This document shows, in pieces, positions 1-64,000 of a stretch of DNA of 64,000 nucleotides. Both the position numbers and the translations under genes were made by a program. The notes beneath the pieces are model-generated. The model was not told the DNA's origin. It made no database searches and worked only from the letters and a program-made list of their open reading frames with translations. The stretch comes from an uncultured Eubacteriales bacterium (lineage in GTDB: Bacteria; Bacillota; Clostridia; Oscillospirales; Oscillospiraceae). Position 1 is the stretch's first letter. Every line of letters begins with the position of its first letter. The DNA is taken from assembly GCA_900319635.1 (NCBI GenBank), contig ONPF01000006.1:22133-86132 (forward strand), read 5' to 3'.

Positions 1-19
1 GGCGGAACCGCCTTTTTTT
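1..19 (+). terminator. Rho-independent terminator of a gene upstream of the window
   Basis: A GGCGG/CCGCC stem closed by AA is followed directly by seven T residues. The gene it serves lies outside the window. Confidence 0.6.
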
Positions 20-82
20 CGCTTGGCAACGCCTGCCCTTTCGGGCGACATTATTCCACAAAATAGATGATATTTATCAATC

Positions 83-135
83 AGAAGAGCGCACTTACTC
101 GCCACCCTTTGGCGAGGTAAGCGCGCTCTTGCATT
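83..135. repeat. Long imperfect hairpin
   Basis: The arms AGAGCGC...TCGCC and GGCGA...GCGCTCT pair over about 19 bases with one bulge around a short CCCTTT-type loop. There is no T-run of terminator length on the + strand. It is probably one of the many intergenic palindromes of this genome; its function is unknown. Confidence 0.5.
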
Positions 136-588
136 ATTCGTGGAGGAAGCAGAAAAATGCCGTAGGGGACGGCGCCCTCGACGTCCCGGCAGTAAAGCCT
201 TGGATTATTAACTGTTTCGGCGAATACACATCGGGCCGCCGAGGGCGTCGGCCCCTACACAGGATATAATCGTCCTTGAAAAAACGGTCGCCAGCCTTCG
301 TTTCGTCGGCACAAGCTCCGGATCGACTCGCTTCGATGGGAACCCTTGGATTGACCATAGATGTCCATGATGCTCAGCCCGAGCCCGCCTTGTCTGACGC
401 AACAAGGTGAATTGTACCCGCAGGGCAGACCCCGCCCAGCGGCAAGAGAGGGTGACCTGGGCCGTTCTGCCTCGGAAATCATTCTAAAGCTTTCTATCAG
501 GTATTAGTATGAGTGCCGAGTTTTGAGGAGAAAAGTCCAAAAGAGACACAAAAAAGATCTCAAAACTCAAAACTCTCGACTCAAAACT
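136..588. other. Gene-free, hairpin-rich stretch (possible structured RNA)
   Basis: I find no convincing coding sequence. Positions 162-189 and 233-257 hold two palindromes of the GTAGGGG family seen elsewhere in the window. Read on the minus strand, positions 265-490 contain several possible helices: GGCAGA/TCTGCC enclosing GCCCAG/CTGGGC, CCTTG/CAAGG, and ATCGA/TCGAT. I could not match it to 6S, SRP, RNase P or tmRNA consensus from memory. It could be an unassigned ncRNA or decayed repeats. Confidence 0.3.
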
Positions 589-622
589 GGGGCTGTGAAA
601 AACATCTTTTTTTCACAGCCCC
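589..622 (-). terminator. Terminator of the SDR operon
   Basis: A 12-bp stem GGGGCTGTGAAA/TTTCACAGCCCC lies five bases beyond the stop of the minus-strand SDR gene. The stem ends in A/T pairs and the flanks are A/T-rich on both sides, so it may work in both directions. Confidence 0.6.
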
Positions 623-626
623 ATAT

Positions 627-1274
627 TTACCATATAAAATTGGACTTCAGCATCTCGCCGTTGTCGATGAGGATGTCCTCCCCGGTGATGGAGCGGTTCA
701 CCGCCGTGAGATAGTAGGCCAGATCTGCGATCTCCTCCGCCTCGGCCCACTTGCCCAGCAGGGTCTCCGCCTTCACGGCGGCATAGAGGCTCTCGCTCTC
801 CAGAATGTGGCGGTTCGCCGGGGTGATGACCCCGCCGGGGGAGATGCTGTTGACCGTGACGCCCCGCTTGGAAAGCGCCAGCGCCAGGTTCTTCATATAG
901 CCCACCAGCCCCGCCTTGCTGGCCACATACAGGGGAAATTCCGCGCCGTTGCGGGCGGAGGCGGAGGCGATGAACAGCACCGAGCGGAGCTTTGGGCTCT
1001 CCAGAAACTGCCGGGTGAAGCGGATGGTGCCGGTGAGGTTCACCTCGATGGCGTCTTGTTCTTCCAGGGTGCCGGCGTTGTTGATGAGGATCTCCGCCGG
1101 CTCGATCCCCTCCGCCGAGGCGCTGCGGATGTCCGCGGCGACGTGGCGGTAGCGGGGGTGGTCGATGGCGCTCCGGCACAGGTCAAAGCCGGTAACGCTG
1201 TGCCCCGCGTCCAGGAACTTTTTTGCGATGGCAAGGCCGATGCCGCTGGCCGAGCCGCTGACGATCACATGCAC
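627..1274 (-). CDS. SDR-family oxidoreductase
   Basis: A short-chain dehydrogenase/reductase, an NAD(P)-dependent Rossmann enzyme of the FabG-like classical type. Visible motifs are the cofactor-binding SGSASGIG at residues 6-13 (the usual first T is S), NNAG at 65-68, and the catalytic YVASK with Tyr116 and Lys120, followed by the SPGG motif. At 215 aa it is shorter than typical classical SDRs (about 245 aa). The substrate cannot be told from sequence. It starts 3 bp after the stop of the upstream VUT transporter gene, and a GGAGG lies inside that gene's end, so the two are probably co-transcribed. The terminator at 589-622 ends the unit. Confidence 0.85.
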   Translation of the reverse strand: MHVIVSGSASGIGLAIAKKFLDAGHSVTGFDLCRSAIDHPRYRHVAADIRSASAEGIEPAEILINNAGTLEEQDAIEVNLTGTIRFTRQFLESPKLRSVLFIASASARNGAEFPLYVASKAGLVGYMKNLALALSKRGVTVNSISPGGVITPANRHILESESLYAAVKAETLLGKWAEAEEIADLAYYLTAVNRSITGEDILIDNGEMLKSNFIW

Positions 1275-1277
1275 GCC

Positions 1278-1979
1278 TTACGCCTCCTTCTGCTCCTGCA
1301 GGATCCGCCGGGACATGCGGTAACCCAGGGGGGAGAAGAAAATCTCAAACAGCAGCTCCGCCACCGCGCCGGTGAGGGCGCAGGTGAAGCACTGCAGCAG
1401 CGTCCAGCCGAAGAAGAGCTTGCTCACCAGCAGGGCGAAGATCAGATTGTCCGCAAACTGGGCCAGAAAGGTGGACACATAGGAGCGCAGGGCGAAGCCG
1501 CCGAAGCCCCGATCCCGTTTGAGGAGCTTTCCGATGTCGTAGTTGAGGAAGTTGTTCAGCACCGCCGAGGCCAGGAAGGCCACGGAGCTGCCCAGGATGA
1601 TGAACCAGGTGCCGCCGAAGGTGTTGTCCAGTGCGGTATTGATGATTTCCTCGCTGCCCTCCACAAAGCTCTCTCCCCACACCCCTGAGATGCGGCTTGC
1701 GAGAAAGAAGATCCCCGCCATCAGCAGGTTCATCGCCAGCGCCACGAAGGACAGGGCGCTGGCCGCCCGGGGGCCGTAGCAGTGGGTCAGAATGTCCATG
1801 CTGAGGAAGGTCAGCCAGGAAAACAAAATCCCGCAGTCCAGCGCCAGCCAATCCAGACCCGTGTTGATGCTCTTGTTCGCCAGCAGATTCATCCCCACGA
1901 CGGAGAGGATCAGCAGCGAGACAAGCAGGGGCGGAACGCTGCGCAGCAGCCTGCGGAAATCGGAATACGCGGTTTTCAT
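1278..1979 (-). CDS. VUT-family (YhhQ-like) transporter, putative queuosine-precursor transporter
   Basis: A hydrophobic 233-aa protein with about six membrane segments and the family look of VUT/YhhQ proteins (a conserved MDILTHCYGPRAA stretch near residue 62, then an N-F-L-N-Y-D region and the F-A-D-N-L region). Known members take up queuine or preQ precursors, but here the substrate is inferred only from family. The start ATG at 1979 is chosen because AAGGAG stands 8 bases upstream and the residues upstream of it look non-coding. First gene of a two-gene unit with the SDR protein. Confidence 0.75.
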   Translation of the reverse strand: MKTAYSDFRRLLRSVPPLLVSLLILSVVGMNLLANKSINTGLDWLALDCGILFSWLTFLSMDILTHCYGPRAASALSFVALAMNLLMAGIFFLASRISGVWGESFVEGSEEIINTALDNTFGGTWFIILGSSVAFLASAVLNNFLNYDIGKLLKRDRGFGGFALRSYVSTFLAQFADNLIFALLVSKLFFGWTLLQCFTCALTGAVAELLFEIFFSPLGYRMSRRILQEQKEA

Positions 1980-2637
1980 GATGCAATTTCTCCTTGTTTT
2001 TTTCAGGTGGTTATCAAGAACACCCTTTTTCGTTGTACGCCCGTTTCCGGGCCGATGCATCATACCACAGCACCGGGAAAAATGCAAGGGCAAGATTCGC
2101 ACCGGAGGAATGAAGGAACGAAGCCGCTGTGCTGATGAAGGAATGAAGAAATTGTTCAAGCCTGGCATGTCGATTCCGTGCGCCTTGCCTCCCCCTCCGG
2201 GGGCCTTGGGTGTGCCCCAGTGCGCACACTGGGGCGGTGGGGGTACCGCTGACGGGAGGGGTTTGCCGTGGCAGTCCGTTCTCCCATCTCCGTGTCATTG
2301 CGAGCCTACCAAAGGCACGCACAAGTTCTACGGCTCCTTCGTCGCCAAGAACTTGTAGTGAGTGGCCGACGTCACTGGCGTGGCAATCCGTTCCCCCGTC
2401 CCCGTAGGGGCGACCCTTGCGGTCGCCCGCCGTCTCCGCCGCCTCCCCGTAGGGGCGGGCCTTTGGTCGCCTGCCTATGGCCCCCTTGCCTAAAGGGGGC
2501 TGTCGCCCGAGCAGAGCGAGGGTGACTGGGGGATACGTCTTTCTCTTTTGCATCTGTATCCCCCCGACCTCGCTTCGCTCGGCCACCCCCCTCTAAGCGA
2601 GGGGGGGCTTTGCGCCGCCCCCGGGACCTGCGCTCTC
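1980..2637. other. Gene-free region with palindromic repeats
   Basis: No supported gene. The stretch contains GC-rich palindromes: CCCCAGTGCGCACACTGGGG near 2216-2235, GTAGGGGCGACC...GGTCGCCCG near 2405-2431, and a GTAGGGGCGGGC unit near 2450-2471. It also has a TCATTGCGAGCC...GGCGTGGCAATCC unit (2299-2391) that recurs at 32898-32942 and, inverted, at 39567-39602. It looks like a nest of small repetitive elements. Confidence 0.5.
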
Positions 2638-2916
2638 TCAAAACAGGCCCCGCCGGGGGCGCTTGCGGCGGGAGCATTTGTCCTGGATGTCCACCAGGAT
2701 GATGTCCGTGCCGATGCGCACAATGGCCGTCCAGGGCAGCACATAGTCGTCCTCCCGCCCCAAGAGTCCGAAGAATTTGACCCGCCCCGGGGTCACCAGG
2801 GAGACGATGCGCCCGTCCTTGTCGTCCAGCTCCGCGTCGCACACATAGCCCAGGCGAAAGCCGGTGTGCACGTCGATGACCTCCTTATAGCGCAGATCCG
2901 AATAATACACGATCAT
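2638..2916 (-). CDS. YlmC/YmxH-family sporulation-associated protein (PRC-barrel)
   Basis: A 92-aa protein of the YlmC/YmxH family, a small PRC-barrel-like protein common in endospore formers. The fold is suggested by the two half-repeats LRYKEVIDVHTGFRLGYV (residues 8-25) and VLPWTAIVRIGTDIILVDI (about 59-77). The tail is unusually basic (CSRRKRPRRG). Its molecular job is not established. It sits downstream of the ParB/Noc-like gene on the same strand, separated by a hairpin that may attenuate read-through. Confidence 0.8.
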   Translation of the reverse strand: MIVYYSDLRYKEVIDVHTGFRLGYVCDAELDDKDGRIVSLVTPGRVKFFGLLGREDDYVLPWTAIVRIGTDIILVDIQDKCSRRKRPRRGLF

Positions 2917-2922
2917 AAAACC

Positions 2923-2950
2923 ACCCCCATATACCGCAAGTATATGGGGG
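2923..2950. terminator. Hairpin between parB-like and ymxH-like genes
   Basis: A perfect 11-bp stem CCCCCATATAC/GTATATGGGGG around CGCAA. The + strand has ATTTTTG after it; on the minus strand, the direction of the flanking genes, it is followed by GGTTTT and then the ymxH start. It could be an attenuator or a weak terminator between the two genes. Confidence 0.5.
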
Positions 2951-2961
2951 ATTTTTGCGCT

Positions 2962-3810
2962 TTATGTTGCTTCGGCGGACGCCTCCTGCCGGCTCTTGGG
3001 GATGGAGATGGTGAGGATCAGGGCGTCCTCCGTCTCCTCCCGCTTCATCCCCGCGTCGATCCCGCCCTGCTTCATCAGGTCGATGCTCCTGGTGACGGTG
3101 TTGAGGAAAAGCCGCACGTCCTTCAGCACGAAGGTGCGGCGGCGCTCCTTCTTCTCCGGCGGGGGCGGCGCTTCCTCCGGCGGCGAAAGCAGGGCGTCGA
3201 TGTAGGCGTCGGCGGCGGCCACGGTCATGTGGTTTTCCAGGATCACCGCCAGCGCCGCCCGCTGGCTCTCCCCGTCCGGCAGGCGCAGCAGGGCGCGGCC
3301 GTGCCGCTCCGAGAGGCCGTTTTGCCGCAGGGCGTCTAGCACGTCCGGCGGCAGCTTCAGAAGGCGCAGCTTGTTCGCCACGGCGGACTGGCTCTTGCCG
3401 ATGCGCCGGGCGGCCTCCTCCTGGCTCATGCCGAACATGCGGATCAGCCGCTGCAGCCCCTCGGCCTCCTCCAGGAAATCCAGATCCTTCCGCTGCAGGT
3501 TTTCCACCAGCGCCAGCAGCCCCGCGTCCTGCATGTCCACGTCCACCAGCAGGCAGGGCACCTCCTTGAGCCCCGCCAGCTTTGCCGCCCGCAGCCGTCG
3601 CTCCCCGGCCACCAGCTCGTATTTCCCGCAGCGCAGCCGCACCGTCAGAGGATTCAGGATGCCGTAGCTGCGGATGCTCTCGCTCAGCTCCCGCAGCTCC
3701 TCCTCGTCAAAGCGGCGCCGGGGCTGCACCGGGTTGGGGGCGAGATCCTCTACCCGGAGGGATAAAATGCCGCCGCGCCGCAGCGCGGGGCGCAAAAGAG
3801 ATGCCTGCAT
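2962..3810 (-). CDS. ParB/RepB/Spo0J-family protein (Noc-like)
   Basis: A 282-aa ParB-type CTPase and DNA-binding protein. Visible are NPVQPRRRF (about 27-35), the CTP-binding GERRLRAAKLAG motif (about 69-80), ENLQRKDL (about 108-115), and a helix-turn-helix around MSQEEAARRIGKSQSAVANKLRLLKL (written here as the segment near 128-153). No parA lies beside it, so it may be Noc (nucleoid occlusion) rather than the segregation ParB. In Bacillus, noc also lies near the DUF951 gene, as here. The start is supported by GAGGAGG 9 bases upstream. No clear parS or Noc-box palindrome was noticed. Confidence 0.85.
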   Translation of the reverse strand: MQASLLRPALRRGGILSLRVEDLAPNPVQPRRRFDEEELRELSESIRSYGILNPLTVRLRCGKYELVAGERRLRAAKLAGLKEVPCLLVDVDMQDAGLLALVENLQRKDLDFLEEAEGLQRLIRMFGMSQEEAARRIGKSQSAVANKLRLLKLPPDVLDALRQNGLSERHGRALLRLPDGESQRAALAVILENHMTVAAADAYIDALLSPPEEAPPPPEKKERRRTFVLKDVRLFLNTVTRSIDLMKQGGIDAGMKREETEDALILTISIPKSRQEASAEAT

Positions 3811-3911
3811 GGTCGATTCCTCCTCATATTGTGGCTTATAACCGGAGCATACACCACATCTTGCGAGAAAGAGGCGGAAGCGCGTCGGACTGCGCCGGCT
3901 GCAAGAAATCT

Positions 3912-3940
3912 TTTACAAAGCGGGACTTCTGTGCTATAAT
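3912..3940 (+). promoter_or_regulatory. Sigma-A-type promoter for rarA
   Basis: TTTACA at 3912-3917 and a perfect TATAAT at 3935-3940 are separated by 17 bases, 37 bases before the rarA start codon. Confidence 0.75.
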
Positions 3941-3976
3941 AAAATGATTTTGTATGACCAAATGGAGGAGACTCCT

Positions 3977-5221
3977 ATGTATAAGCCTCTTGCGGATGAA
4001 ATTCGCCCCGATTCTCTGGACGAGGTGGTGGGCCAGCGGCATATCCTGGGCCCCGGCGGCCTGCTGCGCCGCATTGTGGAGAGCGGACAGATCCCCAACA
4101 TGATCTTCTACGGCCCCTCCGGCACCGGGAAGACCACCGTGGCGCGGATCATCGCCCAGCGCACCAACCGCAGCCTGCGCAAGCTCAACGCCACCACCGC
4201 CGGCATCGCGGACATCAAAAAGATCATCGACGAGCTGGACACCTTTCTGACCCCCGGCGGCGTGCTGCTGTACCTGGACGAGATCCAGTATTTCAACAAA
4301 AAGCAGCAGCAGTCCCTGCTGGAGTTCATCGAGGACGGGCGCATCACCCTCATCGCCTCCACCACGGAAAACCCCTATTTCTGCGTCTTTAACGCCATTT
4401 TGAGCCGTTCCACGGTCTTTGAGTTCAAGCCCGTCTCCGCCGCCGATGCCGAGCAGGCGGTGAAGCGGGCGGTGGAGATCGAAAACGCCCGGCGGGAGGC
4501 GCCCCTGACGCTGGAGGACGGGGTCACGAAGCGGATCGCCTCGGCCTGCGGGGGCGACGTGCGCAAGGCCATGAACGCGGTGGAGCTGCTGTTTGCCACC
4601 GCGGCGGAGCGCATCACCCTTGCCGACGCCCAGGCCCTCACCCAGCGCAGCGCCATGCGCTACGACCGGGACGGGGACGAGCATTTTGACTGTCTCTCGG
4701 CGCTGATGAAGTCCCTGCGGGGCTCGGATCCGGACGCGGCGGTGCATTACCTGGCGCGACTGCTGGAGGCCGGGGATCTGATCGGCGCCTGCCGCCGGAT
4801 CCTCTGCTCCGCCAGCGAGGACATCGGCCTGGCCTACCCCCAGGCGGTGCCCATCGTGAAGGCCTGCGTGGATTCGGCCCTGCAGCTGGGCCTGCCGGAG
4901 GCGCGGCTGCCCCTGGCGGAGGCCTGCATCGTCCTCGCCACGGCGCCCAAGTCCAACACCGGCTGCGTGGCCATCGACCGGGCCATCGCGGACCTGCGGG
5001 CGGGGAAGGGCAAGGGCTTCCCGAGGGAGCTGCAGAACGTCCACGCCGACGGGACGGGCTTCGAGCGGGAGCAGGGCTATCTCTACCCCCATGACTTCCC
5101 CCACCGCTGGGTGAAGCAGCAGTACCTGCCGGACGAGCTGAAAAACGCCCGCTACTATGAGTACGGCGACAACAAGACCGAGCAGGCCGCGAAAAAGTAT
5201 TGGGACGAGATCAAGAAGTGA
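3977..5221 (+). CDS. rarA: Replication-associated recombination protein RarA (MgsA)
   Basis: A 414-aa AAA+ ATPase of the RarA/MgsA/WRNIP1 family, related to clamp-loader subunits and acting at stalled replication forks. The N-terminal part shows the Walker A motif GPSGTGKTT (about residues 46-54) and a Walker B-like LLYLDEIQ (about 93-100), followed by sensor-1 STTENPYF. The C-terminal half has the family-typical region with a conserved YPHDFPHRWVKQQYLPD. The ATG at 3977 is preferred over an in-frame ATG at 3944 because GGAGGAG lies six bases before it and the family begins at YKPLADEIRP. A single gene with its own promoter. Confidence 0.93.
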   Translation: MYKPLADEIRPDSLDEVVGQRHILGPGGLLRRIVESGQIPNMIFYGPSGTGKTTVARIIAQRTNRSLRKLNATTAGIADIKKIIDELDTFLTPGGVLLYLDEIQYFNKKQQQSLLEFIEDGRITLIASTTENPYFCVFNAILSRSTVFEFKPVSAADAEQAVKRAVEIENARREAPLTLEDGVTKRIASACGGDVRKAMNAVELLFATAAERITLADAQALTQRSAMRYDRDGDEHFDCLSALMKSLRGSDPDAAVHYLARLLEAGDLIGACRRILCSASEDIGLAYPQAVPIVKACVDSALQLGLPEARLPLAEACIVLATAPKSNTGCVAIDRAIADLRAGKGKGFPRELQNVHADGTGFEREQGYLYPHDFPHRWVKQQYLPDELKNARYYEYGDNKTEQAAKKYWDEIKK

Positions 5222-5338
5222 AAAATGAAGAATGAATAATGAATAATTATGGTATCGCCTTTGGCGATAGATTATAATCCGTCCCGCGAAGCGGGACACC
5301 TCAATTTTTCACTTTTCATTTTTCATTCTTCAAAAAGG
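5222..5338. repeat. Covarying double-hairpin repeat, copy C1
   Basis: The element has outer GAAGAATGA.../...TTCATTCTTC arms and two inner hairpins, TATCGCC/GGCGATA and GTCCCGC/GCGGGAC. It is an inverted copy of elements at about 31204-31360 and 37943-38100, with compensatory changes in the stems. Confidence 0.7.
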
Positions 5339-5349
5339 AGCTGGCACGA

Positions 5350-5526
5350 TTGGACATTCAGATCGGTGACATCCTCACCATGAAAAAGCCCCATCCCTGC
5401 GGAAGTAAGGATTGGCAAGTGCTGCGCATCGGGGCGGATTTCAAGCTCCGCTGCTGCGGCTGCGGGCATGAGGTCATGGGCGCCCGGGCAAAATTTGAAA
5501 AGAACGTCAAGCAGGTGAAGCGGTGA
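5350..5526 (+). CDS. DUF951-family protein
   Basis: A 58-aa protein starting with TTG. AAAAAGGAG stands 10 bases upstream and no ATG fits the conserved N-terminus. The sequence [17 protein letters not shown]...[17 protein letters not shown] is typical of DUF951, a small protein of Firmicutes with conserved cysteines that may bind a metal; its function is unknown. The stop overlaps the GTG start of the following GIY-YIG gene by two bases (GTGA), so the two are translationally coupled. Confidence 0.85.
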
Positions 5527-5804
5527 ACAGTTGCTATATCCTCCGCTGCGCCGACGGGACGCTCTACACCGGCTGGACCAACGATCTGGAGCGGCGGCTC
5601 AAAACCCACAACGCGGGGAAGGGCGGCAAGTACACCCGCGCCCGCCTGCCGGTGGAGCTGGTCTATTATGAGCAATACCCCACCAAGGCGGAGGCCATGC
5701 GCCGGGAGTGGCGTATCAAGCGCATGCCGCGCGCGGAAAAGCTGCGGCTGATCGAGGCCCGCAGAGAGGCGTACCCAGACGCTTCCGGGCCAGCAACTTC
5801 GTAG
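5523..5804 (+). CDS. GIY-YIG nuclease-superfamily protein (YhbQ/UPF0213-like)
   Basis: A 93-aa single-domain GIY-YIG protein. The motif appears as CYILRC (residues 4-9) and [17 protein letters not shown] (14-30), with the conserved Arg in the second helix and the [15 protein letters not shown] strand that follows. Free-standing members of this size are widespread; some act on DNA, most are uncharacterised. It begins with GTG overlapping the DUF951 stop. The C-terminal dozen residues run into a palindromic repeat and may be poorly conserved. Confidence 0.85.
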
Positions 5805-5922
5805 GGCCGACCATTGGTCGGCCGATCATGGATGTTCCTGCCTGTCGGACTGCGGACGAGCAATGCTCGTCCCTACGGGATCATCAGGGACGGAGCGATG
5901 AGGGCATCGCTCCCTACGGGAA
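5803..5922. repeat. Cluster of three GTAGGG-family palindromes
   Basis: Three successive palindromes, GTAGGGCCGACC...GGTCGGCC, GGACGAGCA...TGCTCGTCCCTAC and GAGCGATG...CATCGCTCCCTAC, share a GTAGGG/CCCTAC end but differ in stem sequence. They fill the gap before the polysaccharide operon. Confidence 0.6.
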
Positions 5923-5946
5923 AAGAAACACAAGTGAGGCAACACA

Positions 5947-6927
5947 ATGGAAGCAAAACCCTGTAAAGTCTCGGTGTTCTGCACCGTCTATAACCACGAG
6001 CCCTATCTGCGGCAGACGCTGGACGGATTCATCTCCCAGCAGACAGACTTCCCCTTTGAGGTGCTGGTGAACGACGACGTCTCCACCGACGGCAGCGCCG
6101 CCATCCTGCGGGAGTACGCGGCGAAATACCCGGACATCATCCGCCCCTTTTATCAGGAGAAAAACCTCTGGTCCCAGGGGATCGTCATCCACGACGCGGT
6201 GTTCGCGCCCGCGGCCCGGGGAGAGTATCTCGCCGCCTGTGAGGGGGACGACTGCTGGATCGACCCCCATAAGCTCCAGCGGCAGGCGGACTTTCTGGAC
6301 GCCCACCCGGACTACTCCGCCTGCGTACACAACAGCCTGGGGGAGAAGATCGGCTCCGGCGAGGAGCCCAGGCCCCTCTTTCCCCAGACCGGGGACCGGG
6401 ACATCCCCTTCGAGACGGTGCTGCAGGGCATGAGCCACGCCTTCCACACCAGCTCCATCATGGCCCGGCGGGAGTGGATCGTGAATCCCCCGGATTTCCG
6501 GAACCTGGCCTACACCTACGGCTTTACCGACTACGCCGTGGGGCTCTGGCTCACCATGAACGGCAAGATCCGCTTCCTGGACAGCTGCATGTCCCTCTAC
6601 CGCATCGGCTCCAACCCCTCCGCCTGGAGCAGCGGGGTGAACCGGGAGTATCGAAAGCTCATCCGCTTCGTCACCGGGGAGGTGGAGATGCTCAAGTGTC
6701 TGCGCCCCCGGCTGGACGAAGGGCGGCAGGCCGCCCTGGACGAGGTGCTGCGGGAGCGGGAGTTTGAGCTTTTGTACCTCCGGGGCAAAACGGAGGAGCT
6801 GGTCAAGCCCCCTTATCGGGAGCTCTTCAAAGCAAAGCCCCTTTCCTTCCGGGCGGCGACCCGGCTGAAAAACGCATTCCCCGGGCTGCACCGCGCCTAT
6901 CGCAAAAGGCGGGGCTACGGGGACTGA
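5947..6927 (+). CDS. Family 2 glycosyltransferase
   Basis: A 326-aa GT2-type (GT-A fold) enzyme that would transfer a sugar from a nucleotide donor during surface glycan assembly. The N-terminus KVSVFCTVYNHEPYLRQTLD is typical. The nucleotide-binding NDDVSTDGS (about residues 42-50) and the acidic EGDDCWID (about 99-106, DXD-like) are present. There is no signal peptide, so it is probably cytoplasmic or membrane-associated. It is the first gene of a five-gene cluster ending at 12394; the flippase starts 9 bases after its stop. Donor and acceptor are unknown. Confidence 0.88.
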   Translation: MEAKPCKVSVFCTVYNHEPYLRQTLDGFISQQTDFPFEVLVNDDVSTDGSAAILREYAAKYPDIIRPFYQEKNLWSQGIVIHDAVFAPAARGEYLAACEGDDCWIDPHKLQRQADFLDAHPDYSACVHNSLGEKIGSGEEPRPLFPQTGDRDIPFETVLQGMSHAFHTSSIMARREWIVNPPDFRNLAYTYGFTDYAVGLWLTMNGKIRFLDSCMSLYRIGSNPSAWSSGVNREYRKLIRFVTGEVEMLKCLRPRLDEGRQAALDEVLREREFELLYLRGKTEELVKPPYRELFKAKPLSFRAATRLKNAFPGLHRAYRKRRGYGD

Positions 6928-6936
6928 GGACGGTTT

Positions 6937-8397
6937 ATGGATAATCGAAGCAAGGTAGTCAGCAATTTGATATGGCGCTTTTTCGAGCGTTTCGGCGCCC
7001 AGGCGGTGAACATCGTGGTGGGCATCGTCCTGGCCCGCAAGCTGGGCCCCGGCCCCGCCGGGGACATCGCGGTGATCCTGGCGGTGATCACGATCCTCCG
7101 GGTCTTTGCCGACAGCGGCATGGGCAACGCCCTCATCCAGAAGAAGGATCCGGACGATACGGACTTTTCCTCCGTGTTCTTCTTTAACCTGGGCTTCAGC
7201 CTGATCCTCTACGCGGCGCTGTTTCTGGCGGCGCCCTGGATCTCCGGGATCTACGGAAATGCGGACTATGTGCCCATTCTGCGGGTGCTGGGGCTGCTGG
7301 TGGTGGTGTCGGGGCTCTTTAACGTGCAGCAGGCCTATGTGGCCAAGACCATGCAGTTCAAGCGCTTCTTCTTCGCCACCCTGGGCGGTACCCTGGCCTC
7401 CTGCGTGCTGAGCATCGCCATGGCCTACTGGGGCTACGGGATCTGGGCGCTGGTGGCGCTGCACCTGGTCAGCTACGCGGTGAACACGGCCATCCTCTGG
7501 TTCACGGTGGACTGGCGCCCCCGGCGGCTGTTTTCCTTCGGGCGGCTCAAAGGGCTGCTGGCCTACGGCTGGAAGCTGCTGGCCGCCTCCTTCCTGGATA
7601 CGGTCTATCTGCAGCTCTACCCCCTGCTCATCGGCGCCCGCTTTCCCAAGGAGGAGCTGGGACAGTTTGACAAGGGGCGCAACTGGCCGGATCAGATCAC
7701 CCAGAGCATCAACGCCTCCATCGACGGGGTGCTGCTGCCGGTGCTCTCCGCCGAGCAGGACGACAAGCATCGGGTGCGGGAGATGACCCGCCGCGCCATC
7801 AAGACCAGTTCCTTTGTGATGATGCCGCTGATGGCGGGGCTGGCCGTCTGCGCCCAGCCTCTGGTGCACCTGCTGCTGGGGGAGGAGTGGATGCCCTGTG
7901 TGCCCTTCCTGCAGATCTTCTGCGTGATCTACGCCTTCTACCCCCTGCACACCGCGAACCTCAACGCCATCAAGGCCATGGGGCGCAGCGACGTGTTTCT
8001 GGTGCTGGAGATCCTGAAAAAGCTGGTGGAGACGGGGGCGCTGCTCATCACGCTGCGCTACGGCGTCTTTGCCATGGCGCTGGGACAGCTGGTTTCCAGT
8101 GTTCTCGCCCAGATCATCAACGCCTGGCCCAACCGGAAGCTGCTGGACTATCCCTATCTGCGGCAGCTTCTGGATCTGCTGCCGGCACTGCTGCTCTCCG
8201 CCGCCATGGGCGCGGCGGTCTGGACGGTGACCCGGCTGGGCCTTTCCGATATTCTGACCCTGCTGATCCAGGTGCCCCTGGGCGCTTTGCTCTATGTGCT
8301 GGGCTCCTGGCTAATGAAGCTGGAAAGCTTCACATTCCTGCTCTCGACTGCGAAAAAGATGCTGCACCGCAGCACGGAAGGAGAAAACCATGGCTGA
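6937..8397 (+). CDS. Lipopolysaccharide/polysaccharide flippase (MOP superfamily)
   Basis: A 486-aa polytopic membrane protein of the PST/Wzx-like branch of the MOP exporters, which move lipid-linked oligosaccharides across the membrane. About 12-14 hydrophobic segments are visible. The N-terminal WRFFERFGAQAVNIVVGIVLARKLGPG is characteristic, as is FADSGMGNALIQKKDPDDTDFSSVFFFN (family region near residues 54-81). It lies between a glycosyltransferase and an ATP-grasp protein and overlaps the latter by 8 bases, which supports a single transcript. Confidence 0.9.
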   Translation: MDNRSKVVSNLIWRFFERFGAQAVNIVVGIVLARKLGPGPAGDIAVILAVITILRVFADSGMGNALIQKKDPDDTDFSSVFFFNLGFSLILYAALFLAAPWISGIYGNADYVPILRVLGLLVVVSGLFNVQQAYVAKTMQFKRFFFATLGGTLASCVLSIAMAYWGYGIWALVALHLVSYAVNTAILWFTVDWRPRRLFSFGRLKGLLAYGWKLLAASFLDTVYLQLYPLLIGARFPKEELGQFDKGRNWPDQITQSINASIDGVLLPVLSAEQDDKHRVREMTRRAIKTSSFVMMPLMAGLAVCAQPLVHLLLGEEWMPCVPFLQIFCVIYAFYPLHTANLNAIKAMGRSDVFLVLEILKKLVETGALLITLRYGVFAMALGQLVSSVLAQIINAWPNRKLLDYPYLRQLLDLLPALLLSAAMGAAVWTVTRLGLSDILTLLIQVPLGALLYVLGSWLMKLESFTFLLSTAKKMLHRSTEGENHG

Positions 8398-9679
8398 TGT
8401 GAAAAACGTGTTGGTATTTCCCGCTGGGACGGAGATCGCCTTTGAGATCTATGACGCGCTGTACCGCAGCAAATTCGTCAAGCTCTTCGGCGCCACCAGC
8501 GTCCCCTGCCACGCGGAATTTGTGTTTGAAAACTGCGCGGAGGACGTCCCCTTCCCGAACCATCCGGATTTTCTGGAAAAGATCAACGAGGTCGTGGATC
8601 GCTGGCACATTGATTACATCTACCCCGCCCACGACAGCGCCCTGCTCGCGCTGACGCGGCTGCAGGGGCAGCTGCATGCTGAGGTGGTGACCAGCGCCCT
8701 GGAGACGGTGGAGATCTGCCGGGACAAGAACCGTACTTACACGTTCCTGGCGGGGGCGGAGTATCTGCCCGCGTCCTACGCCGACGCCGACGCGGTGCCG
8801 ACCTACCCGGTGTTCATCAAGCCCGCGGTGGGGCAGGGCTCCCAGGGCGCCCGGCGCATCGACAGCCGCGCCCAGCTGGAGGAGGCCCTGGCCGAGGGCG
8901 TGGACTACGCCATTTGCGAGTACTTACCCGGCGAGGAGGTGTCGGTGGACTGCTTCACCGACCGGCACGGCGCCCTGCGCCTCGCAAGCCCCCGCAGCCG
9001 GGAGCGGATCCGGGCGGGGATCGCCGTGCGCTCCCGGATCCTGCCGGAGGATCCGGCTATCGCCGCCATCGCGGCGGATCTGAACCGGCGCTTCTCCTTC
9101 CGCGGCGCCTGGTTTTTCCAGATCAAGAAGAACGCGGCAGGCGCATACCGGCTGATGGAGGCCGCCCCCCGGGTGGCCGGCACCATGGGCCTCACCCGCA
9201 ACCTGGGAGCAAACCTCCCCCTGATGACGCTCTTCGACCGCTGGGGCTATGATCTGGATCTGCTGCTCAACGAGCACGCCCAGCTGCTGCTGGATCGGGC
9301 CTTCATCAGCCGCTTCAGCTCCGATCTGCACTATCAGAAGGTCTATGTGGACTATGACGATACGCTCACCATCAACGGCAAGGTCAACGGGGAGCTGATG
9401 CGTTTCCTCTACCAGGCCAGGGATGCGGGGAAGGAGCTGATCCTCCTGTCCCGGTCGCACCAGGATCTGATGGCGGACATGCGCCGCCGGGCCATCTGCG
9501 AGGGGCTGTTTGATCAGATCATCTGGCTGAAGGAGGGCGAGGCGAAGCCCGACTTTATCGAGGGAGACGCCATTTTCATTGACGACTCCTTTGCCGAACG
9601 GCGCCGGGTCAGAGACGCCTGCCATATCCCCGTGTTCGACGTGGACATGGTGGAGAGCCTGCTGGACTGGCGCAGCTGA
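8390..9679 (+). CDS. ATP-grasp ligase fused to a HAD-type domain
   Basis: A 429-aa two-domain protein. Residues about 1-300 are an ATP-grasp domain: the substrate-binding Rossmann-like part, then YPVFIKPAVGQGSQGARR (central ATP-binding loop near 143-160), a CEYLPGEEVSVDCF segment, and FQIKKN...LMEAAPR with metal-binding acids. From about residue 320 a small HAD-type domain follows, with YVDYDDTLT (motif I), LLSRSH (motif II) and FIDDSFAERR (motif IV). It could build and trim a phosphorylated or carboxylated precursor; the chemistry is inferred from domains only. It sits in the polysaccharide operon before a DegT aminotransferase. Confidence 0.82.
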   Translation: MADVKNVLVFPAGTEIAFEIYDALYRSKFVKLFGATSVPCHAEFVFENCAEDVPFPNHPDFLEKINEVVDRWHIDYIYPAHDSALLALTRLQGQLHAEVVTSALETVEICRDKNRTYTFLAGAEYLPASYADADAVPTYPVFIKPAVGQGSQGARRIDSRAQLEEALAEGVDYAICEYLPGEEVSVDCFTDRHGALRLASPRSRERIRAGIAVRSRILPEDPAIAAIAADLNRRFSFRGAWFFQIKKNAAGAYRLMEAAPRVAGTMGLTRNLGANLPLMTLFDRWGYDLDLLLNEHAQLLLDRAFISRFSSDLHYQKVYVDYDDTLTINGKVNGELMRFLYQARDAGKELILLSRSHQDLMADMRRRAICEGLFDQIIWLKEGEAKPDFIEGDAIFIDDSFAERRRVRDACHIPVFDVDMVESLLDWRS

Positions 9680-9693
9680 AAAGAGGGAAGTCT

Positions 9694-10797
9694 ATGAACA
9701 AAACAATCAACGTCACCCGCTCCTCCATGCCCGCCTTTGAGGAATACTGCGCGGAGATCCGGGAGCTCTGGGACAGCCGCTGGCTCACCAACCAGGGCGT
9801 GAAGCACCAGGCGCTGGAGGCGGCGCTGCGGGACTATCTGGGCTGCGAGCACCTGGCCCTGCACACCAACGGCCACCTGGCGCTGGAGAATCTGCTGGAG
9901 GCCTTTGGGCTGCATCAGGGGGAGATCCTCACCACGCCCTTCACCTTCGCCTCCACCACCCACGCCATCATCCGCAGCGGCTGCACGCCGGTGTTCTGCG
10001 ATGTGGAGCCCGAAACCCTCACCCTGGATCCCCGGGAGCTGGAGCGGCGGCTCACGAAAAACACCGTGGCCGTGCTGCCGGTGCATGTGTACGGCAAGCT
10101 CTGCGACGTGGACGCCATCGCTGAGTTCGGCCGGCGCCACAGCCTGCCCGTGCTCTATGACGCGGCTCACGCCTTCGGCGTCTCGCGGGATGGGGTCAGC
10201 TCCGCCCGCTTCGGGGACGCGGCCATGTTCTCCTTCCACGCCACCAAGGTCTTCCACTCCATCGAGGGCGGGCTCGCCGTCTGCCGGGACGCGGACACCC
10301 TGCAGCGGCTGAACGATCTGAAAAACTTCGGCATCCACGGCCCGGAGGAGGTGCCCTATGTAGGCGGCAACGCCAAGATGAACGAGTTTGCGGCGGCCAT
10401 GGGGCTCTGCAATCTGCGGCATCTGGACGGGGAGATCGAAAAGCGCCGCCGGGTCACGGAGCGCTACCGGACGCGGCTGGAGGGGGTTCCCGGCCTGCGC
10501 CTCCTGCCCGAGCAGCCCGGGGTGCGCGCAAACTACGCCTACTTCCCCGTGCTCTTCGAGGGGTACAAATACGACCGCGATCAGGTCTTTGCCCTGCTTG
10601 CGGCGGAGGGTATCAACGCCCGCAAGTATTTCTACCCCCTGACCAACAGCTTCGCCTGCTTCCGGGGCAGACCCGGCTTCGATCCGGCGGACACCCCCGT
10701 GGCCGCCGGGGCGGCGGAGCGGGTGCTGACCCTGCCGCTGTACGCGGATCTTTCTTTGGAGGATGTGGACCGGATCTGCGACGTGATCTTGAGGTGA
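9694..10797 (+). CDS. DegT/DnrJ/EryC1/StrS aminotransferase
   Basis: A 367-aa PLP-dependent sugar aminotransferase of the DegT family, which converts nucleotide-linked keto-sugars to amino-sugars. The PLP-binding lysine is Lys185 in FSFHATKVFHSIEGG. VLYDAAHAFG supplies the Asp and His that contact PLP, and the TTPFTFASTTHAI and PVHVYGK motifs are present. It follows the ATP-grasp/HAD gene by 14 bases. It suggests that the cluster makes a glycan with an amino sugar. DegT proteins can also be dehydratases if the lysine is missing, which is not the case here. Confidence 0.92.
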   Translation: MNKTINVTRSSMPAFEEYCAEIRELWDSRWLTNQGVKHQALEAALRDYLGCEHLALHTNGHLALENLLEAFGLHQGEILTTPFTFASTTHAIIRSGCTPVFCDVEPETLTLDPRELERRLTKNTVAVLPVHVYGKLCDVDAIAEFGRRHSLPVLYDAAHAFGVSRDGVSSARFGDAAMFSFHATKVFHSIEGGLAVCRDADTLQRLNDLKNFGIHGPEEVPYVGGNAKMNEFAAAMGLCNLRHLDGEIEKRRRVTERYRTRLEGVPGLRLLPEQPGVRANYAYFPVLFEGYKYDRDQVFALLAAEGINARKYFYPLTNSFACFRGRPGFDPADTPVAAGAAERVLTLPLYADLSLEDVDRICDVILR

Positions 10798-10801
10798 CCC
10801 T

Positions 10802-12394
10802 ATGCGACCCATTCTGAAAAACAAGCTCTATCTCTATCTTACCGAGTTTTTTGCCGGCATGTCCGTCATGGCGGTGGAGCTGGGAGCCAGCCGCCTGCTG
10901 GCGCCCTATTTCAGCTCCTCCCAGATCGTGTGGACCATCATCATCGGCACCATCATGATCGCCATGGCTCTGGGCAATGTCTACGGCGGCCGCAAGGCGG
11001 ACAAGGACCCGAACCCGGACAAGCTCTACCGCCGCATCCTGATTGCCGCGGTCTGGATCGGGCTGATCCCGGTGCTGGGCAAGTATATCATTCTGGGCAT
11101 CTCAGCCCTGATGATCTTCTCCGTCAACGCCAATTATCTCATCTGGGCGGCCTTTGCCGCCTGCATGGTGATCTTCGTCTTCCCCCTGTTCCTGCTGGGG
11201 ACGGTGACCCCCTCTCTCGCCAAGTACACCATGGAGAACCTGGAGGACAACGCCCGGGTGGTGGGCTCCCTGGGGGCGGCCAACACCATCGGCAGCATCA
11301 TCGGCACCTTTGTGCCCACCTTCGTCACCATCCCCGCCGTGGGCACGGCGATCACCTTCCTCATCTTCGCGGGGATCCTGCTGGCGCTGGCCCTGGTCTA
11401 CTTCTTCAGCGGCAAGGGCAGGCGGGGCGGCGCCATTGCGGCGCTGGCGCTCTTTCTCGGAAGCTGCATCTTCGGCCACCAGTCCAACTTCGCCTTCTGG
11501 AAGACGGAGCTGCGCTACGAGGGGGAGTCGGTGTATAACTACCTGCAGGTGGAGGAGACGGAGCGCAGCGTGATCCTCTCCACCAACGTCCTCTTCGGCG
11601 TCCAGTCCATCAAGATGAAGGACGAGGGGCTCACCGGCATGTACTATGACTACGCCCTGGCAGCGCCCCTGATGGCCGGCGCCGGGGAGAAGGAGCAGCT
11701 GGACGTGCTGATCCTTGGCATGGGCACCGGCACCTACGGGCGGCAGTGCCTGCGCTATTTCGACGGCGTCACCGTGGAAGGCGTGGAGATCGACGAGAAG
11801 ATCACCGCCCTGGCACGGGAGCATTTTGACCTGCCCGCGGAGATTCGGGTCAGCACCTATGACGGCCGCGCCTTCCTCGCCGCGGTGGACAGCAAGTATG
11901 ACGTCATCATGGTGGACGCCTACCAGGACATCACCATTCCCTTTCAGATGGCCTCCGTCGAGTTCTTCACCCTGGTGCGGGATCACCTGAAGGAGGGCGG
12001 CGTCATGGTGGTGAACATGAACATGCGCGGCGAGGAGGACAGCATCAACCAGTACCTGGCGGACACCATCTCTGTGGTCTTCTCCCAGGTCTACACCGTG
12101 GATGTGACCGGGGACACCAACCGGGAGCTCTTCGCCTCCAACACGCCGGATCTGCTCTCTTCGCTGGAGCGGGGCATCGCCCTCTGCCAGGATCCGGAGC
12201 TGCGGGGCATGATGACCCGGGTCTCCGGCCGCCTCGTCCCCTATGAAGCCGGGAACCGGATCATGACGGACGACCGGGCGCCGGTGGAGCTTCTGAGCAT
12301 GCAGGTGATGGATCAGCTCATCGACCGGGAGGTGGCCTACTACCGGGCCATCTACGAGGAGCAGGGCATCCAAGGCCTGATCGACGGGCTCTGA
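10802..12394 (+). CDS. Membrane-fused spermidine-synthase-like methyltransferase-fold protein
   Basis: A 530-aa protein of the 'fused MFS/spermidine synthase' type. The first about 220 residues hold roughly seven membrane helices (EFFAGMSVMAVELGASRLLAPYF is the recognisable start). The C-terminal part is a spermidine-synthase fold with DVLILGMGTGTYGRQCL (about residues 302-318), VEGVEIDEKI and VIMVDAYQD. Members are often not true polyamine synthases and their substrate is unknown. It starts 4 bases after the aminotransferase stop and its own stop touches the convergent spoIID-like gene with no gap. Confidence 0.85.
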   Translation: MRPILKNKLYLYLTEFFAGMSVMAVELGASRLLAPYFSSSQIVWTIIIGTIMIAMALGNVYGGRKADKDPNPDKLYRRILIAAVWIGLIPVLGKYIILGISALMIFSVNANYLIWAAFAACMVIFVFPLFLLGTVTPSLAKYTMENLEDNARVVGSLGAANTIGSIIGTFVPTFVTIPAVGTAITFLIFAGILLALALVYFFSGKGRRGGAIAALALFLGSCIFGHQSNFAFWKTELRYEGESVYNYLQVEETERSVILSTNVLFGVQSIKMKDEGLTGMYYDYALAAPLMAGAGEKEQLDVLILGMGTGTYGRQCLRYFDGVTVEGVEIDEKITALAREHFDLPAEIRVSTYDGRAFLAAVDSKYDVIMVDAYQDITIPFQMASVEFFTLVRDHLKEGGVMVVNMNMRGEEDSINQYLADTISVVFSQVYTVDVTGDTNRELFASNTPDLLSSLERGIALCQDPELRGMMTRVSGRLVPYEAGNRIMTDDRAPVELLSMQVMDQLIDREVAYYRAIYEEQGIQGLIDGL

Positions 12395-13420
12395 TCACGC
12401 CCGTGTCAGAGCGGCACCGGGATAATAGTGCGCCAGGATCTGCCGGTAGTCCGCACCCTCTCGGGCCATGACCGCCGCGCCGTACTGGCTCATGCCCACG
12501 CCGTGGCCATAGCCGGTGACGGTGAAGAGAAAGCCGTTCTCCGTCCAGGCCAGGGTGAAGGCGGTGGAGCGCAGGGAGAAGAGGCCCCGCAGCGTCTTGC
12601 CGGGGATCGACACCCCGCCCAGTACCGCGCTCTCCACCCGGCCGCTGGCGTCCCGGTGCAGCTCGCCCACCCAGCTGCTCTCCGCGCCGGAGAAATCCGC
12701 CTCCGGATAGGCCGAGAGGATCACATCCCGGAAGTCGATGGGGGAGCAGAGCAGGGTGCTGATGTAGCCGGGCACGTCCCGGGCGGTCTCGGGGCTGTCC
12801 ACGCTGACCAGATAGGGCTGGGGATTCCAGAGGGCGCCGCTGTCCTCGGTGTGCCCGGCGGAGGAGGAGTGGAAGGCCGCGAAGATGGGCTCGCCCTCGT
12901 AGAAGAGGGTCTCCCCCGCGGTGTCCTCCACCGCGGCGCGGATAAGGGCCAGATTCTGCTCGTAGCCCTCGCCCCAGTTTTCCCGAAGCCTGTCCTCGCT
13001 GAGCCAGGCCTGGCAGCAGCCGGGATCGGTGCAGACGTCCGCGCCGGCGTGCTTGTGCCCCGCGGCGCAGTACAGAGCGTAGCTGCGGGCGGCCACAGCC
13101 TGGGCTTTCAGCGCATCCGGCGGGAAGGAGGCCGGCATCTCCGCCGCCACCACCCCGGTCAGGTAGTCCTGCATGTCCATCTCCACGATCTCGCCGCCGC
13201 AGAGCACCCGCAGCGTCCTGGGTTGGGGCGCGGCCGGCTCCTCCGGCGCGGGAATACTCTCCTGGGAAGGAGAGGCAACGGTTTGGACTTCGGAAAGGGT
13301 CAGGGGCGCGGTCGCCTCCGGCTCCAGCGCCTGGGCGGCGGTGAGCCTGTCCGGAAAGAGCAGGGGCAGCAGATAGGCGAACAAGAGCGCGGCATAGGCA
13401 AGGAGCAAAGTCTTTTTCAC
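12395..13420 (-). CDS. SpoIID/LytB-domain protein
   Basis: A 341-aa SpoIID-type lytic transglycosylase-like protein. It has an N-terminal membrane anchor (residues about 4-22), a Pro/Glu-rich linker, then LRVLCGGEIVEMDMQDYLTGVVAAEMPASFPPDALKAQAVAARSYAL (the conserved family core, about 93-138) and the C-terminal GYGHGVGMSQYGA signature. SpoIID cleaves peptidoglycan during forespore engulfment. Whether this is the sporulation gene or a paralogue is not certain, because spoIIQ and spoIIID are not adjacent. The start is GTG with GGGAGG upstream. It converges on the spermidine-synthase-like gene with zero spacing, so transcripts must overlap. Confidence 0.88.
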   Translation of the reverse strand: MKKTLLLAYAALLFAYLLPLLFPDRLTAAQALEPEATAPLTLSEVQTVASPSQESIPAPEEPAAPQPRTLRVLCGGEIVEMDMQDYLTGVVAAEMPASFPPDALKAQAVAARSYALYCAAGHKHAGADVCTDPGCCQAWLSEDRLRENWGEGYEQNLALIRAAVEDTAGETLFYEGEPIFAAFHSSSAGHTEDSGALWNPQPYLVSVDSPETARDVPGYISTLLCSPIDFRDVILSAYPEADFSGAESSWVGELHRDASGRVESAVLGGVSIPGKTLRGLFSLRSTAFTLAWTENGFLFTVTGYGHGVGMSQYGAAVMAREGADYRQILAHYYPGAALTRA

Positions 13421-13442
13421 GGCGGAGCCTCCCGTATAAGTC

Positions 13443-13471
13443 TTGACGGCGGGTTCAGTTCAGAGTACAAT
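13443..13471 (+). promoter_or_regulatory. Promoter for the 273-aa membrane protein gene
   Basis: TTGACG at 13443-13448 and TACAAT at 13466-13471 are separated by 17 bases, about 38 bases before the start codon. Confidence 0.7.
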
Positions 13472-13509
13472 AACAATCTACCCAACCTTATGGAAACGGA
13501 AGCGGAATT

Positions 13510-14331
13510 ATGCGTAAGAAACCTCTTGAGCTCAGTCTCTATGTAGCCGGCGCCGGCGCCTTTGGCGTGTTCCTGCGCTGGCTTGAAAATCAGCTGGCCT
13601 TTGAGAAGGAAACAGGGCTGGCAAAGGCCAGCGCCTTCCATGTGATGGCCATTGCCTTTGTGATCCTCTGCGGCGTCGTGTTCTGGCGCTTCCTGCGGAA
13701 GATCGAGGCGGCAAACTACGAGGTGCCCGCAGACTTCAGCCGGGCGCTGTGGAGCGGCGTGAAGCTCCATATCGCGCTGCGCCTGGCGGCCGGCCTTGCC
13801 ATGGCGCTGGGCGGCCTGCTCCTCCTCACCAAGAGCGAGACGGATCCCTATGGCGGGATGCTGCGGGTCTTGGCGCTGCTGGCCTTCCTGTCCGGCCTGG
13901 CCTATCCCTTTGTGCTGGCAGAGGCGGATCGGGAGGAGCCCAGGCGGAACCTTCTGTGCGTGCTGATGCTGCTGCCGGTGCTGCTCTATGCCGTGTGGCT
14001 GATCTTCAGCTACCGCAACAACGTCATCAACAGCGTGCCCCTGTCCTTCGGGCTGGATATGCTGGCCGCCATCCTGGGCATGATCGCCTATTTCCGCATG
14101 GCGGGCTATGCCTTCGGCGCTGCCAAGCCCTGGCGGGCGCTGCTCGGCGCCATGCTCAGCGCCACGGTCTGCATCATGTCCCTGGCGGACGGGCGCTATA
14201 TGGGCATGGAGATCATCCTGCTGGCCACTGCCGGGCAGATGCTGCTCTATGTCTGGATCCTGCTGCAGAACCTGCGGGAGCGGGAGCGGAAGGTGGTTGT
14301 CAAGAAGGACGACGGCTTTGAGCACCTGTAA
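13510..14331 (+). CDS. Hypothetical polytopic membrane protein
   Basis: A 273-aa protein I do not recognise. It has about seven hydrophobic segments spread over the chain, short charged loops, and a basic C-terminal tail ending KKDDGFEHL. There is no enzymatic motif. It stands alone: a promoter lies upstream, a strong terminator follows 14 bases after the stop, and the flanking genes point the other way. The ribosome binding site is weak (GGAAGCGGAATT). Confidence 0.75.
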   Translation: MRKKPLELSLYVAGAGAFGVFLRWLENQLAFEKETGLAKASAFHVMAIAFVILCGVVFWRFLRKIEAANYEVPADFSRALWSGVKLHIALRLAAGLAMALGGLLLLTKSETDPYGGMLRVLALLAFLSGLAYPFVLAEADREEPRRNLLCVLMLLPVLLYAVWLIFSYRNNVINSVPLSFGLDMLAAILGMIAYFRMAGYAFGAAKPWRALLGAMLSATVCIMSLADGRYMGMEIILLATAGQMLLYVWILLQNLRERERKVVVKKDDGFEHL

Positions 14332-14345
14332 TGGGAATAAAAAAC

Positions 14346-14390
14346 AGCCGGGAGGATTTCATTTCTGAAATCCTCCCGGATCTTTTTTTG
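14346..14390. terminator. Strong bidirectional terminator
   Basis: A perfect 13-bp stem CCGGGAGGATTTC/GAAATCCTCCCGG with loop ATTTCT is followed by a seven-T run on the + strand, and CTGTTTTTTATT follows on the minus strand. It serves the convergent genes at 13510-14331 and 14398-15696. Confidence 0.92.
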
Positions 14391-14397
14391 TCTTGGG

Positions 14398-15696
14398 TTA
14401 TTTCACGGTGTAGCTGATGTCCAGGGTGACGGTCTCCCCGCTGGACAGGGTGAAGACGACGCTGGCAGTGTACTGGCCCTTCTCCAGCCCGGTGACCGGC
14501 CGCAGCGTCCAGCTGCTGCTGTCGGTCTTGCCGGCCTTGACGGTGGCGCCCTTCTCGGAGCTGAGCTTGAAGCTCTTGGCGTTCTCGCCCTCCAGCTTCA
14601 CGCTCTCGATCTCCGCGTCCACGGAGCCCTTGTTTTCCACGCGGAAGGCTGCGGCCTTGGGGGGATCCTTCCCCTCCTGGCCCACGGTGAAGGCCGGCAC
14701 CGTGATGGTCACGAAGGCGTAGTCCGCGGCCACTGGCTCGCTGGGCTCGGCGCCCGGGATGATGGCGACGGCGGTGACGGTCACGCCCTCGGTGAGGGTC
14801 AGGGGCTCGGCATAGAGCTGGCTGTTGTCCTCCCGGGGCTCGCTGCCGTCCAGGGTGTAATAGATCTCCGCGCCCGCGGGGCCGGTGACGGTGAGGGTCT
14901 GCTCCTCGGAATAGGTGCCCTCCTCCAGATCAAAGCTCGGCGCCTCCGTCCGGAAGCTCAGGGTCAGGGTCAGATCCGCGTCCACCTGCTCCAGGGTCCA
15001 GCTGCCGTCCTCCTTCTCGGTGAGAACGCCGGCGTCGGCCTGGGCGGCGGTGATCACAAGCCCCTCGTGGGGGGTGATGGTGCAGACGCCGTCCTCGTCG
15101 AGATACATCTCGTTCTCCAGCCCCTCAATGTCGGCCAGGGCGCTGTAATCCTCGGCCAGGGTGACCTTGTAGGAACCGTAGATCCGGTTTTCCACCACGC
15201 CGTCATTCTCAAAGCTGTACACCAGGGCCTCGTTGCGGTAGACGGTGCCGCCGTTGTTGTAAACCGTTCCGCCGTTTGCGTAGACGACGCCGCCGTTATT
15301 GTACACGGTGCCGTCGTTGAGATATACGAGGCCGCCGTTGTTGTACACCAGGGCGCCGTTATTGTAGACGGTGCCGCCGTTATTGTACACGGTCTGGCCG
15401 GGCATGGCGTAGCCGGTCTCGTCCTCCGCCACGATGACGGGCGCGTCCTCCTCCGGCTCTGCGGCCTCCTCGGGCTCCTCGGCTTCTGCCGGCTCTTCGG
15501 GCTCCTCGGACTCTACCGGGTCTGCAGGCTCCTCCGGCTCTTCCTCCCCGGTTGGGGCGGCAGTCTCCTCCGGTGCAGGCTCCGTGACCTCCTCGTCCTC
15601 GCCCTCGTCGGCGGGGTCAGCCAGCGCCGCGGCGGGCAGCAGGCAGAGGATCAGCGCCAGCACCAGCAAAATGGACAGATATTTTGCGGCTTTCAT
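14398..15696 (-). CDS. Secreted protein with a VYNNGG heptapeptide repeat and a chitobiase-type C-terminal domain
   Basis: A 432-aa secreted protein. A signal peptide (MKAAKYLSILLVLALILCLLP... to ALA at about 26) leads into a Glu/Pro-rich stretch (27-88). Residues about 102-160 form eight to nine units of a 7-residue repeat of the type TVYNNGG. Further on, AEIYYTLDGSEPRED...YAEPLTL is typical of the CHB_HEX_C_1 domain. No membrane anchor or sortase motif is visible at the C-terminus. The start is fixed by AAAGGAG upstream and the signal peptide. Function unknown; probably cell-envelope or adhesin-like. Confidence 0.8.
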   Translation of the reverse strand: MKAAKYLSILLVLALILCLLPAAALADPADEGEDEEVTEPAPEETAAPTGEEEPEEPADPVESEEPEEPAEAEEPEEAAEPEEDAPVIVAEDETGYAMPGQTVYNNGGTVYNNGALVYNNGGLVYLNDGTVYNNGGVVYANGGTVYNNGGTVYRNEALVYSFENDGVVENRIYGSYKVTLAEDYSALADIEGLENEMYLDEDGVCTITPHEGLVITAAQADAGVLTEKEDGSWTLEQVDADLTLTLSFRTEAPSFDLEEGTYSEEQTLTVTGPAGAEIYYTLDGSEPREDNSQLYAEPLTLTEGVTVTAVAIIPGAEPSEPVAADYAFVTITVPAFTVGQEGKDPPKAAAFRVENKGSVDAEIESVKLEGENAKSFKLSSEKGATVKAGKTDSSSWTLRPVTGLEKGQYTASVVFTLSSGETVTLDISYTVK

Positions 15697-15741
15697 AATC
15701 GGCTCCTTTCTATGTTCTGGAACATTCTTTTCTAACATATT

Positions 15742-15770
15742 ATTATAACGTCCTTTCGCCGCACTGTAAA
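15742..15770 (-). promoter_or_regulatory. Promoter of the VYNNGG-repeat protein gene
   Basis: On the minus strand TTTACA (15765-15770) and a perfect TATAAT (15742-15747) are separated by 17 bases. Confidence 0.75.
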
Positions 15771-15816
15771 GCAACAAAACGGTAAAAATCGGCCGCCGCG
15801 CCGGGACGGCGGGGGA

Positions 15817-15846
15817 TTGACAGATCTTCCCCGGCCGTGCTATCAT
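15817..15846 (+). promoter_or_regulatory. Promoter of the guanidinium exporter leader
   Basis: TTGACA at 15817-15822 and TATCAT at 15841-15846 are separated by 18 bases. Transcription would begin near 15853 and give a leader of about 97 bases before the exporter start codon. Confidence 0.75.
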
Positions 15847-15852
15847 GAAAAC

Positions 15853-15948
15853 CACGCCGCCGCCGGGTGGCGCGTACCGTCGGGCTCCTGTCATTAGGCC
15901 TTGGAAGACAGGGGCGCCGGCGATTTTTGCTTTTTGGGAGGGATCGGC
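15853..15948 (+). promoter_or_regulatory. Structured leader, candidate guanidine-sensing riboswitch
   Basis: The leader contains CTCCTGTC/GACAGGGG (8 bp with one wobble) enclosed by GGCGC/GCGCC, with a possible closing CGCCG/CGGCG helix and a GC-rich 5' part. A GGGAGGG ribosome binding site ends it, and upstream CTCC could pair with it. It lies before a Gdx-type guanidinium exporter, and guanidine riboswitches commonly precede such genes. I could not match it to the guanidine-I, -II or -III consensus from memory, so the ligand is an inference. Confidence 0.5.
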
Positions 15949-16263
15949 ATGGAATGGATCTATCTGCTGCTGGCGGGCGTGATGGAGGTCACCTGGGCGG
16001 TGGCCATGAAGGCGGCGGAGGGCTTCACCAAGCTCTGGCCCAGCGTGATAACGGCGCTGTGCTATCTGGCCAGCGCCCTGTTTTTGGCGCTGGCGCTGAA
16101 AAAGCTGCCCCTGGGCACGGCCTACGCCATGTGGACGGGCTTCGGCATCCTGGGCACCACGCTGCTGGGCCTTGCGCTGTTTCACGAGAGCATCAGCCTG
16201 CCCCAGGGCCTGTGCGTGGGGCTGATCGCCCTGGGCATCGTGGGGCTGAAGCTGCTGGGATAA
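15949..16263 (+). CDS. gdx: Small multidrug resistance protein, Gdx-type guanidinium exporter
   Basis: A 104-aa four-helix SMR transporter that works as an antiparallel dimer and exports guanidinium in exchange for protons. Gdx-subtype residues are all in place: Gly10, Glu13 and Trp16 in AGVMEVTWA, Ser42, Tyr59 and Trp62 in GTAYAMWTG. The AEGFTKLWPS segment is also typical of the Gdx/SugE branch rather than EmrE. The ATG after GGGAGGGATCGGC is chosen; an in-frame upstream ATG lies inside the structured leader. A single gene with its own promoter. Confidence 0.93.
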   Translation: MEWIYLLLAGVMEVTWAVAMKAAEGFTKLWPSVITALCYLASALFLALALKKLPLGTAYAMWTGFGILGTTLLGLALFHESISLPQGLCVGLIALGIVGLKLLG

Positions 16264-16266
16264 AAA

Positions 16267-16288
16267 ACTGCCGCATCCTTCGATGCGG
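16267..16288. terminator. Hairpin after the guanidinium exporter
   Basis: A TGCCGCAT/ATGCGGCA stem closed by CCTTCG stands five bases after the stop codon. There is no clear T-run, so termination here is uncertain; the larger hairpins of repeat A1 follow. Confidence 0.4.
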
Positions 16289-16292
16289 CAAT

Positions 16293-16461
16293 CAAGCTGT
16301 CGACAAAGTGTCGACAGCTTGAAAGCAAGAATGGGAACTTCCGAAAAAAGTTCCCATTCTTGCGTAGATTGAACGTGAAGGGGGGACTCCCCATCCCCCC
16401 TTCACAATCCCCCCATGCGTGTCCAAACTATGCCGCATGGGCGAAGGGTTGTCTACAGTCT
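16293..16461. repeat. Double-palindrome repeat, copy A1
   Basis: The first about 93 bases are identical to 39653-39745. They contain AAGCTGTCGACA/TGTCGACAGCTT (12 bp) and GCAAGAATGGGAACTT/AAGTTCCCATTCTTGC (16 bp). After the GGGGGG both copies continue with GGGCGAAGGGTTGTCTACAGTCT. This copy has about 50 extra bases in between. Confidence 0.9.
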
Positions 16462-16462
16462 A

Positions 16463-16490
16463 AGGGGACGCGCCTTGCGGCGCGTCCCCT
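16463..16490. repeat. GC-rich hairpin downstream of tsf
   Basis: A perfect AGGGGACGCGCC/GGCGCGTCCCCT stem around TTGC. It lies 30 bases past the tsf stop on the minus strand. It lacks a following T-run on that strand, so it is either a weak terminator or part of the repeat A1 neighbourhood; repeat A2 is flanked by a similar GGGGAGGG...CCCTCCCC hairpin. Confidence 0.6.
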
Positions 16491-16519
16491 CTCAAAACGC
16501 AAAACTGAAAACTCAAAGC

Positions 16520-17452
16520 TTACTTGCCCATGTTCATCTGGGCAGCGACCTCGGCGGCGAAGTCCTCTTCCTTCTTCTCGATGCCCTCGCCCTTGACAAA
16601 GTGGACAGCGTCAACGAACTTGACGGAGCCGCCCAGCTTCTTGGCAGCGTCGGCGATATAGCCCTCGACGGAGCCCTGGAACAGGTCGGAGCGGACGAAG
16701 TCCTGCTGCAGCAGGCAGTTTTCCTTGTAGAAGGCGTTGATCTTGCCGGCAGCGATCTTCTCCTTGATCGCCTGGGGCTTGGCGGCCATCTTGGGGTCGT
16801 TGTTCATGAGAGCGACCTGAACCTCCAGCTCGTGGTCGATGTCGGCCTGGGGAACCAGGGACTTGTCCCAGTACTTGGGGTTCATGGCGGCGATCTGCAT
16901 GGCAACGTTCTTGCCGATCTCGGTGGCGTCGATATCGCCCTCGACGGCCAGGTTCACCAGCACGCCGTGGGTGCCGCCGGCGTGGACGTAAGCCACGTTG
17001 GTGGGATTGGCAAAGCGGACGAAGCGGCGGATCTGCAGGTTCTCACCGATGCTCATGACCTTCTCGGGCAGGGTCTCGGCCACGGTCAGGTCACGCTCGG
17101 GGTACTTGCACTGGAGCAGAGCGTCCACATCGGCGGGGTTGTCGTTGAGGACGACCTTGCAGATATCCTTCACGAACTGCTGGAAAGCCTCGCTCTTGGC
17201 GCAGAAGTCGGTCTCGCAGTTGACTTCCACAACGGCACCCACGCCGCACTTGGGGCACACGCGGGCATAGGCCATGCCCTCGGCGGCCACGCGGCCGGCC
17301 TTCTTGGCGGCCTTGGCCAGGCCCTTCTCACGCAGCCAGTCGACTGCCTTTTCCATATCGCCGTCGGTGGCCTGGAGCGCCTTCTTGCAGTCCATCATGC
17401 CGACGTTGGTCATCTCACGCAGCGTCTTTACATCCTGAGCGGTAAAAGCCAT
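16520..17452 (-). CDS. tsf: Translation elongation factor Ts
   Basis: The 310-aa nucleotide-exchange factor for EF-Tu. The N-terminal UBA-like part carries the signature TNVGMMDCKKAL (about residues 16-27), and the central region carries EVNCETDFCAKS (about 77-88), both diagnostic. It lies 69 bases downstream of rpsB on the same strand, the standard rpsB-tsf operon. A cysteine pair, VCPKCGVG, is inserted just before the EVNCETDF motif. CAGGAGGAATG precedes the start codon. Confidence 0.97.
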   Translation of the reverse strand: MAFTAQDVKTLREMTNVGMMDCKKALQATDGDMEKAVDWLREKGLAKAAKKAGRVAAEGMAYARVCPKCGVGAVVEVNCETDFCAKSEAFQQFVKDICKVVLNDNPADVDALLQCKYPERDLTVAETLPEKVMSIGENLQIRRFVRFANPTNVAYVHAGGTHGVLVNLAVEGDIDATEIGKNVAMQIAAMNPKYWDKSLVPQADIDHELEVQVALMNNDPKMAAKPQAIKEKIAAGKINAFYKENCLLQQDFVRSDLFQGSVEGYIADAAKKLGGSVKFVDAVHFVKGEGIEKKEEDFAAEVAAQMNMGK

Positions 17453-17521
17453 TTTTACATTCCTCCTGTAAATTTACTCGAAACAAGGGGCGCGGGTGGC
17501 GCCCCTTGAGCTTGTATCCGA

Positions 17522-18250
<729 letters not shown>

Positions 18251-18344
18251 TTTGTTATTTCCTCTGGAGCTTTCCTCCCCCGCGCCCAACGCGATTTCCC
18301 GCGTCACCGGGAGCGAAGTCCGGCTCCATGCGAAATGCCTTGAC

Positions 18345-18373
18345 ATTATATAAGAATTGTTTCCAAATTGCAA
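18345..18373 (-). promoter_or_regulatory. rpsB-tsf promoter
   Basis: On the minus strand TTGCAA (18368-18373) and a perfect TATAAT (18345-18350) are spaced by 17 bases, about 95 bases before the rpsB start codon. Confidence 0.85.
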
Positions 18374-18593
18374 GAGCTTTTTTCACGGTTTTTGCGGCTT
18401 TTTTCGCGGGTTTTCGAAAAAACCGCAAACCCGATGCAGCTGGCTACTTGTTTTCCGCTTTATATTTTGATAAACTATCATAGTATAAGAGGCTTTTGGG
18501 TCGCTTCTCCCGTCGCAAGCAAGCTTTTGCTGTCTGGGTGAAGCCGATACCATGACGCCGAACGATTCAGGAAAAAGAAAGAGAGGAAAAAAG

Positions 18594-19055
18594 ATGAAAA
18601 AGATTTCTGCTTTGATGGGGCTTGCAGCAGGCCTGCTGGCGATCTTGATCGGGATCCTGATCCTGAGCGGCAGCATCGGAGGCAATACCAGTTACTATGC
18701 GTATTCGGAGTCGATCTCAACAAGCAATTCCGGCAGAACCACCTTCGGCGCGGATTTCTACACCTATGTGAACAACAACGCCGCCAACGCGGTAACCGCG
18801 ATCAAGAACACGAACAACGCGATCAAAGGCGTCGGCGAGAGCCTGGAAGACCTGTTCCATCTGGTTCGGGCGATCGGCGGCTGGGGCATCCTGCTCTTCG
18901 GTCTGTTCGTCACCTTCCTCTTTGCCGGGAAGCTGCAGGAGAAGGCCCCCGCTGCGGGAACTGCGCCTGTGGCGTGGGCAGCTGCGCCTGCTCCGACGGC
19001 GACGCAGGCGGCCCCGGCCGTGCCCGTGGTTGACGAGAGCTTGCCGGAGCTGTAA
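18594..19055 (+). CDS. Hypothetical membrane protein
   Basis: A 153-aa protein that I do not recognise. It has a hydrophobic N-terminal helix (residues about 8-28), a Ser/Thr/Asn-rich extracytoplasmic section with aromatic residues (SYYAYSES, FYTYVNNN), a second helix near 98-117 (WGILLFGLFVTFLFAG) and an Ala/Pro-rich tail. The ATG at 18594 is preferred because GAGAGG lies 7 bases upstream. It is followed after 12 bases by the zinc-ribbon/repeat protein; the two probably form one unit that senses or modifies the envelope (inference). Confidence 0.75.
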   Translation: MKKISALMGLAAGLLAILIGILILSGSIGGNTSYYAYSESISTSNSGRTTFGADFYTYVNNNAANAVTAIKNTNNAIKGVGESLEDLFHLVRAIGGWGILLFGLFVTFLFAGKLQEKAPAAGTAPVAWAAAPAPTATQAAPAVPVVDESLPEL

Positions 19056-19067
19056 GGGAGAGCCGAC

Positions 19068-20987
19068 ATGAGCGAACGCTTTACCCGACTTTTTGCGCTG
19101 CCGGAGGAGCAGTATGCGGAGGGCTCGCCCCTGCTGATCGAGGCGGGAGCCCTGCTGCTGGACAACCAGAACGGCCGTCTGATTGCCCAGCTGAAGCTGA
19201 AGAACCTGGGGGAAATGGTCGTGCAGGCCGTGAAGATCCGCCTCTGGCTCCAGGATCCCGCGGGACGGCCTCTGGGCGAGCCCCTTGTGTACAACTATCT
19301 GGACCAGTCCGCCGGACGGGGGGACAGCTTCGGCGCCAAAAATCCCATCCCTGTGACAGAGAGCTCCACCCGGATCTTTCGGGCGGAACTGCTGGAGGTC
19401 ATTTTTGCCGATGGCAGTCTCTGGACAGCCCCCGAGGGGGCGGTCTGGACGTCGCTGCCTGCCGGGGAGACCCTGGAGAGCGCTCTGGGCGACCCGGAGC
19501 TCTGCAAGCAGCTGCAGCTGGAGCGGGGTGCGGACTGCCGCTTCGTCCCGACCCGGCACGGGGATCTCTGGCGCTGCGCCTGCGGGGAAGTGGAGCGGGG
19601 CGAGCCCTGTCCCGCCTGCGGGAAGGGTTTCTTTGAGATCGACCTGGCCGCGCTGACGGCGGCGAAGGACGAGCGCCTTGCCGCGGAGAAGATCGCCGCG
19701 GAGAAAGCCGCCAAAGAGCAGAAGAAGAAAAAGAAGAAACGCATCTGGGGGATCATCATAGCGGCAACGGCCCTGGTTCTGCTGTTTGCGGGTTATCTGG
19801 CGGCCAGCCCCTTTATTGCCAGGAGTCTGGCGGTCTCCGGCAAGAGCGAGACTGCGCGAAAGCTGCTGATCATCCCCGCCGTAGCGGATCTTCTGGAGCC
19901 GAAGCTGAATCCCTATCTGGAGGCGGACGCCCTGTTATCCCAGGGCAATTACGACGAAGCGATGGAGCGGTTTGCCGCCCTGGGAGACTATCAGGACGCG
20001 GCGGAGCGGGGAAACCAGGCGGAATACCTTCTGGCTGAGGAGTTGGCGAAAACAGGGAATTACCAAGAGGCCGAAAGGCATTTCAAAGCCCTGGGAGACT
20101 ACGAGGACGCGGCGGAGCGGTTTCTCCAGACTCGGTACGACCATGCCATGGCTCTGTGGAAGCAGAAGGAGTATAGCCTGGCCATCAGCATTTTGTCTGA
20201 ACTGAAGAAGATTGACTATCAGGATTCCGCCGAGCAGTGGCTCGCCTGTGAACTGGAGCAGATTGATTCCTTTATCGAACAGGGCAGCTATCAAAAAGCA
20301 TATGCCCAGCTCGGAAGCGCCGCGTTCGACTCTGCGACCAGAGAAAGAACCAGAAAAGCCATCTCCTCGGCCGCCTACGCTCAGGCTGAGTCATACTACA
20401 GCAAGGGCAAGTACATGGATGCCGGAGAGCTCTTTTATCTGATCAAGCAACGTGACAGGAACTACGGGGATACCGAAAAGTATCTCACCCTCTGCACCAT
20501 GTGGATCTATAGTCAACACGAAATTGAATGGGACAGCGGCAAAAGGGACTACTTGGATTGGGTGGACTGGTTCAGCAATCCGACAGAATACGATTGGGAC
20601 GAAGCAAAAGAGGAAGGCCATTTCAACGACGAAAAGACACGGGAAAACCTGATCGCGCTGCTGGATTTCAAGGACTGCAAGAGCGCCATTGTATCCTGCG
20701 ACGAATATGCGTTTCCCTTCCTGCTTGGAAACTGGAGTGGCGGCGGTTACTATTTCAACATTACCGCCAGGCAAGGCGGGGGACATTACGTCTCCTACAG
20801 CGCGCCCCACGGAAACCTGAGTAACGGAATAGACTATATCGGCTTCATGAACGGCAACTTTGTTGGCTATAAAGACGGTCATAAGAACCAGGGCAACAAG
20901 CTCTACAAGATCACCATAGTGGACGAAAATACCATCGATCTCTACTGCTACACCAACAGCAAGACCTATACCATGACCCGTCGCTGA
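19068..20987 (+). CDS. Zinc-ribbon membrane protein with TPR-like repeats
   Basis: A 639-aa multidomain protein. Residues 1-150 are a soluble domain with beta-rich character. A four-cysteine zinc ribbon, CACGE...CPACG, sits near 168-184. A coiled-coil-like Ala/Lys/Glu stretch leads to a single membrane helix (about 225-250). TPR-like pairs with the pattern GNYDEAMERFAALGDYQDAAERG follow (about 285-470). The C-terminal about 120 residues (LGNWSGGGYYFNITARQG...) look like a small beta-barrel ligand domain. Topology: N-terminus in the cytoplasm, repeats outside. A specific function cannot be assigned. Confidence 0.8.
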   Translation: MSERFTRLFALPEEQYAEGSPLLIEAGALLLDNQNGRLIAQLKLKNLGEMVVQAVKIRLWLQDPAGRPLGEPLVYNYLDQSAGRGDSFGAKNPIPVTESSTRIFRAELLEVIFADGSLWTAPEGAVWTSLPAGETLESALGDPELCKQLQLERGADCRFVPTRHGDLWRCACGEVERGEPCPACGKGFFEIDLAALTAAKDERLAAEKIAAEKAAKEQKKKKKKRIWGIIIAATALVLLFAGYLAASPFIARSLAVSGKSETARKLLIIPAVADLLEPKLNPYLEADALLSQGNYDEAMERFAALGDYQDAAERGNQAEYLLAEELAKTGNYQEAERHFKALGDYEDAAERFLQTRYDHAMALWKQKEYSLAISILSELKKIDYQDSAEQWLACELEQIDSFIEQGSYQKAYAQLGSAAFDSATRERTRKAISSAAYAQAESYYSKGKYMDAGELFYLIKQRDRNYGDTEKYLTLCTMWIYSQHEIEWDSGKRDYLDWVDWFSNPTEYDWDEAKEEGHFNDEKTRENLIALLDFKDCKSAIVSCDEYAFPFLLGNWSGGGYYFNITARQGGGHYVSYSAPHGNLSNGIDYIGFMNGNFVGYKDGHKNQGNKLYKITIVDENTIDLYCYTNSKTYTMTRR

Positions 20988-21013
20988 TCTGAAAACGATC
21001 TCGCCGGGGTGCG

Positions 21014-21050
21014 AAAGAGCGGCAAGCTTTTGCTTGCCGCTCTTTGCTAT
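21014..21050. terminator. Terminator between convergent genes
   Basis: A perfect 14-bp stem AAAGAGCGGCAAGC/GCTTGCCGCTCTTT around TTTT. The stem itself ends in A/T pairs on both sides, so it can serve both the + strand repeat-protein gene and the convergent ATPase gene. Confidence 0.85.
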
Positions 21051-21088
21051 TTCCTTTATCCGATTGAAAGCCTCACTGTCCGCTGAGA

Positions 21089-22636
21089 TCAAGCCTCCGC
21101 CCCGCCGTTTTCCGGCGCTTCGGGGTTCTCTTCCTCTGGGGCGGGAGTCTCGGGCTGCGCTTCGCCCTTTTCCTCCTCCGCGCCCTTTTCCTCTTCTGCG
21201 GGCTTCTCCTCCTCGTCCTGATCTTCCAGATCCTCCGGCAGCACGGCCATCAGATCCTCTTTGCTGGGCTCCTCCATCTTGGCTACCCGGTTGGCCTGGC
21301 GCACCACCATGTCCTCAAAGACATTGCGCACGTCGCGGCCGTTGCCGAAGTTCTCCGTCCGCTCCTCGTAGAGCTGGGTAAAGAAGTCCACGGCGGCCTT
21401 CTCGGTCTCCCCGGTCATGGTGTAGCCGTTCTTTTTGCAGCGGATGCGGAACATCTCCATGAGCTGCTCGCCGTTATAGTCGGGGAAGAAGAAATACTTG
21501 TTGAAGCGGGATTCCAGGCCGGGGTTGGAGTGGATGAACTTCTCCATGGGCCCGGTGTAGCCCGCCACGATGACGATGAGATCGTCCCGGTGATCCTCCA
21601 TGGCCTTCAGAATGGTCTCGATGGCCTCCCGGCCGAAGTCGTTCTCCCCGCCGGAGGAGAGGGAATAGGCCTCGTCGATGAAGAGCACGCCGCCCAGGGC
21701 GGACTTGATGACCTCCTGGGTCTTGAGAGCGGTCTGCCCCACATAGCCCGCCACCAGGCCCGAGCGGTCCACCTCGACGAGCTGCCCCTTGGACAGCACG
21801 CCGATGGCGGCGTAGAGCCCGCTGATGAGCCGCGCCACGGTGGTCTTGCCGGTGCCGGGGTTGCCCACGAAGACCATGTGCAGGCTCATGGGGGGCACAG
21901 GCAGCTCGTGCTGCTGGCGCAGCTTGCGCACCTTCACCAGGTTCATCAGGTTCTTGACGTCCTTTTTGACGTCCTCCAGGCCCACCAGATCCTCCAGCTC
22001 CGCCATCAGCTCCTCAAAGCTGGGCTTTTCCTCCTCAGCCTCGGGCTTCTGCTCGGTCTCGGCCTTCTTCTCCCCGCCGGAGGTCTGCGCCTGGGGCTTG
22101 TGCTTTTCCTGGAAGCTGGGCTCCCCGCTGGTCACATAGTCCAGGGGGTTGAGCCCCTCCCGGCTCTTGCGGACGCCGGTGGTGTCGCAGATGGCGGTGA
22201 GGCGGTCGGTGCAGTCGGTGATATAGGCGGCCTCGGCATAGGTCACATCGTCGTCCACGGCGGCGAGATAGAGGAGGATGTTGGTGAGCATGCGGATGAA
22301 GGTGCGGGAGGTCTCGGCCCCCCGCTTGGCGTCGCTCTCCGCCAGGTTCCAGAAGAACACCGGCGGCATGAACACATCCTCATTGCAGGCGGCGCTGGTC
22401 AGATTCCACAGCAGCCAGCTGGGCTTTGCCTGCCCGCGGGAGTAGATCTGATTCGCCATCTCCACATGGCGCTCGTTGATGCTGCCGGCCCGGCTCCAGA
22501 GCCCCAGGGCGCAGCGGGTCATGAAATCGTCCAGCTCCTTGGCCAGGGTGTTGCTGCCGATGCGGTAAAAGGCGTCGGTGTTGGCGAGATAAATCTTGTG
22601 AAACTCCTCGGGGGAGCGGTTCCAGGTAGTGGGCAT
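21089..22636 (-). CDS. SpoVK/CbbX-like AAA+ ATPase
   Basis: A 515-aa AAA+ protein. Residues about 1-150 form a helical, TerB-like region. The ATPase core starts at LEDLVGLEDVKKDVKNLM and has Walker A GNPGTGKTT (about 265-273), Walker B LFIDEAYSL, and the sensor/arginine-finger region GLESRFNKYFFFPDY. This resembles SpoVK and CbbX, ring-forming remodellers. The C-terminal 45 residues are extremely Glu/Pro-rich. It may act in sporulation, as SpoVK does, but the neighbourhood does not confirm it. Confidence 0.85.
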   Translation of the reverse strand: MPTTWNRSPEEFHKIYLANTDAFYRIGSNTLAKELDDFMTRCALGLWSRAGSINERHVEMANQIYSRGQAKPSWLLWNLTSAACNEDVFMPPVFFWNLAESDAKRGAETSRTFIRMLTNILLYLAAVDDDVTYAEAAYITDCTDRLTAICDTTGVRKSREGLNPLDYVTSGEPSFQEKHKPQAQTSGGEKKAETEQKPEAEEEKPSFEELMAELEDLVGLEDVKKDVKNLMNLVKVRKLRQQHELPVPPMSLHMVFVGNPGTGKTTVARLISGLYAAIGVLSKGQLVEVDRSGLVAGYVGQTALKTQEVIKSALGGVLFIDEAYSLSSGGENDFGREAIETILKAMEDHRDDLIVIVAGYTGPMEKFIHSNPGLESRFNKYFFFPDYNGEQLMEMFRIRCKKNGYTMTGETEKAAVDFFTQLYEERTENFGNGRDVRNVFEDMVVRQANRVAKMEEPSKEDLMAVLPEDLEDQDEEEKPAEEEKGAEEEKGEAQPETPAPEEENPEAPENGGAEA

Positions 22637-22676
22637 AGGGCGTCTCTCCTGTCTCTAAAATTCTATCGTACCTTTC

Positions 22677-22878
22677 ATTATAATGATCATCGGATGGCGA
22701 AAACAATCGAGGGTTCGATTGTTTTCGCTGCCAAACGACAAGTTTGGCAGCGAATGATTCGTTGAATCATTCGCCCGATGCTCATTGCAATGAATATATG
22801 GCAAAACAGCCGTGCTGTTTTGCTGCGCCGCAAAGCGGCGCGGCGAAAAGCTTTTCGCCATCATATAATCATTATAAT
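22677..22878. repeat. Hairpin-chain element with terminal inverted repeats
   Basis: ATTATAATGAT at 22677-22687 is inverted at 22868-22878. Inside are at least six consecutive hairpins with arms GCGAAAACAATCGA (14 bp), CTGCCAAAC (9), GCGAATGATTC (11), GCAAAACAGC (10), GCGCCGC (7) and GGCGAAAA (8). No coding sequence. It looks like a small non-autonomous mobile element or a folded RNA. Confidence 0.75.
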
Positions 22879-22970
22879 CCAAATCCCGCCCGGGTCAAGA
22901 TGAGATTTGCGCCGGAGGGGCAGACGAAGGCCGCCGGGCAAGATGCCCGGCGGCGAATCGGAAAGAAGGC

Positions 22971-24101
22971 TCAGTCGCTCAGATCCACATCCGGCGCGAT
23001 GACCACGGAATAGTCCGGCGCCATGGTCTGAACCTCCGCGGTGATCTCCTCCAGCAGCCGGCGGCTGTCGGCGTCGAAGCTGAACACCACGTCCAGGCGC
23101 AGCTCCTTGGCCTCGGGATCCAGATAGAAGCCGTGCACCTGCATGGTGCCCTCGTGGGCCAGGACGGCCTGGGTCACCCGCTTTTGCAGGGCGGCGCTCT
23201 CGTCGTTTCCGGTGTTATAGGAATAGACCCCCACGCCGGTGACGATGACGCCGGTCTCGGCAAAGACCCGCTTCTGGATGCTGCGGGTCATGCGGTCGAT
23301 CTGGGCGGCGGTGCTGCTGTCCGCCACCTCGATGTGCACGGTGGCGTAGTTGCGGCCGGGGCCGTAGTTGTTCAGCAGCAGATCGAAGGCGCCCCGCACG
23401 CCCTCCTCCTGGCAGATGAGGGACTTGATCTGACGGCTCAGCTCCGGGTCGATGCGGGCGCCCAGCAGATCGTCCAGGGTGTCGCGGATCATCTCGATGC
23501 CGGATTTCAGGATGAACAGGGAGATGACCGCGCCCACATAGGGCTCCAGGGAGAGCCCGGTGGTCTTGAACAGGATCGCGCACAGCAGCACCGAGCCGGA
23601 GAGGATGGCGTCAAAGCTGGCGTCGGAGCCGGAGGCGATGAGCGCGTCGGAATCGGCCTTCCTGCCCTTGGCGGTGACATAGCGGCCCAGCAGGATCTTC
23701 GCCGCCACCGCCGCGCCGATCAGGATCAGCGAGAGCAGGGAATAGTCCGGCGTCTCCGGGGTGATGATCTTCTTCACCGACTCCACCAGGGCGGTGATGC
23801 CCGCGTAGAGCACCAGGGCGGCCACGATCAGGGCGCTGAAGTACTCGATGCGCCCGTAGCCCAGGGGGTGCTTCCGATCCGGTCGCTTGCCCGAGAGCTT
23901 GGCGCCCACGATGGTGATCACGCTGGAGAGGGCGTCGGAGAGGTTGTTCACCGCGTCCAGCACCACGGCGATGGAGTTGGCCAGCAGACCCACCGCGGCC
24001 TTCATCCCGGCCAGCAGCACGTTCACCAGCACGCCAACCAGGCTGGTGCGCACGATGAGCTTTTGTCTTGCGCTCTGTTCTGTGAGCTTGTTCTCCTTCA
24101 T
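22971..24101 (-). CDS. Cation diffusion facilitator transporter
   Basis: A 376-aa CDF-family proton/divalent-cation antiporter. Six membrane helices are visible in the first about 210 residues, with the family's metal-site regions AVNNLSDALSSVITIVGAKLSGK (about 49-71) and SDASFDAILSGSVLL (about 163-177). The soluble C-terminal domain is longer than usual, to 376 aa. The metal (Zn, Mn or Fe) cannot be read from sequence. It follows the ohrR-type gene with a one-base gap, so it belongs to the peroxide-response unit. Confidence 0.88.
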   Translation of the reverse strand: MKENKLTEQSARQKLIVRTSLVGVLVNVLLAGMKAAVGLLANSIAVVLDAVNNLSDALSSVITIVGAKLSGKRPDRKHPLGYGRIEYFSALIVAALVLYAGITALVESVKKIITPETPDYSLLSLILIGAAVAAKILLGRYVTAKGRKADSDALIASGSDASFDAILSGSVLLCAILFKTTGLSLEPYVGAVISLFILKSGIEMIRDTLDDLLGARIDPELSRQIKSLICQEEGVRGAFDLLLNNYGPGRNYATVHIEVADSSTAAQIDRMTRSIQKRVFAETGVIVTGVGVYSYNTGNDESAALQKRVTQAVLAHEGTMQVHGFYLDPEAKELRLDVVFSFDADSRRLLEEITAEVQTMAPDYSVVIAPDVDLSD

Positions 24102-24102
24102 C

Positions 24103-24561
24103 TTATGCCTCCATGTTGTTCAGCAGTTCATAGAGCAGCTCGTAGAGCTGCATGGCGCGCCGGGGCTCCAGCGGGATGCAGGAGCCCACCTGCGCCGGAA
24201 CGGACTGCGCCCGTTCCCGCAGCGCTTCCCCCGCCTCAGTGAGGCTGACGAGCACGCTGCGTTCGTCCTTTTCACTGCGGGCGCGGCGGACGAGGCCCTT
24301 TTGCTCCAGCGCCTTCAGCAGCGGCGTCAGGGTGCCGGTGTCCAGATACAGCTTCCGGCACAGCTCCTTGACGCTCTGAGGCGAGCGCTCCCACAGCGCC
24401 ATCATGGCGATGTACTGGGTGTAGGTCAGATCCAGAGCGCTCAAAAAGGGGTGATACTGCCGGATCACAGCCCGGGAGGCGGCATAGAGCGGGAAGCAGA
24501 GCTGCCGATCCAGCCGCAGGGCCTCAGTGTCCGGGCACAGGGCGTCTTTGTTCTCCATCAC
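24103..24561 (-). CDS. ohrR: MarR-family regulator, OhrR-type organic-peroxide sensor
   Basis: A 152-aa winged-helix repressor. RQLCFPLYAASRAVIRQYHPFL at the N-terminus matches the OhrR hallmark with the reactive cysteine at Cys22. The helix-turn-helix and wing are seen in LYLDTGTLTPLLKALEQKGLVRR and EKDERSVLVSLTEAG. Known OhrR proteins lose DNA binding when this cysteine is oxidised by organic hydroperoxides. Its ATG overlaps the stop of the glutathione peroxidase gene (ATGA), so regulator and peroxidase are co-expressed and it is likely autoregulatory. Confidence 0.85.
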   Translation of the reverse strand: MMENKDALCPDTEALRLDRQLCFPLYAASRAVIRQYHPFLSALDLTYTQYIAMMALWERSPQSVKELCRKLYLDTGTLTPLLKALEQKGLVRRARSEKDERSVLVSLTEAGEALRERAQSVPAQVGSCIPLEPRRAMQLYELLYELLNNMEA

Positions 24562-25100
24562 AGCAGCGCGGCGACGGCCTCTTCCACCTTGGTCATGTTC
24601 GCCGTGGGCTCAAAGCGGGCGACCACATTGCCCTCCCGGTCTACCAGGAACTTGGTGAAGTTCCACTTGATGTTGGGGTTGTTCTTGTAATCCTTGTCCA
24701 GCTTTTTGAGCATGGCGCTCATGGCCAGGGCCATGGGGCCCTTGCCGAAGCCCTCGAAGCCCTTCTGGGACTTGAGCCAGGTGTAGAGGGGCAGCTCATT
24801 CTCGCCGTTGACGTCGGACTTCTTCATCTGGGCGAACTGGGTGTTGAAGCGCAGGGTGCAGAACTCGTGGATCTCCTCGTCAGTGCCGGGGGTCTGGCCG
24901 GCGAACTGGTTGCAGGGGATGTCCAGGATCTCAAAGCCCTGCTCGTGATACTTCTCGTACATCTCCTCCAGGGGCTTGTACTGGGGGGTGAAGCCGCAGC
25001 CCGTGGCGGTGTTGACCACCAGCACCACCTTGCCGCGGAAGGCTTCCAGCGCAAAATCGTTTCCGAAACGGTCCTTCAAAGTGAAATCATAAAATGCCAT
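24558..25100 (-). CDS. Glutathione peroxidase-family thiol peroxidase
   Basis: A 180-aa peroxidase of the GPX/BsaA family that reduces hydroperoxides, usually using thioredoxin in bacteria. The peroxidatic cysteine is Cys35 in NTATGCGFTPQY, and the catalytic partners appear in CNQFAGQ and WNFTKFLVD. A second cysteine at 81 (HEFCTLRF) may be the resolving residue. It heads a unit gpx-ohrR-CDF with a good promoter upstream. Ribosome binding site: AGGAGG. Confidence 0.92.
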   Translation of the reverse strand: MAFYDFTLKDRFGNDFALEAFRGKVVLVVNTATGCGFTPQYKPLEEMYEKYHEQGFEILDIPCNQFAGQTPGTDEEIHEFCTLRFNTQFAQMKKSDVNGENELPLYTWLKSQKGFEGFGKGPMALAMSAMLKKLDKDYKNNPNIKWNFTKFLVDREGNVVARFEPTANMTKVEEAVAALL

Positions 25101-25133
25101 GGTTTGTACCTCCTGTAAATTTATTTCAACTTG

Positions 25134-25162
25134 ATTGTATCAAATATAATTGTCGATGTCAA
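25134..25162 (-). promoter_or_regulatory. gpx-ohrR promoter with possible OhrR operator
   Basis: On the minus strand a perfect TTGACA (25157-25162) and TACAAT (25134-25139) are spaced by 17 bases. The spacer and -10 contain ACAATTATATTTGATACAAT, which is AT-rich and partly symmetrical like known OhrR boxes (TACAATT-type), so repressor binding here is plausible. Confidence 0.7.
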
Positions 25163-25230
25163 GGACTTTTTGCAGATTCTCCTGTGTTTTTTGCCCCGGC
25201 TTCCGGAATCGGAAGCCGGGGCTTTGCCGT

Positions 25231-25512
25231 TCACGCTTCCAGGGCAGCGTCCAAGGCGGCTCTGGTGCCGGCCTTGATGTCCTCGTGGCTCATGAAAAGC
25301 CGGGCCTCGAAGATCTTTTTGCCGTCCACGAAGTAGCTGGGCACGGCGTAGTAGTCATACCGATCCGCAAGCTCCGGCTGCCGGGACTCCTCGATCTTCG
25401 TCAGCGGCACCTCCCGGTAGGCGGGATTTTCCGCGTAGAGCTCCTCCAGCGCCCGCTTGGCCTTGGCGCAGTAGCCGCAGCTTTCCAGATAAAACATCAA
25501 TACTTCTTTCAT
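25231..25512 (-). CDS. Glutaredoxin-like thiol-disulfide protein
   Basis: A 93-aa thioredoxin-fold protein. The redox-active CGYC is at residues 12-15, directly after the first strand, and the cis-proline motif AVPSYFVDGKKIFEA follows. The size and motif fit a glutaredoxin-like or NrdH-like protein. It lies downstream of the peroxidase unit on the same strand and could supply reducing power to it, though a 130-base gap contains the gpx promoter, so it is not in the same transcript. It has a good AAGGAGGA upstream. Confidence 0.85.
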   Translation of the reverse strand: MKEVLMFYLESCGYCAKAKRALEELYAENPAYREVPLTKIEESRQPELADRYDYYAVPSYFVDGKKIFEARLFMSHEDIKAGTRAALDAALEA

Positions 25513-25593
25513 CGTGCGTCCTCCTTTTTTTATATGTAGGAATGCTCGGGTTCATACAGTGGGATCCCCTCGTCCCTCTTTACTTTTCCCTCT

Positions 25594-26559
25594 TCACTCT
25601 TCACTTTTCACTTTCTCCATCCCCCAGTTTCCGGCGCGCTGGCGGCAGAGGGCGATGAAGTCCAGCACGGCGGGGGAGCGGTAACCGGTCTCCATAAAGG
25701 CCACCGCCAGGGCGCCCAGGGTCTCCGCCCCGGGCAGGGGAAAGAGATCCAGGGGAGAGCTCTCGCCTCCGGCCTGGGCGTGGAGGGTGCGCAGGAAGAG
25801 CTCCGGATAGGGCGTGACGCCCATGCCCTGCTCCGCCAGGGCGAAGGCAGTCTCGATATTCTCCGTCTCCAGCAGCACCCGGGGGAAGAAGCCCAGCTTC
25901 GCGGCATAGGCGTCCAGCATGGCGCGGATGCGGTTGCCGGCCTTCAACAGGATGAAGGGCTGCTCCCCGAAAAGACGGATGTCCGCCCCCTCCTGCCGGG
26001 CAAGGCGGATCCGCTCTCCGTCCCCGCCGAAGACCTGCTCGCTGAAGGGCTTGGGGCAGGCCAGAAACAGCCGCTCCTGCAGGATGACGGAGACCTGCGC
26101 CCCGCTGACGTCGATGGGCATGTAGCCGATGAGCACATCGATCTCCCCCTGCCGCAGCCACTCGTTGAGCTGCCGGTAGTTGCCCTCCATGAGGCTGATC
26201 TCCACCAGGGGGTGGGCAGCGCAGAAGGCGGGCAGCAGCATGGGCAGCAGAGAGCGGCCGCAGGTGTAGGAGATGCCCAGGCGGAGCCTGCCCCGGCGGT
26301 GGTCGCTGATCTCCCCGGTCTCCCGCAGGATCTCCTGCTCCAGGGAGCAGATCTGCCGTGCGATGAGCGCCAGGCGCTCCCCGGCGTAGGTCAGCTTCAG
26401 CTCGGAGCCCCGCTCGAAGAGGGTCACCCCCAGCTCCTCCTCCAGCTTGGCGATATGCCCCGAGAGGGACTGCTGGGAGATATAGAGCCTGCGGGCCGCG
26501 TGGGTGAAGTTCTTTTCCTCCGCGGCAGCAAGGAAATACTGCAGATTGCGGAAATTCAT
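25594..26559 (-). CDS. LysR-family transcriptional regulator
   Basis: A 321-aa LysR regulator. The N-terminal winged helix-turn-helix starts at MNFRNLQYFLAAAEEKNFTHAARRLYISQQSLSGHIAKLEEELG, and a periplasmic-binding-fold effector domain follows from about residue 90. The ATG at 26559 is chosen because AGGAGGAAG precedes it and the family starts here. It is divergent from the korDABC operon across a 332-bp gap, so it is the natural candidate to regulate that operon; the inducer is unknown. Confidence 0.88.
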   Translation of the reverse strand: MNFRNLQYFLAAAEEKNFTHAARRLYISQQSLSGHIAKLEEELGVTLFERGSELKLTYAGERLALIARQICSLEQEILRETGEISDHRRGRLRLGISYTCGRSLLPMLLPAFCAAHPLVEISLMEGNYRQLNEWLRQGEIDVLIGYMPIDVSGAQVSVILQERLFLACPKPFSEQVFGGDGERIRLARQEGADIRLFGEQPFILLKAGNRIRAMLDAYAAKLGFFPRVLLETENIETAFALAEQGMGVTPYPELFLRTLHAQAGGESSPLDLFPLPGAETLGALAVAFMETGYRSPAVLDFIALCRQRAGNWGMEKVKSEE

Positions 26560-26891
26560 AGGCTTCCTCCTGTTTATGCGCTTCAATCCGGATACGAGTG
26601 TGCGGACGAGCAATGCTCGTCCCTGCGGGGAACGGGGGTCTCGCCGCAGGGGCGATTCACGAATCGCCCGCGGATACGCATCCCTGTCCGACAGCGGGTC
26701 GGCGAGGGCGTCGACCCCTACAAGCTCTTTTCACGCTTCTCTTCCATTGTACCACAGGCTTTTCCCTGTGGCAACAGCAAGGAAAGAAGTGTTTCCTTTT
26801 TTCTGGAAATTGATGTTTAATAGGTACTTAGAGGCTCGCTGCGCTCCGGGGGATCCGGAGAACGAAGGGCCCAAAAAAAGGAGAGTACAAC
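26560..26891. other. Divergent intergenic region between lysR and kor operon
   Basis: About 330 bases without a gene. The left part holds GTAGGG-family palindromes (GGACGAGCA/TGCTCGTCC near 26604-26625, GGGGCGATTC/GAATCGCCC near 26649-26671, GGGTCGGCGAGGGCGTCGACCC near 26696-26717). The right part has CCACAGG/CCTGTGG near 26751-26770 and an A/T-rich stretch that should hold the kor promoter. I see no perfect promoter or classical LysR T-N11-A box. Confidence 0.4.
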
Positions 26892-27092
26892 ATGATCGGG
26901 AGAAAGAAACTCGTGATCGAGGAGTCCTGGTGCAAGGGCTGCGGGATCTGCGCCGCCTTCTGCCCCAAACAGGTGCTGGAAATCAAAAAGGAAAAAGTGA
27001 CCTTGAAGGATCCGGCAGGCTGCATCCTTTGCGGCATGTGCGAGCTGCGCTGCCCGGATTATGCGATTTATCTGGTCAACCAGGAAGAGTGA
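26892..27092 (+). CDS. korD: 2-oxoacid:ferredoxin oxidoreductase, ferredoxin-like delta subunit
   Basis: A 66-aa protein with two [4Fe-4S] motifs, CKGCGICAAFCP (residues 14-25) and CILCGMCELRCP (44-55). It is the electron-transfer subunit of a KorDABC-type 2-oxoacid oxidoreductase, moving electrons from thiamine-bound intermediates to ferredoxin. AAAGGAG lies upstream. It is followed by the alpha, beta and gamma subunit genes in the usual order. Confidence 0.92.
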   Translation: MIGRKKLVIEESWCKGCGICAAFCPKQVLEIKKEKVTLKDPAGCILCGMCELRCPDYAIYLVNQEE

Positions 27093-27105
27093 GGAGCGTG
27101 ATAGT

Positions 27106-28242
27106 ATGTCGAAAGCTGTTCTGATGCAGGGGAACGAGGCCGCTGTTGAGGGCGCCATCGCCGCCGGTATGCGCGTTTTCGCCGGCTACCCCATCACCCC
27201 GTCCACCGAAATTGCGGAGCAGAGCTCCCTGCGTTTGCCCCAGGTCGGGGGCCATTTCATCCAGATGGAGGACGAGATCTCCTCTATCGCCGCCGTGCTG
27301 GGCGCCTCCGCCGCCGGCGTCAAGGCCATGACCGCCACCTCCGGCCCGGGCTTCTCCCTGATGCAGGAGAATCTGGGCTACGGCGCCATGGCGGAGATCC
27401 CCTGCGTGGTCGTGGACGTGCAGCGCGCCGGCCCCTCCACGGGTCTGCCCACCAGCCCCGCCCAGGCCGATTACATGCAGGCCAAATGGGGCACCCACGG
27501 GGATCACCCTGTGATCGCCCTGTCTCCCTCCTCCGTGCTGGAGACCTATACGTTGATCATCCGGGCCTTCAACCTGTCCGAGAAGTACCGCACCCCGGTC
27601 ATCTTCCTGATGGACGAGATCGTGGGTCACATGCGGGAGGGTGTGGAGCTGCCCAATCCCAACAGCCTCCTCATCAATCAGCGCAAGCCCTCCTTCCACG
27701 ACGGCGCCAACAAGCAGTGCTACTATGTGCCCGAGGGCCAGTATGTCCCCGCCATGAAGCCCTTCGGCCGGGGCGAGCGCTACAACATCACCGGCCTTGC
27801 CCATGACGAGAGCGGCTTCCCCACCAACAACACCCAGGTGGCCGGCCAGCTGGTCAGCCGTCTGCTGGCGAAGGTGGAAAGCAATGTGGACGACATCGTC
27901 CGCGTGGAGGAGTACGCCATGGACGACGCGGAGACCGCCCTCGTCTGCTTCGGCGGTACCGCCCGCGCCGCTATGGAGGCAGTGCTCCAGGCCCGGGCAG
28001 AGGGCAGGAAGGTGGGTCTGTTCCGGCCCATCACCGTGTGGCCCTTCCCGGAAAAGCAGCTCAAAGCCCGCCTTGGGCAGCTCAAGAACATCCTGATGGT
28101 GGAGCACAACCACGGTCAGATGCTGCTGGAGGTGCAGCGCGTTGTGAACGACGGCACCCCCGTCTCCTTCCTGGGGAAGGTGGACGGCACCGTCATCACC
28201 CCCGCCGAGATCCTTGCCAAACTGCAGGAAATGGAGGTCTGA
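27106..28242 (+). CDS. korA: 2-oxoacid:ferredoxin oxidoreductase subunit alpha
   Basis: A 378-aa alpha subunit of a four-subunit 2-oxoacid:acceptor oxidoreductase. GYPITPSTEIAE (about residues 24-35) and TSGPGFSLMQENLGYGAMAEIP are the diagnostic pyrimidine-binding motifs. The ATG at 27106 is preferred because the family starts with MQGNEA shortly after it and GAGGAGCG precedes it. Likely substrates are 2-oxoglutarate or branched-chain 2-oxoacids; the sequence does not decide between them. Confidence 0.93.
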   Translation: MSKAVLMQGNEAAVEGAIAAGMRVFAGYPITPSTEIAEQSSLRLPQVGGHFIQMEDEISSIAAVLGASAAGVKAMTATSGPGFSLMQENLGYGAMAEIPCVVVDVQRAGPSTGLPTSPAQADYMQAKWGTHGDHPVIALSPSSVLETYTLIIRAFNLSEKYRTPVIFLMDEIVGHMREGVELPNPNSLLINQRKPSFHDGANKQCYYVPEGQYVPAMKPFGRGERYNITGLAHDESGFPTNNTQVAGQLVSRLLAKVESNVDDIVRVEEYAMDDAETALVCFGGTARAAMEAVLQARAEGRKVGLFRPITVWPFPEKQLKARLGQLKNILMVEHNHGQMLLEVQRVVNDGTPVSFLGKVDGTVITPAEILAKLQEMEV

Positions 28243-28246
28243 AATC

Positions 28247-29107
28247 ATGCCCAGTGATTTGATCCATCAGTATATGCGTATCGACCACCTGCCCCACATC
28301 TGGTGCCCCGGCTGCGGCAACGGCGTCATCATGCGGGACGTGGCGGTGGCTCTGGACGAGCTTATAAACGATCCCGACACCGACTTTGACCGGGACAACA
28401 TTGTGATCGTCTCCGGCATCGGCTGCTCCTCCCGCGCGGCGGGCTATCTGGACTTCAATTCCATCCACACCACCCACGGCCGGGCCATCGCCTTTGCCAC
28501 GGGCATCAAGATGGCCAACCCCAAGCTCCACGTTGTGGTGCTCACCGGCGACGGAGACTGCTCCGCCATCGGCGGCAACCACCTGATCCACGCCGCCCGC
28601 CGGAATCTGGGTCTCACGGTCATCTGCTTCAACAACGACATCTACGGCATGACCGGCGGCCAGTATTCCCCCACCACCCCCACCGGCGACAAGGCCACCA
28701 CCGCCCCCTACGGCAACCTGGACCGCCCCTTTGACATCGCGCTCCTGGCCGCCGGCGCCGGCGCCTCCTTCGCCGCCCGGGGCGACGTGTTCCACGCCCG
28801 GGAGACCACGGCCATCATCAAGCAGGCCATGCTGCACAAGGGCTTCGCCCTGGTGGACGTCTACTCCGTCTGCCCCACCTACTACGGCCGCAAGAACAAG
28901 AAGGGCGACGCCGTGGAGATGCTCAAGTGGCAGCGGGACAACCTGATCCCCATGAACCGCTTCAACGTGATGACGCCGGAGGATCTGGCCGGCAAGAAGC
29001 CCATCGGCATCCTGGCGGAGAACGACTTCCCCGAGTATTCGGAGGAGTATCAGAAGCTCATCGACCGCTTTGCGGCCAAGGGCAAGAAGGAAGGGGAGAG
29101 AAGATGA
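28247..29107 (+). CDS. korB: 2-oxoacid:ferredoxin oxidoreductase subunit beta (thiamine pyrophosphate)
   Basis: A 286-aa TPP-binding subunit. Visible motifs are WCPGCGNGV (about residues 23-31), the TPP/Mg motif LTGDGDCSAIGGNHLIHAARRN (within about 100-121), and NNDIYGMTGGQYSPTTP. It converts 2-oxoacids to acyl-CoA and CO2 with ferredoxin. It starts 4 bases after korA and its stop overlaps korC (ATGA). Confidence 0.95.
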   Translation: MPSDLIHQYMRIDHLPHIWCPGCGNGVIMRDVAVALDELINDPDTDFDRDNIVIVSGIGCSSRAAGYLDFNSIHTTHGRAIAFATGIKMANPKLHVVVLTGDGDCSAIGGNHLIHAARRNLGLTVICFNNDIYGMTGGQYSPTTPTGDKATTAPYGNLDRPFDIALLAAGAGASFAARGDVFHARETTAIIKQAMLHKGFALVDVYSVCPTYYGRKNKKGDAVEMLKWQRDNLIPMNRFNVMTPEDLAGKKPIGILAENDFPEYSEEYQKLIDRFAAKGKKEGERR

Positions 29108-29673
29108 GCAAGCGTTATGAAATGCGTTTCGCCGGCTCCGGCGGCCAGGGCGTGATCCTGGCCAGCGTCATCATGGCGGAGGCCGCCGTGATCGCCGGAC
29201 TCAATACCGTCCAGTCCCAGGCCTACGGGCCCGAGGCCCGCGGCGGCGTCAGCAAGGCGGAGACCGTGGTGAGCCGGGAGCAGATCTGGTACTCCAAGGT
29301 CACGGCTCCGAACTTCCTGCTGGCTCTGACCCAGGCCTCCCTGAACACCTACACCAAGACCCTGGCCGAGGGCGCCGTGGTCATGATGGACGACAGTCTG
29401 GAGCGTCCGGAATACGTGGACGAGAGCCGGGTCATCGCCATCCCCATCCTGCGCACCGCCAAGGAGAAGGTGGGCAAGGCCTTCACCGCCAATATTGTGG
29501 CCGTGGGCGCCATCAACGCCGCCCTGCAGCTCTTCACCGATGAGGAGCTGATGGAGGCCGTGAAGCGCCACATCCCCGCCGGCACCGAGGACATTAACCG
29601 CAAGGCGCTGGACGCCGGCAAGGAGCTGATCGCTCCCGAGCAGGCCGCCGCCTTCATCCACCACCTGGGGTGA
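29104..29673 (+). CDS. korC: 2-oxoacid:ferredoxin oxidoreductase subunit gamma
   Basis: A 189-aa gamma subunit. The N-terminal MRFAGSGGQGVILAS and SYGPEARGG-like segment (QAYGPEARGGVSKAETVVS) are typical of the POR/KOR gamma domain. The ATG overlaps the korB stop by four bases, and its own stop overlaps a possible GTG start of the CoA-transferase gene, so the operon is tightly coupled. Confidence 0.93.
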   Translation: MSKRYEMRFAGSGGQGVILASVIMAEAAVIAGLNTVQSQAYGPEARGGVSKAETVVSREQIWYSKVTAPNFLLALTQASLNTYTKTLAEGAVVMMDDSLERPEYVDESRVIAIPILRTAKEKVGKAFTANIVAVGAINAALQLFTDEELMEAVKRHIPAGTEDINRKALDAGKELIAPEQAAAFIHHLG

Positions 29674-29678
29674 GCGCC

Positions 29679-31205
29679 ATGGAGCTGGACAAGCGTTTTC
29701 GCTGCGAGGCGCTGCGGGAGAAGCTCATGACCGCCGACGAGGCCGCCCTGCTTGTTCAAGACGGGGACACCGTGGCCGTCAGCGGCTTCACCCCCTCCGG
29801 CTGCCCCAAGGCGGTGCCTCTGGCCCTGCGGGAGCAGGTGCGCTCAGGCCGGCGGAAGCTGCGCCTGGGGCTCTTCTCCGGCGCCTCCACCGGCGAGGAG
29901 CTGGATTCCGCCTGGGCGGAGGAGGATATGATCGCCTACCGCCTGCCCTACATGACCAGCAAGGCTCTGCGCACTGCCGTGAACGGCGGCAGCGCCCAGG
30001 GCGTGGCCTACACCGACCTGCACCTTGGCATGGTGGCGCAGAACGCCCGCTACGGCTTCTACGGCCCCATCCGGGTGGCCATCATCGAGGCCGCCGCCAT
30101 CACCGAGGAGGGGCATCTGATCCCCACCACCGCGGTGGGCTGCTCCCAGACCTGGATCGACCTGGCCGATAAGGTCATCGTGGAGCTGAATCTCCGCCAG
30201 CCCGCGGAGCTGGAGGGCTTCCATGACATCTACCGGGTGGCCGATCCCCCCCTTCGTCAGCCCATCCCCCTCACCGACGCCGCCCAGCGCATCGGCGTGC
30301 CCTACCTCACCTGCCCGGCGGAGAAGATCGCCGCTGTTGTGATCTCCGACCTGCCGGAGAAGCCCCGGGCGCTGGCGCCGGAGGATGAGGTGAGCAAGCA
30401 GATCGCCCGGAACATCGTCTCCTTCCTGAAAAACGAGAAGGCCGCGGGCCGGCTCTCCGCCGACGTGTGCCCGCTGCAGTCCGGCGTGGGCTCGGTGGCA
30501 AACGCCGTGCTCCTGGGGCTCCGAGACTCGGATTTTGAGCATCTGCGCTTCTTCTCCGAGGTCATGCAGGACGGCATTCTGGATCTCATCGACGCCGGCA
30601 AGGCCGACATGGCCTCCGCCACCTCCCTCTCCCTCTCCGAAGCGGGGATGCAGCGGCTGCTGGGCAACCTGGAGTCCTACCGGGGCAAGCTCATCCTGCG
30701 GGATTCCGAGATTTCCAACAACGGCGAGGTGATCCGGCGCCTGGGCGTCATCGCCATGAACACCGCCGTGGAGGCGGACATCTACGGCAACGTGAACTCC
30801 TCCCAGATGAACGGCACCAGCGTCTACAACGGCATCGGCGGCTCCGGGGACTACGCCCGCAACTCCGCCATCTCCATCTTCATGACAAACTCCGTGGCCA
30901 AGGGCGGCAAGATCTCCAGCATCGTGCCCATGGTGACCCATGTGGATCACTGCGAGCATGACGTGGACGTGCTGGTCACCGAGCAGGGCTATGCGGATCT
31001 GCGGGGCTTGAGCCCCAAGCAGCGGGCGGTAAGCATCATCGAAAACTGCGCCCATCCGGACTATCGTCCCCAGCTCCGCGCCTATTTTGAGGCCGCATGC
31101 GCCGCCACCCACGGCGCCCAGACCCCTCACCTGCTGGATCGCTGCTTCTCCTTCCACCAGCAGCTGAAAAAAACCGGCTCCATGCGGCTGGACGAAGAGG
31201 AATGA
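29679..31205 (+). CDS. Acetyl-CoA hydrolase/transferase-family (succinate-type) CoA transferase
   Basis: A 508-aa class I CoA transferase of the Cat1/Ach1/AarC type, which moves CoA between acyl groups and acetate or succinate. SGFTPSGCPKAVP near the N-terminus, SGVGSVANAVLLGL and the catalytic-glutamate region FFSEVMQDGILDLIDAGK are present. An in-frame GTG at 29670 overlaps the korC stop; the ATG at 29679 is the alternative and is used here. In this operon it would release the acyl-CoA made by KorDABC as a free acid while conserving the thioester. Confidence 0.9.
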   Translation: MELDKRFRCEALREKLMTADEAALLVQDGDTVAVSGFTPSGCPKAVPLALREQVRSGRRKLRLGLFSGASTGEELDSAWAEEDMIAYRLPYMTSKALRTAVNGGSAQGVAYTDLHLGMVAQNARYGFYGPIRVAIIEAAAITEEGHLIPTTAVGCSQTWIDLADKVIVELNLRQPAELEGFHDIYRVADPPLRQPIPLTDAAQRIGVPYLTCPAEKIAAVVISDLPEKPRALAPEDEVSKQIARNIVSFLKNEKAAGRLSADVCPLQSGVGSVANAVLLGLRDSDFEHLRFFSEVMQDGILDLIDAGKADMASATSLSLSEAGMQRLLGNLESYRGKLILRDSEISNNGEVIRRLGVIAMNTAVEADIYGNVNSSQMNGTSVYNGIGGSGDYARNSAISIFMTNSVAKGGKISSIVPMVTHVDHCEHDVDVLVTEQGYADLRGLSPKQRAVSIIENCAHPDYRPQLRAYFEAACAATHGAQTPHLLDRCFSFHQQLKKTGSMRLDEEE

Positions 31206-31360
31206 AGAAATGAAGGGCCTGCGGCCAATGAGGGAATTGAGGTGTCCCGCATGGCGGGACGGATTTGAATGCATCGGCGAAGCCGATACCATCATTTCTT
31301 CATGAGCGAAGCGTCTTCATTTCTTCATTAGGCGAAGCCGAGCTTCATTTCATTTAAGAT
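31204..31360. repeat. Covarying double-hairpin repeat, copy C2
   Basis: Inner hairpins GTCCCGC/GCGGGAC and ATCGGC/GCCGAT are enclosed by GAAGAAATGAAG.../...CTTCATTTC arms. It starts at the CoA-transferase stop. Same orientation as copy C3 (37943-38100), inverse of copy C1 (5222-5338). Confidence 0.7.
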
Positions 31361-31392
31361 GTTCTGCCTTTGCAGAGAAAGGATCGATTTTT

Positions 31393-32490
31393 ATGGCATT
31401 TCAGTTTCCCGCCTATCACGCTCCCGATTTCACCAAGGAGCGCTTTGTAAACGCCCCCAACGTCGCCTGGGCTCTCTGTGAGGCAGACGGCGTGGCCCCC
31501 GAGGGCTACCACAGCACCTCCATGTACCCCGAATACTACAAGCTGGACGGCGTGTGGACCCTGGCAACCGAGAGCCGTATGGACTCCTGCGTGGTCTGGC
31601 GTCCCGAAGGACGGCTGGACGTGGTGGAGGCGCGCAACCTCAAAAAGGGCGACCGGGTGATCCTGGGCCGCAGCGAGAACGCCGAGTACGGCATCTTCAT
31701 GCACAGCACCGGCTTCCAGGAAGAGGGCGAGGGGCTGGAGGATCGCTTCGTCTTCCGCACCGGCCGCAGCCGCGAGACCTCCTACACCAAGGACTATGAC
31801 AACCTGGTGGAGCTGCTGCGCTATGAGAAGGAGCACGGCAACATCGTCTGGGTCATGGGCCCCGCCTTCGCCTTCGACGCCGACGCCCGCAAGGCCATGC
31901 AGCTTCTGGTGGAGAACGGCTACGCCCACGGTCTCCTGGCCGGCAACGCCCTGGCCACCCACGATCTGGAGGGCGCCCTGCTGCACACCGCCCTGGGCCA
32001 GGACATCTACACCCAGCAGTCCATGCCCAACGGCCACTACAACCACATGGACACCATCAACAAGGTGCGCCGCAGCGGCTCCATCGCCCAGTTCGTGGAG
32101 GACTACCACATCGACAACGGCATCATGTACAGCGTGGTGAAGAACCATGTGCCCTTCGTGCTGGCCGGCTCCATCCGGGACGACGGCCCCCTGCCCGAGG
32201 TCATCGGCAACGTGTACGAGGCCGCCACCGCCATGCGGGAGATCGTGAAGAAGTCCACCACGGTGATCTGCCTCGCCACCATGCTGCACACCATCGCCAC
32301 CGGCAACATGACCCCCTCCTTCCGGGTGCTCCCCGACGGCAGCATCCGCCCCGTGTACCTCTACTGCGTGGACGCGGACGAGTTCGTGGTCAACAAGCTG
32401 CTGGATCGGGGCAGCCTCTCCGCCACCACCATGGTCACCAACGTCCAGGACTTCATCCGCAACGTAGCCCACGGCCTGGGGCTGATGTGA
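31393..32490 (+). CDS. TIGR00300/COG1915-type protein (archaeal ornithine cyclodeaminase/ArgZ C-terminal family)
   Basis: A 365-aa protein whose C-terminal two thirds match the LOR/SDH Rossmann-type family (COG1915). Visible are VWVMGPAFAFDADARKAMQLL, YAHGLLAGNALATHDLEGALLHTALG, NGIMYSVVKNHVPFVLAGSIRDDGPLPEV and DRGSLSATTMVTNVQDF. Characterised relatives are archaeal ornithine cyclodeaminase and the dehydrogenase-like half of arginine dihydrolase ArgZ, so an NAD-linked reaction on ornithine is likely but not proven. It lies after the kor/CoA-transferase genes, which fits amino-acid fermentation. Confidence 0.8.
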   Translation: MAFQFPAYHAPDFTKERFVNAPNVAWALCEADGVAPEGYHSTSMYPEYYKLDGVWTLATESRMDSCVVWRPEGRLDVVEARNLKKGDRVILGRSENAEYGIFMHSTGFQEEGEGLEDRFVFRTGRSRETSYTKDYDNLVELLRYEKEHGNIVWVMGPAFAFDADARKAMQLLVENGYAHGLLAGNALATHDLEGALLHTALGQDIYTQQSMPNGHYNHMDTINKVRRSGSIAQFVEDYHIDNGIMYSVVKNHVPFVLAGSIRDDGPLPEVIGNVYEAATAMREIVKKSTTVICLATMLHTIATGNMTPSFRVLPDGSIRPVYLYCVDADEFVVNKLLDRGSLSATTMVTNVQDFIRNVAHGLGLM

Positions 32491-33358
32491 AGGTAGGTTT
32501 CAGATTTCAGAATTCAGTTTTCAGAGTTCAGTTTTCAGAGTTCAGTTTTCAGCGTTCAGAATTGCGTTTTGCGCTTTGAGGGGCCGCCCGCCTGTCATTC
32601 TGAGGAGCGCCAGCGACGAAGAATCTCGCCGTTGCCAAGCATGCGCCGGGGGCGAGATCCTTCGCTTGCGCTCAGGATGACGGCGTAAGGGCGACCTTTG
32701 GTCGCCCGCGGATCTGCGCAGGAGCGACCGGCCGGCGACCGGCCGGCGACCGACCGGCGTCCGACCGGCGTCCGACCGGCGTCTGACCGGCGACCGACCG
32801 GCGTCCGACCGGCGACCGACCGGCGTCCGACCGGCGTCCGACCGTCATCCGGAAATACCGACATAAAAACCTGCGGGCGGCCAATGGCCGCCTGCACTTG
32901 TCATTGCGAACCAGTGACCGACGTCACTGGTGTGGCAATCCGCGTCCCTTGTCCCTTGCCTCCCCTGCAAGGGGAGGTGCCCAGTGCGCACACTGGGCGG
33001 AGGGGTCTCCCCGCCCGCCCTTGCCTCCCCTGAAAGGGGTCTTGGGTGTGTCGCGGCAAGCGCAGCGCAGACGTGACGGAGGGGTTCGGTGTGGCGATCC
33101 GTTTTCTCTTTTTTCGTAGTAGGGGCGGGCCTTGTGCCCGCCCTTGCCTCCCCCCTCCGGGGGAGGTGTCGCGGCGCGTCTCACGCAAGCGCCGTGACGG
33201 AAGGGGTCAAGAAACGAGGGGTCGGGCCGTCGAGGGCGCCGGCCCCTACGGCGGAGACGGACGGTTTCTTCGTAGGGGCTGCCCTCCGCAGCCCGCTTTG
33301 CGAGGCTGTGCGGGATCGGGAAAAAGACGGCAGGGAGCGGTGTGCTCCCTGCCTTTCT
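32491..33358. other. Gene-free repeat-rich region
   Basis: About 870 bases without a supported gene. In order: degenerate tandem TTCAGAGTTCAGTTTTCAG units (32500-32570); a GTAAGGGCGACC/GGTCGCCCG palindrome (32685-32711); an 11-bp tandem array (32724-32844); AGTGACCGACGTCACT near 32910-32926; CCAGTGCGCACACTGG near 32980-32996; and GTAGGGG palindromes near 33117-33142, 33225-33257 and 33274-33298. GGCAGGGAGC/GCTCCCTGCC (33330-33353) may terminate the minus-strand island genes. Confidence 0.55.
32724..32844. repeat. Tandem array of eleven 11-bp units
   Basis: Eleven uninterrupted units of the form GCG(A/T)C(C/T)G(A/G)CCG. The period equals about one helical turn. Unit variants alternate in a non-random mix, and every unit carries a CCGG-like palindromic core. 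It does not encode an obvious protein. Confidence 0.9.
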
Positions 33359-33535
33359 TTATGGGTGTCGTTTTCCCCAACAGTCTATGCACATGATGAT
33401 CCCATTATCCTCGGTAATAAATGTATCAAGGTATTCTCCGCCACATATAGGGCATGTGTAGAAAATATGACCTGGGGCATCATCATAGGTGTGTTGGTCA
33501 AGTTCGTCAAGATTTACATTGTCATAGTTCGGCAT
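33359..33535 (-). CDS. Small zinc-finger-like protein
   Basis: A 58-aa protein found by reading the minus strand. It starts MPNYDNVNLDELD and contains two CXXC pairs, CPIC (28-31) and CIDC (49-52), followed by WGKRHP, consistent with a small zinc ribbon. AAGGATAATTG precedes the start, and the gene begins 13 bases after the stop of the 69-aa gene, so it is probably co-transcribed with it. Function unknown. It belongs to an AT-richer island (about 33.36-34.42 kb). Confidence 0.65.
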   Translation of the reverse strand: MPNYDNVNLDELDQHTYDDAPGHIFYTCPICGGEYLDTFITEDNGIIMCIDCWGKRHP

Positions 33536-33548
33536 CTTTCAATTATCC

Positions 33549-33758
33549 TTAGTCGTCTATTTCAATCACGTCAAAATCTGCCTCTCCATCCTCTCGCTCT
33601 TCCCAGGGGTTAGACATTTCAAGGATTTCGCCACCCAGCCTAAAACAACTGACAGCATCGCATCCGTAGTCTGTGGCCTCCTCCTCGGTTTCAAACACGG
33701 GGTCTTCTTCCCACGAAGACCCATTGGGAGAATGAATTACAACCTTATACTTTGGCAT
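33549..33758 (-). CDS. Hypothetical small acidic protein
   Basis: A 69-aa protein: MPKYKVVIHSPNGSSWEEDPVFETEEEATDYG at the N-terminus, then a very acidic end (REDGEADFDVIEIDD). The EEEA-containing helix after a short beta segment is reminiscent of small stress or phage-associated proteins, but I cannot name a family. It sits in a run of three short minus-strand genes with good ribosome binding sites and low GC. Confidence 0.65.
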   Translation of the reverse strand: MPKYKVVIHSPNGSSWEEDPVFETEEEATDYGCDAVSCFRLGGEILEMSNPWEEREDGEADFDVIEIDD

Positions 33759-33775
33759 ATTCGGGTTCCTCCTTA

Positions 33776-33934
33776 TTACTTCCTCTTTTGAGAAGAAGCC
33801 AACTTCATCATTTTTCGAGAATAAGTAGCCCCATCAATTTTCTCGTTGTCGTATTGGTTCATTAGTTTATCTACTTTGCTTTTTATCTTTTTCCGCTCTT
33901 TCTCGCTGTCCTTAGATTTCCCAAATAAACCCAT
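33776..33934 (-). CDS. Hypothetical small basic protein
   Basis: A 52-aa, Lys-rich protein starting MGLFGKSKDSEKERKKIKSK, with a GATYSRKMMKLA segment near the end that resembles short SHOCT-like helices (DGxIxxxEYxxxKxxLL type). The start at 33934 is chosen because GGAGG lies 9 bases upstream; an open frame continues further up without support. First gene of the small AT-rich cluster. Confidence 0.6.
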   Translation of the reverse strand: MGLFGKSKDSEKERKKIKSKVDKLMNQYDNEKIDGATYSRKMMKLASSQKRK

Positions 33935-34237
33935 AATAGCACCTCCAAAAAATAATGATTCTGGTTGATTTTGCGTGAAAGCACAATCTTTCATCGGCCA
34001 TATGTTGCCTCGGCGGTTCGTGTTATTCGACTGTTGAGGATTCTCAAGACCGTCATTCCCTCGCCCTCTCTTTTTTGTTAGTTCACCGCGCATTTCTCGA
34101 GAAAAAGGAGCAACTCAAGCCGTGAAGAAAGCCTTGCTGATAGTAATACATTAACATATCAGTAAGTATTAGTATTGTAGCATATTTTGCTTCGATCCGT
34201 CAATCTATAATTCTATCAAGATTGCGAGGTGGAGCAA

Positions 34238-34420
34238 ATGAAAAATGAACCCCTGATTATCAAGAAAAGAGGCGAGGATGGCAACCGCATTATCTCCGTG
34301 CGGATCCGGGAGGAGACGCTGACCGCGCTGGACAAGCTAGCCGCAGAGACCAACTATTCCCGCAATGAACTGATCAACCTGATCCTCGCTCACGGATTGG
34401 ATAATATAGAGATACAGTGA
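34238..34420 (+). CDS. Ribbon-helix-helix (CopG/Arc-like) protein
   Basis: A 60-aa protein: RIISVRIREETLTALDKLAAETNYSRNELINLIL is a complete ribbon-helix-helix fold (one strand and two helices). These are usually DNA-binding dimers, for example antitoxins or plasmid/mobile-element copy-control proteins. The ATG at 34238 has GAGGTGGAG directly upstream; a GTG at 34229 is an alternative. No toxin gene is adjacent. It lies between the AT-rich cluster and a tRNA gene. Confidence 0.75.
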   Translation: MKNEPLIIKKRGEDGNRIISVRIREETLTALDKLAAETNYSRNELINLILAHGLDNIEIQ

Positions 34421-34468
34421 TGCTGCTGCAGGAGCATGCTTTGCCGCGGCTGAATCTTGATAGGCAAA

Positions 34469-34510
34469 AAATAGCCGCCTGCCGGGTCATACGACCCCAC
34501 GGGCGGCAAT
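34469..34510. terminator. Hairpin downstream of the RHH gene
   Basis: An interrupted stem, GCCGCC...GGGTC / GACCC...GGGCGGC, about 50 bases after the stop. A T-run is missing, so this is either a weak terminator or part of the hairpin-rich zone. Confidence 0.35.
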
Positions 34511-34561
34511 TCTGACGAAAAAGAGGCACCTCCTTGGTAAGAATGAGGTAAGGATGAGGGC

Positions 34562-34703
34562 TGGAGCTGCTGGGCAGATTCGTTCTGTTTTCCCTTGCGG
34601 GAGACGGGAAAACAGAATAGAGGTATCGACCAGTGTTTGCACTGGTCGATGCAGGCCACCTATGTGGCCTGCGGACATGATTCGAATCTGCCCAGCAGCT
34701 CCA
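34562..34703. repeat. Hairpin element with ends copying the tRNA-Thr 3' end
   Basis: The 21 bases at 34562-34582 equal the last 21 bases (including CCA) of the tRNA-Thr gene at 34738-34758, in the same orientation. They recur inverted at 34683-34703, so they form terminal inverted repeats. Between them are three hairpins: TTCTGTTTTCCC/GGGAAAACAGAA, TCGACCAGTG/CACTGGTCGA and GCAGGCCAC/GTGGCCTGC. Confidence 0.85.
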
Positions 34704-34737
34704 AAAAAGCAGATACCCGAATGGGTATCTGCTTTTT

Positions 34738-34738
<1 letters not shown>
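34703..34738 (-). terminator. Terminator of the tRNA-Asp/tRNA-Thr unit
   Basis: On the minus strand, the tRNA CCA is followed by AAAAAAGCAGATACCC, loop ATTC and GGGTATCTGCTTTTTT, a perfect 16-bp stem ending in six T. The complementarity continues into the tRNA itself, giving 38-bp arms in total (34681-34718 and 34723-34760). Confidence 0.85.
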
Positions 34739-34813
<75 letters not shown>

Positions 34814-34847
34814 AAAGTACATGCCCCCTATTGGGGGGGGGCATGTG

Positions 34848-34924
34848 TGGCGACCGAGAAGGGACTTGAACCCTCGACCTCCGGCGTGACAGGCCGGCGT
34901 TCTAACCGACTGAACCACTCGGCC
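34848..34924 (-). tRNA. tRNA-Asp (GTC)
   Basis: A 77-nt tRNA with encoded CCA. Acceptor GGCCGAG/CTCGGTC, anticodon stem CCGGC/GCCGG with loop CTGTCAC (anticodon GTC), T-arm GAGGG/CCCTT region with TTCAAGT. It lies 34 bases upstream of tRNA-Thr and shares its promoter. Confidence 0.92.
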
Positions 34925-34935
34925 ACGGCTCAGTT

Positions 34936-34964
34936 AGTGTACCAAAAGATTTTGCATTTGTCAA
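34936..34964 (-). promoter_or_regulatory. Promoter of the tRNA pair
   Basis: On the minus strand TTGACA (34959-34964) and TACACT (34936-34941) are spaced by 17 bases, about 11 bases before the tRNA-Asp 5' end. Confidence 0.85.
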
Positions 34965-35079
34965 CACTTTTTTTCGTACACGTCGTATTTTTTCAAAAAA
35001 CCTGTGTTTGAGCACGGGGGACGGGTCCGTGTGTCCCCCGCGGGACACGCGGCTCCGTCCCCCTGTGCTCCGGCTGCGC

Positions 35080-36666
35080 TTACAGCGCGTCGAAGATCCG
35101 GGTTCCCTTCTTCCGCAGCCAGAGGTACAGCAGCGCGCACAGCACCAGCAGCAGCCCCAGCATGCCGAAGCCCACCGCCTCCATGGAGATATAGTCCCCC
35201 AGCAGGGCGTAGACCAGCACCGGCAGGGCGGACATGCCCATGCCCACGAACATGGTGATCATGACGCTGGCGCCGCTCTTCACGGCCTGGGTCTCGTTGA
35301 CCCAGTTGAAGTTGGGGTGGCGCAGATTCTCGAAGAGGCCCAGCAGGGCGCTGAACAGGGCATAGGCCGGGGGCAAGGCGAAGAGCAGCACCAGGGTGAG
35401 GCCCTTGTAGCCCAGCACCAGCGCCATCACCGTGGAGCAGAGCAGCAGCGCCGGCACCGCCAGCAGCAGATGCAGCCGGAGCTTTGCCTGCAGGATGTCC
35501 CAGGAGGAGACGGGCAGAGATTTGGGCAGCCACAGGCTCTTGCCCTCCAGGGAGATGGAAGGCGCGGTGAGGATGATCGTCACCGCCATGAAGCAGGCCG
35601 CGACCACGAAGATCGACTGCAGCAGCGGCGCGATATAGGGCCACTCGGGCATCCCCGTGAGAGCCTTGCCCTTCACGAGCAGCGCCACGGCGGCGAGCAC
35701 CACGAAGAACACGCCCAGGCCGCCGTTGAGCAGGTAGGCGGGCAGTCCCCAGAGCCGGCGCAGCTCCTGGATCAGCAGGGCGGCGCGGGGGGAGTGCGCC
35801 CTGGCGGTGCGCTCCACATAGCGCTTCTTGGCGCCGGTGCCCCGGGCGGTGGCCGTGCGGATAAAGGTGCGGGAGAGCAGCAGCAGCGCCAGCACGCCCA
35901 GCGCCAGGGAGGCCGCCAGCAGGAGCAGCAGCGGCAGCAGCTCGCCCTGGGTGACGGCCTTGCCGATCCAGACCAGGGGCGCCACCGCGCCCAGGGATTT
36001 CTCCAGTCCCTCGTGATTTTCCACCAGGCTCGTCAGCATGCTGTTCATCCGGAAGCTGAAATACATGTAGCCGCCCAGGAAGGCCAGGGAGATGACCAGG
36101 GTGATCAGGCTCTTGTTGCGGGCGCGGGCGGAGGCCAGGTGGATCAGCCAGCCCAGCAGGGACGAGACCACCAGGTTCAGCAGCGGCAGGATCACAAAAA
36201 AGCTCAGGATCAGGGCGACCCAGCCCGGAACGCCCACGCTGCCCGGCCAGTACAGCATCGCGGGGATCACCACCGGCAGCGCCAGCACCTCCGCCAGCAC
36301 CAGCAGCAGAAAGAGGCGGCTGAGCAGGATGTGGATGGGCTTGATGGGCATGCTCAGCAGCAGGTCGTTGTCCTTGGCCTCGTAGAGCTGGGACTTGGCG
36401 ACAAAGACGTTGCCCACCAGCATCAGACCGAAGGTGATCACCGCGGCCAGGGCGAAGTACAGCCAGCCCAGGCCGGCCCAGTGAAAGGCGGGGCCGATGA
36501 CCTCAAAGATCCGGGAGAAGAGGGTGCCGATGGAGACCAGGGAGAGGATCATCAGCGCCGCAAAGCCGATGAGCTTGCCCTTGCTTTGGGCTTTCTTGGT
36601 TCTGCTGGCGCCGGTGAGGACGCTGAGCAGAGCCTCCAGCCGGTTTTTCAGCAGTACCTTAAGCAT
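35080..36666 (-). CDS. ABC transporter permease (ABC-2-like)
   Basis: A 528-aa polytopic protein with about 12 hydrophobic helices and no nucleotide-binding motif. YEAKDNDLLLSMPIKPIHILLSRL (about residues 83-106) and GKSLWLPKSLPVSSWDILQAKL are typical of large ABC-2-type exporter permeases of Firmicutes. The ATG at 36666 is used because the ATPase stop overlaps it by 8 bases and GGAGG precedes it. Substrate unknown. Confidence 0.85.
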   Translation of the reverse strand: MLKVLLKNRLEALLSVLTGASRTKKAQSKGKLIGFAALMILSLVSIGTLFSRIFEVIGPAFHWAGLGWLYFALAAVITFGLMLVGNVFVAKSQLYEAKDNDLLLSMPIKPIHILLSRLFLLLVLAEVLALPVVIPAMLYWPGSVGVPGWVALILSFFVILPLLNLVVSSLLGWLIHLASARARNKSLITLVISLAFLGGYMYFSFRMNSMLTSLVENHEGLEKSLGAVAPLVWIGKAVTQGELLPLLLLLAASLALGVLALLLLSRTFIRTATARGTGAKKRYVERTARAHSPRAALLIQELRRLWGLPAYLLNGGLGVFFVVLAAVALLVKGKALTGMPEWPYIAPLLQSIFVVAACFMAVTIILTAPSISLEGKSLWLPKSLPVSSWDILQAKLRLHLLLAVPALLLCSTVMALVLGYKGLTLVLLFALPPAYALFSALLGLFENLRHPNFNWVNETQAVKSGASVMITMFVGMGMSALPVLVYALLGDYISMEAVGFGMLGLLLVLCALLYLWLRKKGTRIFDAL

Positions 36667-37372
36667 GATCGTCCTCCAGTTCCAGGAACACGTCCTCCAG
36701 AGAGGCGTTGCCCTTGACCTCCTGCATGGAGCCGCTGGCGACCAGACGGCCCTCCTTGATGATGGCGACCTTGTCGCAGAGCTTCTCCGCCACGTCCAGC
36801 ACGTGGGTGGAGAAGAAGATGGCACCGCCCTTCCGGCAGTGTTCGTGCATCAGCTCCTTGAGCAGATGGGCGGCCTTGGGATCCAGGCCCACAAAGGGCT
36901 CGTCCATGAGGATGAGCTTCGGCTCGTGGATCCAGGCGGCGATCAGCGCCAGCTTCTGCTTCATGCCGTGGGAGAAGGCGGAGATGGGCTGGGCCAGGTC
37001 GCCCTCGATGCCCAGCATCTCGGCGTAGGTGTGGATGCGCTCCCGGCGAACCGTGGGCTCCACCCGGAACACGTCCCCGATGAAGTTCAAAAAGCGGATG
37101 CCGGTCATAAACTCATAGAGATCCGGGTTATCCGGAATATAGGCCATCTGCTGCTTGCAGGCCAGGGGATCGGCCTGGATGTCCAGGCCGCCGATGCGGA
37201 TCTGCCCCTCCTCGAAGGGCAGGATGCCGGCGCAGGCCTTCAGGGTGGTGGTCTTGCCGGCGCCGTTGTGGCCGATGAAGCCGTAGATTTCGCCCGGGGC
37301 GATATGCAGGCTCAGATTGTCCACGGCCTTCTTGTCGCCGTAGCTTTTGGTCAGATGTTCAATGGTCAGCAT
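36659..37372 (-). CDS. ABC transporter ATP-binding protein
   Basis: A 237-aa ABC ATPase. Walker A GHNGAGKTT (about 35-43), Q-loop AYIPDNPDLYEFMTG, signature SAFSHGMKQKLALIAAWIHEP, Walker B LILMDEPFVGLDP and switch STHVLDVAE are all present. It pairs with the overlapping permease gene to form an exporter for an unknown substrate; such pairs often export antibiotics or peptides. Confidence 0.95.
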   Translation of the reverse strand: MLTIEHLTKSYGDKKAVDNLSLHIAPGEIYGFIGHNGAGKTTTLKACAGILPFEEGQIRIGGLDIQADPLACKQQMAYIPDNPDLYEFMTGIRFLNFIGDVFRVEPTVRRERIHTYAEMLGIEGDLAQPISAFSHGMKQKLALIAAWIHEPKLILMDEPFVGLDPKAAHLLKELMHEHCRKGGAIFFSTHVLDVAEKLCDKVAIIKEGRLVASGSMQEVKGNASLEDVFLELEDDHA

Positions 37373-37420
37373 AGAATTGCCTCCTTGTATGGTGTTCGGA
37401 TGTTTGAATGTCCGCTTGCC

Positions 37421-37924
37421 TTATCGCGCGCGGCGCAGGCGGATGAAATAGCGCAGCAGCGGCGCGAAGATCACGATCAGCATGATGCCGGTCACGTTGC
37501 CACTGAAATGCTCCGGCAGGTTTGCCTGGTACACGGCAAAGCCGGCGAAGGCCAGCGCGCAGCTCAGCCGCATGTCAGCCATCATGTCTCGCAGCACCCG
37601 GTAGACCCGGGCCCGGTTCAGCACCGTGATGCGCACGCCTGTGTTCCAGCTTTTTGGGAAGCGTGCGCAGATGGCAACTGTCAGGTCCGTCAACAGTCCG
37701 ATGATGGGCATCAGCAGCAGGGATCCCCGGCCACCGTAGCCGTCGATCTCTCCGGCGAAGTTATAATGGGTGGGGATCTTCTCCGGCAGCGTATGCCAGA
37801 GGATGAGAATGTATACGATACTGCCCAGCAGCATCAGCGGCGCCAGGATCCCCGCGATGCGCTGATACCGTGTGGTGGGGGAGCCGCAGAAGGCGTCCAC
37901 CTGGGCGCGGGAGGGGATGCGCAT
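37421..37924 (-). CDS. DUF1648-domain membrane protein
   Basis: A 167-aa membrane protein. The motif LPEKIPTHYNFAGEIDGYGGRGSLLLMP (about residues 46-73) is the DUF1648 signature found in SdpI-like and related proteins. About four hydrophobic segments are visible. In SdpI this type confers immunity to a membrane-active toxin, but DUF1648 alone does not prove that. It lies 48 bases upstream of the ABC ATPase gene on the same strand, so it may belong to the same operon, which fits a defence or efflux role. Confidence 0.82.
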   Translation of the reverse strand: MRIPSRAQVDAFCGSPTTRYQRIAGILAPLMLLGSIVYILILWHTLPEKIPTHYNFAGEIDGYGGRGSLLLMPIIGLLTDLTVAICARFPKSWNTGVRITVLNRARVYRVLRDMMADMRLSCALAFAGFAVYQANLPEHFSGNVTGIMLIVIFAPLLRYFIRLRRAR

Positions 37925-37942
37925 GAGAGCCTCCTTTCGGGA

Positions 37943-38100
37943 AATGAAGACGCTTCGCTAATGAAGAAATGAAGCAGAATGAAGGGCCTTCGGCCAATTG
38001 CGGTGTGCCGCAAGGCGGCACGGATTGTTAATCGTCGCCGGAGGCGACACCATCAATTCCTTCATAGGCGAAGCCGACTTCATTCCTTCACTCCTTCATT
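37943..38100. repeat. Covarying double-hairpin repeat, copy C3
   Basis: GTGCCGC/GCGGCAC and GTCGCC/GGCGAC are inner hairpins; AATGAAGGGCC...ATTCCTTCAT arms surround them. Relative to copy C2, both sides of the stems have changed together. Confidence 0.7.
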
Positions 38101-38299
38101 TGATTTCGATCTCCAGGGGCTTGTCGATCTCCTCGCCCACATATTTGCCGTTCTTCTTCCGCTGCTTGACGCACTCGGTCAGCAGATACTCGATCTGGCC
38201 GTTGAGGGAGCGGAAATCGTCCTCCGCCCAGCGAGCCAGCGCGTCATAGAGCTTGGGGGACAGGCGCAGCGGCACCTGTTTCTTTGCGTTGTCAGCCAT
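38096..38299 (-). CDS. Arc-like ribbon-helix-helix DNA-binding protein
   Basis: A 67-aa protein: KKQVPLRLSPKLYDALARWAEDDFRSLNGQIEYLLTECVKQRKK is an Arc-type ribbon-helix-helix fold, and the C-terminus is acidic/basic (EEIDKPLEIEIK). It follows the SPFH gene by 6 bases, a combination found in other Clostridia. It is likely a dimeric repressor, and the TGATATCA double site over the SPFH promoter is the obvious candidate target (inference). Confidence 0.8.
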   Translation of the reverse strand: MADNAKKQVPLRLSPKLYDALARWAEDDFRSLNGQIEYLLTECVKQRKKNGKYVGEEIDKPLEIEIK

Positions 38300-38305
38300 G
38301 GGGCG

Positions 38306-39343
38306 TCAATACAGGGAGCCGGAGTTGACCACCGGCTGGGCGTCCCGGTTGCCGCAGAGCACCACCAGGAGGTTCGAGACCATGGCGGCCTTCCGCTCCT
38401 CGTCCAGCTCCACGGTGTGATTCTCGCTGAGCCGCTCCAGGGCCATCTCCACCATGCCCACGGCGCCGTCCACGATCATCTTACGCGCGTCGATGATGGC
38501 GGATGCCTGCTGACGCTGGAGCATCACAGCGGCGATCTCCGGCGCGTAGGCCAGGTAGGTGATGCGGGCCTCCACGATCTCGATGCCCGCCTCGGACACC
38601 TTCTGCTGGATCTCGTCCCGGATGCGCTGGGCCACCAGCTCGCTGGAGCCCCGGAGGCTGCCCTCGTCGGCCACGCCGTCGCCGGTGGTGTCCACCCCGG
38701 GGGCCACGTCGTAGGGGTAGATGCGCACAATGTTGCGCACCGCGCTGTCGCACTGCAGGGACAGGTATTCCTTATAATTATCCACGTTGAAGACGGCCTT
38801 GGCAGTGTCAACGACCTTCCAGATCACGGCGATGCCGATCTCCACGGGATTGCCCAGGCAATCGTTGATCTTCTGCCGGGAGTTGGAGAGGGTCATGGCC
38901 TTGAGGGAGATCTTCTTGTTCGGCATCTGGGCAGCAGCGTCCACGCTCTTGCCCAGAGCCACGTTCAGCAGGGCGTTGCTCTGGGCGCCGCCGTCCACGT
39001 CGCCGGACTGGTTCAGCTTGGTCTTGGCCGCGGGGTTCACCGCCACGCAGAAGGGATTGACGAAGTAGAAGCCCTCCTCCTTCAGCGTGCCGATGTACTT
39101 GCCGAAGAGGGTGAGCACCAACGCCTCCTGGGGCTTGAGCACCTTGAGACCCAGGGCAGGGAACCAGCCGACGCCGACCCAGATGATGCCCACCACGAAC
39201 AGCGCCACGCCCCAGCCCTGACCCTTGTCAAAGCCGAAGATGCCGCCCAGGATCATGGCGGCGACCCCCGCCAGGTACAGCAGGACGGTCAGCAGCAGCA
39301 CGGCCATCCCGTTTTTCTTATTGTTCAGCACGATCTCTTTCAT
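38306..39343 (-). CDS. SPFH (band 7/stomatin-like) membrane protein
   Basis: A 345-aa SPFH-domain protein. Two hydrophobic helices (about residues 12-36 and 45-62) anchor it. The SPFH domain runs from GLKVLKPQEALVLTLFGKYIGTLKEEGFYFVNPF to EARITYLAYAPEIAAVMLQRQQASAIIDARKMIVDGAVG, followed by a short C-terminal helix. Family members form oligomeric membrane microdomains. AAAGGAGG precedes the start. It forms a two-gene unit with the Arc-like regulator. Confidence 0.9.
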   Translation of the reverse strand: MKEIVLNNKKNGMAVLLLTVLLYLAGVAAMILGGIFGFDKGQGWGVALFVVGIIWVGVGWFPALGLKVLKPQEALVLTLFGKYIGTLKEEGFYFVNPFCVAVNPAAKTKLNQSGDVDGGAQSNALLNVALGKSVDAAAQMPNKKISLKAMTLSNSRQKINDCLGNPVEIGIAVIWKVVDTAKAVFNVDNYKEYLSLQCDSAVRNIVRIYPYDVAPGVDTTGDGVADEGSLRGSSELVAQRIRDEIQQKVSEAGIEIVEARITYLAYAPEIAAVMLQRQQASAIIDARKMIVDGAVGMVEMALERLSENHTVELDEERKAAMVSNLLVVLCGNRDAQPVVNSGSLY

Positions 39344-39363
39344 TTCTCGCGCCTCCTTTGATT

Positions 39364-39402
39364 TGATATCAAAATGATATCACCAAGATATGGCGCTGTC
39401 AA
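39364..39402 (-). promoter_or_regulatory. SPFH promoter with overlapping TGATATCA double operator
   Basis: On the minus strand TTGACA (39397-39402) and TATCAT (39374-39379) are spaced by 17 bases. The -10 is covered by TGATATCAAAATGATATCA (39364-39382), two palindromic 8-mers 3 bases apart, a typical layout for a ribbon-helix-helix dimer pair. Confidence 0.8.
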
Positions 39403-39652
39403 GCCTTTTGTGAAAAAATAATCAATATTTTCGCAAAAACAGCCAGGCGCCCGCAACAGGCGCCCGGCAGCAGAAAAAACAAGGGACAGGGCAGCGCGCT
39501 TTCGTAGGGGCGACCTGCGGTCGCCCGCCTGTCAGACACGCCTGTGGGCTTGGTGAAAGAAAACGGATTGCCGCGCCAGTGCTGCGACACCGGCTCGCAA
39601 TGACGCGAGGGGGTTGCCGACATCTGAAAGGGGAGGGGCAAGCCCCTCCCCT

Positions 39653-39769
39653 CAAGCTGTCGACAAAGTGTCGACAGCTTGAAAGCAAGAATGGGAACTT
39701 CCGAAAAAAGTTCCCATTCTTGCGTAGATTGAACGTGAAGGGGGGTGGGCGAAGGGTTGTCTACAGTCT
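39653..39769. repeat. Double-palindrome repeat, copy A2
   Basis: Identical to 16293-16385 over the first 93 bases and again similar in the final GGGCGAAGGGTTGTCTACAG segment. It is bracketed by two GGGGAGGGNCAAGCCCCTCCCC hairpins (39630-39652 and 39771-39794), unlike copy A1. Confidence 0.9.
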
Positions 39770-39812
39770 GAGGGGAGGGACAAGCCCCTCCCCTACAGTC
39801 TGGCGGCACGGA

Positions 39813-40418
39813 TCAGAGCGCACGCTCCCAGGCGCCGTTTTTCTGCTCGTAGCCCAGCTTCTTCAGATAGCCCAGATGGCCGTCCTCCGCGTGCTCATAG
39901 CGCAGAAGTTTCACGCCCTCCTGCCCCAGATGCTCCACCAGGTAGCGGCCCTCGGAGCTGTCCCGATAGGCGGGGGTGCTGTAATCCAGCGCCACGTCCA
40001 GAACGCCGTTTTCCTCCCGGCCCAGCAGCAGACCCGCCGTCGTGTCCCCCTGGCAGACCAGGAAGGCCCGGTTCAGCTCCGCCTGATTCCAGTTGCGGCC
40101 GGGGAAGCAGCGGACGATATCCTCCCGATGGGCGGTGAGGAAGGCGTCCACGTAAGAGCCCTCCGAACGCACGGGCACCAGCCGGTAGTTGGGTTCCCTG
40201 TTGCGCAGCTTCCACAGATAGTAGAGATTGATGAGCACCAGGCAGATGTTCATGATCATGGTGGGGTAGGACTTGATGAGCAGGGCGTAGGTGGCGAAGA
40301 TCAGGCTGCCCACGGAGTTGACGATGCGCAGCTTCACCACCGAGGCCATCAGGAAGGACACCAGCACCAGCGCCGAGCCCACATAGCCGATGATGTCGTA
40401 AATTGTCGTGGTATCCAT
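39813..40418 (-). CDS. YgjV-family membrane protein
   Basis: A 201-aa protein. The first about 75 residues form three hydrophobic segments with the YgjV look (IIGYVGSALVLVSFLMASVVKLRIVNSVGSLIFATYALLI, about 8-47). The C-terminal 120 residues form a soluble domain with FLVCQGDTTAGLLLGREENGVLDVALDYSTPAYRD, which resembles an N-acetyltransferase-like fold. The start at 40418 is preferred because AAAGGAA lies 9 bases upstream. Function unknown. Confidence 0.75.
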   Translation of the reverse strand: MDTTTIYDIIGYVGSALVLVSFLMASVVKLRIVNSVGSLIFATYALLIKSYPTMIMNICLVLINLYYLWKLRNREPNYRLVPVRSEGSYVDAFLTAHREDIVRCFPGRNWNQAELNRAFLVCQGDTTAGLLLGREENGVLDVALDYSTPAYRDSSEGRYLVEHLGQEGVKLLRYEHAEDGHLGYLKKLGYEQKNGAWERAL

Positions 40419-40424
40419 GTACAC

Positions 40425-40790
40425 GTTCCTTTCTTTTGTATCAAATAGTCAATTATGAAAGATGCAAATAAACCTCAATTTTCTGTCCCGAAGGAAAATC
40501 AAATCGTTTTTGGGGTGGCTTTGCCGCCGCAAAAACACCCTGAGGCGAGCTCTGCGAGCCCTCGCGCCGTCGTCAAACGAAACTCACTCCATTCCGCTTC
40601 CGCTTAGGGCGAAAGCTCCATATCCGTTCCTTTCGTTTTCCTCTCAAAATCAAAGCTTTTGCTTTGATTTTGGAAAGGAAGAAGGAGGGAGCAAAGCGCA
40701 GTTTTCGTCACGCCTGACGGAAACGGAGCGGTGCGAGCTTCTTCTGACGCAAGCGCGAGTTCTCAATTGCGAAACATGTTTCGCAATTGT
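40425..40790. other. Intergenic region containing repeat B1
   Basis: About 365 bases without a gene. It is dominated by repeat B1 (40506-40789). The remaining 80 bases (40425-40505) hold only the upstream region of the ygjV-like gene, and I see no clear promoter there. Confidence 0.5.
40506..40789. repeat. Long palindrome-rich repeat, copy B1
   Basis: A 284-base element similar over most of its length to 56787-57016. Common landmarks are GTTTTTGNGG...CCNCAAAAACACC, GTCAAACGAAACTCACT, GGGCGAAAGCTCCATATCCGTTCC, AAATCAAAGC...GCTTTGATTTTGG, AAGGAAGAAGGAGGGAGC, and a terminal CAATTGCGAAAC/GTTTCGCAATTG palindrome. This copy carries about 50 extra bases and ends one base before the cysE stop codon. 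Confidence 0.9.
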
Positions 40791-41459
40791 TTAAATGATC
40801 CAGTTGTCGGACTGCTCCATTTCCAGCTCGCTCTCCCGCTTCTTGAGCCGCGCCAGCTCCTCCCGCAAAGCGGCCAGATCAGAGGTGATGGGGTCGGGCA
40901 CGTCGCGGACGTGGTCGACCTCCTTGACATAGTTGACCTTCTCCCCGGCCAGACGCACCACCCGGGCGGGAATGCCCACGGCGGTGCTGCTCTCGGGGAT
41001 GTCCTTGAGCACCACGGAGTTTGCCGCCACGCGGGCGTTATCCCCGATGGTGATGGGGCCCAGCACCTTGGCGCCGGTGCCGATGAGCACGTTATTGCCG
41101 ATGGTGGGGTGGCGCTTGCCGGTCTCCTTGCCGGTGCCGCCCAGGGTGACGCCGTGGTAGATCAGGCAGTCGTCCCCGATCTCGGCGGTCTCGCCGATCA
41201 CAAGCCCCATCCCGTGGTCGATGACCAGGCGCTTGCCGATCTTGGCGCCGGGGTGGATCTCGATGCCGGTGCGGCGGCGGCTGCCCTGGGAGATCATCCG
41301 CGCCAGAAAGAGCAGCCCGTGGGTATAGCACCAGTGGGCCCGCCGGTGGCTGCGCACGGCCTTCAGCCCGGGATAGAGCAGCAGCACCTCCAGCGTGGAG
41401 CGGGCCGCCGGGTCCCGGGACTTGTAGGCGTTGATGGTTTCTCGTAAATCCTTGAACAT
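40791..41459 (-). CDS. cysE: Serine O-acetyltransferase
   Basis: A 222-aa CysE, which acetylates serine for cysteine synthesis. The hexapeptide-repeat left-handed beta helix is clear from [57 protein letters not shown] on (active-site His in the DHG and YHG motifs), ending in [22 protein letters not shown]. The ATG at 41459 is used because AAAGGAAG precedes it and the family starts here. A short C-terminal extension with Lys/Glu-rich helix follows. It is a single gene. Confidence 0.95.
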
Positions 41460-41624
41460 GCCGATCTTCCTTTCCTCTACCAGTGTATGCGGAGGAAAGG
41501 ACATCGGACCCGGAAAGCGGCGGACATGGCTCACCTCGTACATTGACCAACATTATAGCGTATGAAATCCGGGACTGTCAACCGAAAGCGGCAGAAGATG
41601 CCTTTTCCGGGGGCATCGTTTACC

Positions 41625-41653
41625 TTGCAAATGGAAAAAGGGGGTGCTATACT
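41625..41653 (+). promoter_or_regulatory. Promoter of the LRR-like gene cluster
   Basis: TTGCAA (41625-41630) and TATACT (41648-41653) are spaced by 17 bases, 31 bases before the first gene of the cluster. Confidence 0.75.
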
Positions 41654-41684
41654 GTAGCTTAGAAAATTCTGGGGGTAGGGAAAG

Positions 41685-43517
41685 ATGAGAGATAACCGCT
41701 TCATCACCAAGCTGATCGGCCTGCTGTATATCGCGTTTCTGGTTCTGTTCGGAGCCAACATCCCCGTGCTCGCCTCCCAGCGGACGGACGGCACCGTGGA
41801 CACCAAGCCGGTTTCCGTGGCCCTGGCGGAGAAGGACGTGCGTCTGTCCGCGGGCACCTACGCCACCGGCGCATCTGAGCTGACGCTGGTGCTGCAGCCG
41901 GCGGATCTTCCGCTGCTGGAGGACTTTGACCGGCTCCAGGTCCTGGACGCCAGCGGAAGCACCTGCTATGCCGAGCTTATCGCCTGGGGGCAGCAGCACC
42001 CGGAGGTGGAGCTGCGCTACACGGTGGAGCTGCCGGTGGTGGGCACAGTGGATCATCTGACCCAGGAGGTGGATCTCACCGGCCTTGCCAGCGAGGACGC
42101 GGCTCTGGCCGCGGAGCGGCTGGGCTATCTGCCGGCGCTGCGCACGGTGGAGCTGGGCAGCCCCGAAGCGGGCACCCGCGTCACCGCCGCGGATCTGGAG
42201 CTGCTGCGCCAGAGCCTGCCCGATGCGGAGATCCGCTACACCGTGACCCTGCTGGGGCAGCCGCTGGATCCCGCGGCGGAGAGCCTGGATCTCACCGCCC
42301 TGACCCATGAGGACGCCGAGAGCGCCGCCGCGGCCCTGTCGGGTCTGCCCAACCTGACCCAGATCACCCTGGCCGGCGGGGAGGAAGGGCTTCCCCTGGA
42401 GGATGCCCTGCTCATCGCCCGCGCCGCCCCCAAGGCCGTGGTCAACTACCCCGTCACCCTCTACGGCAAGAGCTTTAACCTGGCCGACGAGGGGCTGGAT
42501 CTGAACCACATCCAGGTGGACGACCAGGGCGAGCAGGTGCGGCAGCTGCTGCCCTGCATGCGGGCCTGCACCTGGCTGGATATGGACAGCTGCGGCGTGG
42601 ACAACGAGCACATGGCCGTGATCCGGGACGAGAACCCCAATGTGGAGGTCATCTGGCGCGTCAACTTCGGCACCAACTACTCCGTGCGCACCAACGTGAC
42701 CAAGATCCTGGCCTCCATGCCCTCCAAGGGCGGCACCCTGTATGACGACGTGGGCGAGCAGCTGCAGTACTGCACCAAGGTGCGCTACCTGGATCTGGGG
42801 CACAACGAACATATCACGAACTTCGACTTTGTCCGCAACATGCCCGATCTGGAGATCTGCGTCATCTCCATGACCGGCGTCAGCGACCTGACGCCCTTCG
42901 CCTCCTGCCAGAACCTGATGTATCTAGAGGCGGGCAACACCAAAATCAACGACGTGAGCCCCCTGGCCCAGTGCCCCAAGCTGCGGCACCTGAACATCGG
43001 CACCAACATCAACATCACCGACATCAGCCCCCTCTATGATCTGGAGCTGAAGCGCCTGTGGATCGGCAGCTACACGCCGGTGCCCCGGGAGCAGGTGGAG
43101 GAGATGCAGAGCCGGCACCCGAGCTGCATCATCAACACCAGCGCCCCCTCCGGCCTGGAGCGGGACGCCAAGGGCCACCCCCTCAACGAGGGCTATATCC
43201 TGGGCTGGAAGAACTACCAGAACTATCTGACGGCGGACTGGAACTACTACTCCGCCCACGGCTCCTTCCCTGCCCAGCGCCCCATCGGCTGGTTCAAGGT
43301 CATCTTCAAGGCCTTTGAGTACAACAAGGCTCAGGGCGCCTACGCCTTCTCCTGGAACGACCCCCTGTACGAGAAGCACGGCGCCGGCGTAAAGCCCGTG
43401 AACGTCTTCGTGCTGGATACCTCCTTCCTGATGGAGGACTGGGAGGATCCCGGCTCCATCGTTCCCGACGTGCTCAGCGATCCTCCCGGCGAGATCCTGT
43501 ACGAATCGGAGCATTGA
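41685..43517 (+). CDS. Leucine-rich-repeat-like extracytoplasmic protein, paralogue 1
   Basis: A 610-aa protein with one N-terminal hydrophobic helix (about residues 9-28) that serves as signal or anchor. The rest shows irregular leucine-rich units: VRYLDLGHN, NMPDLEICVISMTGVSDLTPFASCQNLMYLEAGNTKINDVSPLAQCPKLRHLNIGTN (about 365-440), and a conserved C-terminal part ending VFVLDTSFLMEDWEDP. It is the longest of three tandem paralogues and has the most N-terminal repeats (ELTLVLQPADLPLLEDFDRLQVLDAS). It probably acts outside the membrane in adhesion or binding; no enzymatic motif. Confidence 0.8.
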   Translation: MRDNRFITKLIGLLYIAFLVLFGANIPVLASQRTDGTVDTKPVSVALAEKDVRLSAGTYATGASELTLVLQPADLPLLEDFDRLQVLDASGSTCYAELIAWGQQHPEVELRYTVELPVVGTVDHLTQEVDLTGLASEDAALAAERLGYLPALRTVELGSPEAGTRVTAADLELLRQSLPDAEIRYTVTLLGQPLDPAAESLDLTALTHEDAESAAAALSGLPNLTQITLAGGEEGLPLEDALLIARAAPKAVVNYPVTLYGKSFNLADEGLDLNHIQVDDQGEQVRQLLPCMRACTWLDMDSCGVDNEHMAVIRDENPNVEVIWRVNFGTNYSVRTNVTKILASMPSKGGTLYDDVGEQLQYCTKVRYLDLGHNEHITNFDFVRNMPDLEICVISMTGVSDLTPFASCQNLMYLEAGNTKINDVSPLAQCPKLRHLNIGTNINITDISPLYDLELKRLWIGSYTPVPREQVEEMQSRHPSCIINTSAPSGLERDAKGHPLNEGYILGWKNYQNYLTADWNYYSAHGSFPAQRPIGWFKVIFKAFEYNKAQGAYAFSWNDPLYEKHGAGVKPVNVFVLDTSFLMEDWEDPGSIVPDVLSDPPGEILYESEH

Positions 43518-43533
43518 GCGGCGGAGGCATATC

Positions 43534-45138
43534 ATGCGAAAAAAACTGCTGGCCCCCCTGCTGCTCAGTCTGAGCCTGCTGCTGGGCGCCTGTTCCCTGG
43601 TGCGCTCGTCTCCCGCGGACAGCGGCGCGCCCGAACAGACCCCGCCGCCCGCCGGGGCAGAGACGATCGCCTCCGTCCCGGAGACCACGCCGGAGCCGGA
43701 GCAGCCACCGGTCCGCTTTGCGGCGGGGGAGGTTCCCGCCGATACCCGAGAGCTCACCCTGGTGCTTCAGCCCGGGGAGACGGCGCTGCTGGAGGAGCTT
43801 AAGGAGCTGCAGCGTCTGGACGCCTCGGGCAGCGAATGCTATGAAGAGCTCTGCGCCTGGGGGAAAGCTCACCCGGAGCTGGAGCTGCGCTATACCCTTC
43901 CCCTGCCCGGACTCGGCACCGTGGAGAGCGGGACGGAGCGCCTGGATCTGACGACGCTGCAGCCGGAGGAGATCCTGGCCGGGGCGGAGCTGCTGCCCTG
44001 CCTGCCCGCCCTGCGGGAGCTGGCCCTGCCCGGCGGGGAGGAAGGCCTCCCCCTGGAGGATGCCCTCGCCATCGCCCGCGCCCTGCCGGACACGGTAGTC
44101 GCCTATCCCTTTACCCTCTACGGCAAGGACGTGGATCTCTCTGACCCCGAGCTGGTGCTCTTCCACATCCCGGTGGACGATCAGGGCGAACAGGTGCGGC
44201 AGGTGCTGCCCTGCATGCGCGCCTGCACCTGGGTGGATATGGACAGCTGCGGCGTGGACAACCGGCACATGGCCGTGATCCGGGACGAGAACCCCACCGT
44301 GGAGGTCATCTGGCGGGTCTGGTTCGGCGACAACTACTCGGTGCGCACCAATGTGACCAAGATCCTGGCCTCCATGCCCTCCAAGGGCGGCAGCATCACC
44401 GACGACAACAACGAAGGCCTTTACTACTGCACCAAGGTGCGCTATCTGGATCTGGGGCACAACCCCACGCTGAAGGACTTCGGCTTCATCCGCAACATGC
44501 CCGACCTGGAGATCGCCATCATCTCCATGGCCGCGGTGGACGACCTGAGCCCCTTTGCGTACTGTCCTCACCTGCGCTATCTGGAGATGGGCAACACCAA
44601 GGTTTCGGATCTGAGCCCCCTGTCCGCCTGCCTGGAGCTGAGCCATCTGAACATCGGCACCAACATCGCCATCACCGACATCAGTCCCCTGTACGAAACC
44701 GATCTCAAGCGGCTCTGGATCGGCAGCTACACCCCCATCCCCGAGGAGCAGGTTGCCCGAATGCAGGAGCTGCACCCCAAATGCGTCATCAACACCAGCG
44801 TCCCCTCCGGCTTCCTGAACGTGGACGGCTACCAGAACGAGGGCTACACCATCGGCTGGAAGACCCTGCAGCCGCCGCTGAAGGAATGGGACATCTCCCA
44901 TCCCATCGGCTGGTTCAAGCTGGTCTACAAGTGCTTCGGCTACTACCGGGGCGAGCAGGCCTACGCCTTTGCCTGGAACGATCCCAAGTACTGGGGCAGC
45001 GACCCCACTGTGAAGCCGGTCAACGTGGCGGTGTGGGACACCTCCTTCCTGATGGAGGACTGGGAGGATCCTCATTCCGACGTGACCGAGGAGCTGGACA
45101 CGCCCCCCGGCGTGATCCTCTATGAATTTGAACACTGA
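43534..45138 (+). CDS. Leucine-rich-repeat-like lipoprotein, paralogue 2
   Basis: A 534-aa lipoprotein with lipobox LLGAC (Cys20). It shares with its upstream neighbour the blocks ELTLVLQPGETALLEELKELQRLDASGSECYEEL, VDDQGEQVRQVLPCMRACTW, YSVRTNVTKILASMPSKGG, and the whole LRR section and C-terminal MEDWEDP block. It starts 16 bases after paralogue 1. It lacks one N-terminal repeat segment present there. The N-terminal membrane helix of paralogue 1 is replaced by a lipid anchor. Confidence 0.82.
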   Translation: MRKKLLAPLLLSLSLLLGACSLVRSSPADSGAPEQTPPPAGAETIASVPETTPEPEQPPVRFAAGEVPADTRELTLVLQPGETALLEELKELQRLDASGSECYEELCAWGKAHPELELRYTLPLPGLGTVESGTERLDLTTLQPEEILAGAELLPCLPALRELALPGGEEGLPLEDALAIARALPDTVVAYPFTLYGKDVDLSDPELVLFHIPVDDQGEQVRQVLPCMRACTWVDMDSCGVDNRHMAVIRDENPTVEVIWRVWFGDNYSVRTNVTKILASMPSKGGSITDDNNEGLYYCTKVRYLDLGHNPTLKDFGFIRNMPDLEIAIISMAAVDDLSPFAYCPHLRYLEMGNTKVSDLSPLSACLELSHLNIGTNIAITDISPLYETDLKRLWIGSYTPIPEEQVARMQELHPKCVINTSVPSGFLNVDGYQNEGYTIGWKTLQPPLKEWDISHPIGWFKLVYKCFGYYRGEQAYAFAWNDPKYWGSDPTVKPVNVAVWDTSFLMEDWEDPHSDVTEELDTPPGVILYEFEH

Positions 45139-45213
45139 TACTGTTATCGAATAGAAAGATAATAGGTCAACCCGGGTGAAAGAGCCCGTCTTTCTATCCT
45201 TTGGAGGCAATTT

Positions 45214-46737
45214 ATGCAGAAAAAACAGATTTTTGTCCGCAGCCTCAGCCTGCTGCTGCTTCTGTGCATGCTGGCCGGCTGCAGCCCCGTGCCCGCCCCC
45301 AGCGCAAGCCAGAGCCCCGAGTCCGAGCCCGTGGTGGCTCCCGGCACGCCGGAGGACAGCGCCCCCGCCGATGAGGCGCAGCCGGGCGAAGCCCCCGCTG
45401 CGGAAGAGACGCCCGCCGGCACAGAGACGGGGGAGAGTTCCTTTGCGCCCGTTCCCGAGCTCATCCAGCTCAGCGGCGGGGTGTTTCCCGCCGACCAGGA
45501 GGAGCTGACCGTGGTGCTCACCGCGGAGGACGTGGCCTCCCTGCCCCGCTTCCACGCGCTGAAGACGGCGGACTTCCGGGGCAGCGACTGCCAGGCGGAG
45601 CTGACCGCCTGGGCGCTGGAGCATCCGGAGGTCTCGGTGCGCTGTGAGGTGCGCCTGGCCGACGGTACCCTGCTGCCGGCGGACACCCGGGAACTGGATC
45701 TGACAGAGGCGCCCACGGCGGAGAATCTTCTGCCCCTGGTGCTGCTGCCGGAGCTGGAGACGGTGGAGCTGGGCTCCTGCGCGGACGCGGCGGAGAGCGA
45801 GCTGGACTGGGACGCTCTGGCTGTCGCGGTGGCCGCCTGCCCCCAGGCGCAGTTTCACTACGCCTTCAAGCTCTACGGCAAGTCCTTTGACCTGCAGAGC
45901 ACCGAGATGGATCTCAACCACATCACCATGACCGACGAGGGCGCCCTGGTCAAGAAGGTGGCCCTCTGCATGCCGCAGCTGACGCTGCTGGACATGGACT
46001 TCTGCGAGGTCTCCGACGAAGCCATGGCGGACATTCGGGACTCCCTGCCCAACACCGAGGTCATCTGGCGCATCTGGTTCGGCAACGGTCGCCGGGGCGG
46101 CTACTCCGTGCGCACCAATGTGACGAAGATCCTGGCCTCCAACCCGGACAAGGCCGGGGAGCTGACGCCGGAGAACACTCGCTCCCTCCAGTACTGCACC
46201 AAGGTGAAATACCTGGATCTGGGGCACAACGACCAGCTGACGGACATCTCCTTCGTGCGCTATATGCCGGATCTGGAGGTGGCGGTGCTGGCCATGGGCG
46301 GCTTCAACGATCTGAGTCCCCTGGCGGACTGCCCCAAGCTGGAGTATCTGGAGATCCAGACCTCCGCGGCCAGCGACCTGCGCCCCCTGGCGGGCCTCAC
46401 CAACCTGCGGCACCTGAACATCGGCTACATCTTCAGCCTGACGGACATCACCCCGCTCTACAACCTGACCGAGCTGGAGCGGCTCTGGATCGGCGCCTAC
46501 GACCCGGTGCCCCGGGAGCAGATCGAGGAGATGCAGCGCCGCGCCCCCAACTGCGAGATCGACTACACCACAACCGACCCCACCGGCGGCAACTGGCGCT
46601 ATGTGGGCACCGACACCCAGGGCCACGGCATCCTGCACCCCCGCTATGCCCTGCTGCACGAGCAGTTTGAGTACGGCCGCGCGCCCTACTGCTACTCCTA
46701 CCTCTCCAACGACCCGCTGTACTATCCCCACGGCTGA
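45214..46737 (+). CDS. Leucine-rich-repeat-like lipoprotein, paralogue 3
   Basis: A 507-aa lipoprotein with lipobox MLAGC (Cys19) and a Pro/Glu-rich linker. It has the shared YSVRTNVTKILAS, YCTKVKYLDLGHN and LRHLNIGYIFSLTDITPLYNLTELERLWIGAYDP blocks. It is the most diverged copy, and its C-terminus lacks the MEDWEDP motif and ends in SNDPLYYPHG. It closes the array; a terminator follows immediately. Confidence 0.82.
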   Translation: MQKKQIFVRSLSLLLLLCMLAGCSPVPAPSASQSPESEPVVAPGTPEDSAPADEAQPGEAPAAEETPAGTETGESSFAPVPELIQLSGGVFPADQEELTVVLTAEDVASLPRFHALKTADFRGSDCQAELTAWALEHPEVSVRCEVRLADGTLLPADTRELDLTEAPTAENLLPLVLLPELETVELGSCADAAESELDWDALAVAVAACPQAQFHYAFKLYGKSFDLQSTEMDLNHITMTDEGALVKKVALCMPQLTLLDMDFCEVSDEAMADIRDSLPNTEVIWRIWFGNGRRGGYSVRTNVTKILASNPDKAGELTPENTRSLQYCTKVKYLDLGHNDQLTDISFVRYMPDLEVAVLAMGGFNDLSPLADCPKLEYLEIQTSAASDLRPLAGLTNLRHLNIGYIFSLTDITPLYNLTELERLWIGAYDPVPREQIEEMQRRAPNCEIDYTTTDPTGGNWRYVGTDTQGHGILHPRYALLHEQFEYGRAPYCYSYLSNDPLYYPHG

Positions 46738-46741
46738 TTTC

Positions 46742-46785
46742 AAAACGCCTCCCCGTCTGTTGTACCGACGGGGAGGCGTTTTCGC
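46742..46785 (+). terminator. Terminator of the LRR-like array
   Basis: A perfect 16-bp stem AAAACGCCTCCCCGTC/GACGGGGAGGCGTTTT with a 9-base loop, three bases after the stop of paralogue 3. Confidence 0.92.
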
Positions 46786-46853
46786 ATCCGCGCCCGGGCA
46801 AATAATACGAGAGCGGCGGTGCCTGCGCTGGAAAATTTGTGCAATCCAAGGGC

Positions 46854-46883
46854 TTGCGCGCACTGCCGCGGACAGGGTATAAT
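46854..46883 (+). promoter_or_regulatory. Promoter of guaA
   Basis: TTGCGC (46854-46859) and a perfect TATAAT (46878-46883) with 18-base spacing, 35 bases before the guaA start codon. Confidence 0.6.
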
Positions 46884-46918
46884 AACGACGAAATCTATAG
46901 ATTCAGGGGGTACATGCT

Positions 46919-47899
46919 ATGGCAAACAACATTCGTCCCGAAACCATGGAGCGCATCACCACACCGGCGCTGGCGCGCGCCTTTATCGACGAGCAGCTTG
47001 CCGCCCTGCGGGCGCAGATCGGCGAGAAGAAGGTCCTGCTGGCGCTCTCCGGCGGCGTGGATTCCTCCGTCGTCGCGGCGCTGCTCATCAAGGCCGTGGG
47101 CAAGCAGCTCACCTGCGTGCACGTGAACCACGGTCTGCTGCGCAAGGGCGAGCCGGAGCAGGTCATCCGGGTCTTCCGGGACGAGATGGACGCAAATCTC
47201 ATCTATGTGGACGCGGTGGATCGCTTCCTGGATAAGCTGGCAGGCGTGGCCGAGCCGGAGCAGAAGCGCAAGATCATCGGCGCCGAGTTCATCCGGGTCT
47301 TTGAGGAAGAGGCCCGCAAGCTGGACGGCATCGAGTTTCTGGCCCAGGGCACCATTTACCCCGACATTCTGGAGAGCGGCCCGGTGAAGGCCCACCACAA
47401 CGTGGGCGGTCTGCCGGAGGATCTGCAGTTTGAGCTGGTGGAGCCGCTGAAGTTCCTGTACAAGGACGAGGTTCGCGTGGTGGGTCACGAGCTGGGCCTG
47501 CCCGACAACATGGTGTACCGGCAGCCCTTCCCCGGCCCCGGCCTGGGCGTGCGCTGCGTGGGCGCCATCACCCGGGATCGCCTGGAGGCCGTGCGGGAGT
47601 CCGACGCCATCCTGCGGGAGGAGTTTGCCAAGAACGGCCTGGCCGGCAAGGTCTGGCAGTACTTCACCATCGTGCCCGATTTCAAGTCCACCGGCATCAA
47701 GGACGGCCTGCGCACTTACGACTGGCCCGTGGTCATCCGCGCCGTCAACACCCGGGACGCCGTCACCGCCACGGTGGAGGATATCCCCTTCGCCCTGCTG
47801 CAGCACATCACCCAGCGCATCACCAGCGAGGTCAAGGGCGTGAACCGCGTGCTCTACGACCTGACCCCCAAACCCACCGGCACCATCGAGTGGGAGTGA
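46919..47899 (+). CDS. guaA: GMP synthase, ATP-pyrophosphatase and dimerisation domains only
   Basis: A 326-aa protein that matches GuaA from the ATP-PPase domain to the C-terminus: LLALSGGVDSSVVAALL (P-loop, about residues 41-57), LAQGTIYPDILESG, HHNVGGLPEDL, YRQPFPGPGLGVR and the C-terminal DLTPKPTGTIEWE. The usual N-terminal glutamine amidotransferase domain (about 190 aa with a catalytic Cys) is absent, and the upstream DNA is a promoter region, so this is a separate-subunit form as in archaea (or ammonia-dependent). It should make GMP from XMP and ATP. No amidotransferase partner lies in the window. Confidence 0.9.
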   Translation: MANNIRPETMERITTPALARAFIDEQLAALRAQIGEKKVLLALSGGVDSSVVAALLIKAVGKQLTCVHVNHGLLRKGEPEQVIRVFRDEMDANLIYVDAVDRFLDKLAGVAEPEQKRKIIGAEFIRVFEEEARKLDGIEFLAQGTIYPDILESGPVKAHHNVGGLPEDLQFELVEPLKFLYKDEVRVVGHELGLPDNMVYRQPFPGPGLGVRCVGAITRDRLEAVRESDAILREEFAKNGLAGKVWQYFTIVPDFKSTGIKDGLRTYDWPVVIRAVNTRDAVTATVEDIPFALLQHITQRITSEVKGVNRVLYDLTPKPTGTIEWE

Positions 47900-48002
47900 T
47901 TGAAAAAACGCCGGAAACCCACATAAATGCCGGGTTTTTGAAAGCTCAAAACGGCGTTTGGCAACGTTTTGGCAACATCTGAAATAACTCCATCGAATAA
48001 CG

Positions 48003-48046
48003 AAAAAGAGCTATCTGATTTTTGAAAGTCAGGTAGCTCTTTTTTC
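48003..48046. terminator. Bidirectional terminator between guaA and the methyltransferase gene
   Basis: A 16-bp stem AAAAAGAGCTATCTGA / TCAGGTAGCTCTTTTT (one G-T pair) with A- and T-tracts on both sides. Confidence 0.88.
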
Positions 48047-48057
48047 GACACTTTTTT

Positions 48058-48855
48058 CTAAGAATAAACGATGAACATGCCATATTCTTTGGGCAATTCG
48101 ATTGTCCCATTGCAGGAATGTTTTAAAAGAATCTCTTGAATTCTTTGAGAAGGCAAATCGTTGATTGTCTTCAAAGATACAAGGCTCCTGAGATAATCGA
48201 TCAAATCATCTATGTTGGTTATGCGCAAAGAATCTTTATAGAATCGAGCTTCCACATTCTCAAAAGCCGAGCGAAGGATTTTTTTCCCGTTCTGCATGGT
48301 GAAATTGTGGTTTGGTGTAAAGGCTTCCCCGTCAAGCTCAAACCATTTCGCAAGCACATCGGTAAAATTGTGTTCCCCATAAGTCGCGCAATAGAATACG
48401 CCTGGATTTTTAAGAACTCTCCTGACTTCACGAATCCCTTTTTCCAGATCAGGAACATGATAGAGCATCGAATTGGCAATGACTACATCAAATGAATCGT
48501 CCATAAAAGGGATGTCTTGAATATCCGCCAGAGCATACGCCACGTTTTTTCTTTCGCCGATATTTCCCCTTGCTGCTGACAGCATCACTTCTGACAGATC
48601 GGTAAGCGTTAATACTCCGCATCTGGCAATCAAATCATCCTGCTCCGCCCACATACTCGCAGTGCCGCAGCCCAATTCCAAGACGTTTGCTCCTTCAGCA
48701 ATCTCATAGTTTGAAAGAATCCAGCTGCCGTATCCGGTTTTGTTCGTGGAATACCTGTCATGGAAAGAAATTCGGGTATTCAAACCGCTAGATGAAGCGT
48801 ACTGTGCCTTTACGGCTTTTTCATCATTAGAACTTCCTATTTTCATATTTTGCAT
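48058..48855 (-). CDS. Class I SAM-dependent methyltransferase
   Basis: A 265-aa Rossmann-fold methyltransferase. Motif I is VLELGCGTASMWAEQDDL (about residues 45-62); LTDLSEVMLSAARGN, VVIANSMLYHVPDLEKGIREVRRVLKNPGVF are the following motifs of the UbiE/Methyltransf_11 type. The substrate is unknown. Its codon use and base composition are clearly AT-richer than those of flanking genes, which suggests transfer. It follows the NUDIX gene by 6 bases, so they are one unit. Confidence 0.85.
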   Translation of the reverse strand: MQNMKIGSSNDEKAVKAQYASSSGLNTRISFHDRYSTNKTGYGSWILSNYEIAEGANVLELGCGTASMWAEQDDLIARCGVLTLTDLSEVMLSAARGNIGERKNVAYALADIQDIPFMDDSFDVVIANSMLYHVPDLEKGIREVRRVLKNPGVFYCATYGEHNFTDVLAKWFELDGEAFTPNHNFTMQNGKKILRSAFENVEARFYKDSLRITNIDDLIDYLRSLVSLKTINDLPSQRIQEILLKHSCNGTIELPKEYGMFIVYS

Positions 48856-48861
48856 GAATCC

Positions 48862-49311
48862 TTATTTGACCGATACTGTCCACTCATCGCCGGAAACCAG
48901 ATACTGAAACTCCGTTAGCTCCGGGTTGTTGATGACCCGAAGCAGCTCGTCGAAGTCGTCCACCGTTTGTAGCTCCGGCAGGCGGCTGTATTCGATCCAC
49001 TCCATATGACCTTCTTCCGAGGATTGGAGCTCCCCTGTCCAGCGTGTCGCCTTGAACAGGAAAACCAGGTATCTTCCACTTTCGATGGGAAACTGCTTCA
49101 CCCCGACCAATCGAGGCGAGAGAACTGTCAGGCCGGTTTCTTCCTTCATCTCACGAATGACAGCGTCAACAACGGACTCTCCCGGTTCCACATGTCCGCC
49201 CGGCAGCGCGTAGCCATGCCAATCGTTTTTCACTCTGTTCTGAAGCAGGATCCGATCTCCGTCTTCGATCAAGCACAATACTGTCAGCTCAATAGATTCT
49301 GTTTTTCTCAT
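48862..49311 (-). CDS. NUDIX hydrolase
   Basis: A 149-aa NUDIX pyrophosphohydrolase of the MutT/8-oxo-dGTPase-like type. The Nudix box GHVEPGESVVDAVIREMKEETGL (about residues 39-61) has all conserved G/E/R/E/E positions. The substrate may be an oxidised nucleotide or a nucleotide-sugar derivative. AT-richer than the genome average, it lies between the RNA-ligase-like gene and the methyltransferase gene. Confidence 0.9.
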   Translation of the reverse strand: MRKTESIELTVLCLIEDGDRILLQNRVKNDWHGYALPGGHVEPGESVVDAVIREMKEETGLTVLSPRLVGVKQFPIESGRYLVFLFKATRWTGELQSSEEGHMEWIEYSRLPELQTVDDFDELLRVINNPELTEFQYLVSGDEWTVSVK

Positions 49312-49338
49312 TGAAACATCCTCATTTGGCGTTTGTAA

Positions 49339-50052
49339 TCACTCTTTGAGCTTGCGTTTAAATGCCTTAACCATAGCGTCGCTGAACTCATGGGACGGCA
49401 CCTTGGCCCAGATCTGCGTATCGTCGTACTGCGGATCGTTATAGCGCCACTTGTCGTACTCGTCTCTGCTGATCTCTCCGGCGCGGTACTTCTCGGCAAC
49501 AGCAGCCCAGGCATAGATCAGCTTGGAGATACGGGCGGCATCCCCCCCCTGAAGTGCAACACGATCGATGATCTCGTAGCCGGAGTCCAGGACGCGGGAG
49601 AACTCAATGGCGCAGATCCGAGCCGAAAAGGGCGTGAAACTCGCCTCTGCACGCAGGCAAAGGGCCTGTAGATCCGCTTGGGGATCATAGAGGAGGCTCG
49701 TATGGGGAAGCCATCGCTCCAACCTTGTCCAACGGTCAAGCTCCTTGTCCCAGCGCTCTGCAATGCGCCGGTGGAGTGCGGCCAGCGCCCCTGTCTTCTC
49801 CGGCAGCGCGGTCAGGATGGCGGTTTCCTCCAGAACCGCAAGCCTTTCATAGTCTACCGTGAAAGCTGGACGCCCGGACAGCAGCCTCCGGCAGTCGCGG
49901 ATAAAATCTGCCTCTGCAATCCCCGTGTAGGTGGCCAGAGTAATGTGCCCGTACAGCGGTCTGCGAGCGGGATCGTCCCCCAACACCGCTTTTTGCAGGG
50001 AGCATAGCTTCTGCGTCGCGTCTTTATCCAGTTTTGCGATCACACAGAGCAT
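49339..50052 (-). CDS. 2'-5' RNA ligase/LigT-like phosphoesterase with a C-terminal extension
   Basis: A 237-aa protein of the 2H phosphoesterase superfamily. Two H-X-T/S motifs appear as GHITLATY (about 37-44) and PHTSLLYD (about 119-126), spaced as in LigT. The last about 60 residues (ISKLIYAWAAVAEKYRAGEISRDEYDKWRYNDPQYDDTQIW...) form an extra helical part. The ATG at 50052 is used because GAGGAGG precedes it. Substrate could be a cyclic phosphate of RNA or a small nucleotide. Confidence 0.75.
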   Translation of the reverse strand: MLCVIAKLDKDATQKLCSLQKAVLGDDPARRPLYGHITLATYTGIAEADFIRDCRRLLSGRPAFTVDYERLAVLEETAILTALPEKTGALAALHRRIAERWDKELDRWTRLERWLPHTSLLYDPQADLQALCLRAEASFTPFSARICAIEFSRVLDSGYEIIDRVALQGGDAARISKLIYAWAAVAEKYRAGEISRDEYDKWRYNDPQYDDTQIWAKVPSHEFSDAMVKAFKRKLKE

Positions 50053-50072
50053 CGGCGCGCCTCCTCTCCGCT

Positions 50073-50699
50073 CTACTCTCGAAGTCCCATCTGGCCGGCC
50101 AGCCAGTCGAGCCCCGCCTGCAGGCCGCGGACGATGTCCCCAAGGGGCAGAGAGGGGATCGGGCGGTCCCTTTTCAGCCGCTCTGCCTGCTCGGGCAGGC
50201 ATGGAACGTGGACAAAGCCCCCCTGCATGGCGGGATAGCGGGTCTCCATCTCGTGCAGCAGGCGAAAGAGCAGCTGGTTGCACACGAAAAGCCCCGCGCT
50301 GTTGGACACCGCCGCCGGCACCCCCGCCCCGGCGATGGCCTCCGCCAGGGGCCTCACGGGAAGCCTGGCAAAATAGGCCGTGGGCGCGCCGGGGATCACC
50401 GGCTGCTCCCGGGGCTGCTGCCCGGCGTTATCCGGGATGGAGGCGTCCATCAGGTTCACGCCGATCCGCTCCGGTGTGATGGCCGGGCGCCCCGCCGCCT
50501 GGCCGATGCAGAGCGTGAGATCCGGCTGCTCCCGGGCCAGCGCCTGGCAGAGCAGCTCGCCGGAGAGCCCGAATACCGTGGGCAGCTGCAGCTTTTTGAG
50601 CGTCGTCCCCACCGGGGCGCGGAGGCGCTGCACCGCCTCCCAGGCGGGATTGATGGGCTCACCCCCGAAGGGGTCAAAGGCGGTAAGCAGGATTTTCAT
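50073..50699 (-). CDS. pcp: Pyroglutamyl-peptidase I
   Basis: A 208-aa cysteine peptidase that removes N-terminal pyroglutamate from peptides. The catalytic residues are visible: Glu in ITPERIGVNL (near residue 80), Cys in NSAGLFVCNQLL (near 143) and His in GGFVHVPCLP (near 165). The N-terminus MKILLTAFDPFGGEPINPAWEAV is diagnostic. The start at 50699 is preceded by GGAGG. A single cytoplasmic gene next to the divergent FUSC fusion. Confidence 0.94.
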   Translation of the reverse strand: MKILLTAFDPFGGEPINPAWEAVQRLRAPVGTTLKKLQLPTVFGLSGELLCQALAREQPDLTLCIGQAAGRPAITPERIGVNLMDASIPDNAGQQPREQPVIPGAPTAYFARLPVRPLAEAIAGAGVPAAVSNSAGLFVCNQLLFRLLHEMETRYPAMQGGFVHVPCLPEQAERLKRDRPIPSLPLGDIVRGLQAGLDWLAGQMGLRE

Positions 50700-50819
50700 G
50701 GCGGCGCCTCCCTTTTTCTTTTTTCCAGCATACCACAGTCCGCGGCAAAAGGGAAGTTTGCGCTTGCGCTTTTCCGGATCGACCAGTATAATGTGGCGAG
50801 AACATCTCCGGAGGCTCCT

Positions 50820-52118
50820 ATGGAACACATCAGAAAAATCCCCCTGCCGGGGCAGCGGATCCTGCGCACGATGATCGCCGTGTGGCTGTGCCTGCTGGTT
50901 TATGTCCTGCGCGGACGCCAGGGCGAGCCGCTCTACGCGGCGCTGGCGGTGCTGCAGTGCATCCAGCCCTACACCAAAACCACCCACGCCGTGGGGCGCA
51001 AGCGCATCATCGGCACCCTGATCGGCGCCTTCTGGGGCTTGATGCTGCTGCTCTTTGAGCAATGGCTGAACCGGCACGGCCACGAGGAGCCCTGGCTCCA
51101 CTTTCTGCTGATCGGCGCCTTCACCGGGATCGTGCTGTATTTCACGGTGCTGCTGCGCGTCAGCGAGGCCGCCTATTTCTCCGCGGTGGTCTTCATGGTC
51201 ATCACCATCAAGCACGCCGACGATGTGAGCCCCTATGTCTACGCCTTCAACCGCACGCTGGACACCGTCATCGGCGTGGTGATGGCGGAGATCGTGAACC
51301 GCATCCATCTGCCCCGCCTGCGGAAAACGGATACCCTCTTCGTCTCCTCCATCGGGGACACGATCCTGGGCGCGGACCGGCATCTCACCCCCTATTCCAA
51401 GGTGGAGCTGAACCGCCTGCTGGACGACGGCGCCATGTTCACCGTGGCCACCTCCGAGACCCAGGCCACCGTGCGGGAGCTGCTGGCGGGGGTGGAGCTG
51501 CGCTGGCCTGTGATCACCATGGACGGCGCCGCACTCTACGACATGAAGACCATGGAATACCTGCACACCGTGCCCATGGACGCGGAGAAGGCCCGGCGGC
51601 TCGTGGCTTGGGTCAAGGGGCAGGGGCTGGGCTTTTTCTCCAACAGCGTGGAGCAGAACCTGCTGGTGATCCGCTATGAGGAGCTGACGAACCCCGCCAT
51701 GCAGCAGCTCTTTGAGCAGAAGCGCAAGTCGGCCTACCGCAACTACGTCCACAGCCCGGCGGATCTGGACAAGGACATCCTCTATCTGCTGATCGTGGAT
51801 CGGACGGAGCTCATTGAGGAAAAGCGCCGCCTGCTGGAGCGGGAGCCCTGGAGCGGCGACTACCGCATCGTGCAAAGCCCTTCGGCCTTCGAGGGCTGCG
51901 CCACGCTGAAGATCTACGACGCCTCCGTCTCCCGGGCGGCCATGCTCCGGCGGCTCCAGGAGCGGCTGCAGCCGAAGGAGACCGTCACCTTCGGCTCCGT
52001 CCCCGGGCAGTACGACGTGGTGATCGACCACGTGGACCACAACCATATGGTGCGGGAGCTGAAGCGCCGCTTCGAGCCGGTGGATCTCCGCGGCTGGCGC
52101 AACGTCTTCCACAGCTGA
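50820..52118 (+). CDS. FUSC/aromatic-acid-exporter-like membrane domain fused to a degenerate HAD (Cof-like) domain
   Basis: A 432-aa fusion. Residues about 10-165 hold hydrophobic segments like those of FUSC/ArAE exporters (LQCIQPYTKTTHAVGRKRIIGTLIGAFWG, NRTLDTVIGVVMAEIVNRI). From about 172 a Cof-type HAD fold follows: the segment before HLTPYSKVELNRLLDDGAMFTVATSETQATVRELL normally contains DxDGTL, but here it reads SSIGDTIL, so both catalytic aspartates are lost. It should therefore bind rather than hydrolyse. GGAGG precedes the start. The gene's terminator has been split by an IS element. Confidence 0.8.
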   Translation: MEHIRKIPLPGQRILRTMIAVWLCLLVYVLRGRQGEPLYAALAVLQCIQPYTKTTHAVGRKRIIGTLIGAFWGLMLLLFEQWLNRHGHEEPWLHFLLIGAFTGIVLYFTVLLRVSEAAYFSAVVFMVITIKHADDVSPYVYAFNRTLDTVIGVVMAEIVNRIHLPRLRKTDTLFVSSIGDTILGADRHLTPYSKVELNRLLDDGAMFTVATSETQATVRELLAGVELRWPVITMDGAALYDMKTMEYLHTVPMDAEKARRLVAWVKGQGLGFFSNSVEQNLLVIRYEELTNPAMQQLFEQKRKSAYRNYVHSPADLDKDILYLLIVDRTELIEEKRRLLEREPWSGDYRIVQSPSAFEGCATLKIYDASVSRAAMLRRLQERLQPKETVTFGSVPGQYDVVIDHVDHNHMVRELKRRFEPVDLRGWRNVFHS

Positions 52119-52130
52119 AAAATGCATAAG

Positions 52131-52142
52131 GCCCGCCGATCC
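52131..52142. terminator. Left arm of a terminator split by an IS
   Basis: GCCCGCCGATCC pairs perfectly with GGATCGGCGGGC at 53434-53445, and a GTTT loop (52143-52146) plus a 7-T run at 53450-53456 complete a rho-independent terminator. The IS3-family element lies in between. Confidence 0.85.
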
Positions 52143-52209
52143 GTTTGGATGAACAGCACCCCATTTGTTAGACAGTATGGTATACTACTAACGAATGGGG
52201 TGTTGTTTT

Positions 52210-52560
52210 ATGCCAAAAGGAATACCGAACAAGAGATACACGGGCGAATTCAAGCAACAGGTCGTAGAGGCCATGATGAAAGAGAAGCTGAGCTACTGTG
52301 AAGCAGCGCGGCAATTTGATGTAGGCGACGACAAGCGAGTAGCCGCTTGGGAGCGAATTTACCTTGAAGAAGGTCCGGAAGGGCTGTACATTGAGCGTCG
52401 TGGACGAAGGAGCAAAGGACGTCCAGCAAAAAAGCTAAAACCAGAGGTCGAAGAAGATCTGCTAGCAGAAGTGCAGCGGCTGAGGGCCGAGAACGCATAC
52501 CTAAAAAAATTGAATGCCTTGGTTGCCGAGAGGGTACGGCAAGAGAGAAAGCAAAAGTAA
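52210..52560 (+). CDS. IS3-family transposase OrfA
   Basis: A 116-aa helix-turn-helix protein (RYTGEFKQQVVEAMMKEKLSYCEAARQF, then a Lys/Arg-rich section and a leucine-zipper-like LLAEVQRLRAENAYLKKLNALV). It recognises the IS ends and dimerises. Its frame ends in ..GCAAAAGTAA; the next frame is -1 relative to it, so a -1 frameshift around the A-run should give the OrfAB transposase, as in other IS3 elements. Confidence 0.92.
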   Translation: MPKGIPNKRYTGEFKQQVVEAMMKEKLSYCEAARQFDVGDDKRVAAWERIYLEEGPEGLYIERRGRRSKGRPAKKLKPEVEEDLLAEVQRLRAENAYLKKLNALVAERVRQERKQK

Positions 52561-52586
52561 TATGGGAACTGAGGCATGAACACAAA

Positions 52587-53399
52587 TTGTCGCTGTTGCT
52601 GGATGTTGCCGGCCTCCCTCGCAGCACGTATTATTACTACACGAAGAACCAGAAGAAGCCGGACAAATACGCAGATTTAAGAGAAGAAATCTGTGCGATT
52701 GCGTCCGAAAGCAAGGGAAGATATGGCTACCGTCGAGTGACACAGGAGCTGCGAAACCGAGGCTTCCATTACAACCACAAGCTGGTCATGAAGCTGATGA
52801 AGCAGATGGGTCTAAGCAGTAAGGTTCGTATGAAGAAGTACCGTTCTTACAAAGGTGAAGTTGGGAAGATCGCCTCGAATCTTCTGGAAAGAGACTTCTA
52901 TGCTGAGAAGCCAAACCAGAAATGGGTCACTGATGTGACAGAATTCTCCTTGTTCGGGGAAAAGTTATACCTGTCCCCGATCCTTGACCTGTGCAGTGAG
53001 GACTTGGTCAGCTATACGATCTCTGATCGACCGGTGCTTGGGATGGTTACCTCCATGTTGGAGAAAGCGTTTGAGACAATTCCAGATGACACAATGCTGA
53101 TTCTGCACTCCGATCAAGGCTGGCAGTACCAGCACAAGCACTACCAGAGAATGCTGGAAGCCAAAGGCATACGCCAGAGCATGAGCCGAAAAGGTAACTG
53201 CCTGGACAATGCTGTGATAGAGAATTTCTTCAGCCTGCTCAAAACGGAACTGCTATACCTTCAAGACTTCGACTCGCTCGACCACTTCAAAGAAGAGCTC
53301 GTCGACTACCTCGATTACTACAACAATCGCAGGATCAAGCTAAAACTAAAGGGCCTGACACCTGCTCAACACAGATACCAGACCCTTCAGGTCGCTTAA
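52587..53399 (+). CDS. IS3-family transposase OrfB (DDE integrase core)
   Basis: A 270-aa retroviral-type integrase domain (IS150-like). The DDE acids are in KWVTDVTEF (first Asp), ILHSDQGWQYQ (second) and CLDNAVIENFFSLLKTE (Glu). An HTH_21 part precedes it (GRYGYRRVTQELRN). A TTG start is assumed here; the in-frame sequence upstream (VIWELRHEHK) shows that translation most likely enters by -1 frameshifting from OrfA. Confidence 0.93.
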   Translation: MSLLLDVAGLPRSTYYYYTKNQKKPDKYADLREEICAIASESKGRYGYRRVTQELRNRGFHYNHKLVMKLMKQMGLSSKVRMKKYRSYKGEVGKIASNLLERDFYAEKPNQKWVTDVTEFSLFGEKLYLSPILDLCSEDLVSYTISDRPVLGMVTSMLEKAFETIPDDTMLILHSDQGWQYQHKHYQRMLEAKGIRQSMSRKGNCLDNAVIENFFSLLKTELLYLQDFDSLDHFKEELVDYLDYYNNRRIKLKLKGLTPAQHRYQTLQVA

Positions 53400-53433
53400 T
53401 TATATTTTTGTCTAACTTTTGGGGTTCACTTCA

Positions 53434-53456
53434 GGATCGGCGGGCGCGGTTTTTTT
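53434..53456. terminator. Right arm and T-run of the split terminator
   Basis: GGATCGGCGGGC then GCGG and seven T. It pairs with 52131-52142 (see there). Confidence 0.85.
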
Positions 53457-53459
53457 CCT

Positions 53460-54074
53460 TTATTCCTTTACGATAACGCGCTTGCCGTGGATCTCCAGCT
53501 TGCCGCCGCAGTAGAGCGCCACCGCGCGGCTCAGGAGCTTCCACTCGCACTCCTCCATCACCCGGGTGGCCAGACTCTCCGGCGTATCGTCCGGCAGCAC
53601 GTCGATAGCCTTCTGCAGGATGATGCCGCCCACGCGGCCGTCCCCGTCGGCGAAGAAGGCCGTGGCTCCCGTGACCTTGACGCCCCGCTCCAGCACGGCC
53701 CGGTTCACATCCTCGTCCACATCCTCAAAGGCGGGAGCGAGGGCGGGGAAGGTGCCGATGATATGATTGCGGAACTGGTAGGGCACCACGCCCAGGGGCA
53801 AATCGTAGCCCGCCAGGATCACCAGCTCAATATCCATGTCCCGCAGCTTGTTGGCCACCGCCATGCTGTGGCTGGTCATATTGGGAAAGAGCTCCGGATC
53901 CACCACATAGGCGGGGACGTCCGCGTTCAGCGCGCGCTTCATGGCGTAGTCCTCCCGCCGGGGGCAGATCACCGCGACCAGCTCAAAGTTCGGGATCTCT
54001 TTGAAATACATGGCGTCCAGGATCGCCTGGAGCCGTCCTCCGTCGCCGGAGGCCAGGATCGCCGCGCGAACCAT
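53460..54074 (-). CDS. PurN-like formyltransferase-fold protein, catalytically degenerate
   Basis: A 204-aa protein with the Rossmann-type fold of phosphoribosylglycinamide formyltransferase (VRAAILASGDGGRLQAILDA at the N-terminus, FELVAVICPRRE, IELVILAGYDLPL). The catalytic NIHPSLLPAF region reads NHIIGTFPALAPAF, so the usual Asn/His pair is not conserved in place, and the later Asp-containing region is GATAFFADGDGRVGG. It may act on another substrate or only bind. The ATG at 54074 is preferred because AGGAGGG lies 7 bases upstream. Confidence 0.7.
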   Translation of the reverse strand: MVRAAILASGDGGRLQAILDAMYFKEIPNFELVAVICPRREDYAMKRALNADVPAYVVDPELFPNMTSHSMAVANKLRDMDIELVILAGYDLPLGVVPYQFRNHIIGTFPALAPAFEDVDEDVNRAVLERGVKVTGATAFFADGDGRVGGIILQKAIDVLPDDTPESLATRVMEECEWKLLSRAVALYCGGKLEIHGKRVIVKE

Positions 54075-54185
54075 CGGCATCCCTCCTAAAAAGGCTTGTG
54101 CATTGCGAAAAAACAGGGTATAATCAGCTTATTGATGTTTTATTATACTGTATTCGACCTCTTTGGTCAAGGAAAGTGACAAGTT

Positions 54186-55316
54186 ATGACAGAAATTTAT
54201 CTCATCCGCCACGCCCAGGCGGAGGGGAATCGCTTCCGCATCTTGCAGGGGCACTGGGACGGCGGCGTGACAGAACTGGGTCGGCGGCAGATCGCTCTTC
54301 TGGAAGAGCGGCTGCGGGAGGTGGCCTTTGACGCGGTGTATTCCAGCGATCTCTATCGCGCCATGCTCACCGCAAGCGCCGTCTACAAGCCCCGGGGCCT
54401 TGCGCTGCGCACCGATCCCGCCCTGCGGGAGATCAACGTGGGCCCCTGGGAGACGAAGTTTTTCGGCAACGTCTTTTACGAGGAGCCGGAGTCTGCGGAG
54501 CTTTTTCTGAACGACCCCGCCCGCTGGCGGCTCGCCGGGGCGGAGACCTACGCCCAGGTGACGGAGCGGGCCTACGCCGCGCTGGAGGCTATCGCCCAGC
54601 GGCACGAGGGCGGAAGGGTGGCCGTGGTGAGCCACGGGGTCACCATCCGCTGCCTCCTCTCCCGTATCGCCGGCGTGGATTTGAAGGATAAAACCGCCCT
54701 CCCCATCGCCCAGAACACCGCCCTGTCGGTGCTGCGCTGGGAGGAGGGGCGCTTCTCGCTGGCGCTGCTGAACGACGCGAGCCACCTGGCCGCGCTGCGG
54801 CAGCCCGCCTGGCAGAGCACGGCCACCCTGCGGCACGAGCCCCTGGATCCCCGGCGGGATCGGGAGTTCTACTGCGACTGCTATCGGGACGCCTGGCTTG
54901 CCGCCCACGGGAGTCTGCGGGGCTTTCGCCCCGAGCCCTACTGGGACGCCGCCCGCGCCCACCTGCAGGCCGATCCCCAGTCGGTGCTGCGCCTGCTGGA
55001 CGGGGATCGGCCCCTGGGTCTGGTGGATCTGGATCCCCGGCGGGGGCAGGCGGAGGGCTATGGCTGGCTGAGCCTGCTTTACCTGACGCCGGAGGTACGG
55101 AATCAGGGCTACGGCATCCAGGCCCTGGCCCGGGCCATCGTCCGCTTCCGGGAGCAGGGACGGCAGAGCCTGCAGCTGCTGGTGGCGGAGGAAAACGCCC
55201 CCGCCCGGCGCTTCTATGAGCGGGAGGGCTTCCGGCTGCTGCACTTCGAGGAGGGCGCCGCCGGGAGGCTCCTGCTGCTGGAGCGTCCCCTCACGGAAAG
55301 GCGGGATGACCTGTGA
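54186..55316 (+). CDS. Histidine phosphatase fused to a GNAT acetyltransferase
   Basis: A 376-aa two-domain protein. Residues about 1-205 are a phosphoglycerate-mutase-like histidine phosphatase (LIRHAQAEGN at 6-15 with the catalytic His, and VVSHGVTIR with the second His). From about 215 a GNAT domain follows with LSLLYLTPEVRNQGYGIQALARAI (acetyl-CoA loop near 290-313) and NAPARRFYEREGF. Such fusions suggest linked dephosphorylation and acetylation of one small molecule, but the substrate is unknown. It overlaps the next gene by four bases. Confidence 0.85.
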   Translation: MTEIYLIRHAQAEGNRFRILQGHWDGGVTELGRRQIALLEERLREVAFDAVYSSDLYRAMLTASAVYKPRGLALRTDPALREINVGPWETKFFGNVFYEEPESAELFLNDPARWRLAGAETYAQVTERAYAALEAIAQRHEGGRVAVVSHGVTIRCLLSRIAGVDLKDKTALPIAQNTALSVLRWEEGRFSLALLNDASHLAALRQPAWQSTATLRHEPLDPRRDREFYCDCYRDAWLAAHGSLRGFRPEPYWDAARAHLQADPQSVLRLLDGDRPLGLVDLDPRRGQAEGYGWLSLLYLTPEVRNQGYGIQALARAIVRFREQGRQSLQLLVAEENAPARRFYEREGFRLLHFEEGAAGRLLLLERPLTERRDDL

Positions 55317-56407
55317 CGAAGCCTCGGATCAAGAACTATACCCCGCCGCCGGGGCGCAGGCTCCTGGTGATCTCGGACATTCACGGCAACGTCCCCTACT
55401 TTGAGGGCGTGCTGCGCAAGGCCGGCTTCTCCGATCGGGACGAGCTCATTATCGACGGGGACTTCCTGGAAAAAGGCGCGGAGAGCCTCAGGATGCTGCG
55501 GATCCTGATGGAGCTGAGCCGCCGGGGGAACACCCATGTGCTGCTGGGCAACTGCGACGACTGGTATGACATCTTCCGCCCGGAATGGCGGCAGGAGCAC
55601 GACGAGCGGGTGCTGCAGTATGTGCTCTGGCGCAAGAGCGGCCTGCTCTGGGACATGTGCAACGCCGCCGGCATCGACCCCTTTGAGATGGGGGATTTCA
55701 CCGCCGTGAAGCGGGATCTGCTCCGGGCCTTCCCGGAGGAATGGGCCTTCCTGCGGGATCTGCCCCACGCCCTGGAGACGGAGCGCTTCGTCTTCGTCCA
55801 CGCGGGGATGCGGCCGGACAAGCCCCTGGGGGAGCACAGCGTGGACGAGCTGACCCGGGTAGAGCATTTTCTCACTTTAGATCGGCATTTTGATAAATGG
55901 GTGGTGGTGGGCCACTGGCCGGTGGTGCTCTACGGCAGGGATCGGGTCTGCGCCAATCCCATTCTGGACTATGAGAAGCGCATCGCCAGCATCGACGGGG
56001 GCTGCGTCCTGAAGGACGACGGGCAGCTCAACTGCCTGTTGATCCCCCACCGGGACAGCGAGGACTTCGGCTTTGTGAGCTACGACCCCTTCCCGGAGAA
56101 GACGGTGCTGGACGAGCAGGCGGGGAGCGAGCGCTCCTATTACATCCGCTGGGGCGACAGCACGGTAGAGGTGCTGGAGCGGGGGGAGGAATTCTCCCGC
56201 TGCCGCCACCGCCACACCGGCTATGAGATGGAGATCCTGACCAAGTATCTGTTTACAAGCAATCCCGTCACAGACTGCAACGACTGCACGGACTATGTGC
56301 TGCCCCTGCGCCCCGGCGACCGGGTGCGGGTGGTGGAGGAGACAAGCCGCGGCTTCTTTGTCAAGCACAAGGGCGTCTCGGGCTGGTATTACGGAGGGCT
56401 GTTATGA
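55313..56407 (+). CDS. Metallophosphoesterase with C-terminal SH3-like domain
   Basis: A 364-aa calcineurin-type phosphoesterase: VISDIHGN (Asp22, His24), IIDGDFLEKG, LLGNCDDW (the GNH/C-D motif), FVHAGMRPDK and VVVGHWPV carry the metal ligands. The C-terminal about 60 residues (RPGDRVRVVEETSRGFFVKHKGVSGWYYGGLL) look like an SH3b domain, unusual for this family and often cell-wall-related. It starts with GTG overlapping the previous stop, and its own stop overlaps the DUF1294 gene (ATGA). Confidence 0.85.
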   Translation: MTKPRIKNYTPPPGRRLLVISDIHGNVPYFEGVLRKAGFSDRDELIIDGDFLEKGAESLRMLRILMELSRRGNTHVLLGNCDDWYDIFRPEWRQEHDERVLQYVLWRKSGLLWDMCNAAGIDPFEMGDFTAVKRDLLRAFPEEWAFLRDLPHALETERFVFVHAGMRPDKPLGEHSVDELTRVEHFLTLDRHFDKWVVVGHWPVVLYGRDRVCANPILDYEKRIASIDGGCVLKDDGQLNCLLIPHRDSEDFGFVSYDPFPEKTVLDEQAGSERSYYIRWGDSTVEVLERGEEFSRCRHRHTGYEMEILTKYLFTSNPVTDCNDCTDYVLPLRPGDRVRVVEETSRGFFVKHKGVSGWYYGGLL

Positions 56408-56721
56408 AACAAACGGTTGAATTTCTGGCAAAATTTCACGCGTCCGACACGGTGGTGGTGATCCTCGCCGCGCTGTATGTGGTGATGAGCGTGATTTTGT
56501 TCTTTGTGATGCGCCACGACAAGCGTCTGTCCCAGAAGCACGGCTGGCGCGTGCCGGAGGCCACGCTTTTTCTGCTGGCCATCCTGGGCGGCGCCCTGGG
56601 GGGCGTGCTGGGCATGCAGATCTTCCGGCACAAGACCAAGAAGACCAAATTCGTGCTGGGCTTTCCGGCGCTCATGCTGATCCAGTGGGCGCTGCTGATC
56701 CTGTTCCTGCTGCCAAATTAA
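56404..56721 (+). CDS. DUF1294 membrane protein
   Basis: A 105-aa protein with about three to four hydrophobic segments. RVPEATLFLLAILGGALGGVLGMQIFRHKTKKTKFVLGFPALMLIQ (about residues 49-94) is the DUF1294 signature. Function unknown. It is the third gene of the phosphatase/GNAT-phosphoesterase unit. Confidence 0.88.
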   Translation: MKQTVEFLAKFHASDTVVVILAALYVVMSVILFFVMRHDKRLSQKHGWRVPEATLFLLAILGGALGGVLGMQIFRHKTKKTKFVLGFPALMLIQWALLILFLLPN

Positions 56722-57038
56722 AAATCTATCCGCTTGCGAAAGTCGCAAACAAGCACGGATGAACGCCCCGGAGGGACGTTCAATCCGTTTTTGAGGCAGC
56801 TTTGCCGCCTCAAAAACACCTTAAGCCGAGCTGTGCGAGGCCTCGCGCCGTTGTCAAACGAAACTCACTACATTTCGCTTCCGCCTTTGGGCGAAAGCTC
56901 CATATCCGTTCCTTCCGTTTTCCTCTCAAAATCAAAGCATTAGCTTTGATTTTGGTAAGGAAGAAGGAGGGAGCAGAGCGCGCGAGTAACCAATTGCGAA
57001 ACGAGTTTCGCAATTGCATAAAAAAGGAGGCCGCTTTT
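56722..57038. other. Intergenic region with repeat B2
   Basis: About 315 bases without a gene. CTTGCGAAAGTCGCAAACAAG and GAACGCCCCGGAGGGACGTTC hairpins (56733-56783) lead into repeat B2, and the AAAAAAGGAGG ribosome binding site of the KaiC-like fusion follows at about 57020. Confidence 0.5.
56787..57016. repeat. Long palindrome-rich repeat, copy B2
   Basis: A 230-base copy of the element at 40506-40789, in the same orientation, ending in the CAATTGCGAAAC/GTTTCGCAATTG palindrome 22 bases before a start codon. Confidence 0.9.
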
Positions 57039-59612
57039 ATGCAAAACGAGATCCGCATTTCCACCGGCATCGAGGGTCTGGACAAGACCCTGGACTATCT
57101 GCGCCCGGGCGACACCGTCACCTGGCAGATGGCCAGCATCGGGGATTTTGTGTTCATTGCCACCCAGTTTGTCACCCACATCGCCCTCACCGGGCGGCGC
57201 ATCGCGTATCTGCGCTTCGGCCGCCACGCCGAGGTGGTGCCCACCGAGGCCCTGGCCCGCCGGGGCGCCAACATCCGCCAGTATGACCTGGACCCGGTGG
57301 TGGGCTTTGAGACCTTCGCCGTCCAGGTGCACCGGATCATCCAGGAGGAGCCGGAGGACGCCTTTTTCCTCTTCGACTGCCTGTCCGACCTGCAGAAGTA
57401 CTGGTTTTCGGACCACATGGTCTGCAACTTTTTCTGCCTGACGGCCGAATTTTTGCGGGAGCGGCGGGCCATCGCCTACATCCCCCTGCGCTATGAGCGC
57501 CACACCTACGAGACCATCTCCCGCATCCGCCACGCCACAAACGTGCTGCTGAACATCCGTACCCTGGAGGGGCGCAGCTACATCCACGCCGTGAAGGTGG
57601 ACGGGCGCCGCACCCCCACCATGTACTTCCCCCTGATGGTGGACGGCAGCCACAGCCGGGTGCTCTCCTCCAGCGCCGAGACCTACGCCATTTTCGACAT
57701 CTTTACCCAGACCGGCGAACACCGGGACTGCTGGGACAGCATGTTCGACTCGGTGGAGGCCGGCAGCGCCGAGCCCACCGACGCCGACGGCATGGCGCTG
57801 AAGGAAAACATCCTCCGCTGCCTCCTTGGCACCGAGCCCCAGCGGCTGGAGCTCTGCCGGCAGCACTTCACCGTGCAGGATCTGATGGAGATCAAGAAGC
57901 GGGAGATCGGCACCGGCTGCATCGGCGGCAAATCCGTGGGTATGCTGCTGGCCCGCAACATCATCCGCGACACGGATCCCGAGCTCTACGCCCGGCGCAT
58001 CGAGCCCCATGACTCCTACTTCATCGGGGCGGACGTGTTCTACACCTACGCCGTGCAGAACAACACCTGGGAGCTGCGCACCAAGATGGAAAAGCCCGAG
58101 GACTACATCCGCCTGGCGCCGGAGCTGCACGAGCGGCTGCTGCACGGCAAGTTCTCCCACAACATCAAGGAGCAGTTCCGCTCCATGCTGGAATACTTCG
58201 GCCAGTCCCCCATCATCGTCCGCTCCAGCTCCATTCTGGAGGACGGTATCGGCAACGCCTTCGCCGGGAAGTACGACAGCGTCTTCTGCCCCAACCAGGG
58301 CAGCCCCGAGGAGCGCTATGAGGAGTTTGAAAACGCCGTGCGCACCGTCTACGCCAGCACCGCCAGCGTGGACGCCATCCGCTACCGGGCCGACCGGAAG
58401 CTGCTGGATCGGGACGAGCAGATGGCGCTGCTGGTCATGCGCGTCAGCGGCGACTGTCACGGGGACTACTACTTCCCCCACGCCGCCGGCGTGGGACACA
58501 GCCGCAACCTCTACGTCATGGGCAGCAAGGACAAGGAGGACAACAGCGGCATGCTCCGCCTGGTCTTCGGCATGGGCACCCGGGCCGTGGACCGGGAGGC
58601 CGACGACTACGCCCGCTTCATCCGCCTGGACGACCCCACCGCGCCGCCCATGGTGGCCTACGGGGAGGAGTACCGCTACAGCCAGCACAAGGTGGACGTG
58701 ATCGACCTGCGCCAAAACACCTTCACCACCGTGCCCCTGGAGAAGCTGGACAAGCGCGCCATGCACACCGACCCCGGTCTCTTCCTGGAGCCGGACTACG
58801 CCGCCGCGGCCCGCTTCCGGGAGTGGGGGCTCTATAACGAGCCGGTGCCCGACATTCTGAACTTCCAGAAGCTGCTGAAGCGCACGGATTTTGCCGCGGT
58901 GATGAAGCGGATCATGGCCCTTGTGTCGGAGGCCTACCGCTACCCGGTGGACATCGAATACGCCTGCAACTTCACCCCCGACGGGGAGTACCGGGTGAAC
59001 CTGCTCCAGTGCCGCACCATCCAGACCCGGGGTCTGGGGCAGGCCGGCGTCATGCCCAAGGTGCGGGACTTCTTCTGGCACATCAAGGGCAATTTCATGG
59101 GCGGCAACTCCTGCATCCCCGTGCGCCATGTGGTCTTCGTAAAGGTGGAGCCCTATCTGGACCTGCCGGAGCAGCGCAAGTACCAGGTGGCGCGGCAGAT
59201 CGGGGTGCTGAACGAAAAGCTGCGGGATGAAAACGCCATTCTGCTTGGCCCCGGCCGCTGGGGCACCACCACGCCGAGCCTGGGCGTGCCGGTGGGCTTT
59301 GCGGAGATCAACCGCTTCGCCTGTATCTGCGAGCTGGCCTACCGCTCCCACGGCCTGCGGCCGGAGCTGAGCTACGGCAGCCACTTCTTCCAGGATCTGG
59401 TGGAGTCCGGCATCTTCTACGCCGCCATCTACCAGGGCGAGGAGGGCTGCGAGTTTGACGAGAGTCTCTTCGACGCCTGCCCCGACCGCTATAAGGAGCT
59501 GACCGGGGACGAGCTCTTCGAGGGCGTCATCCGGGTCTGCGACCTGCGGGATCGGGAGGCGATCCTCTACGCGGAGATGGGCAGCCAGGACTGCTTCCTG
59601 GGCGGGCTGTGA
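57039..59612 (+). CDS. KaiC-like domain fused to a PEP/pyruvate-binding (PPDK_N) domain
   Basis: An 857-aa protein. Residues 1-200 start with RISTGIEGLDKTLDYLRPGDTVTWQ, a KaiC/RecA-like fold, but the Walker A position reads MASIGDFVFIA instead of GxxGxGKT, so ATP binding there is doubtful; LFDCLSDLQ corresponds to Walker B. From about 300 the PPDK_N domain follows: GTGCIGGKSVGMLLARNI, SPIIVRSSSILEDGIGNAFAGKYDSVF and, further on, CQ/RT segments. The phosphohistidine swivel and C-terminal TIM-barrel of PEP synthase or PPDK are not seen. Function unknown; a regulatory phosphotransfer protein is possible. Confidence 0.82.
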   Translation: MQNEIRISTGIEGLDKTLDYLRPGDTVTWQMASIGDFVFIATQFVTHIALTGRRIAYLRFGRHAEVVPTEALARRGANIRQYDLDPVVGFETFAVQVHRIIQEEPEDAFFLFDCLSDLQKYWFSDHMVCNFFCLTAEFLRERRAIAYIPLRYERHTYETISRIRHATNVLLNIRTLEGRSYIHAVKVDGRRTPTMYFPLMVDGSHSRVLSSSAETYAIFDIFTQTGEHRDCWDSMFDSVEAGSAEPTDADGMALKENILRCLLGTEPQRLELCRQHFTVQDLMEIKKREIGTGCIGGKSVGMLLARNIIRDTDPELYARRIEPHDSYFIGADVFYTYAVQNNTWELRTKMEKPEDYIRLAPELHERLLHGKFSHNIKEQFRSMLEYFGQSPIIVRSSSILEDGIGNAFAGKYDSVFCPNQGSPEERYEEFENAVRTVYASTASVDAIRYRADRKLLDRDEQMALLVMRVSGDCHGDYYFPHAAGVGHSRNLYVMGSKDKEDNSGMLRLVFGMGTRAVDREADDYARFIRLDDPTAPPMVAYGEEYRYSQHKVDVIDLRQNTFTTVPLEKLDKRAMHTDPGLFLEPDYAAAARFREWGLYNEPVPDILNFQKLLKRTDFAAVMKRIMALVSEAYRYPVDIEYACNFTPDGEYRVNLLQCRTIQTRGLGQAGVMPKVRDFFWHIKGNFMGGNSCIPVRHVVFVKVEPYLDLPEQRKYQVARQIGVLNEKLRDENAILLGPGRWGTTTPSLGVPVGFAEINRFACICELAYRSHGLRPELSYGSHFFQDLVESGIFYAAIYQGEEGCEFDESLFDACPDRYKELTGDELFEGVIRVCDLRDREAILYAEMGSQDCFLGGL

Positions 59613-59646
59613 TCTTTGTCTGTATAATCTGTATAATAAGTATAAC

Positions 59647-59690
59647 TTCGACCCGAGGGCTTCACGCAGAAGCCTTCGGGTCGAATTTTA
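59647..59690. terminator. Terminator between the KaiC-like fusion and the two-component operon
   Basis: A 17-bp stem TTCGACCCGAGGGCTTC / GAAGCCTTCGGGTCGAA (one G-T pair), followed by TTTTAT on the + strand; on the minus strand it is followed by an A/T-rich GTTATACTTATT. It serves both convergent genes. Confidence 0.88.
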
Positions 59691-59705
59691 TATCGTCCTG
59701 TTCTT

Positions 59706-60410
59706 TCAGCGGTAGCGGGCAAAGAAGCGGCCGCGCGCGTCGTCGCGGAAACTGCGGCTGATGGGGATGCGGCTGCCGTCCTCCAGGAGGAAGGTATCCC
59801 GCTCCAGGCCGACGATCCCGGCCTCGTTGACCCAATAGCCCTGATGGCAGCGCACAAAGCCCGCGGCGAGGTCGCCGGAGAGGAGCTCCGCCGGGCGGCG
59901 GGAGGAGTAAAGCACGCCCGTGCGCGTCACGATCTGCGCCTTGCGCCCCACCCGGCTCAGATACAGGATCTCCCCCAGGGGGATCCGGAGCGTCTCGCTC
60001 CTGCTTTTCAGCAGCAGCACTGCCTCGTCCTTCTTCTCCGCCGCGTCCAGCGCGCTGCGCAGGGCGCGCCCCATATACTCCTCCATCCGGCTTTTCAGCA
60101 CCATCCAGACATGCCTCGTCTCATAGACCTCGGAGGCATAGTCCGCATAGGCCGTCAGAAACACGATCCGGCAGGCGGGCGTCAGCCGGTTCAGCTCCTT
60201 CGCCAGCGCAATGCCGTTTTGCTGCTCCATCTCGATATCCAGGATCGCGACGTCCGGGGCATAACCCGTCTCCCGGACGCGCTGCAGCAGCGCCGCCGCG
60301 TCCGAAAAGCCCTCGATGGAGGGGTGCAGCTCCGCAAGCTCCTGCGCCGCCACTTGGGCGGCATGGGCCAGGTGCAGCGGATTATCGTCACAGATCGCGA
60401 TTTGCAGCAT
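59706..60410 (-). CDS. LytTR-family response regulator
   Basis: A 234-aa response regulator. The receiver domain has Asp8/Asp9, the phospho-acceptor Asp58 in VAILDIEME, Thr/Ala FLTAYAD and Lys in MVLKS. The C-terminal LytTR DNA-binding domain runs from about 130 (LRIPLGEILYLSRVGRKAQIVTRTG...FVRCHQGYWVNEAGIVGLERDTFLLEDGSRIPISRSF). This is an AgrA/LytR-like regulator. Its start overlaps the end of the ATPase-carrying sensor gene by 23 bases; it is the last gene of a three-gene operon. Confidence 0.92.
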   Translation of the reverse strand: MLQIAICDDNPLHLAHAAQVAAQELAELHPSIEGFSDAAALLQRVRETGYAPDVAILDIEMEQQNGIALAKELNRLTPACRIVFLTAYADYASEVYETRHVWMVLKSRMEEYMGRALRSALDAAEKKDEAVLLLKSRSETLRIPLGEILYLSRVGRKAQIVTRTGVLYSSRRPAELLSGDLAAGFVRCHQGYWVNEAGIVGLERDTFLLEDGSRIPISRSFRDDARGRFFARYR

Positions 60411-61704
60411 GGTCTGCCTCCTCTTTCAAAATGAGAGACGCGCGGAACAGGCCGTCGGCGGCCTCCGCTTGAAATGCGCCGTCATATTTTTCCGCAAGGC
60501 TCCGCAGGATCGCGGTGCCCACGCCCCGCTCCAGCTGCGGGATCCGGCGCGCCTTGCGCCGCCGAGCCGCCGGAAGCGGGTTTTTCGTTTCAATGCTCAG
60601 ATAGGGCGGGGTAAAGGCGGCGCGCAGGAAAAGGCTTTTCTCTTCCGCTCCCGCGCAGGCCTCCGCCGCATTGTCCAGAAGATTGCCGAAGGCGCAGATC
60701 AGATCCGTGTTGGAGACGCCGAGCCGCGCCGGCAGGTGCAGCTCCCACTGCAGGGCGACGCCTGCCGCGGACAGCTCCTCCGCCCGGTGGCGCAGGAAGC
60801 TCGCCGCCACCGTATGCTCGCAGCCTGCGATCTGATCCGCGCCGCGGCCATGGCTTTGTTGGAGACTGCCCGCGCAGCGCGCGGCCTCGTCCCCCCTTCC
60901 TTCCTGCAGAAGCCGCTCTATCGTCTCCGACTGGGCGATGACGCCCTCCCGCAGGGCGCGGATCTGCTCCCGCCGGGCGGCCAGGCTCTCCCCATAGGCG
61001 GCCTGCGCCTGCATCTGCTGCTCCAGATATCGGTTTTGAGCCCGCAGCTCCGCGCTTTTGGCCGTGGCGCTCATGGCCGCGGCCAGTCCCGCGTCCGCTG
61101 CGACGCAGAAGAGCACCGCCAGGAAGGTGTAGCCTGTGTCGGGCAGCACCCCCTCCGAGACGATCGGGCGGAACCAGACGATCAGAAGCAAAAGCTGGCT
61201 GGCCGGAAACAGCAGGAACAGCAGCGGCAGGGAGGCCGCCAGCTCCTCGGCGTGCCTGCGCTGCAGGCGACGGCCCAGGATCACCAGCGCCGCCAACAGC
61301 AGCGCCTGGCTGAACAGATAGGGGGCATAGACGATCGGCGGATAGGCGAAGGTTTCGCTCTCGAGTCCGGTGCGAAACTGCTCCGGCGGGACAAGGCTGG
61401 CCGTCAGATACTCCGACAGCATCAACATCATCATGACCAGAAAAACCACCAGGAGCTTGCGGTACCAGCGGCCGCGGTACAGCAGCAGCACCAGAACCAG
61501 GAAGGTCAGCATGACCAGAAGGGTTCTTGCCGCGGAGACATAGGAGGTCAGGCGCATGGTCAGCCAGAAGGTCGGGAAAAAGCTCGCAAGCTCGATCCCC
61601 AGTGTCCAGGCCAGGGAGAGCTTCCGCTCCAGCAGAAGATGGACGGCGGCAAACCACATGCCGTAGCACACCAGGTTGACCGCGAAGACAGCAATACCGC
61701 TCAT
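60388..61704 (-). CDS. Sensor kinase with GHKL ATPase but Glu in place of the phospho-acceptor His
   Basis: A 438-aa protein. Six to seven hydrophobic segments (about 1-215), then a coiled DHp-like part where AgrC relatives have LRHDLxNHL; here it reads LREGVIAQSETI, so the acceptor is Glu253 and the following NH pair is also lost. The GHKL ATPase domain is complete: LICAFGNLLDNAAEA (N-box, Asn341/Asn345), ETKNPL, ERGVGTAILRSLAEKYDG (G-box). Its ATG overlaps the stop of the upstream paralogue (ATGA). It probably phosphorylates the His of that partner in trans. Confidence 0.85.
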   Translation of the reverse strand: MSGIAVFAVNLVCYGMWFAAVHLLLERKLSLAWTLGIELASFFPTFWLTMRLTSYVSAARTLLVMLTFLVLVLLLYRGRWYRKLLVVFLVMMMLMLSEYLTASLVPPEQFRTGLESETFAYPPIVYAPYLFSQALLLAALVILGRRLQRRHAEELAASLPLLFLLFPASQLLLLIVWFRPIVSEGVLPDTGYTFLAVLFCVAADAGLAAAMSATAKSAELRAQNRYLEQQMQAQAAYGESLAARREQIRALREGVIAQSETIERLLQEGRGDEAARCAGSLQQSHGRGADQIAGCEHTVAASFLRHRAEELSAAGVALQWELHLPARLGVSNTDLICAFGNLLDNAAEACAGAEEKSLFLRAAFTPPYLSIETKNPLPAARRRKARRIPQLERGVGTAILRSLAEKYDGAFQAEAADGLFRASLILKEEADHAANRDL

Positions 61705-62594
61705 ACTTCCTCCTCTTCCAGGAGCGCGGCCTGCTCGGTCTGCGCGAGAGCCGCGGCATAGCGGGCAGCCTCCTCCGGCTCTCCATCCGCGATCAGGATG
61801 CGAATGGTATAAAGGTGGTTGTCCAGATCGTGCCGGAGGCGGCGAAGCTGCTCATACTGTCCGGCCAGCGCCTTATAATAGGCGCTTTGCGCGCTGATCT
61901 GCCCCTCCAAAAGCCGGTTGCGAGCCTGCAGCTCTGCCGCCCGGAAGATAAAGTGCATCGCCACGGCAAGCCCCAGATCCGCCAGGGCGCAGAACAAAAC
62001 GGCCAGGAGGATGACCTGCGGCCGCACCAGAAGTCCGCCCCGGGAAAGAGGCAGAAACAGCCCCGCCAGCAGCAAAAGCTGGCTGAGCGGAAACAGCAGG
62101 AACAGCAGCGTCTGTCCGGATCCGGCAGCGCGGGAATGCAGCCGCCCAAGCACCCGGCCCACCAGCACCAGCCCCGCCAGCAGCAGCGCCTGGCAAAAGA
62201 GATAGAGCGCGTACCACAGCGCCTGATACTCGTAGCGTCCGCTCCGGATCCCGCTCTGGAGCTGCTCCGGCGGGACAATGACCGCCGTCAGATATTCCGA
62301 GAGCAGCATCACGACCATGACAAGGAAAACCAACAGGAGCTTTAGATACCAGCGGCCACGGTACAGCAGCAGCGCGGTCAGCGCAACAAAGCCCGTCCCA
62401 AGCAGCAGGCGAAGCACCGTTATGTTGTCGGAGAGTGCGGTCGTGAGAAAGAAATACGGAAAAAACGACAGCAGCACAAAGAAAACGGTGTGCAGCACAG
62501 GATATTTTCGGGGCAGCAGCAGCCCAAGGGCGGCAAACCACATGCAGTAGCAGATAAAATTGGCGATTACAACTTGTATGGGCATCCTTGCCAT
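61701..62594 (-). CDS. Membrane sensor with phospho-acceptor His but no ATPase domain
   Basis: A 297-aa paralogue of the downstream kinase. The membrane part is clearly similar (YRGRWYLKLLLVFLVMVVMLLSEYLTA versus YRGRWYRKLLVVFLVMMMLMLSEYLTA). The DHp region has an intact LRRLRHDLDNHLYTIRILI with His255, but the protein ends 42 residues later in LLEEEEV and has no GHKL domain. The end lies exactly where the next gene starts (ATGA), with GAGGAGG for it inside this gene, so it looks like a natural end rather than decay. Confidence 0.82.
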   Translation of the reverse strand: MARMPIQVVIANFICYCMWFAALGLLLPRKYPVLHTVFFVLLSFFPYFFLTTALSDNITVLRLLLGTGFVALTALLLYRGRWYLKLLLVFLVMVVMLLSEYLTAVIVPPEQLQSGIRSGRYEYQALWYALYLFCQALLLAGLVLVGRVLGRLHSRAAGSGQTLLFLLFPLSQLLLLAGLFLPLSRGGLLVRPQVILLAVLFCALADLGLAVAMHFIFRAAELQARNRLLEGQISAQSAYYKALAGQYEQLRRLRHDLDNHLYTIRILIADGEPEEAARYAAALAQTEQAALLEEEEV

Positions 62595-62604
62595 TCTCTC
62601 CTCT

Positions 62605-62639
62605 CTGCGGATTTGACATCAAACGCTGCGGATTCGACA
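62605..62639 (+). promoter_or_regulatory. Candidate LytTR operator: two 14-bp direct repeats 21 bp apart
   Basis: CTGCGGATTTGACA at 62605-62618 and CTGCGGATTCGACA at 62626-62639 differ at one base and are 21 bp apart (two helical turns), the classical AgrA/LytTR tandem-site spacing. A weaker third copy (ACGCGGGGTCGAAA) begins near 62650. They lie upstream of a possible weak -35 and TATGAT at 62670-62675 directed toward the membrane-protein genes, and just before the sensor start on the minus strand. Confidence 0.65.
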
Positions 62640-62669
62640 ACATGGGGCAACGCGGGGTCGAAATCGTGA

Positions 62670-62675
62670 TATGAT
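62670..62675 (+). promoter_or_regulatory. -10 element of a likely activator-dependent promoter
   Basis: TATGAT with no good -35 at the expected place (GCAACG at 62647-62652). Poor -35 plus tandem repeats just upstream is the pattern of LytTR-activated promoters. Confidence 0.5.
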
Positions 62676-62819
62676 GCGGTTAATTGTGCTGCAGGGTTTT
62701 TTCTATCTCACCATACCAAAAGCTTCCGCTGTTTGCAAGAAATATCTTTGTGACAGACGCGGCGTCTTCGTCTGCCGCACAAACGCGTATCTTTATCTGA
62801 TTGGAGAGGAGAAAAGAAA

Positions 62820-63329
62820 ATGGGAAGAACAGTCTTTGAAAAACTCAAGCGGAGCAAGGGAGGGCGTATTTTTCTGCGCCTGCTGCCCCTGCTGGGCGTC
62901 GTGCTGGTGATCCTGATCTTCGAGCTGGTCGAAAGCGCGCACGTAAATGCCGCCAAGCCAAAGGGCCCGGAGGTGGAGTATAGCGAAGACCTGGAAGAAA
63001 AACGACTGTGCTACTTCGATGTGTCCCAGATCGAGCCGGTCTATGCCATCTCCTTTTCCACCGGCGTGAGCCCGAGCAACCTCGTCTGCAAGTGCTATAC
63101 ACCGGACGGCCGGGTGGTATGGCTGTCCATCAAGCCGGGCGACTATAAGACGAACTTTGACGCGACCGCCAGATTTGGCTACAACGCCTCGTTCCAGACC
63201 CTTTATCCGAAAAACATCCGGATCCACGGCTATACCCGCGCCGCTGATAAGGTTGACGACAGTCTGAGCTATAAGACCGGCGCGGAAACCGTCGTGGAGT
63301 TCCAGAGCGTCAGCAAAACCGGCTCCTGA
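62820..63329 (+). CDS. Hypothetical single-pass extracytoplasmic protein
   Basis: A 169-aa protein not recognised. An N-terminal basic stretch precedes a membrane helix (about residues 18-36, FLRLLPLLGVVLVILIFELV), and a soluble part follows with CYFDVSQIEPVYAISFSTGVSPSNLVCKCYTPDGRVVWLSI. Cysteines lie at 64, 90 and 92, so a disulfide is possible. GGAGAGGAG precedes the start. First gene downstream of the proposed LytTR operator. Confidence 0.72.
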   Translation: MGRTVFEKLKRSKGGRIFLRLLPLLGVVLVILIFELVESAHVNAAKPKGPEVEYSEDLEEKRLCYFDVSQIEPVYAISFSTGVSPSNLVCKCYTPDGRVVWLSIKPGDYKTNFDATARFGYNASFQTLYPKNIRIHGYTRAADKVDDSLSYKTGAETVVEFQSVSKTGS

Positions 63330-63398
63330 TCCCCTCCGAAACAACCCTGCACCGCGCCAGGAAAGCGCGGATAAACAATCAAGAAAGGAAGTACTGAG

Positions 63399-63740
63399 AT
63401 GAACGAGAACAACAACACCCCCACGCCCGGACTGAAGCCCACGCAGAACGCAAGCCCCTCCATGGGAATGAGCCCAACCAGGATCATCGGCCTGATCCTT
63501 TTGATCGGCGGATGTCTGGTACTGGTGTATCTTCTGTATAAATGGCGTTTTCTGGTGTTTGGCTCCGTGCCCAGCGGCAGACCCACCGCGGAATATTATG
63601 AGCAGATGTATCTGAAAGAGTATGTAACAATGGATCCGAGCCTTGCCTTTCCGCTGTATTTTTCCGAGTGCGGCTTTGGCTATGCCGGGATCGCCGCGGC
63701 CCTGGGGCTGATTCTTACGCTTGTCGGGAAGAAGAAATAA
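63399..63740 (+). CDS. Hypothetical two-helix membrane protein
   Basis: A 113-aa protein with an Asn/Pro/Thr-rich N-terminus and two membrane segments (about 28-47 and 93-110) that flank a short extracytoplasmic loop with Tyr/Glu-rich residues. No family recognised. It lies 69 bases after the previous gene, with AAGAAAGGAAG upstream. Confidence 0.7.
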   Translation: MNENNNTPTPGLKPTQNASPSMGMSPTRIIGLILLIGGCLVLVYLLYKWRFLVFGSVPSGRPTAEYYEQMYLKEYVTMDPSLAFPLYFSECGFGYAGIAAALGLILTLVGKKK

Positions 63741-63777
63741 GCCGAAGGGTTGAGAACGCCAAAAGGAGTGCTGCCGA

Positions 63778-63930
63778 TTGATCGGTAAATTTATCATGGC
63801 CGGACTCGCCTTCGCCATATCCCTGTGGGCGATCAGTGACGGCGGCTTCGGCGCCGGCATCATGTTTCTGGTGTGTGCCATCATTTTCCTGATCGGAGGC
63901 CTTATACTAACACCTAATAGAAATCTTTGA
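63778..63930 (+). CDS. Small hypothetical membrane protein
   Basis: A 50-aa protein beginning with TTG (AAAGGAG 9 bases upstream). It consists almost entirely of two hydrophobic helices (LAFAISLWAIS and IMFLVCAIIFLIGGLIL) joined by a Gly-rich turn. An ATG at residue 7 could be an alternative start. Third small membrane-protein gene after the proposed LytTR operator. Confidence 0.6.
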   Translation: MIGKFIMAGLAFAISLWAISDGGFGAGIMFLVCAIIFLIGGLILTPNRNL

Positions 63931-64000
63931 ATCTTTCCGGTCAGAATTGCGCCATGCTTCGTTGCTTCCCTTGACCATATATCTCCATTATGCTCTGCGG

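Follow-up and report, generated by a model that had tools for sequence, protein, structure and literature searches.

Two adjacent AgrC-type membrane paralogues carry the phospho-acceptor and the ATPase domain of a putative split histidine kinase

The split histidine kinases that we found in the literature are all of the CheA type. In Rhodobacter sphaeroides, the kinase is distributed over two proteins, CheA3 and CheA4, neither of which is active alone. The ATPase half phosphorylates the His half, and duplication followed by loss has been proposed for their origin (cited portions of PMC3591291 and PMC10542144). In Synechocystis, Hik36/Hik43 (PilL-N/PilL-C) have the Hpt and CA domains on different proteins (cited portion of PMC7656254). 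In group A Streptococcus, FasB and FasC are two adjacent TM, DHp and HATPase proteins encoded in one operon with one regulator, FasA, and two-hybrid assays gave heterodimers and no homodimers (cited portion of PMC12675982, 2025, also for what follows). FasC requires His246, its ATPase domain is dispensable, and residues 1 to 286 (TM and DHp) complement fully. It was proposed that FasB phosphorylates FasC, termed a pseudokinase, with phosphorylation within FasB remaining possible. Among the open-access papers listed, no split AgrC/HPK10 kinase closer than these CheA-type splits and FasBC was found; the term "bipartite" in PMC4053972 refers to the H and ATP domains within one protein.

Here, we describe a gene pair in a 64,000-nucleotide stretch of DNA (the window) from an uncultured Eubacteriales bacterium, where the phospho-acceptor motif and the ATPase domain are not on one polypeptide.

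Anatomy of the gene pair and its probable operon

The His half, P0001 (297 aa; positions 61701 to 62594, minus strand), comprises a multi-TM sensor, a coiled coil and a DHp hairpin. Its RHDLDNHL motif, of the HDxxNH type, contains His255, which is followed by 42 residues to the protein end, and the stop codon lies straight after the second DHp helix, before any ATPase domain. The sole Pfam match, below the cut-off, is to the DHp-type family SPOB_a (residues 241 to 279), and Pfam finds no ATPase domain. In the AlphaFold2 model, helices span residues 192 to 269 and 273 to 296, with block-mean pLDDT values of 78 to 92 over residues 221 to 290 and 65.4 for the whole model. Given the middling quality of the AlphaFold2 models (mean pLDDT 61.6 and 65.4), only the ATPase domain and the DHp hairpin were used.

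The ATPase half, P0002 (438 aa; positions 60388 to 61704, minus strand), has a TM region similar to that of P0001, followed by DHp-like helices where the motif position reads REGVIAQS, with Glu253 where His is expected. Residues 332 to 426 match an intact HATPase_c_5 (PF14501)/GHKL domain at 34.5 bits (cut-off, 22); P0007 and P0009 score 26.4 and 46.7 bits with the same profile. The two halves are 48 to 49% identical across their common part, and neither contains an Hpt (P1) or CheW (P5) domain in Pfam at E up to 1. A profile of four ATPase halves has AgrC (6e52 and 4bxi) as its closest solved structures, and fold comparison of the ATPase half ranks 6e95 and 6e52 at the top, with a TMt of 0.78 for 4bxi. 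The initial annotation of this locus had described the reading frames, coordinates and strands of both genes, the His-bearing protein that ends before an ATPase domain and the complete GHKL protein with Glu253, and all of these were recovered by ORF and Pfam analysis.

The P0001 stop and the P0002 start overlap in an ATGA at positions 61701 to 61704 (minus strand), as had been noted, and this overlap may couple the translation of the two genes. The P0002 end is in turn overlapped by 23 nt by the gene of P0003 (234 aa; positions 59706 to 60410, minus strand), the LytTR regulator that had also been recognized. This protein is intact, with receiver (PF00072) and LytTR (PF04397) domains above the Pfam cut-offs. 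It carries Asp58, Thr86 and Lys106, positions that we take to be functional. These overlaps suggest that P0001, P0002 and P0003 form one operon.

The P0001 start is preceded, at a distance of about 12 nt, by a direct repeat, GTCGAATCCGCA-N9-GTCAAATCCGCA, with a 21-bp register (positions 62606 to 62638, minus strand), a candidate LytTR binding site. The repeat lies in the intergenic region shared with a divergent gene (positions 62820 to 63329, plus strand), which is a possible second target. The divergent gene encodes a 169-aa protein with one N-terminal hydrophobic stretch, judged by eye, and no Pfam match. It is followed by a gene for a 113-aa protein (positions 63399 to 63740, plus strand) with hydrophobic stretches and no Pfam match. 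No AgrB/AgrD-like gene was recognized in these two neighbors, neither of which has a Pfam match. On the other side, between the regulator gene and a convergent PPDK_N-type gene, a 17-pair hairpin (positions 59647 to 59685, plus strand) is likely a transcription terminator. A sigma-70 promoter scan of positions 59600 to 63000 and an Rfam gathering search of positions 59500 to 63000 gave no matches.

Recurrence in related genomes

The same arrangement (type A) was found in the genome of the window (G000) and in three more, G010, G047 and G184. Their ATPase halves are 53%, 27% and 30% identical to P0002, respectively, and their His halves are 44%, 36% and 37% identical to P0001. The regulators of these three genomes and of G091 are 42 to 55% identical to P0003, and the G010 counterpart of the 113-aa protein (85% identity) adjoins the same kinase pair. 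Overlaps of 4 nt between genes also occur in G010, G047, G184, G234 and G398. With up to three mismatches, the LytTR-type repeat matches once per genome in five of five genomes, always beside the kinase locus, and a reversed-pattern control gave no matches. The pattern was derived from G000, G010 and G184, so that G047 and G091 are the independent cases.

The genomes are drafts, in which faulty sequencing or assembly might have truncated one gene or joined two. Such an error is, however, hardly credible. In type A, both halves come with TM helices of their own, and the point at which the His halves stop agrees across four separate genomes. All three window genes have a gene-like GC pattern by codon position, and an artefact would not recur together with the loss of His in the partner. 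A frameshift joining an ATPase domain to the first gene, raised in the initial annotation as evidence that would count against a split, was not found, since the downstream frame encodes a full TM and DHp region of its own. Anatomy and recurrence thus rule out a frameshift or sequencing error in the window.

Other split pairs, with other gene orders, were found in G343, G234 (where the His half is present in two copies) and G338, and in G413 both halves are fused as CA-DHp in one ORF. Besides the window, the phospho-acceptor and the ATPase domain are on separate proteins in G010, G184, G343, G234 and G338. With these pairs and the three further type A genomes, the arrangement goes beyond a chance occurrence. 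The co-occurrence check proposed with the initial annotation bore out its expectation: within 1.5 kb of each of the six separate ATPase proteins that lack the His, and on the same strand, lies a gene that has the His and no ATPase domain; the seventh, in G413, has its His half fused. These seven of seven are not a random sample, because many loci of the census were fetched by similarity to split proteins. Among ORFs carrying both His and ATPase domain, an ATPase-less neighbor was seen in 3 of 158 (in G047, G398 and L142). The neighbor in L142 looks ATPase-less merely because the end of the locus cuts it off. In G398, a complete kinase lies beside a near-identical, ATPase-less tandem copy, which shows a very recent truncated duplicate. 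The ATPase half of G047 still has its His (KHSLSEKF) and has lost the D, N and H of the motif, so that its loss is incomplete.

Six ORFs that match an ATPase domain but no DHp were left out of the co-occurrence count: L092 (the G338 ATPase half, cut at the locus end), L158 (also truncated where its locus ends), L106 and L208 (whose proteins are longer and differently laid out), L015 (a piece that repeats part of the G033 kinase, close to a contig end) and L127. The last, from G569, was considered as a split and reads as one kinase with a frameshift at the start of the ATPase region. Short-frame matches to the DHp profile in G460, G166, G137, G203, G378, G748 and G1058 were rejected as splits, as an ATPase domain is present; for the match in G362, the motif filter gave no DHp or ATPase ORF.

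No split kinase was seen among 89 in a class-wide sample. At the thresholds used, no more split pairs were found in the genera of G343 (10 genomes), G234 (121) and G184 (9), where the loci listed among the matches were read. Split systems of AgrC-type kinases are rare on the class-wide count. The pattern is wider than was initially thought, with more than one independent split. G091 encodes an unsplit complete kinase (40% identity) with no His half beside it. Strictly, a homologous complete kinase standing alone had been named as an observation against the split; we read it as the expected unsplit relative.

Origin of the pair and domain-specific decay

Paralogue trees support the proposed duplication. 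The His halves of G000 and G010 pair with support of 99/83, their ATPase halves with 100/98, and all four group together with 96/89; the three G234 copies group with 100/99. These groupings support separate duplications behind the G000/G010 and the G234 pairs. A single clade for the eight split ATPase halves is rejected (AU test, p 0.000334). The clade of four type A ATPase halves without G091 has a support of only 58, and the type A split may have occurred once or twice (G000/G010 versus G047/G184).

Decay was measured per domain as mean identity to nine unsplit relatives. For DHp helix 1, it is 0.18 to 0.32 in the ATPase halves and 0.40 to 0.52 in the His halves, against 0.58 to 0.72 among the unsplit kinases; the DHp of the His halves is thus likewise under the unsplit range. 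For the ATPase domain, the ATPase halves reach 0.33 to 0.46, against 0.41 to 0.51 among the unsplit, two of the four type A domains (0.33 and 0.38) being below that range. By this identity measure, the DHp helix of the ATPase halves is more decayed than their ATPase domain.

These data bear on two other readings of the locus. In one, P0002 would have an accessory role, modulating P0001 as a pseudokinase or ATP sensor, while P0001, phosphorylated by another complete kinase, would act as a membrane-bound, Spo0B-like relay or phosphate sink. The DHp-only copy of G398 adjoins a complete kinase, and further complete kinases of the class are present in G234. In the 13 kb of G850 that were read, two His halves lie without an ATPase half of this kind, and the sole ATPase domain there is part of a large kinase that looks unrelated. 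We nevertheless consider this reading unlikely, given the lesser decay of the ATPase domain than of the DHp in the His-less halves and their pairing or fusion in seven of seven cases. Moreover, a PF14501 search of the genome of the window (91.7% complete) gave only one match at E up to 1e-6, with seven of seven candidates scored, and this match is presumably P0002.

In the other reading, one or both genes would be non-functional remnants of a tandem duplication. Several observations would fit this reading: besides the recent truncated duplicate of G398 and the frameshifted L127, the regulator of G850 is shortened and ends after the receiver domain, in a locus without an ATPase half, and in G343 the regulator frame is interrupted by an internal stop, because of which that system may be dying or its sequence wrong. 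For type A, on the other hand, four genomes from two genera have intact reading frames at 27 to 53% identity, the R, H, D, N and H of the motif are invariant in all four His halves, the 4-nt overlaps and the repeat are kept, the regulators are intact in four of four, and independent origin is repeated. This makes decaying duplicates a distinctly improbable explanation, even more so than an accessory P0002.

Proposed mechanism and comparison with known systems

We consider it likely that the pair forms an AgrC-type kinase that is obligately hetero-oligomeric, with P0002 phosphorylating P0001 in trans at His255, and that it originated by duplication and loss. The initial annotation had arrived at this reading. 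Its reciprocal loss is borne out by co-occurrence, and its terms "obligate" and "in trans" are inferred. Since the split arose repeatedly in related bacteria, such sensors probably function only as mixed pairs.

The analysis directly shows the anatomy, its recurrence, the co-occurrence of the two losses, the domain-specific decay and the conserved DNA repeat; for the assembly, the direction of phosphotransfer, the sign of autoregulation and the signal, we infer rather than observe. The locus would encode one AgrC-type (HPK10-like) sensor kinase with its enzymatic halves on two paralogous membrane proteins. P0001 would provide the DHp, with His255 as its phospho-acceptor, as well as the docking surface for the response regulator, and P0002 the sole ATP-binding domain of the pair. 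Contacts between their homologous TM, coiled-coil and DHp helices would hold the two together as a heterodimer or a higher hetero-oligomer. Once phosphorylated by P0002, P0001 would hand the phosphate to Asp58 of P0003, which would act on the direct repeat at the 5' end of its own operon (autoregulation) and possibly also on the divergent genes. The pair probably goes back to a complete kinase that was duplicated in tandem, after which each copy lost what the other kept.

A broader proposal, on which our judgment is evenly balanced, is that membrane-bound AgrC-type receptors were split more than once within one bacterial family, in at least two lineages and probably in four. The product would be an obligate heteromer of one His-less ATPase subunit and a His subunit that could be reduced to a DHp hairpin with two or three TM helices, and could multiply. 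The free His subunit could be the phosphatase of the regulator, by analogy with CheA3/CheA4. A tunable switch would then follow from the subunit ratio and the autoregulatory repeat. A complete kinase, a fresh truncated copy, partial motif loss, a full split and a permuted fusion form a plausible evolutionary series. A recurrent split of membrane AgrC-type receptors would provide natural tests of phosphorylation in trans, of whether a dimer can do with one ATPase domain, and of why a bacterium puts two activities on separate, separately dosed proteins. The results also suggest that a kinase annotated as degenerate or truncated is worth examining together with a possible partner.

The recurrent membrane split of AgrC-type kinases differs from the CheA-type splits in several respects. 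As far as the cited sources describe them, CheA3/CheA4 are soluble proteins of the CheA type that have Hpt (P1) and CheW domains and sit in a chemoreceptor cluster, and they have neither a TM sensor nor a DHp hairpin of the P0001 type nor a LytTR regulator. Hik36/Hik43 are also of the CheA type, their genes are distant in the genome, whereas the window pair is adjacent, and duplication or reciprocal loss is not among the features described in the cited portion of PMC7656254. AgrC of Staphylococcus aureus (6e52, 6e95 and 4bxi), whose solved structures come closest to the ATPase halves in both profile and fold, is likewise a membrane receptor with DHp and CA and a regulator, AgrA, but, in the available description, it is a complete kinase working as a dimer, while in the window the two parts are on separate proteins. 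As with FasBC, the window has two paralogous HPK10-like proteins in tandem, together with a single regulator, in a probable operon. According to the cited portion of that work, FasB and FasC keep all their domains, in contrast with the missing ATPase domain of P0001 and the missing His motif of P0002, and, unlike for FasBC, the AgrC-type splits show various gene orders and more than one origin. FasBC is nonetheless a published functional precedent for hetero-oligomeric tandem kinases (PMC12675982, 2025, in the portion cited), and its FasC 1-286 construct has the architecture of P0001.

The split kinase pair and its relatives

Three reverse-strand genes, translated from their open reading frames, encode P0001 (His half, 297 amino acids, 62594-61701), P0002 (ATPase half, 438 amino acids, 61704-60388) and the LytTR response regulator P0003 (234 amino acids, 60410-59706). 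The first two overlap at ATGA and the last two by 23 nt, and P0001 and P0002 are 48-49% identical across their common part. The RHDLDNHL motif of P0001 includes His255, and the protein ends 42 residues beyond that His; its sole Pfam match, SPOB_a at 241-279, is under the cut-off. At the matching position P0002 reads REGVIAQS, and its HATPase_c_5 domain (332-426) is over the Pfam cut-off. AlphaFold2 models of middling overall quality end P0001 in two helices (192-269 and 273-296), the predicted DHp hairpin, and give P0002 an ATPase fold, with block-mean pLDDT mostly about 80. AgrC is the nearest solved relative of the ATPase halves, both by profile (6e52, E 1.8e-6; 4bxi) and by fold (6e95, 6e52).

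A search with P0002 of 102 genomes from the window's genus and 400 from its family found the same gene order (type A: His half, ATPase half, regulator) in G010 (locus L026), G047 (L027) and, in a different genus, G184 (L071). Identity to P0002 is 53%, 27% and 30% for their ATPase halves, and identity to P0001 is 44%, 36% and 37% for their His halves, respectively. The motif residues R, H, D, N and H are retained in all four type A His halves; by alignment, those outside the window lack the first transmembrane helices and keep the last two or three only. The ATPase-half motifs read REGVIAQS, RRDILDRA, KHSLSEKF and EADIAGCW: three of the four have lost the His, and the G047 protein keeps it and has lost D, N and the second H. 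Both Pfam domains are present in all four regulators. The relative in G091 (L028) is unsplit: it has both domains and is 40% identical to P0002.

Profiles of ATPase halves and of His halves, each run on the 400 family genomes, revealed further arrangements. In G343 (L068) the ATPase half (LREGLREQ) is followed by the His half and a regulator (L068:3012-3728, reverse strand) whose frame contains one internal stop in the sequence available. In G413 (L069), of the same genus, ATPase half (LQKELRDR) and His half are fused in a single 611-residue reading frame followed by an intact regulator; the other frames at the junction contained no hidden transmembrane helix and no frameshift. The order is regulator, two His halves and ATPase half (RQDYNRHL) in G234 (L070), and ATPase half (LQSEYDAL), regulator and His half in G338 (L116). 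In G398 (L105), beside a regulator and a complete kinase, there is an almost identical second copy of the kinase that stops after its DHp; this looks like the first step of a split.

The search was also run order-wide, on 360 genomes. In G850, from a different family, two His halves adjoin a regulator that stops after its receiver domain (system at L242:5531-7441 and 7649-8086, reverse strand). The 13 kb read there contained no ATPase half of the split-pair kind, its single ATPase domain being part of a large, unrelated-looking kinase; this system may be a remnant or may work with a distant ATPase partner. Proteins with an MFCxNCG N-terminus, zinc-ribbon-like by eye, are encoded near the DHp-only systems of G234, G338 and G850, in two families of the order (L070:9023-9934, forward; L113:1541-2636 and L242:3625-5271, reverse), and are possibly targets or partners of that regulator branch. 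In G878, complete kinases stand in tandem, four in one array (L246:3576-9020) and three in another (L247:3747-7855; both reverse strand); their motif and N-box are near-identical, and they have duplicated without splitting.

Co-occurrence of the two losses

An HMM, trained on kinases from the loci retrieved, was used to count reading frames over L001-L210. It found 158 distinct sequences that combine the DHp His with an ATPase domain, a number in which frames cut by locus ends may count double. Six separate His-less ATPase proteins were found, plus the fused one of G413, and six frames with an ATPase domain and no DHp match were kept out of the co-occurrence count. Of 13 DHp-only frames, three are cut by a locus end and one (L127) reads as a frameshifted kinase. 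The initial annotation had read the adjacent paralogues as complementary kinase halves and asked whether loss of the His and loss of the ATPase domain go together. They do: all six separate His-less proteins have a DHp-only gene within 1.5 kb on the same strand, and the seventh is the fusion. A DHp-only neighbour was seen for 3 of the 158 sequences that have both His and ATPase domain: the type A protein of G047, the kinase of G398, and one in L142, whose neighbour is truncated at the end of the locus. At least 400 nt were visible on both flanks for 144 of the 158, and some neighbours may be missed.

These loci are a non-random sample, many having been fetched with split proteins as queries. 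A less biased one came from searching 176 genomes of the class for PF14501; the best matches were listed, and 30 automatic loci and 60 additional regions were read. Among the matches listed, 89 frames combine His and ATPase domain, three have no DHp match and two are DHp-only (L127 and L142); none is a His-less ATPase frame beside the 89 complete ones, and split kinases are therefore rare. Two-half splits were seen in the window's family only, among the genomes searched, and the loci read later held no additional His-less kinase. The L127 kinase (L127:521-1815) comes from a genome assembled as a single 4.04-Mb contig; one frameshift where its ATPase region begins seems to have broken it, and it provides a control for the appearance of a merely broken kinase.

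Reciprocal drift and number of origins

Decay was measured by region as mean identity to nine unsplit relatives. For DHp helix 1 it is 0.40-0.52 in His halves and 0.18-0.32 in ATPase halves, against 0.58-0.72 within the unsplit set; for the ATPase domain it is 0.46, 0.41, 0.33 and 0.38 in ATPase halves versus 0.41-0.51 in unsplit ones. These values show drift in both halves, that of the ATPase halves lying mainly in the region that formerly did the work of the His.

The ATPase-region tree, built from 94 rows (kinases at family level and every fifth class-sample locus, His-motif columns excluded), places the type A halves and G091 in one starred group, separate from G343, G413, G234 and G338. 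A single group for all eight split ATPase halves was rejected by the AU test (p 0.000334), and a grouping of the four non-A halves was not (p 0.389). The split has at least two origins; four, counted from gene order and the trees, would be a guess. In the tree of the TM/DHp region, the His halves of the window's genome (G000) and G010 pair (99/83), as do their ATPase halves (100/98), and the four proteins form one group (96/89); the duplication is therefore older than either species. In G234 the three copies cluster together (100/99), which indicates a separate duplication.

A candidate operator and the predicted working unit

The direct repeat GTCRAATCYGCA-N9-GYCRAATCYGCA occurs once each in G000, G010 and G184, from which the pattern was derived. 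With up to three mismatches, exactly one match was found in each of five genomes (two mismatches in G047, three in G091), and the reversed-pattern control gave none. In the four split genomes the repeat precedes the His half, with a distance to the start codon of about 12 nt in the window, 19 nt in G010, 13 nt in G047 and 142 nt in G184; in G091 it precedes the regulator gene. LytTR proteins bind direct repeats at a 21-bp register. The spacing fits such binding and marks a candidate site, and its position directly before the start codon suggests operon feedback. The divergent gene 63399-63740 (forward strand), for a small protein with no Pfam match, is 85% identical to L026:3005-3340 of G010, against only 44-53% for the kinase halves, and could be a second target of the regulator. 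Convergent with the regulator gene, beyond a long hairpin, 56940-59612 (forward strand) encodes a PPDK_N-type ATP-binding protein (PF01326).

When the window's genome (91.7% complete) was searched for PF14501, a single match, presumably P0002, reached E 1e-6 or better; another kinase of this class that could stand in was thus not seen. P0002 lacks a phospho-acceptor at the usual position, and P0001 lacks an ATP-binding domain. The two proteins retain homologous transmembrane, coiled-coil and DHp helices, the dimer-forming parts in this kinase class. Judging from sequence, the simplest working unit would be a P0001-P0002 heterodimer, within which P0002 would phosphorylate His255 of P0001, and P0001 would then phosphorylate Asp58 of P0003.

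Split kinases already known from the literature search are of the CheA type (CheA3/CheA4, Hik36/Hik43). For CheA3/CheA4 (system described in PMC3591291 and PMC10542144), the separated His half is reported to double as the main phosphatase, giving ultrasensitivity in models. The open PMC papers searched reported neither physically split AgrC-type receptors nor their repeated origin, and to this limited extent both are new. Excerpts from a 2025 study of FasB/FasC (PMC12675982) state that heterodimers form and homodimers do not, that FasC requires His246 and can dispense with its ATPase domain, and that FasC 1-286, comprising TM and DHp only, complements fully. FasB/FasC is a strong precedent for the predicted P0001-P0002 heteromer. 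FasBC joins two full-length proteins, unlike the physically split halves described here, and P0001 is in effect the natural counterpart of the FasC 1-286 construct.
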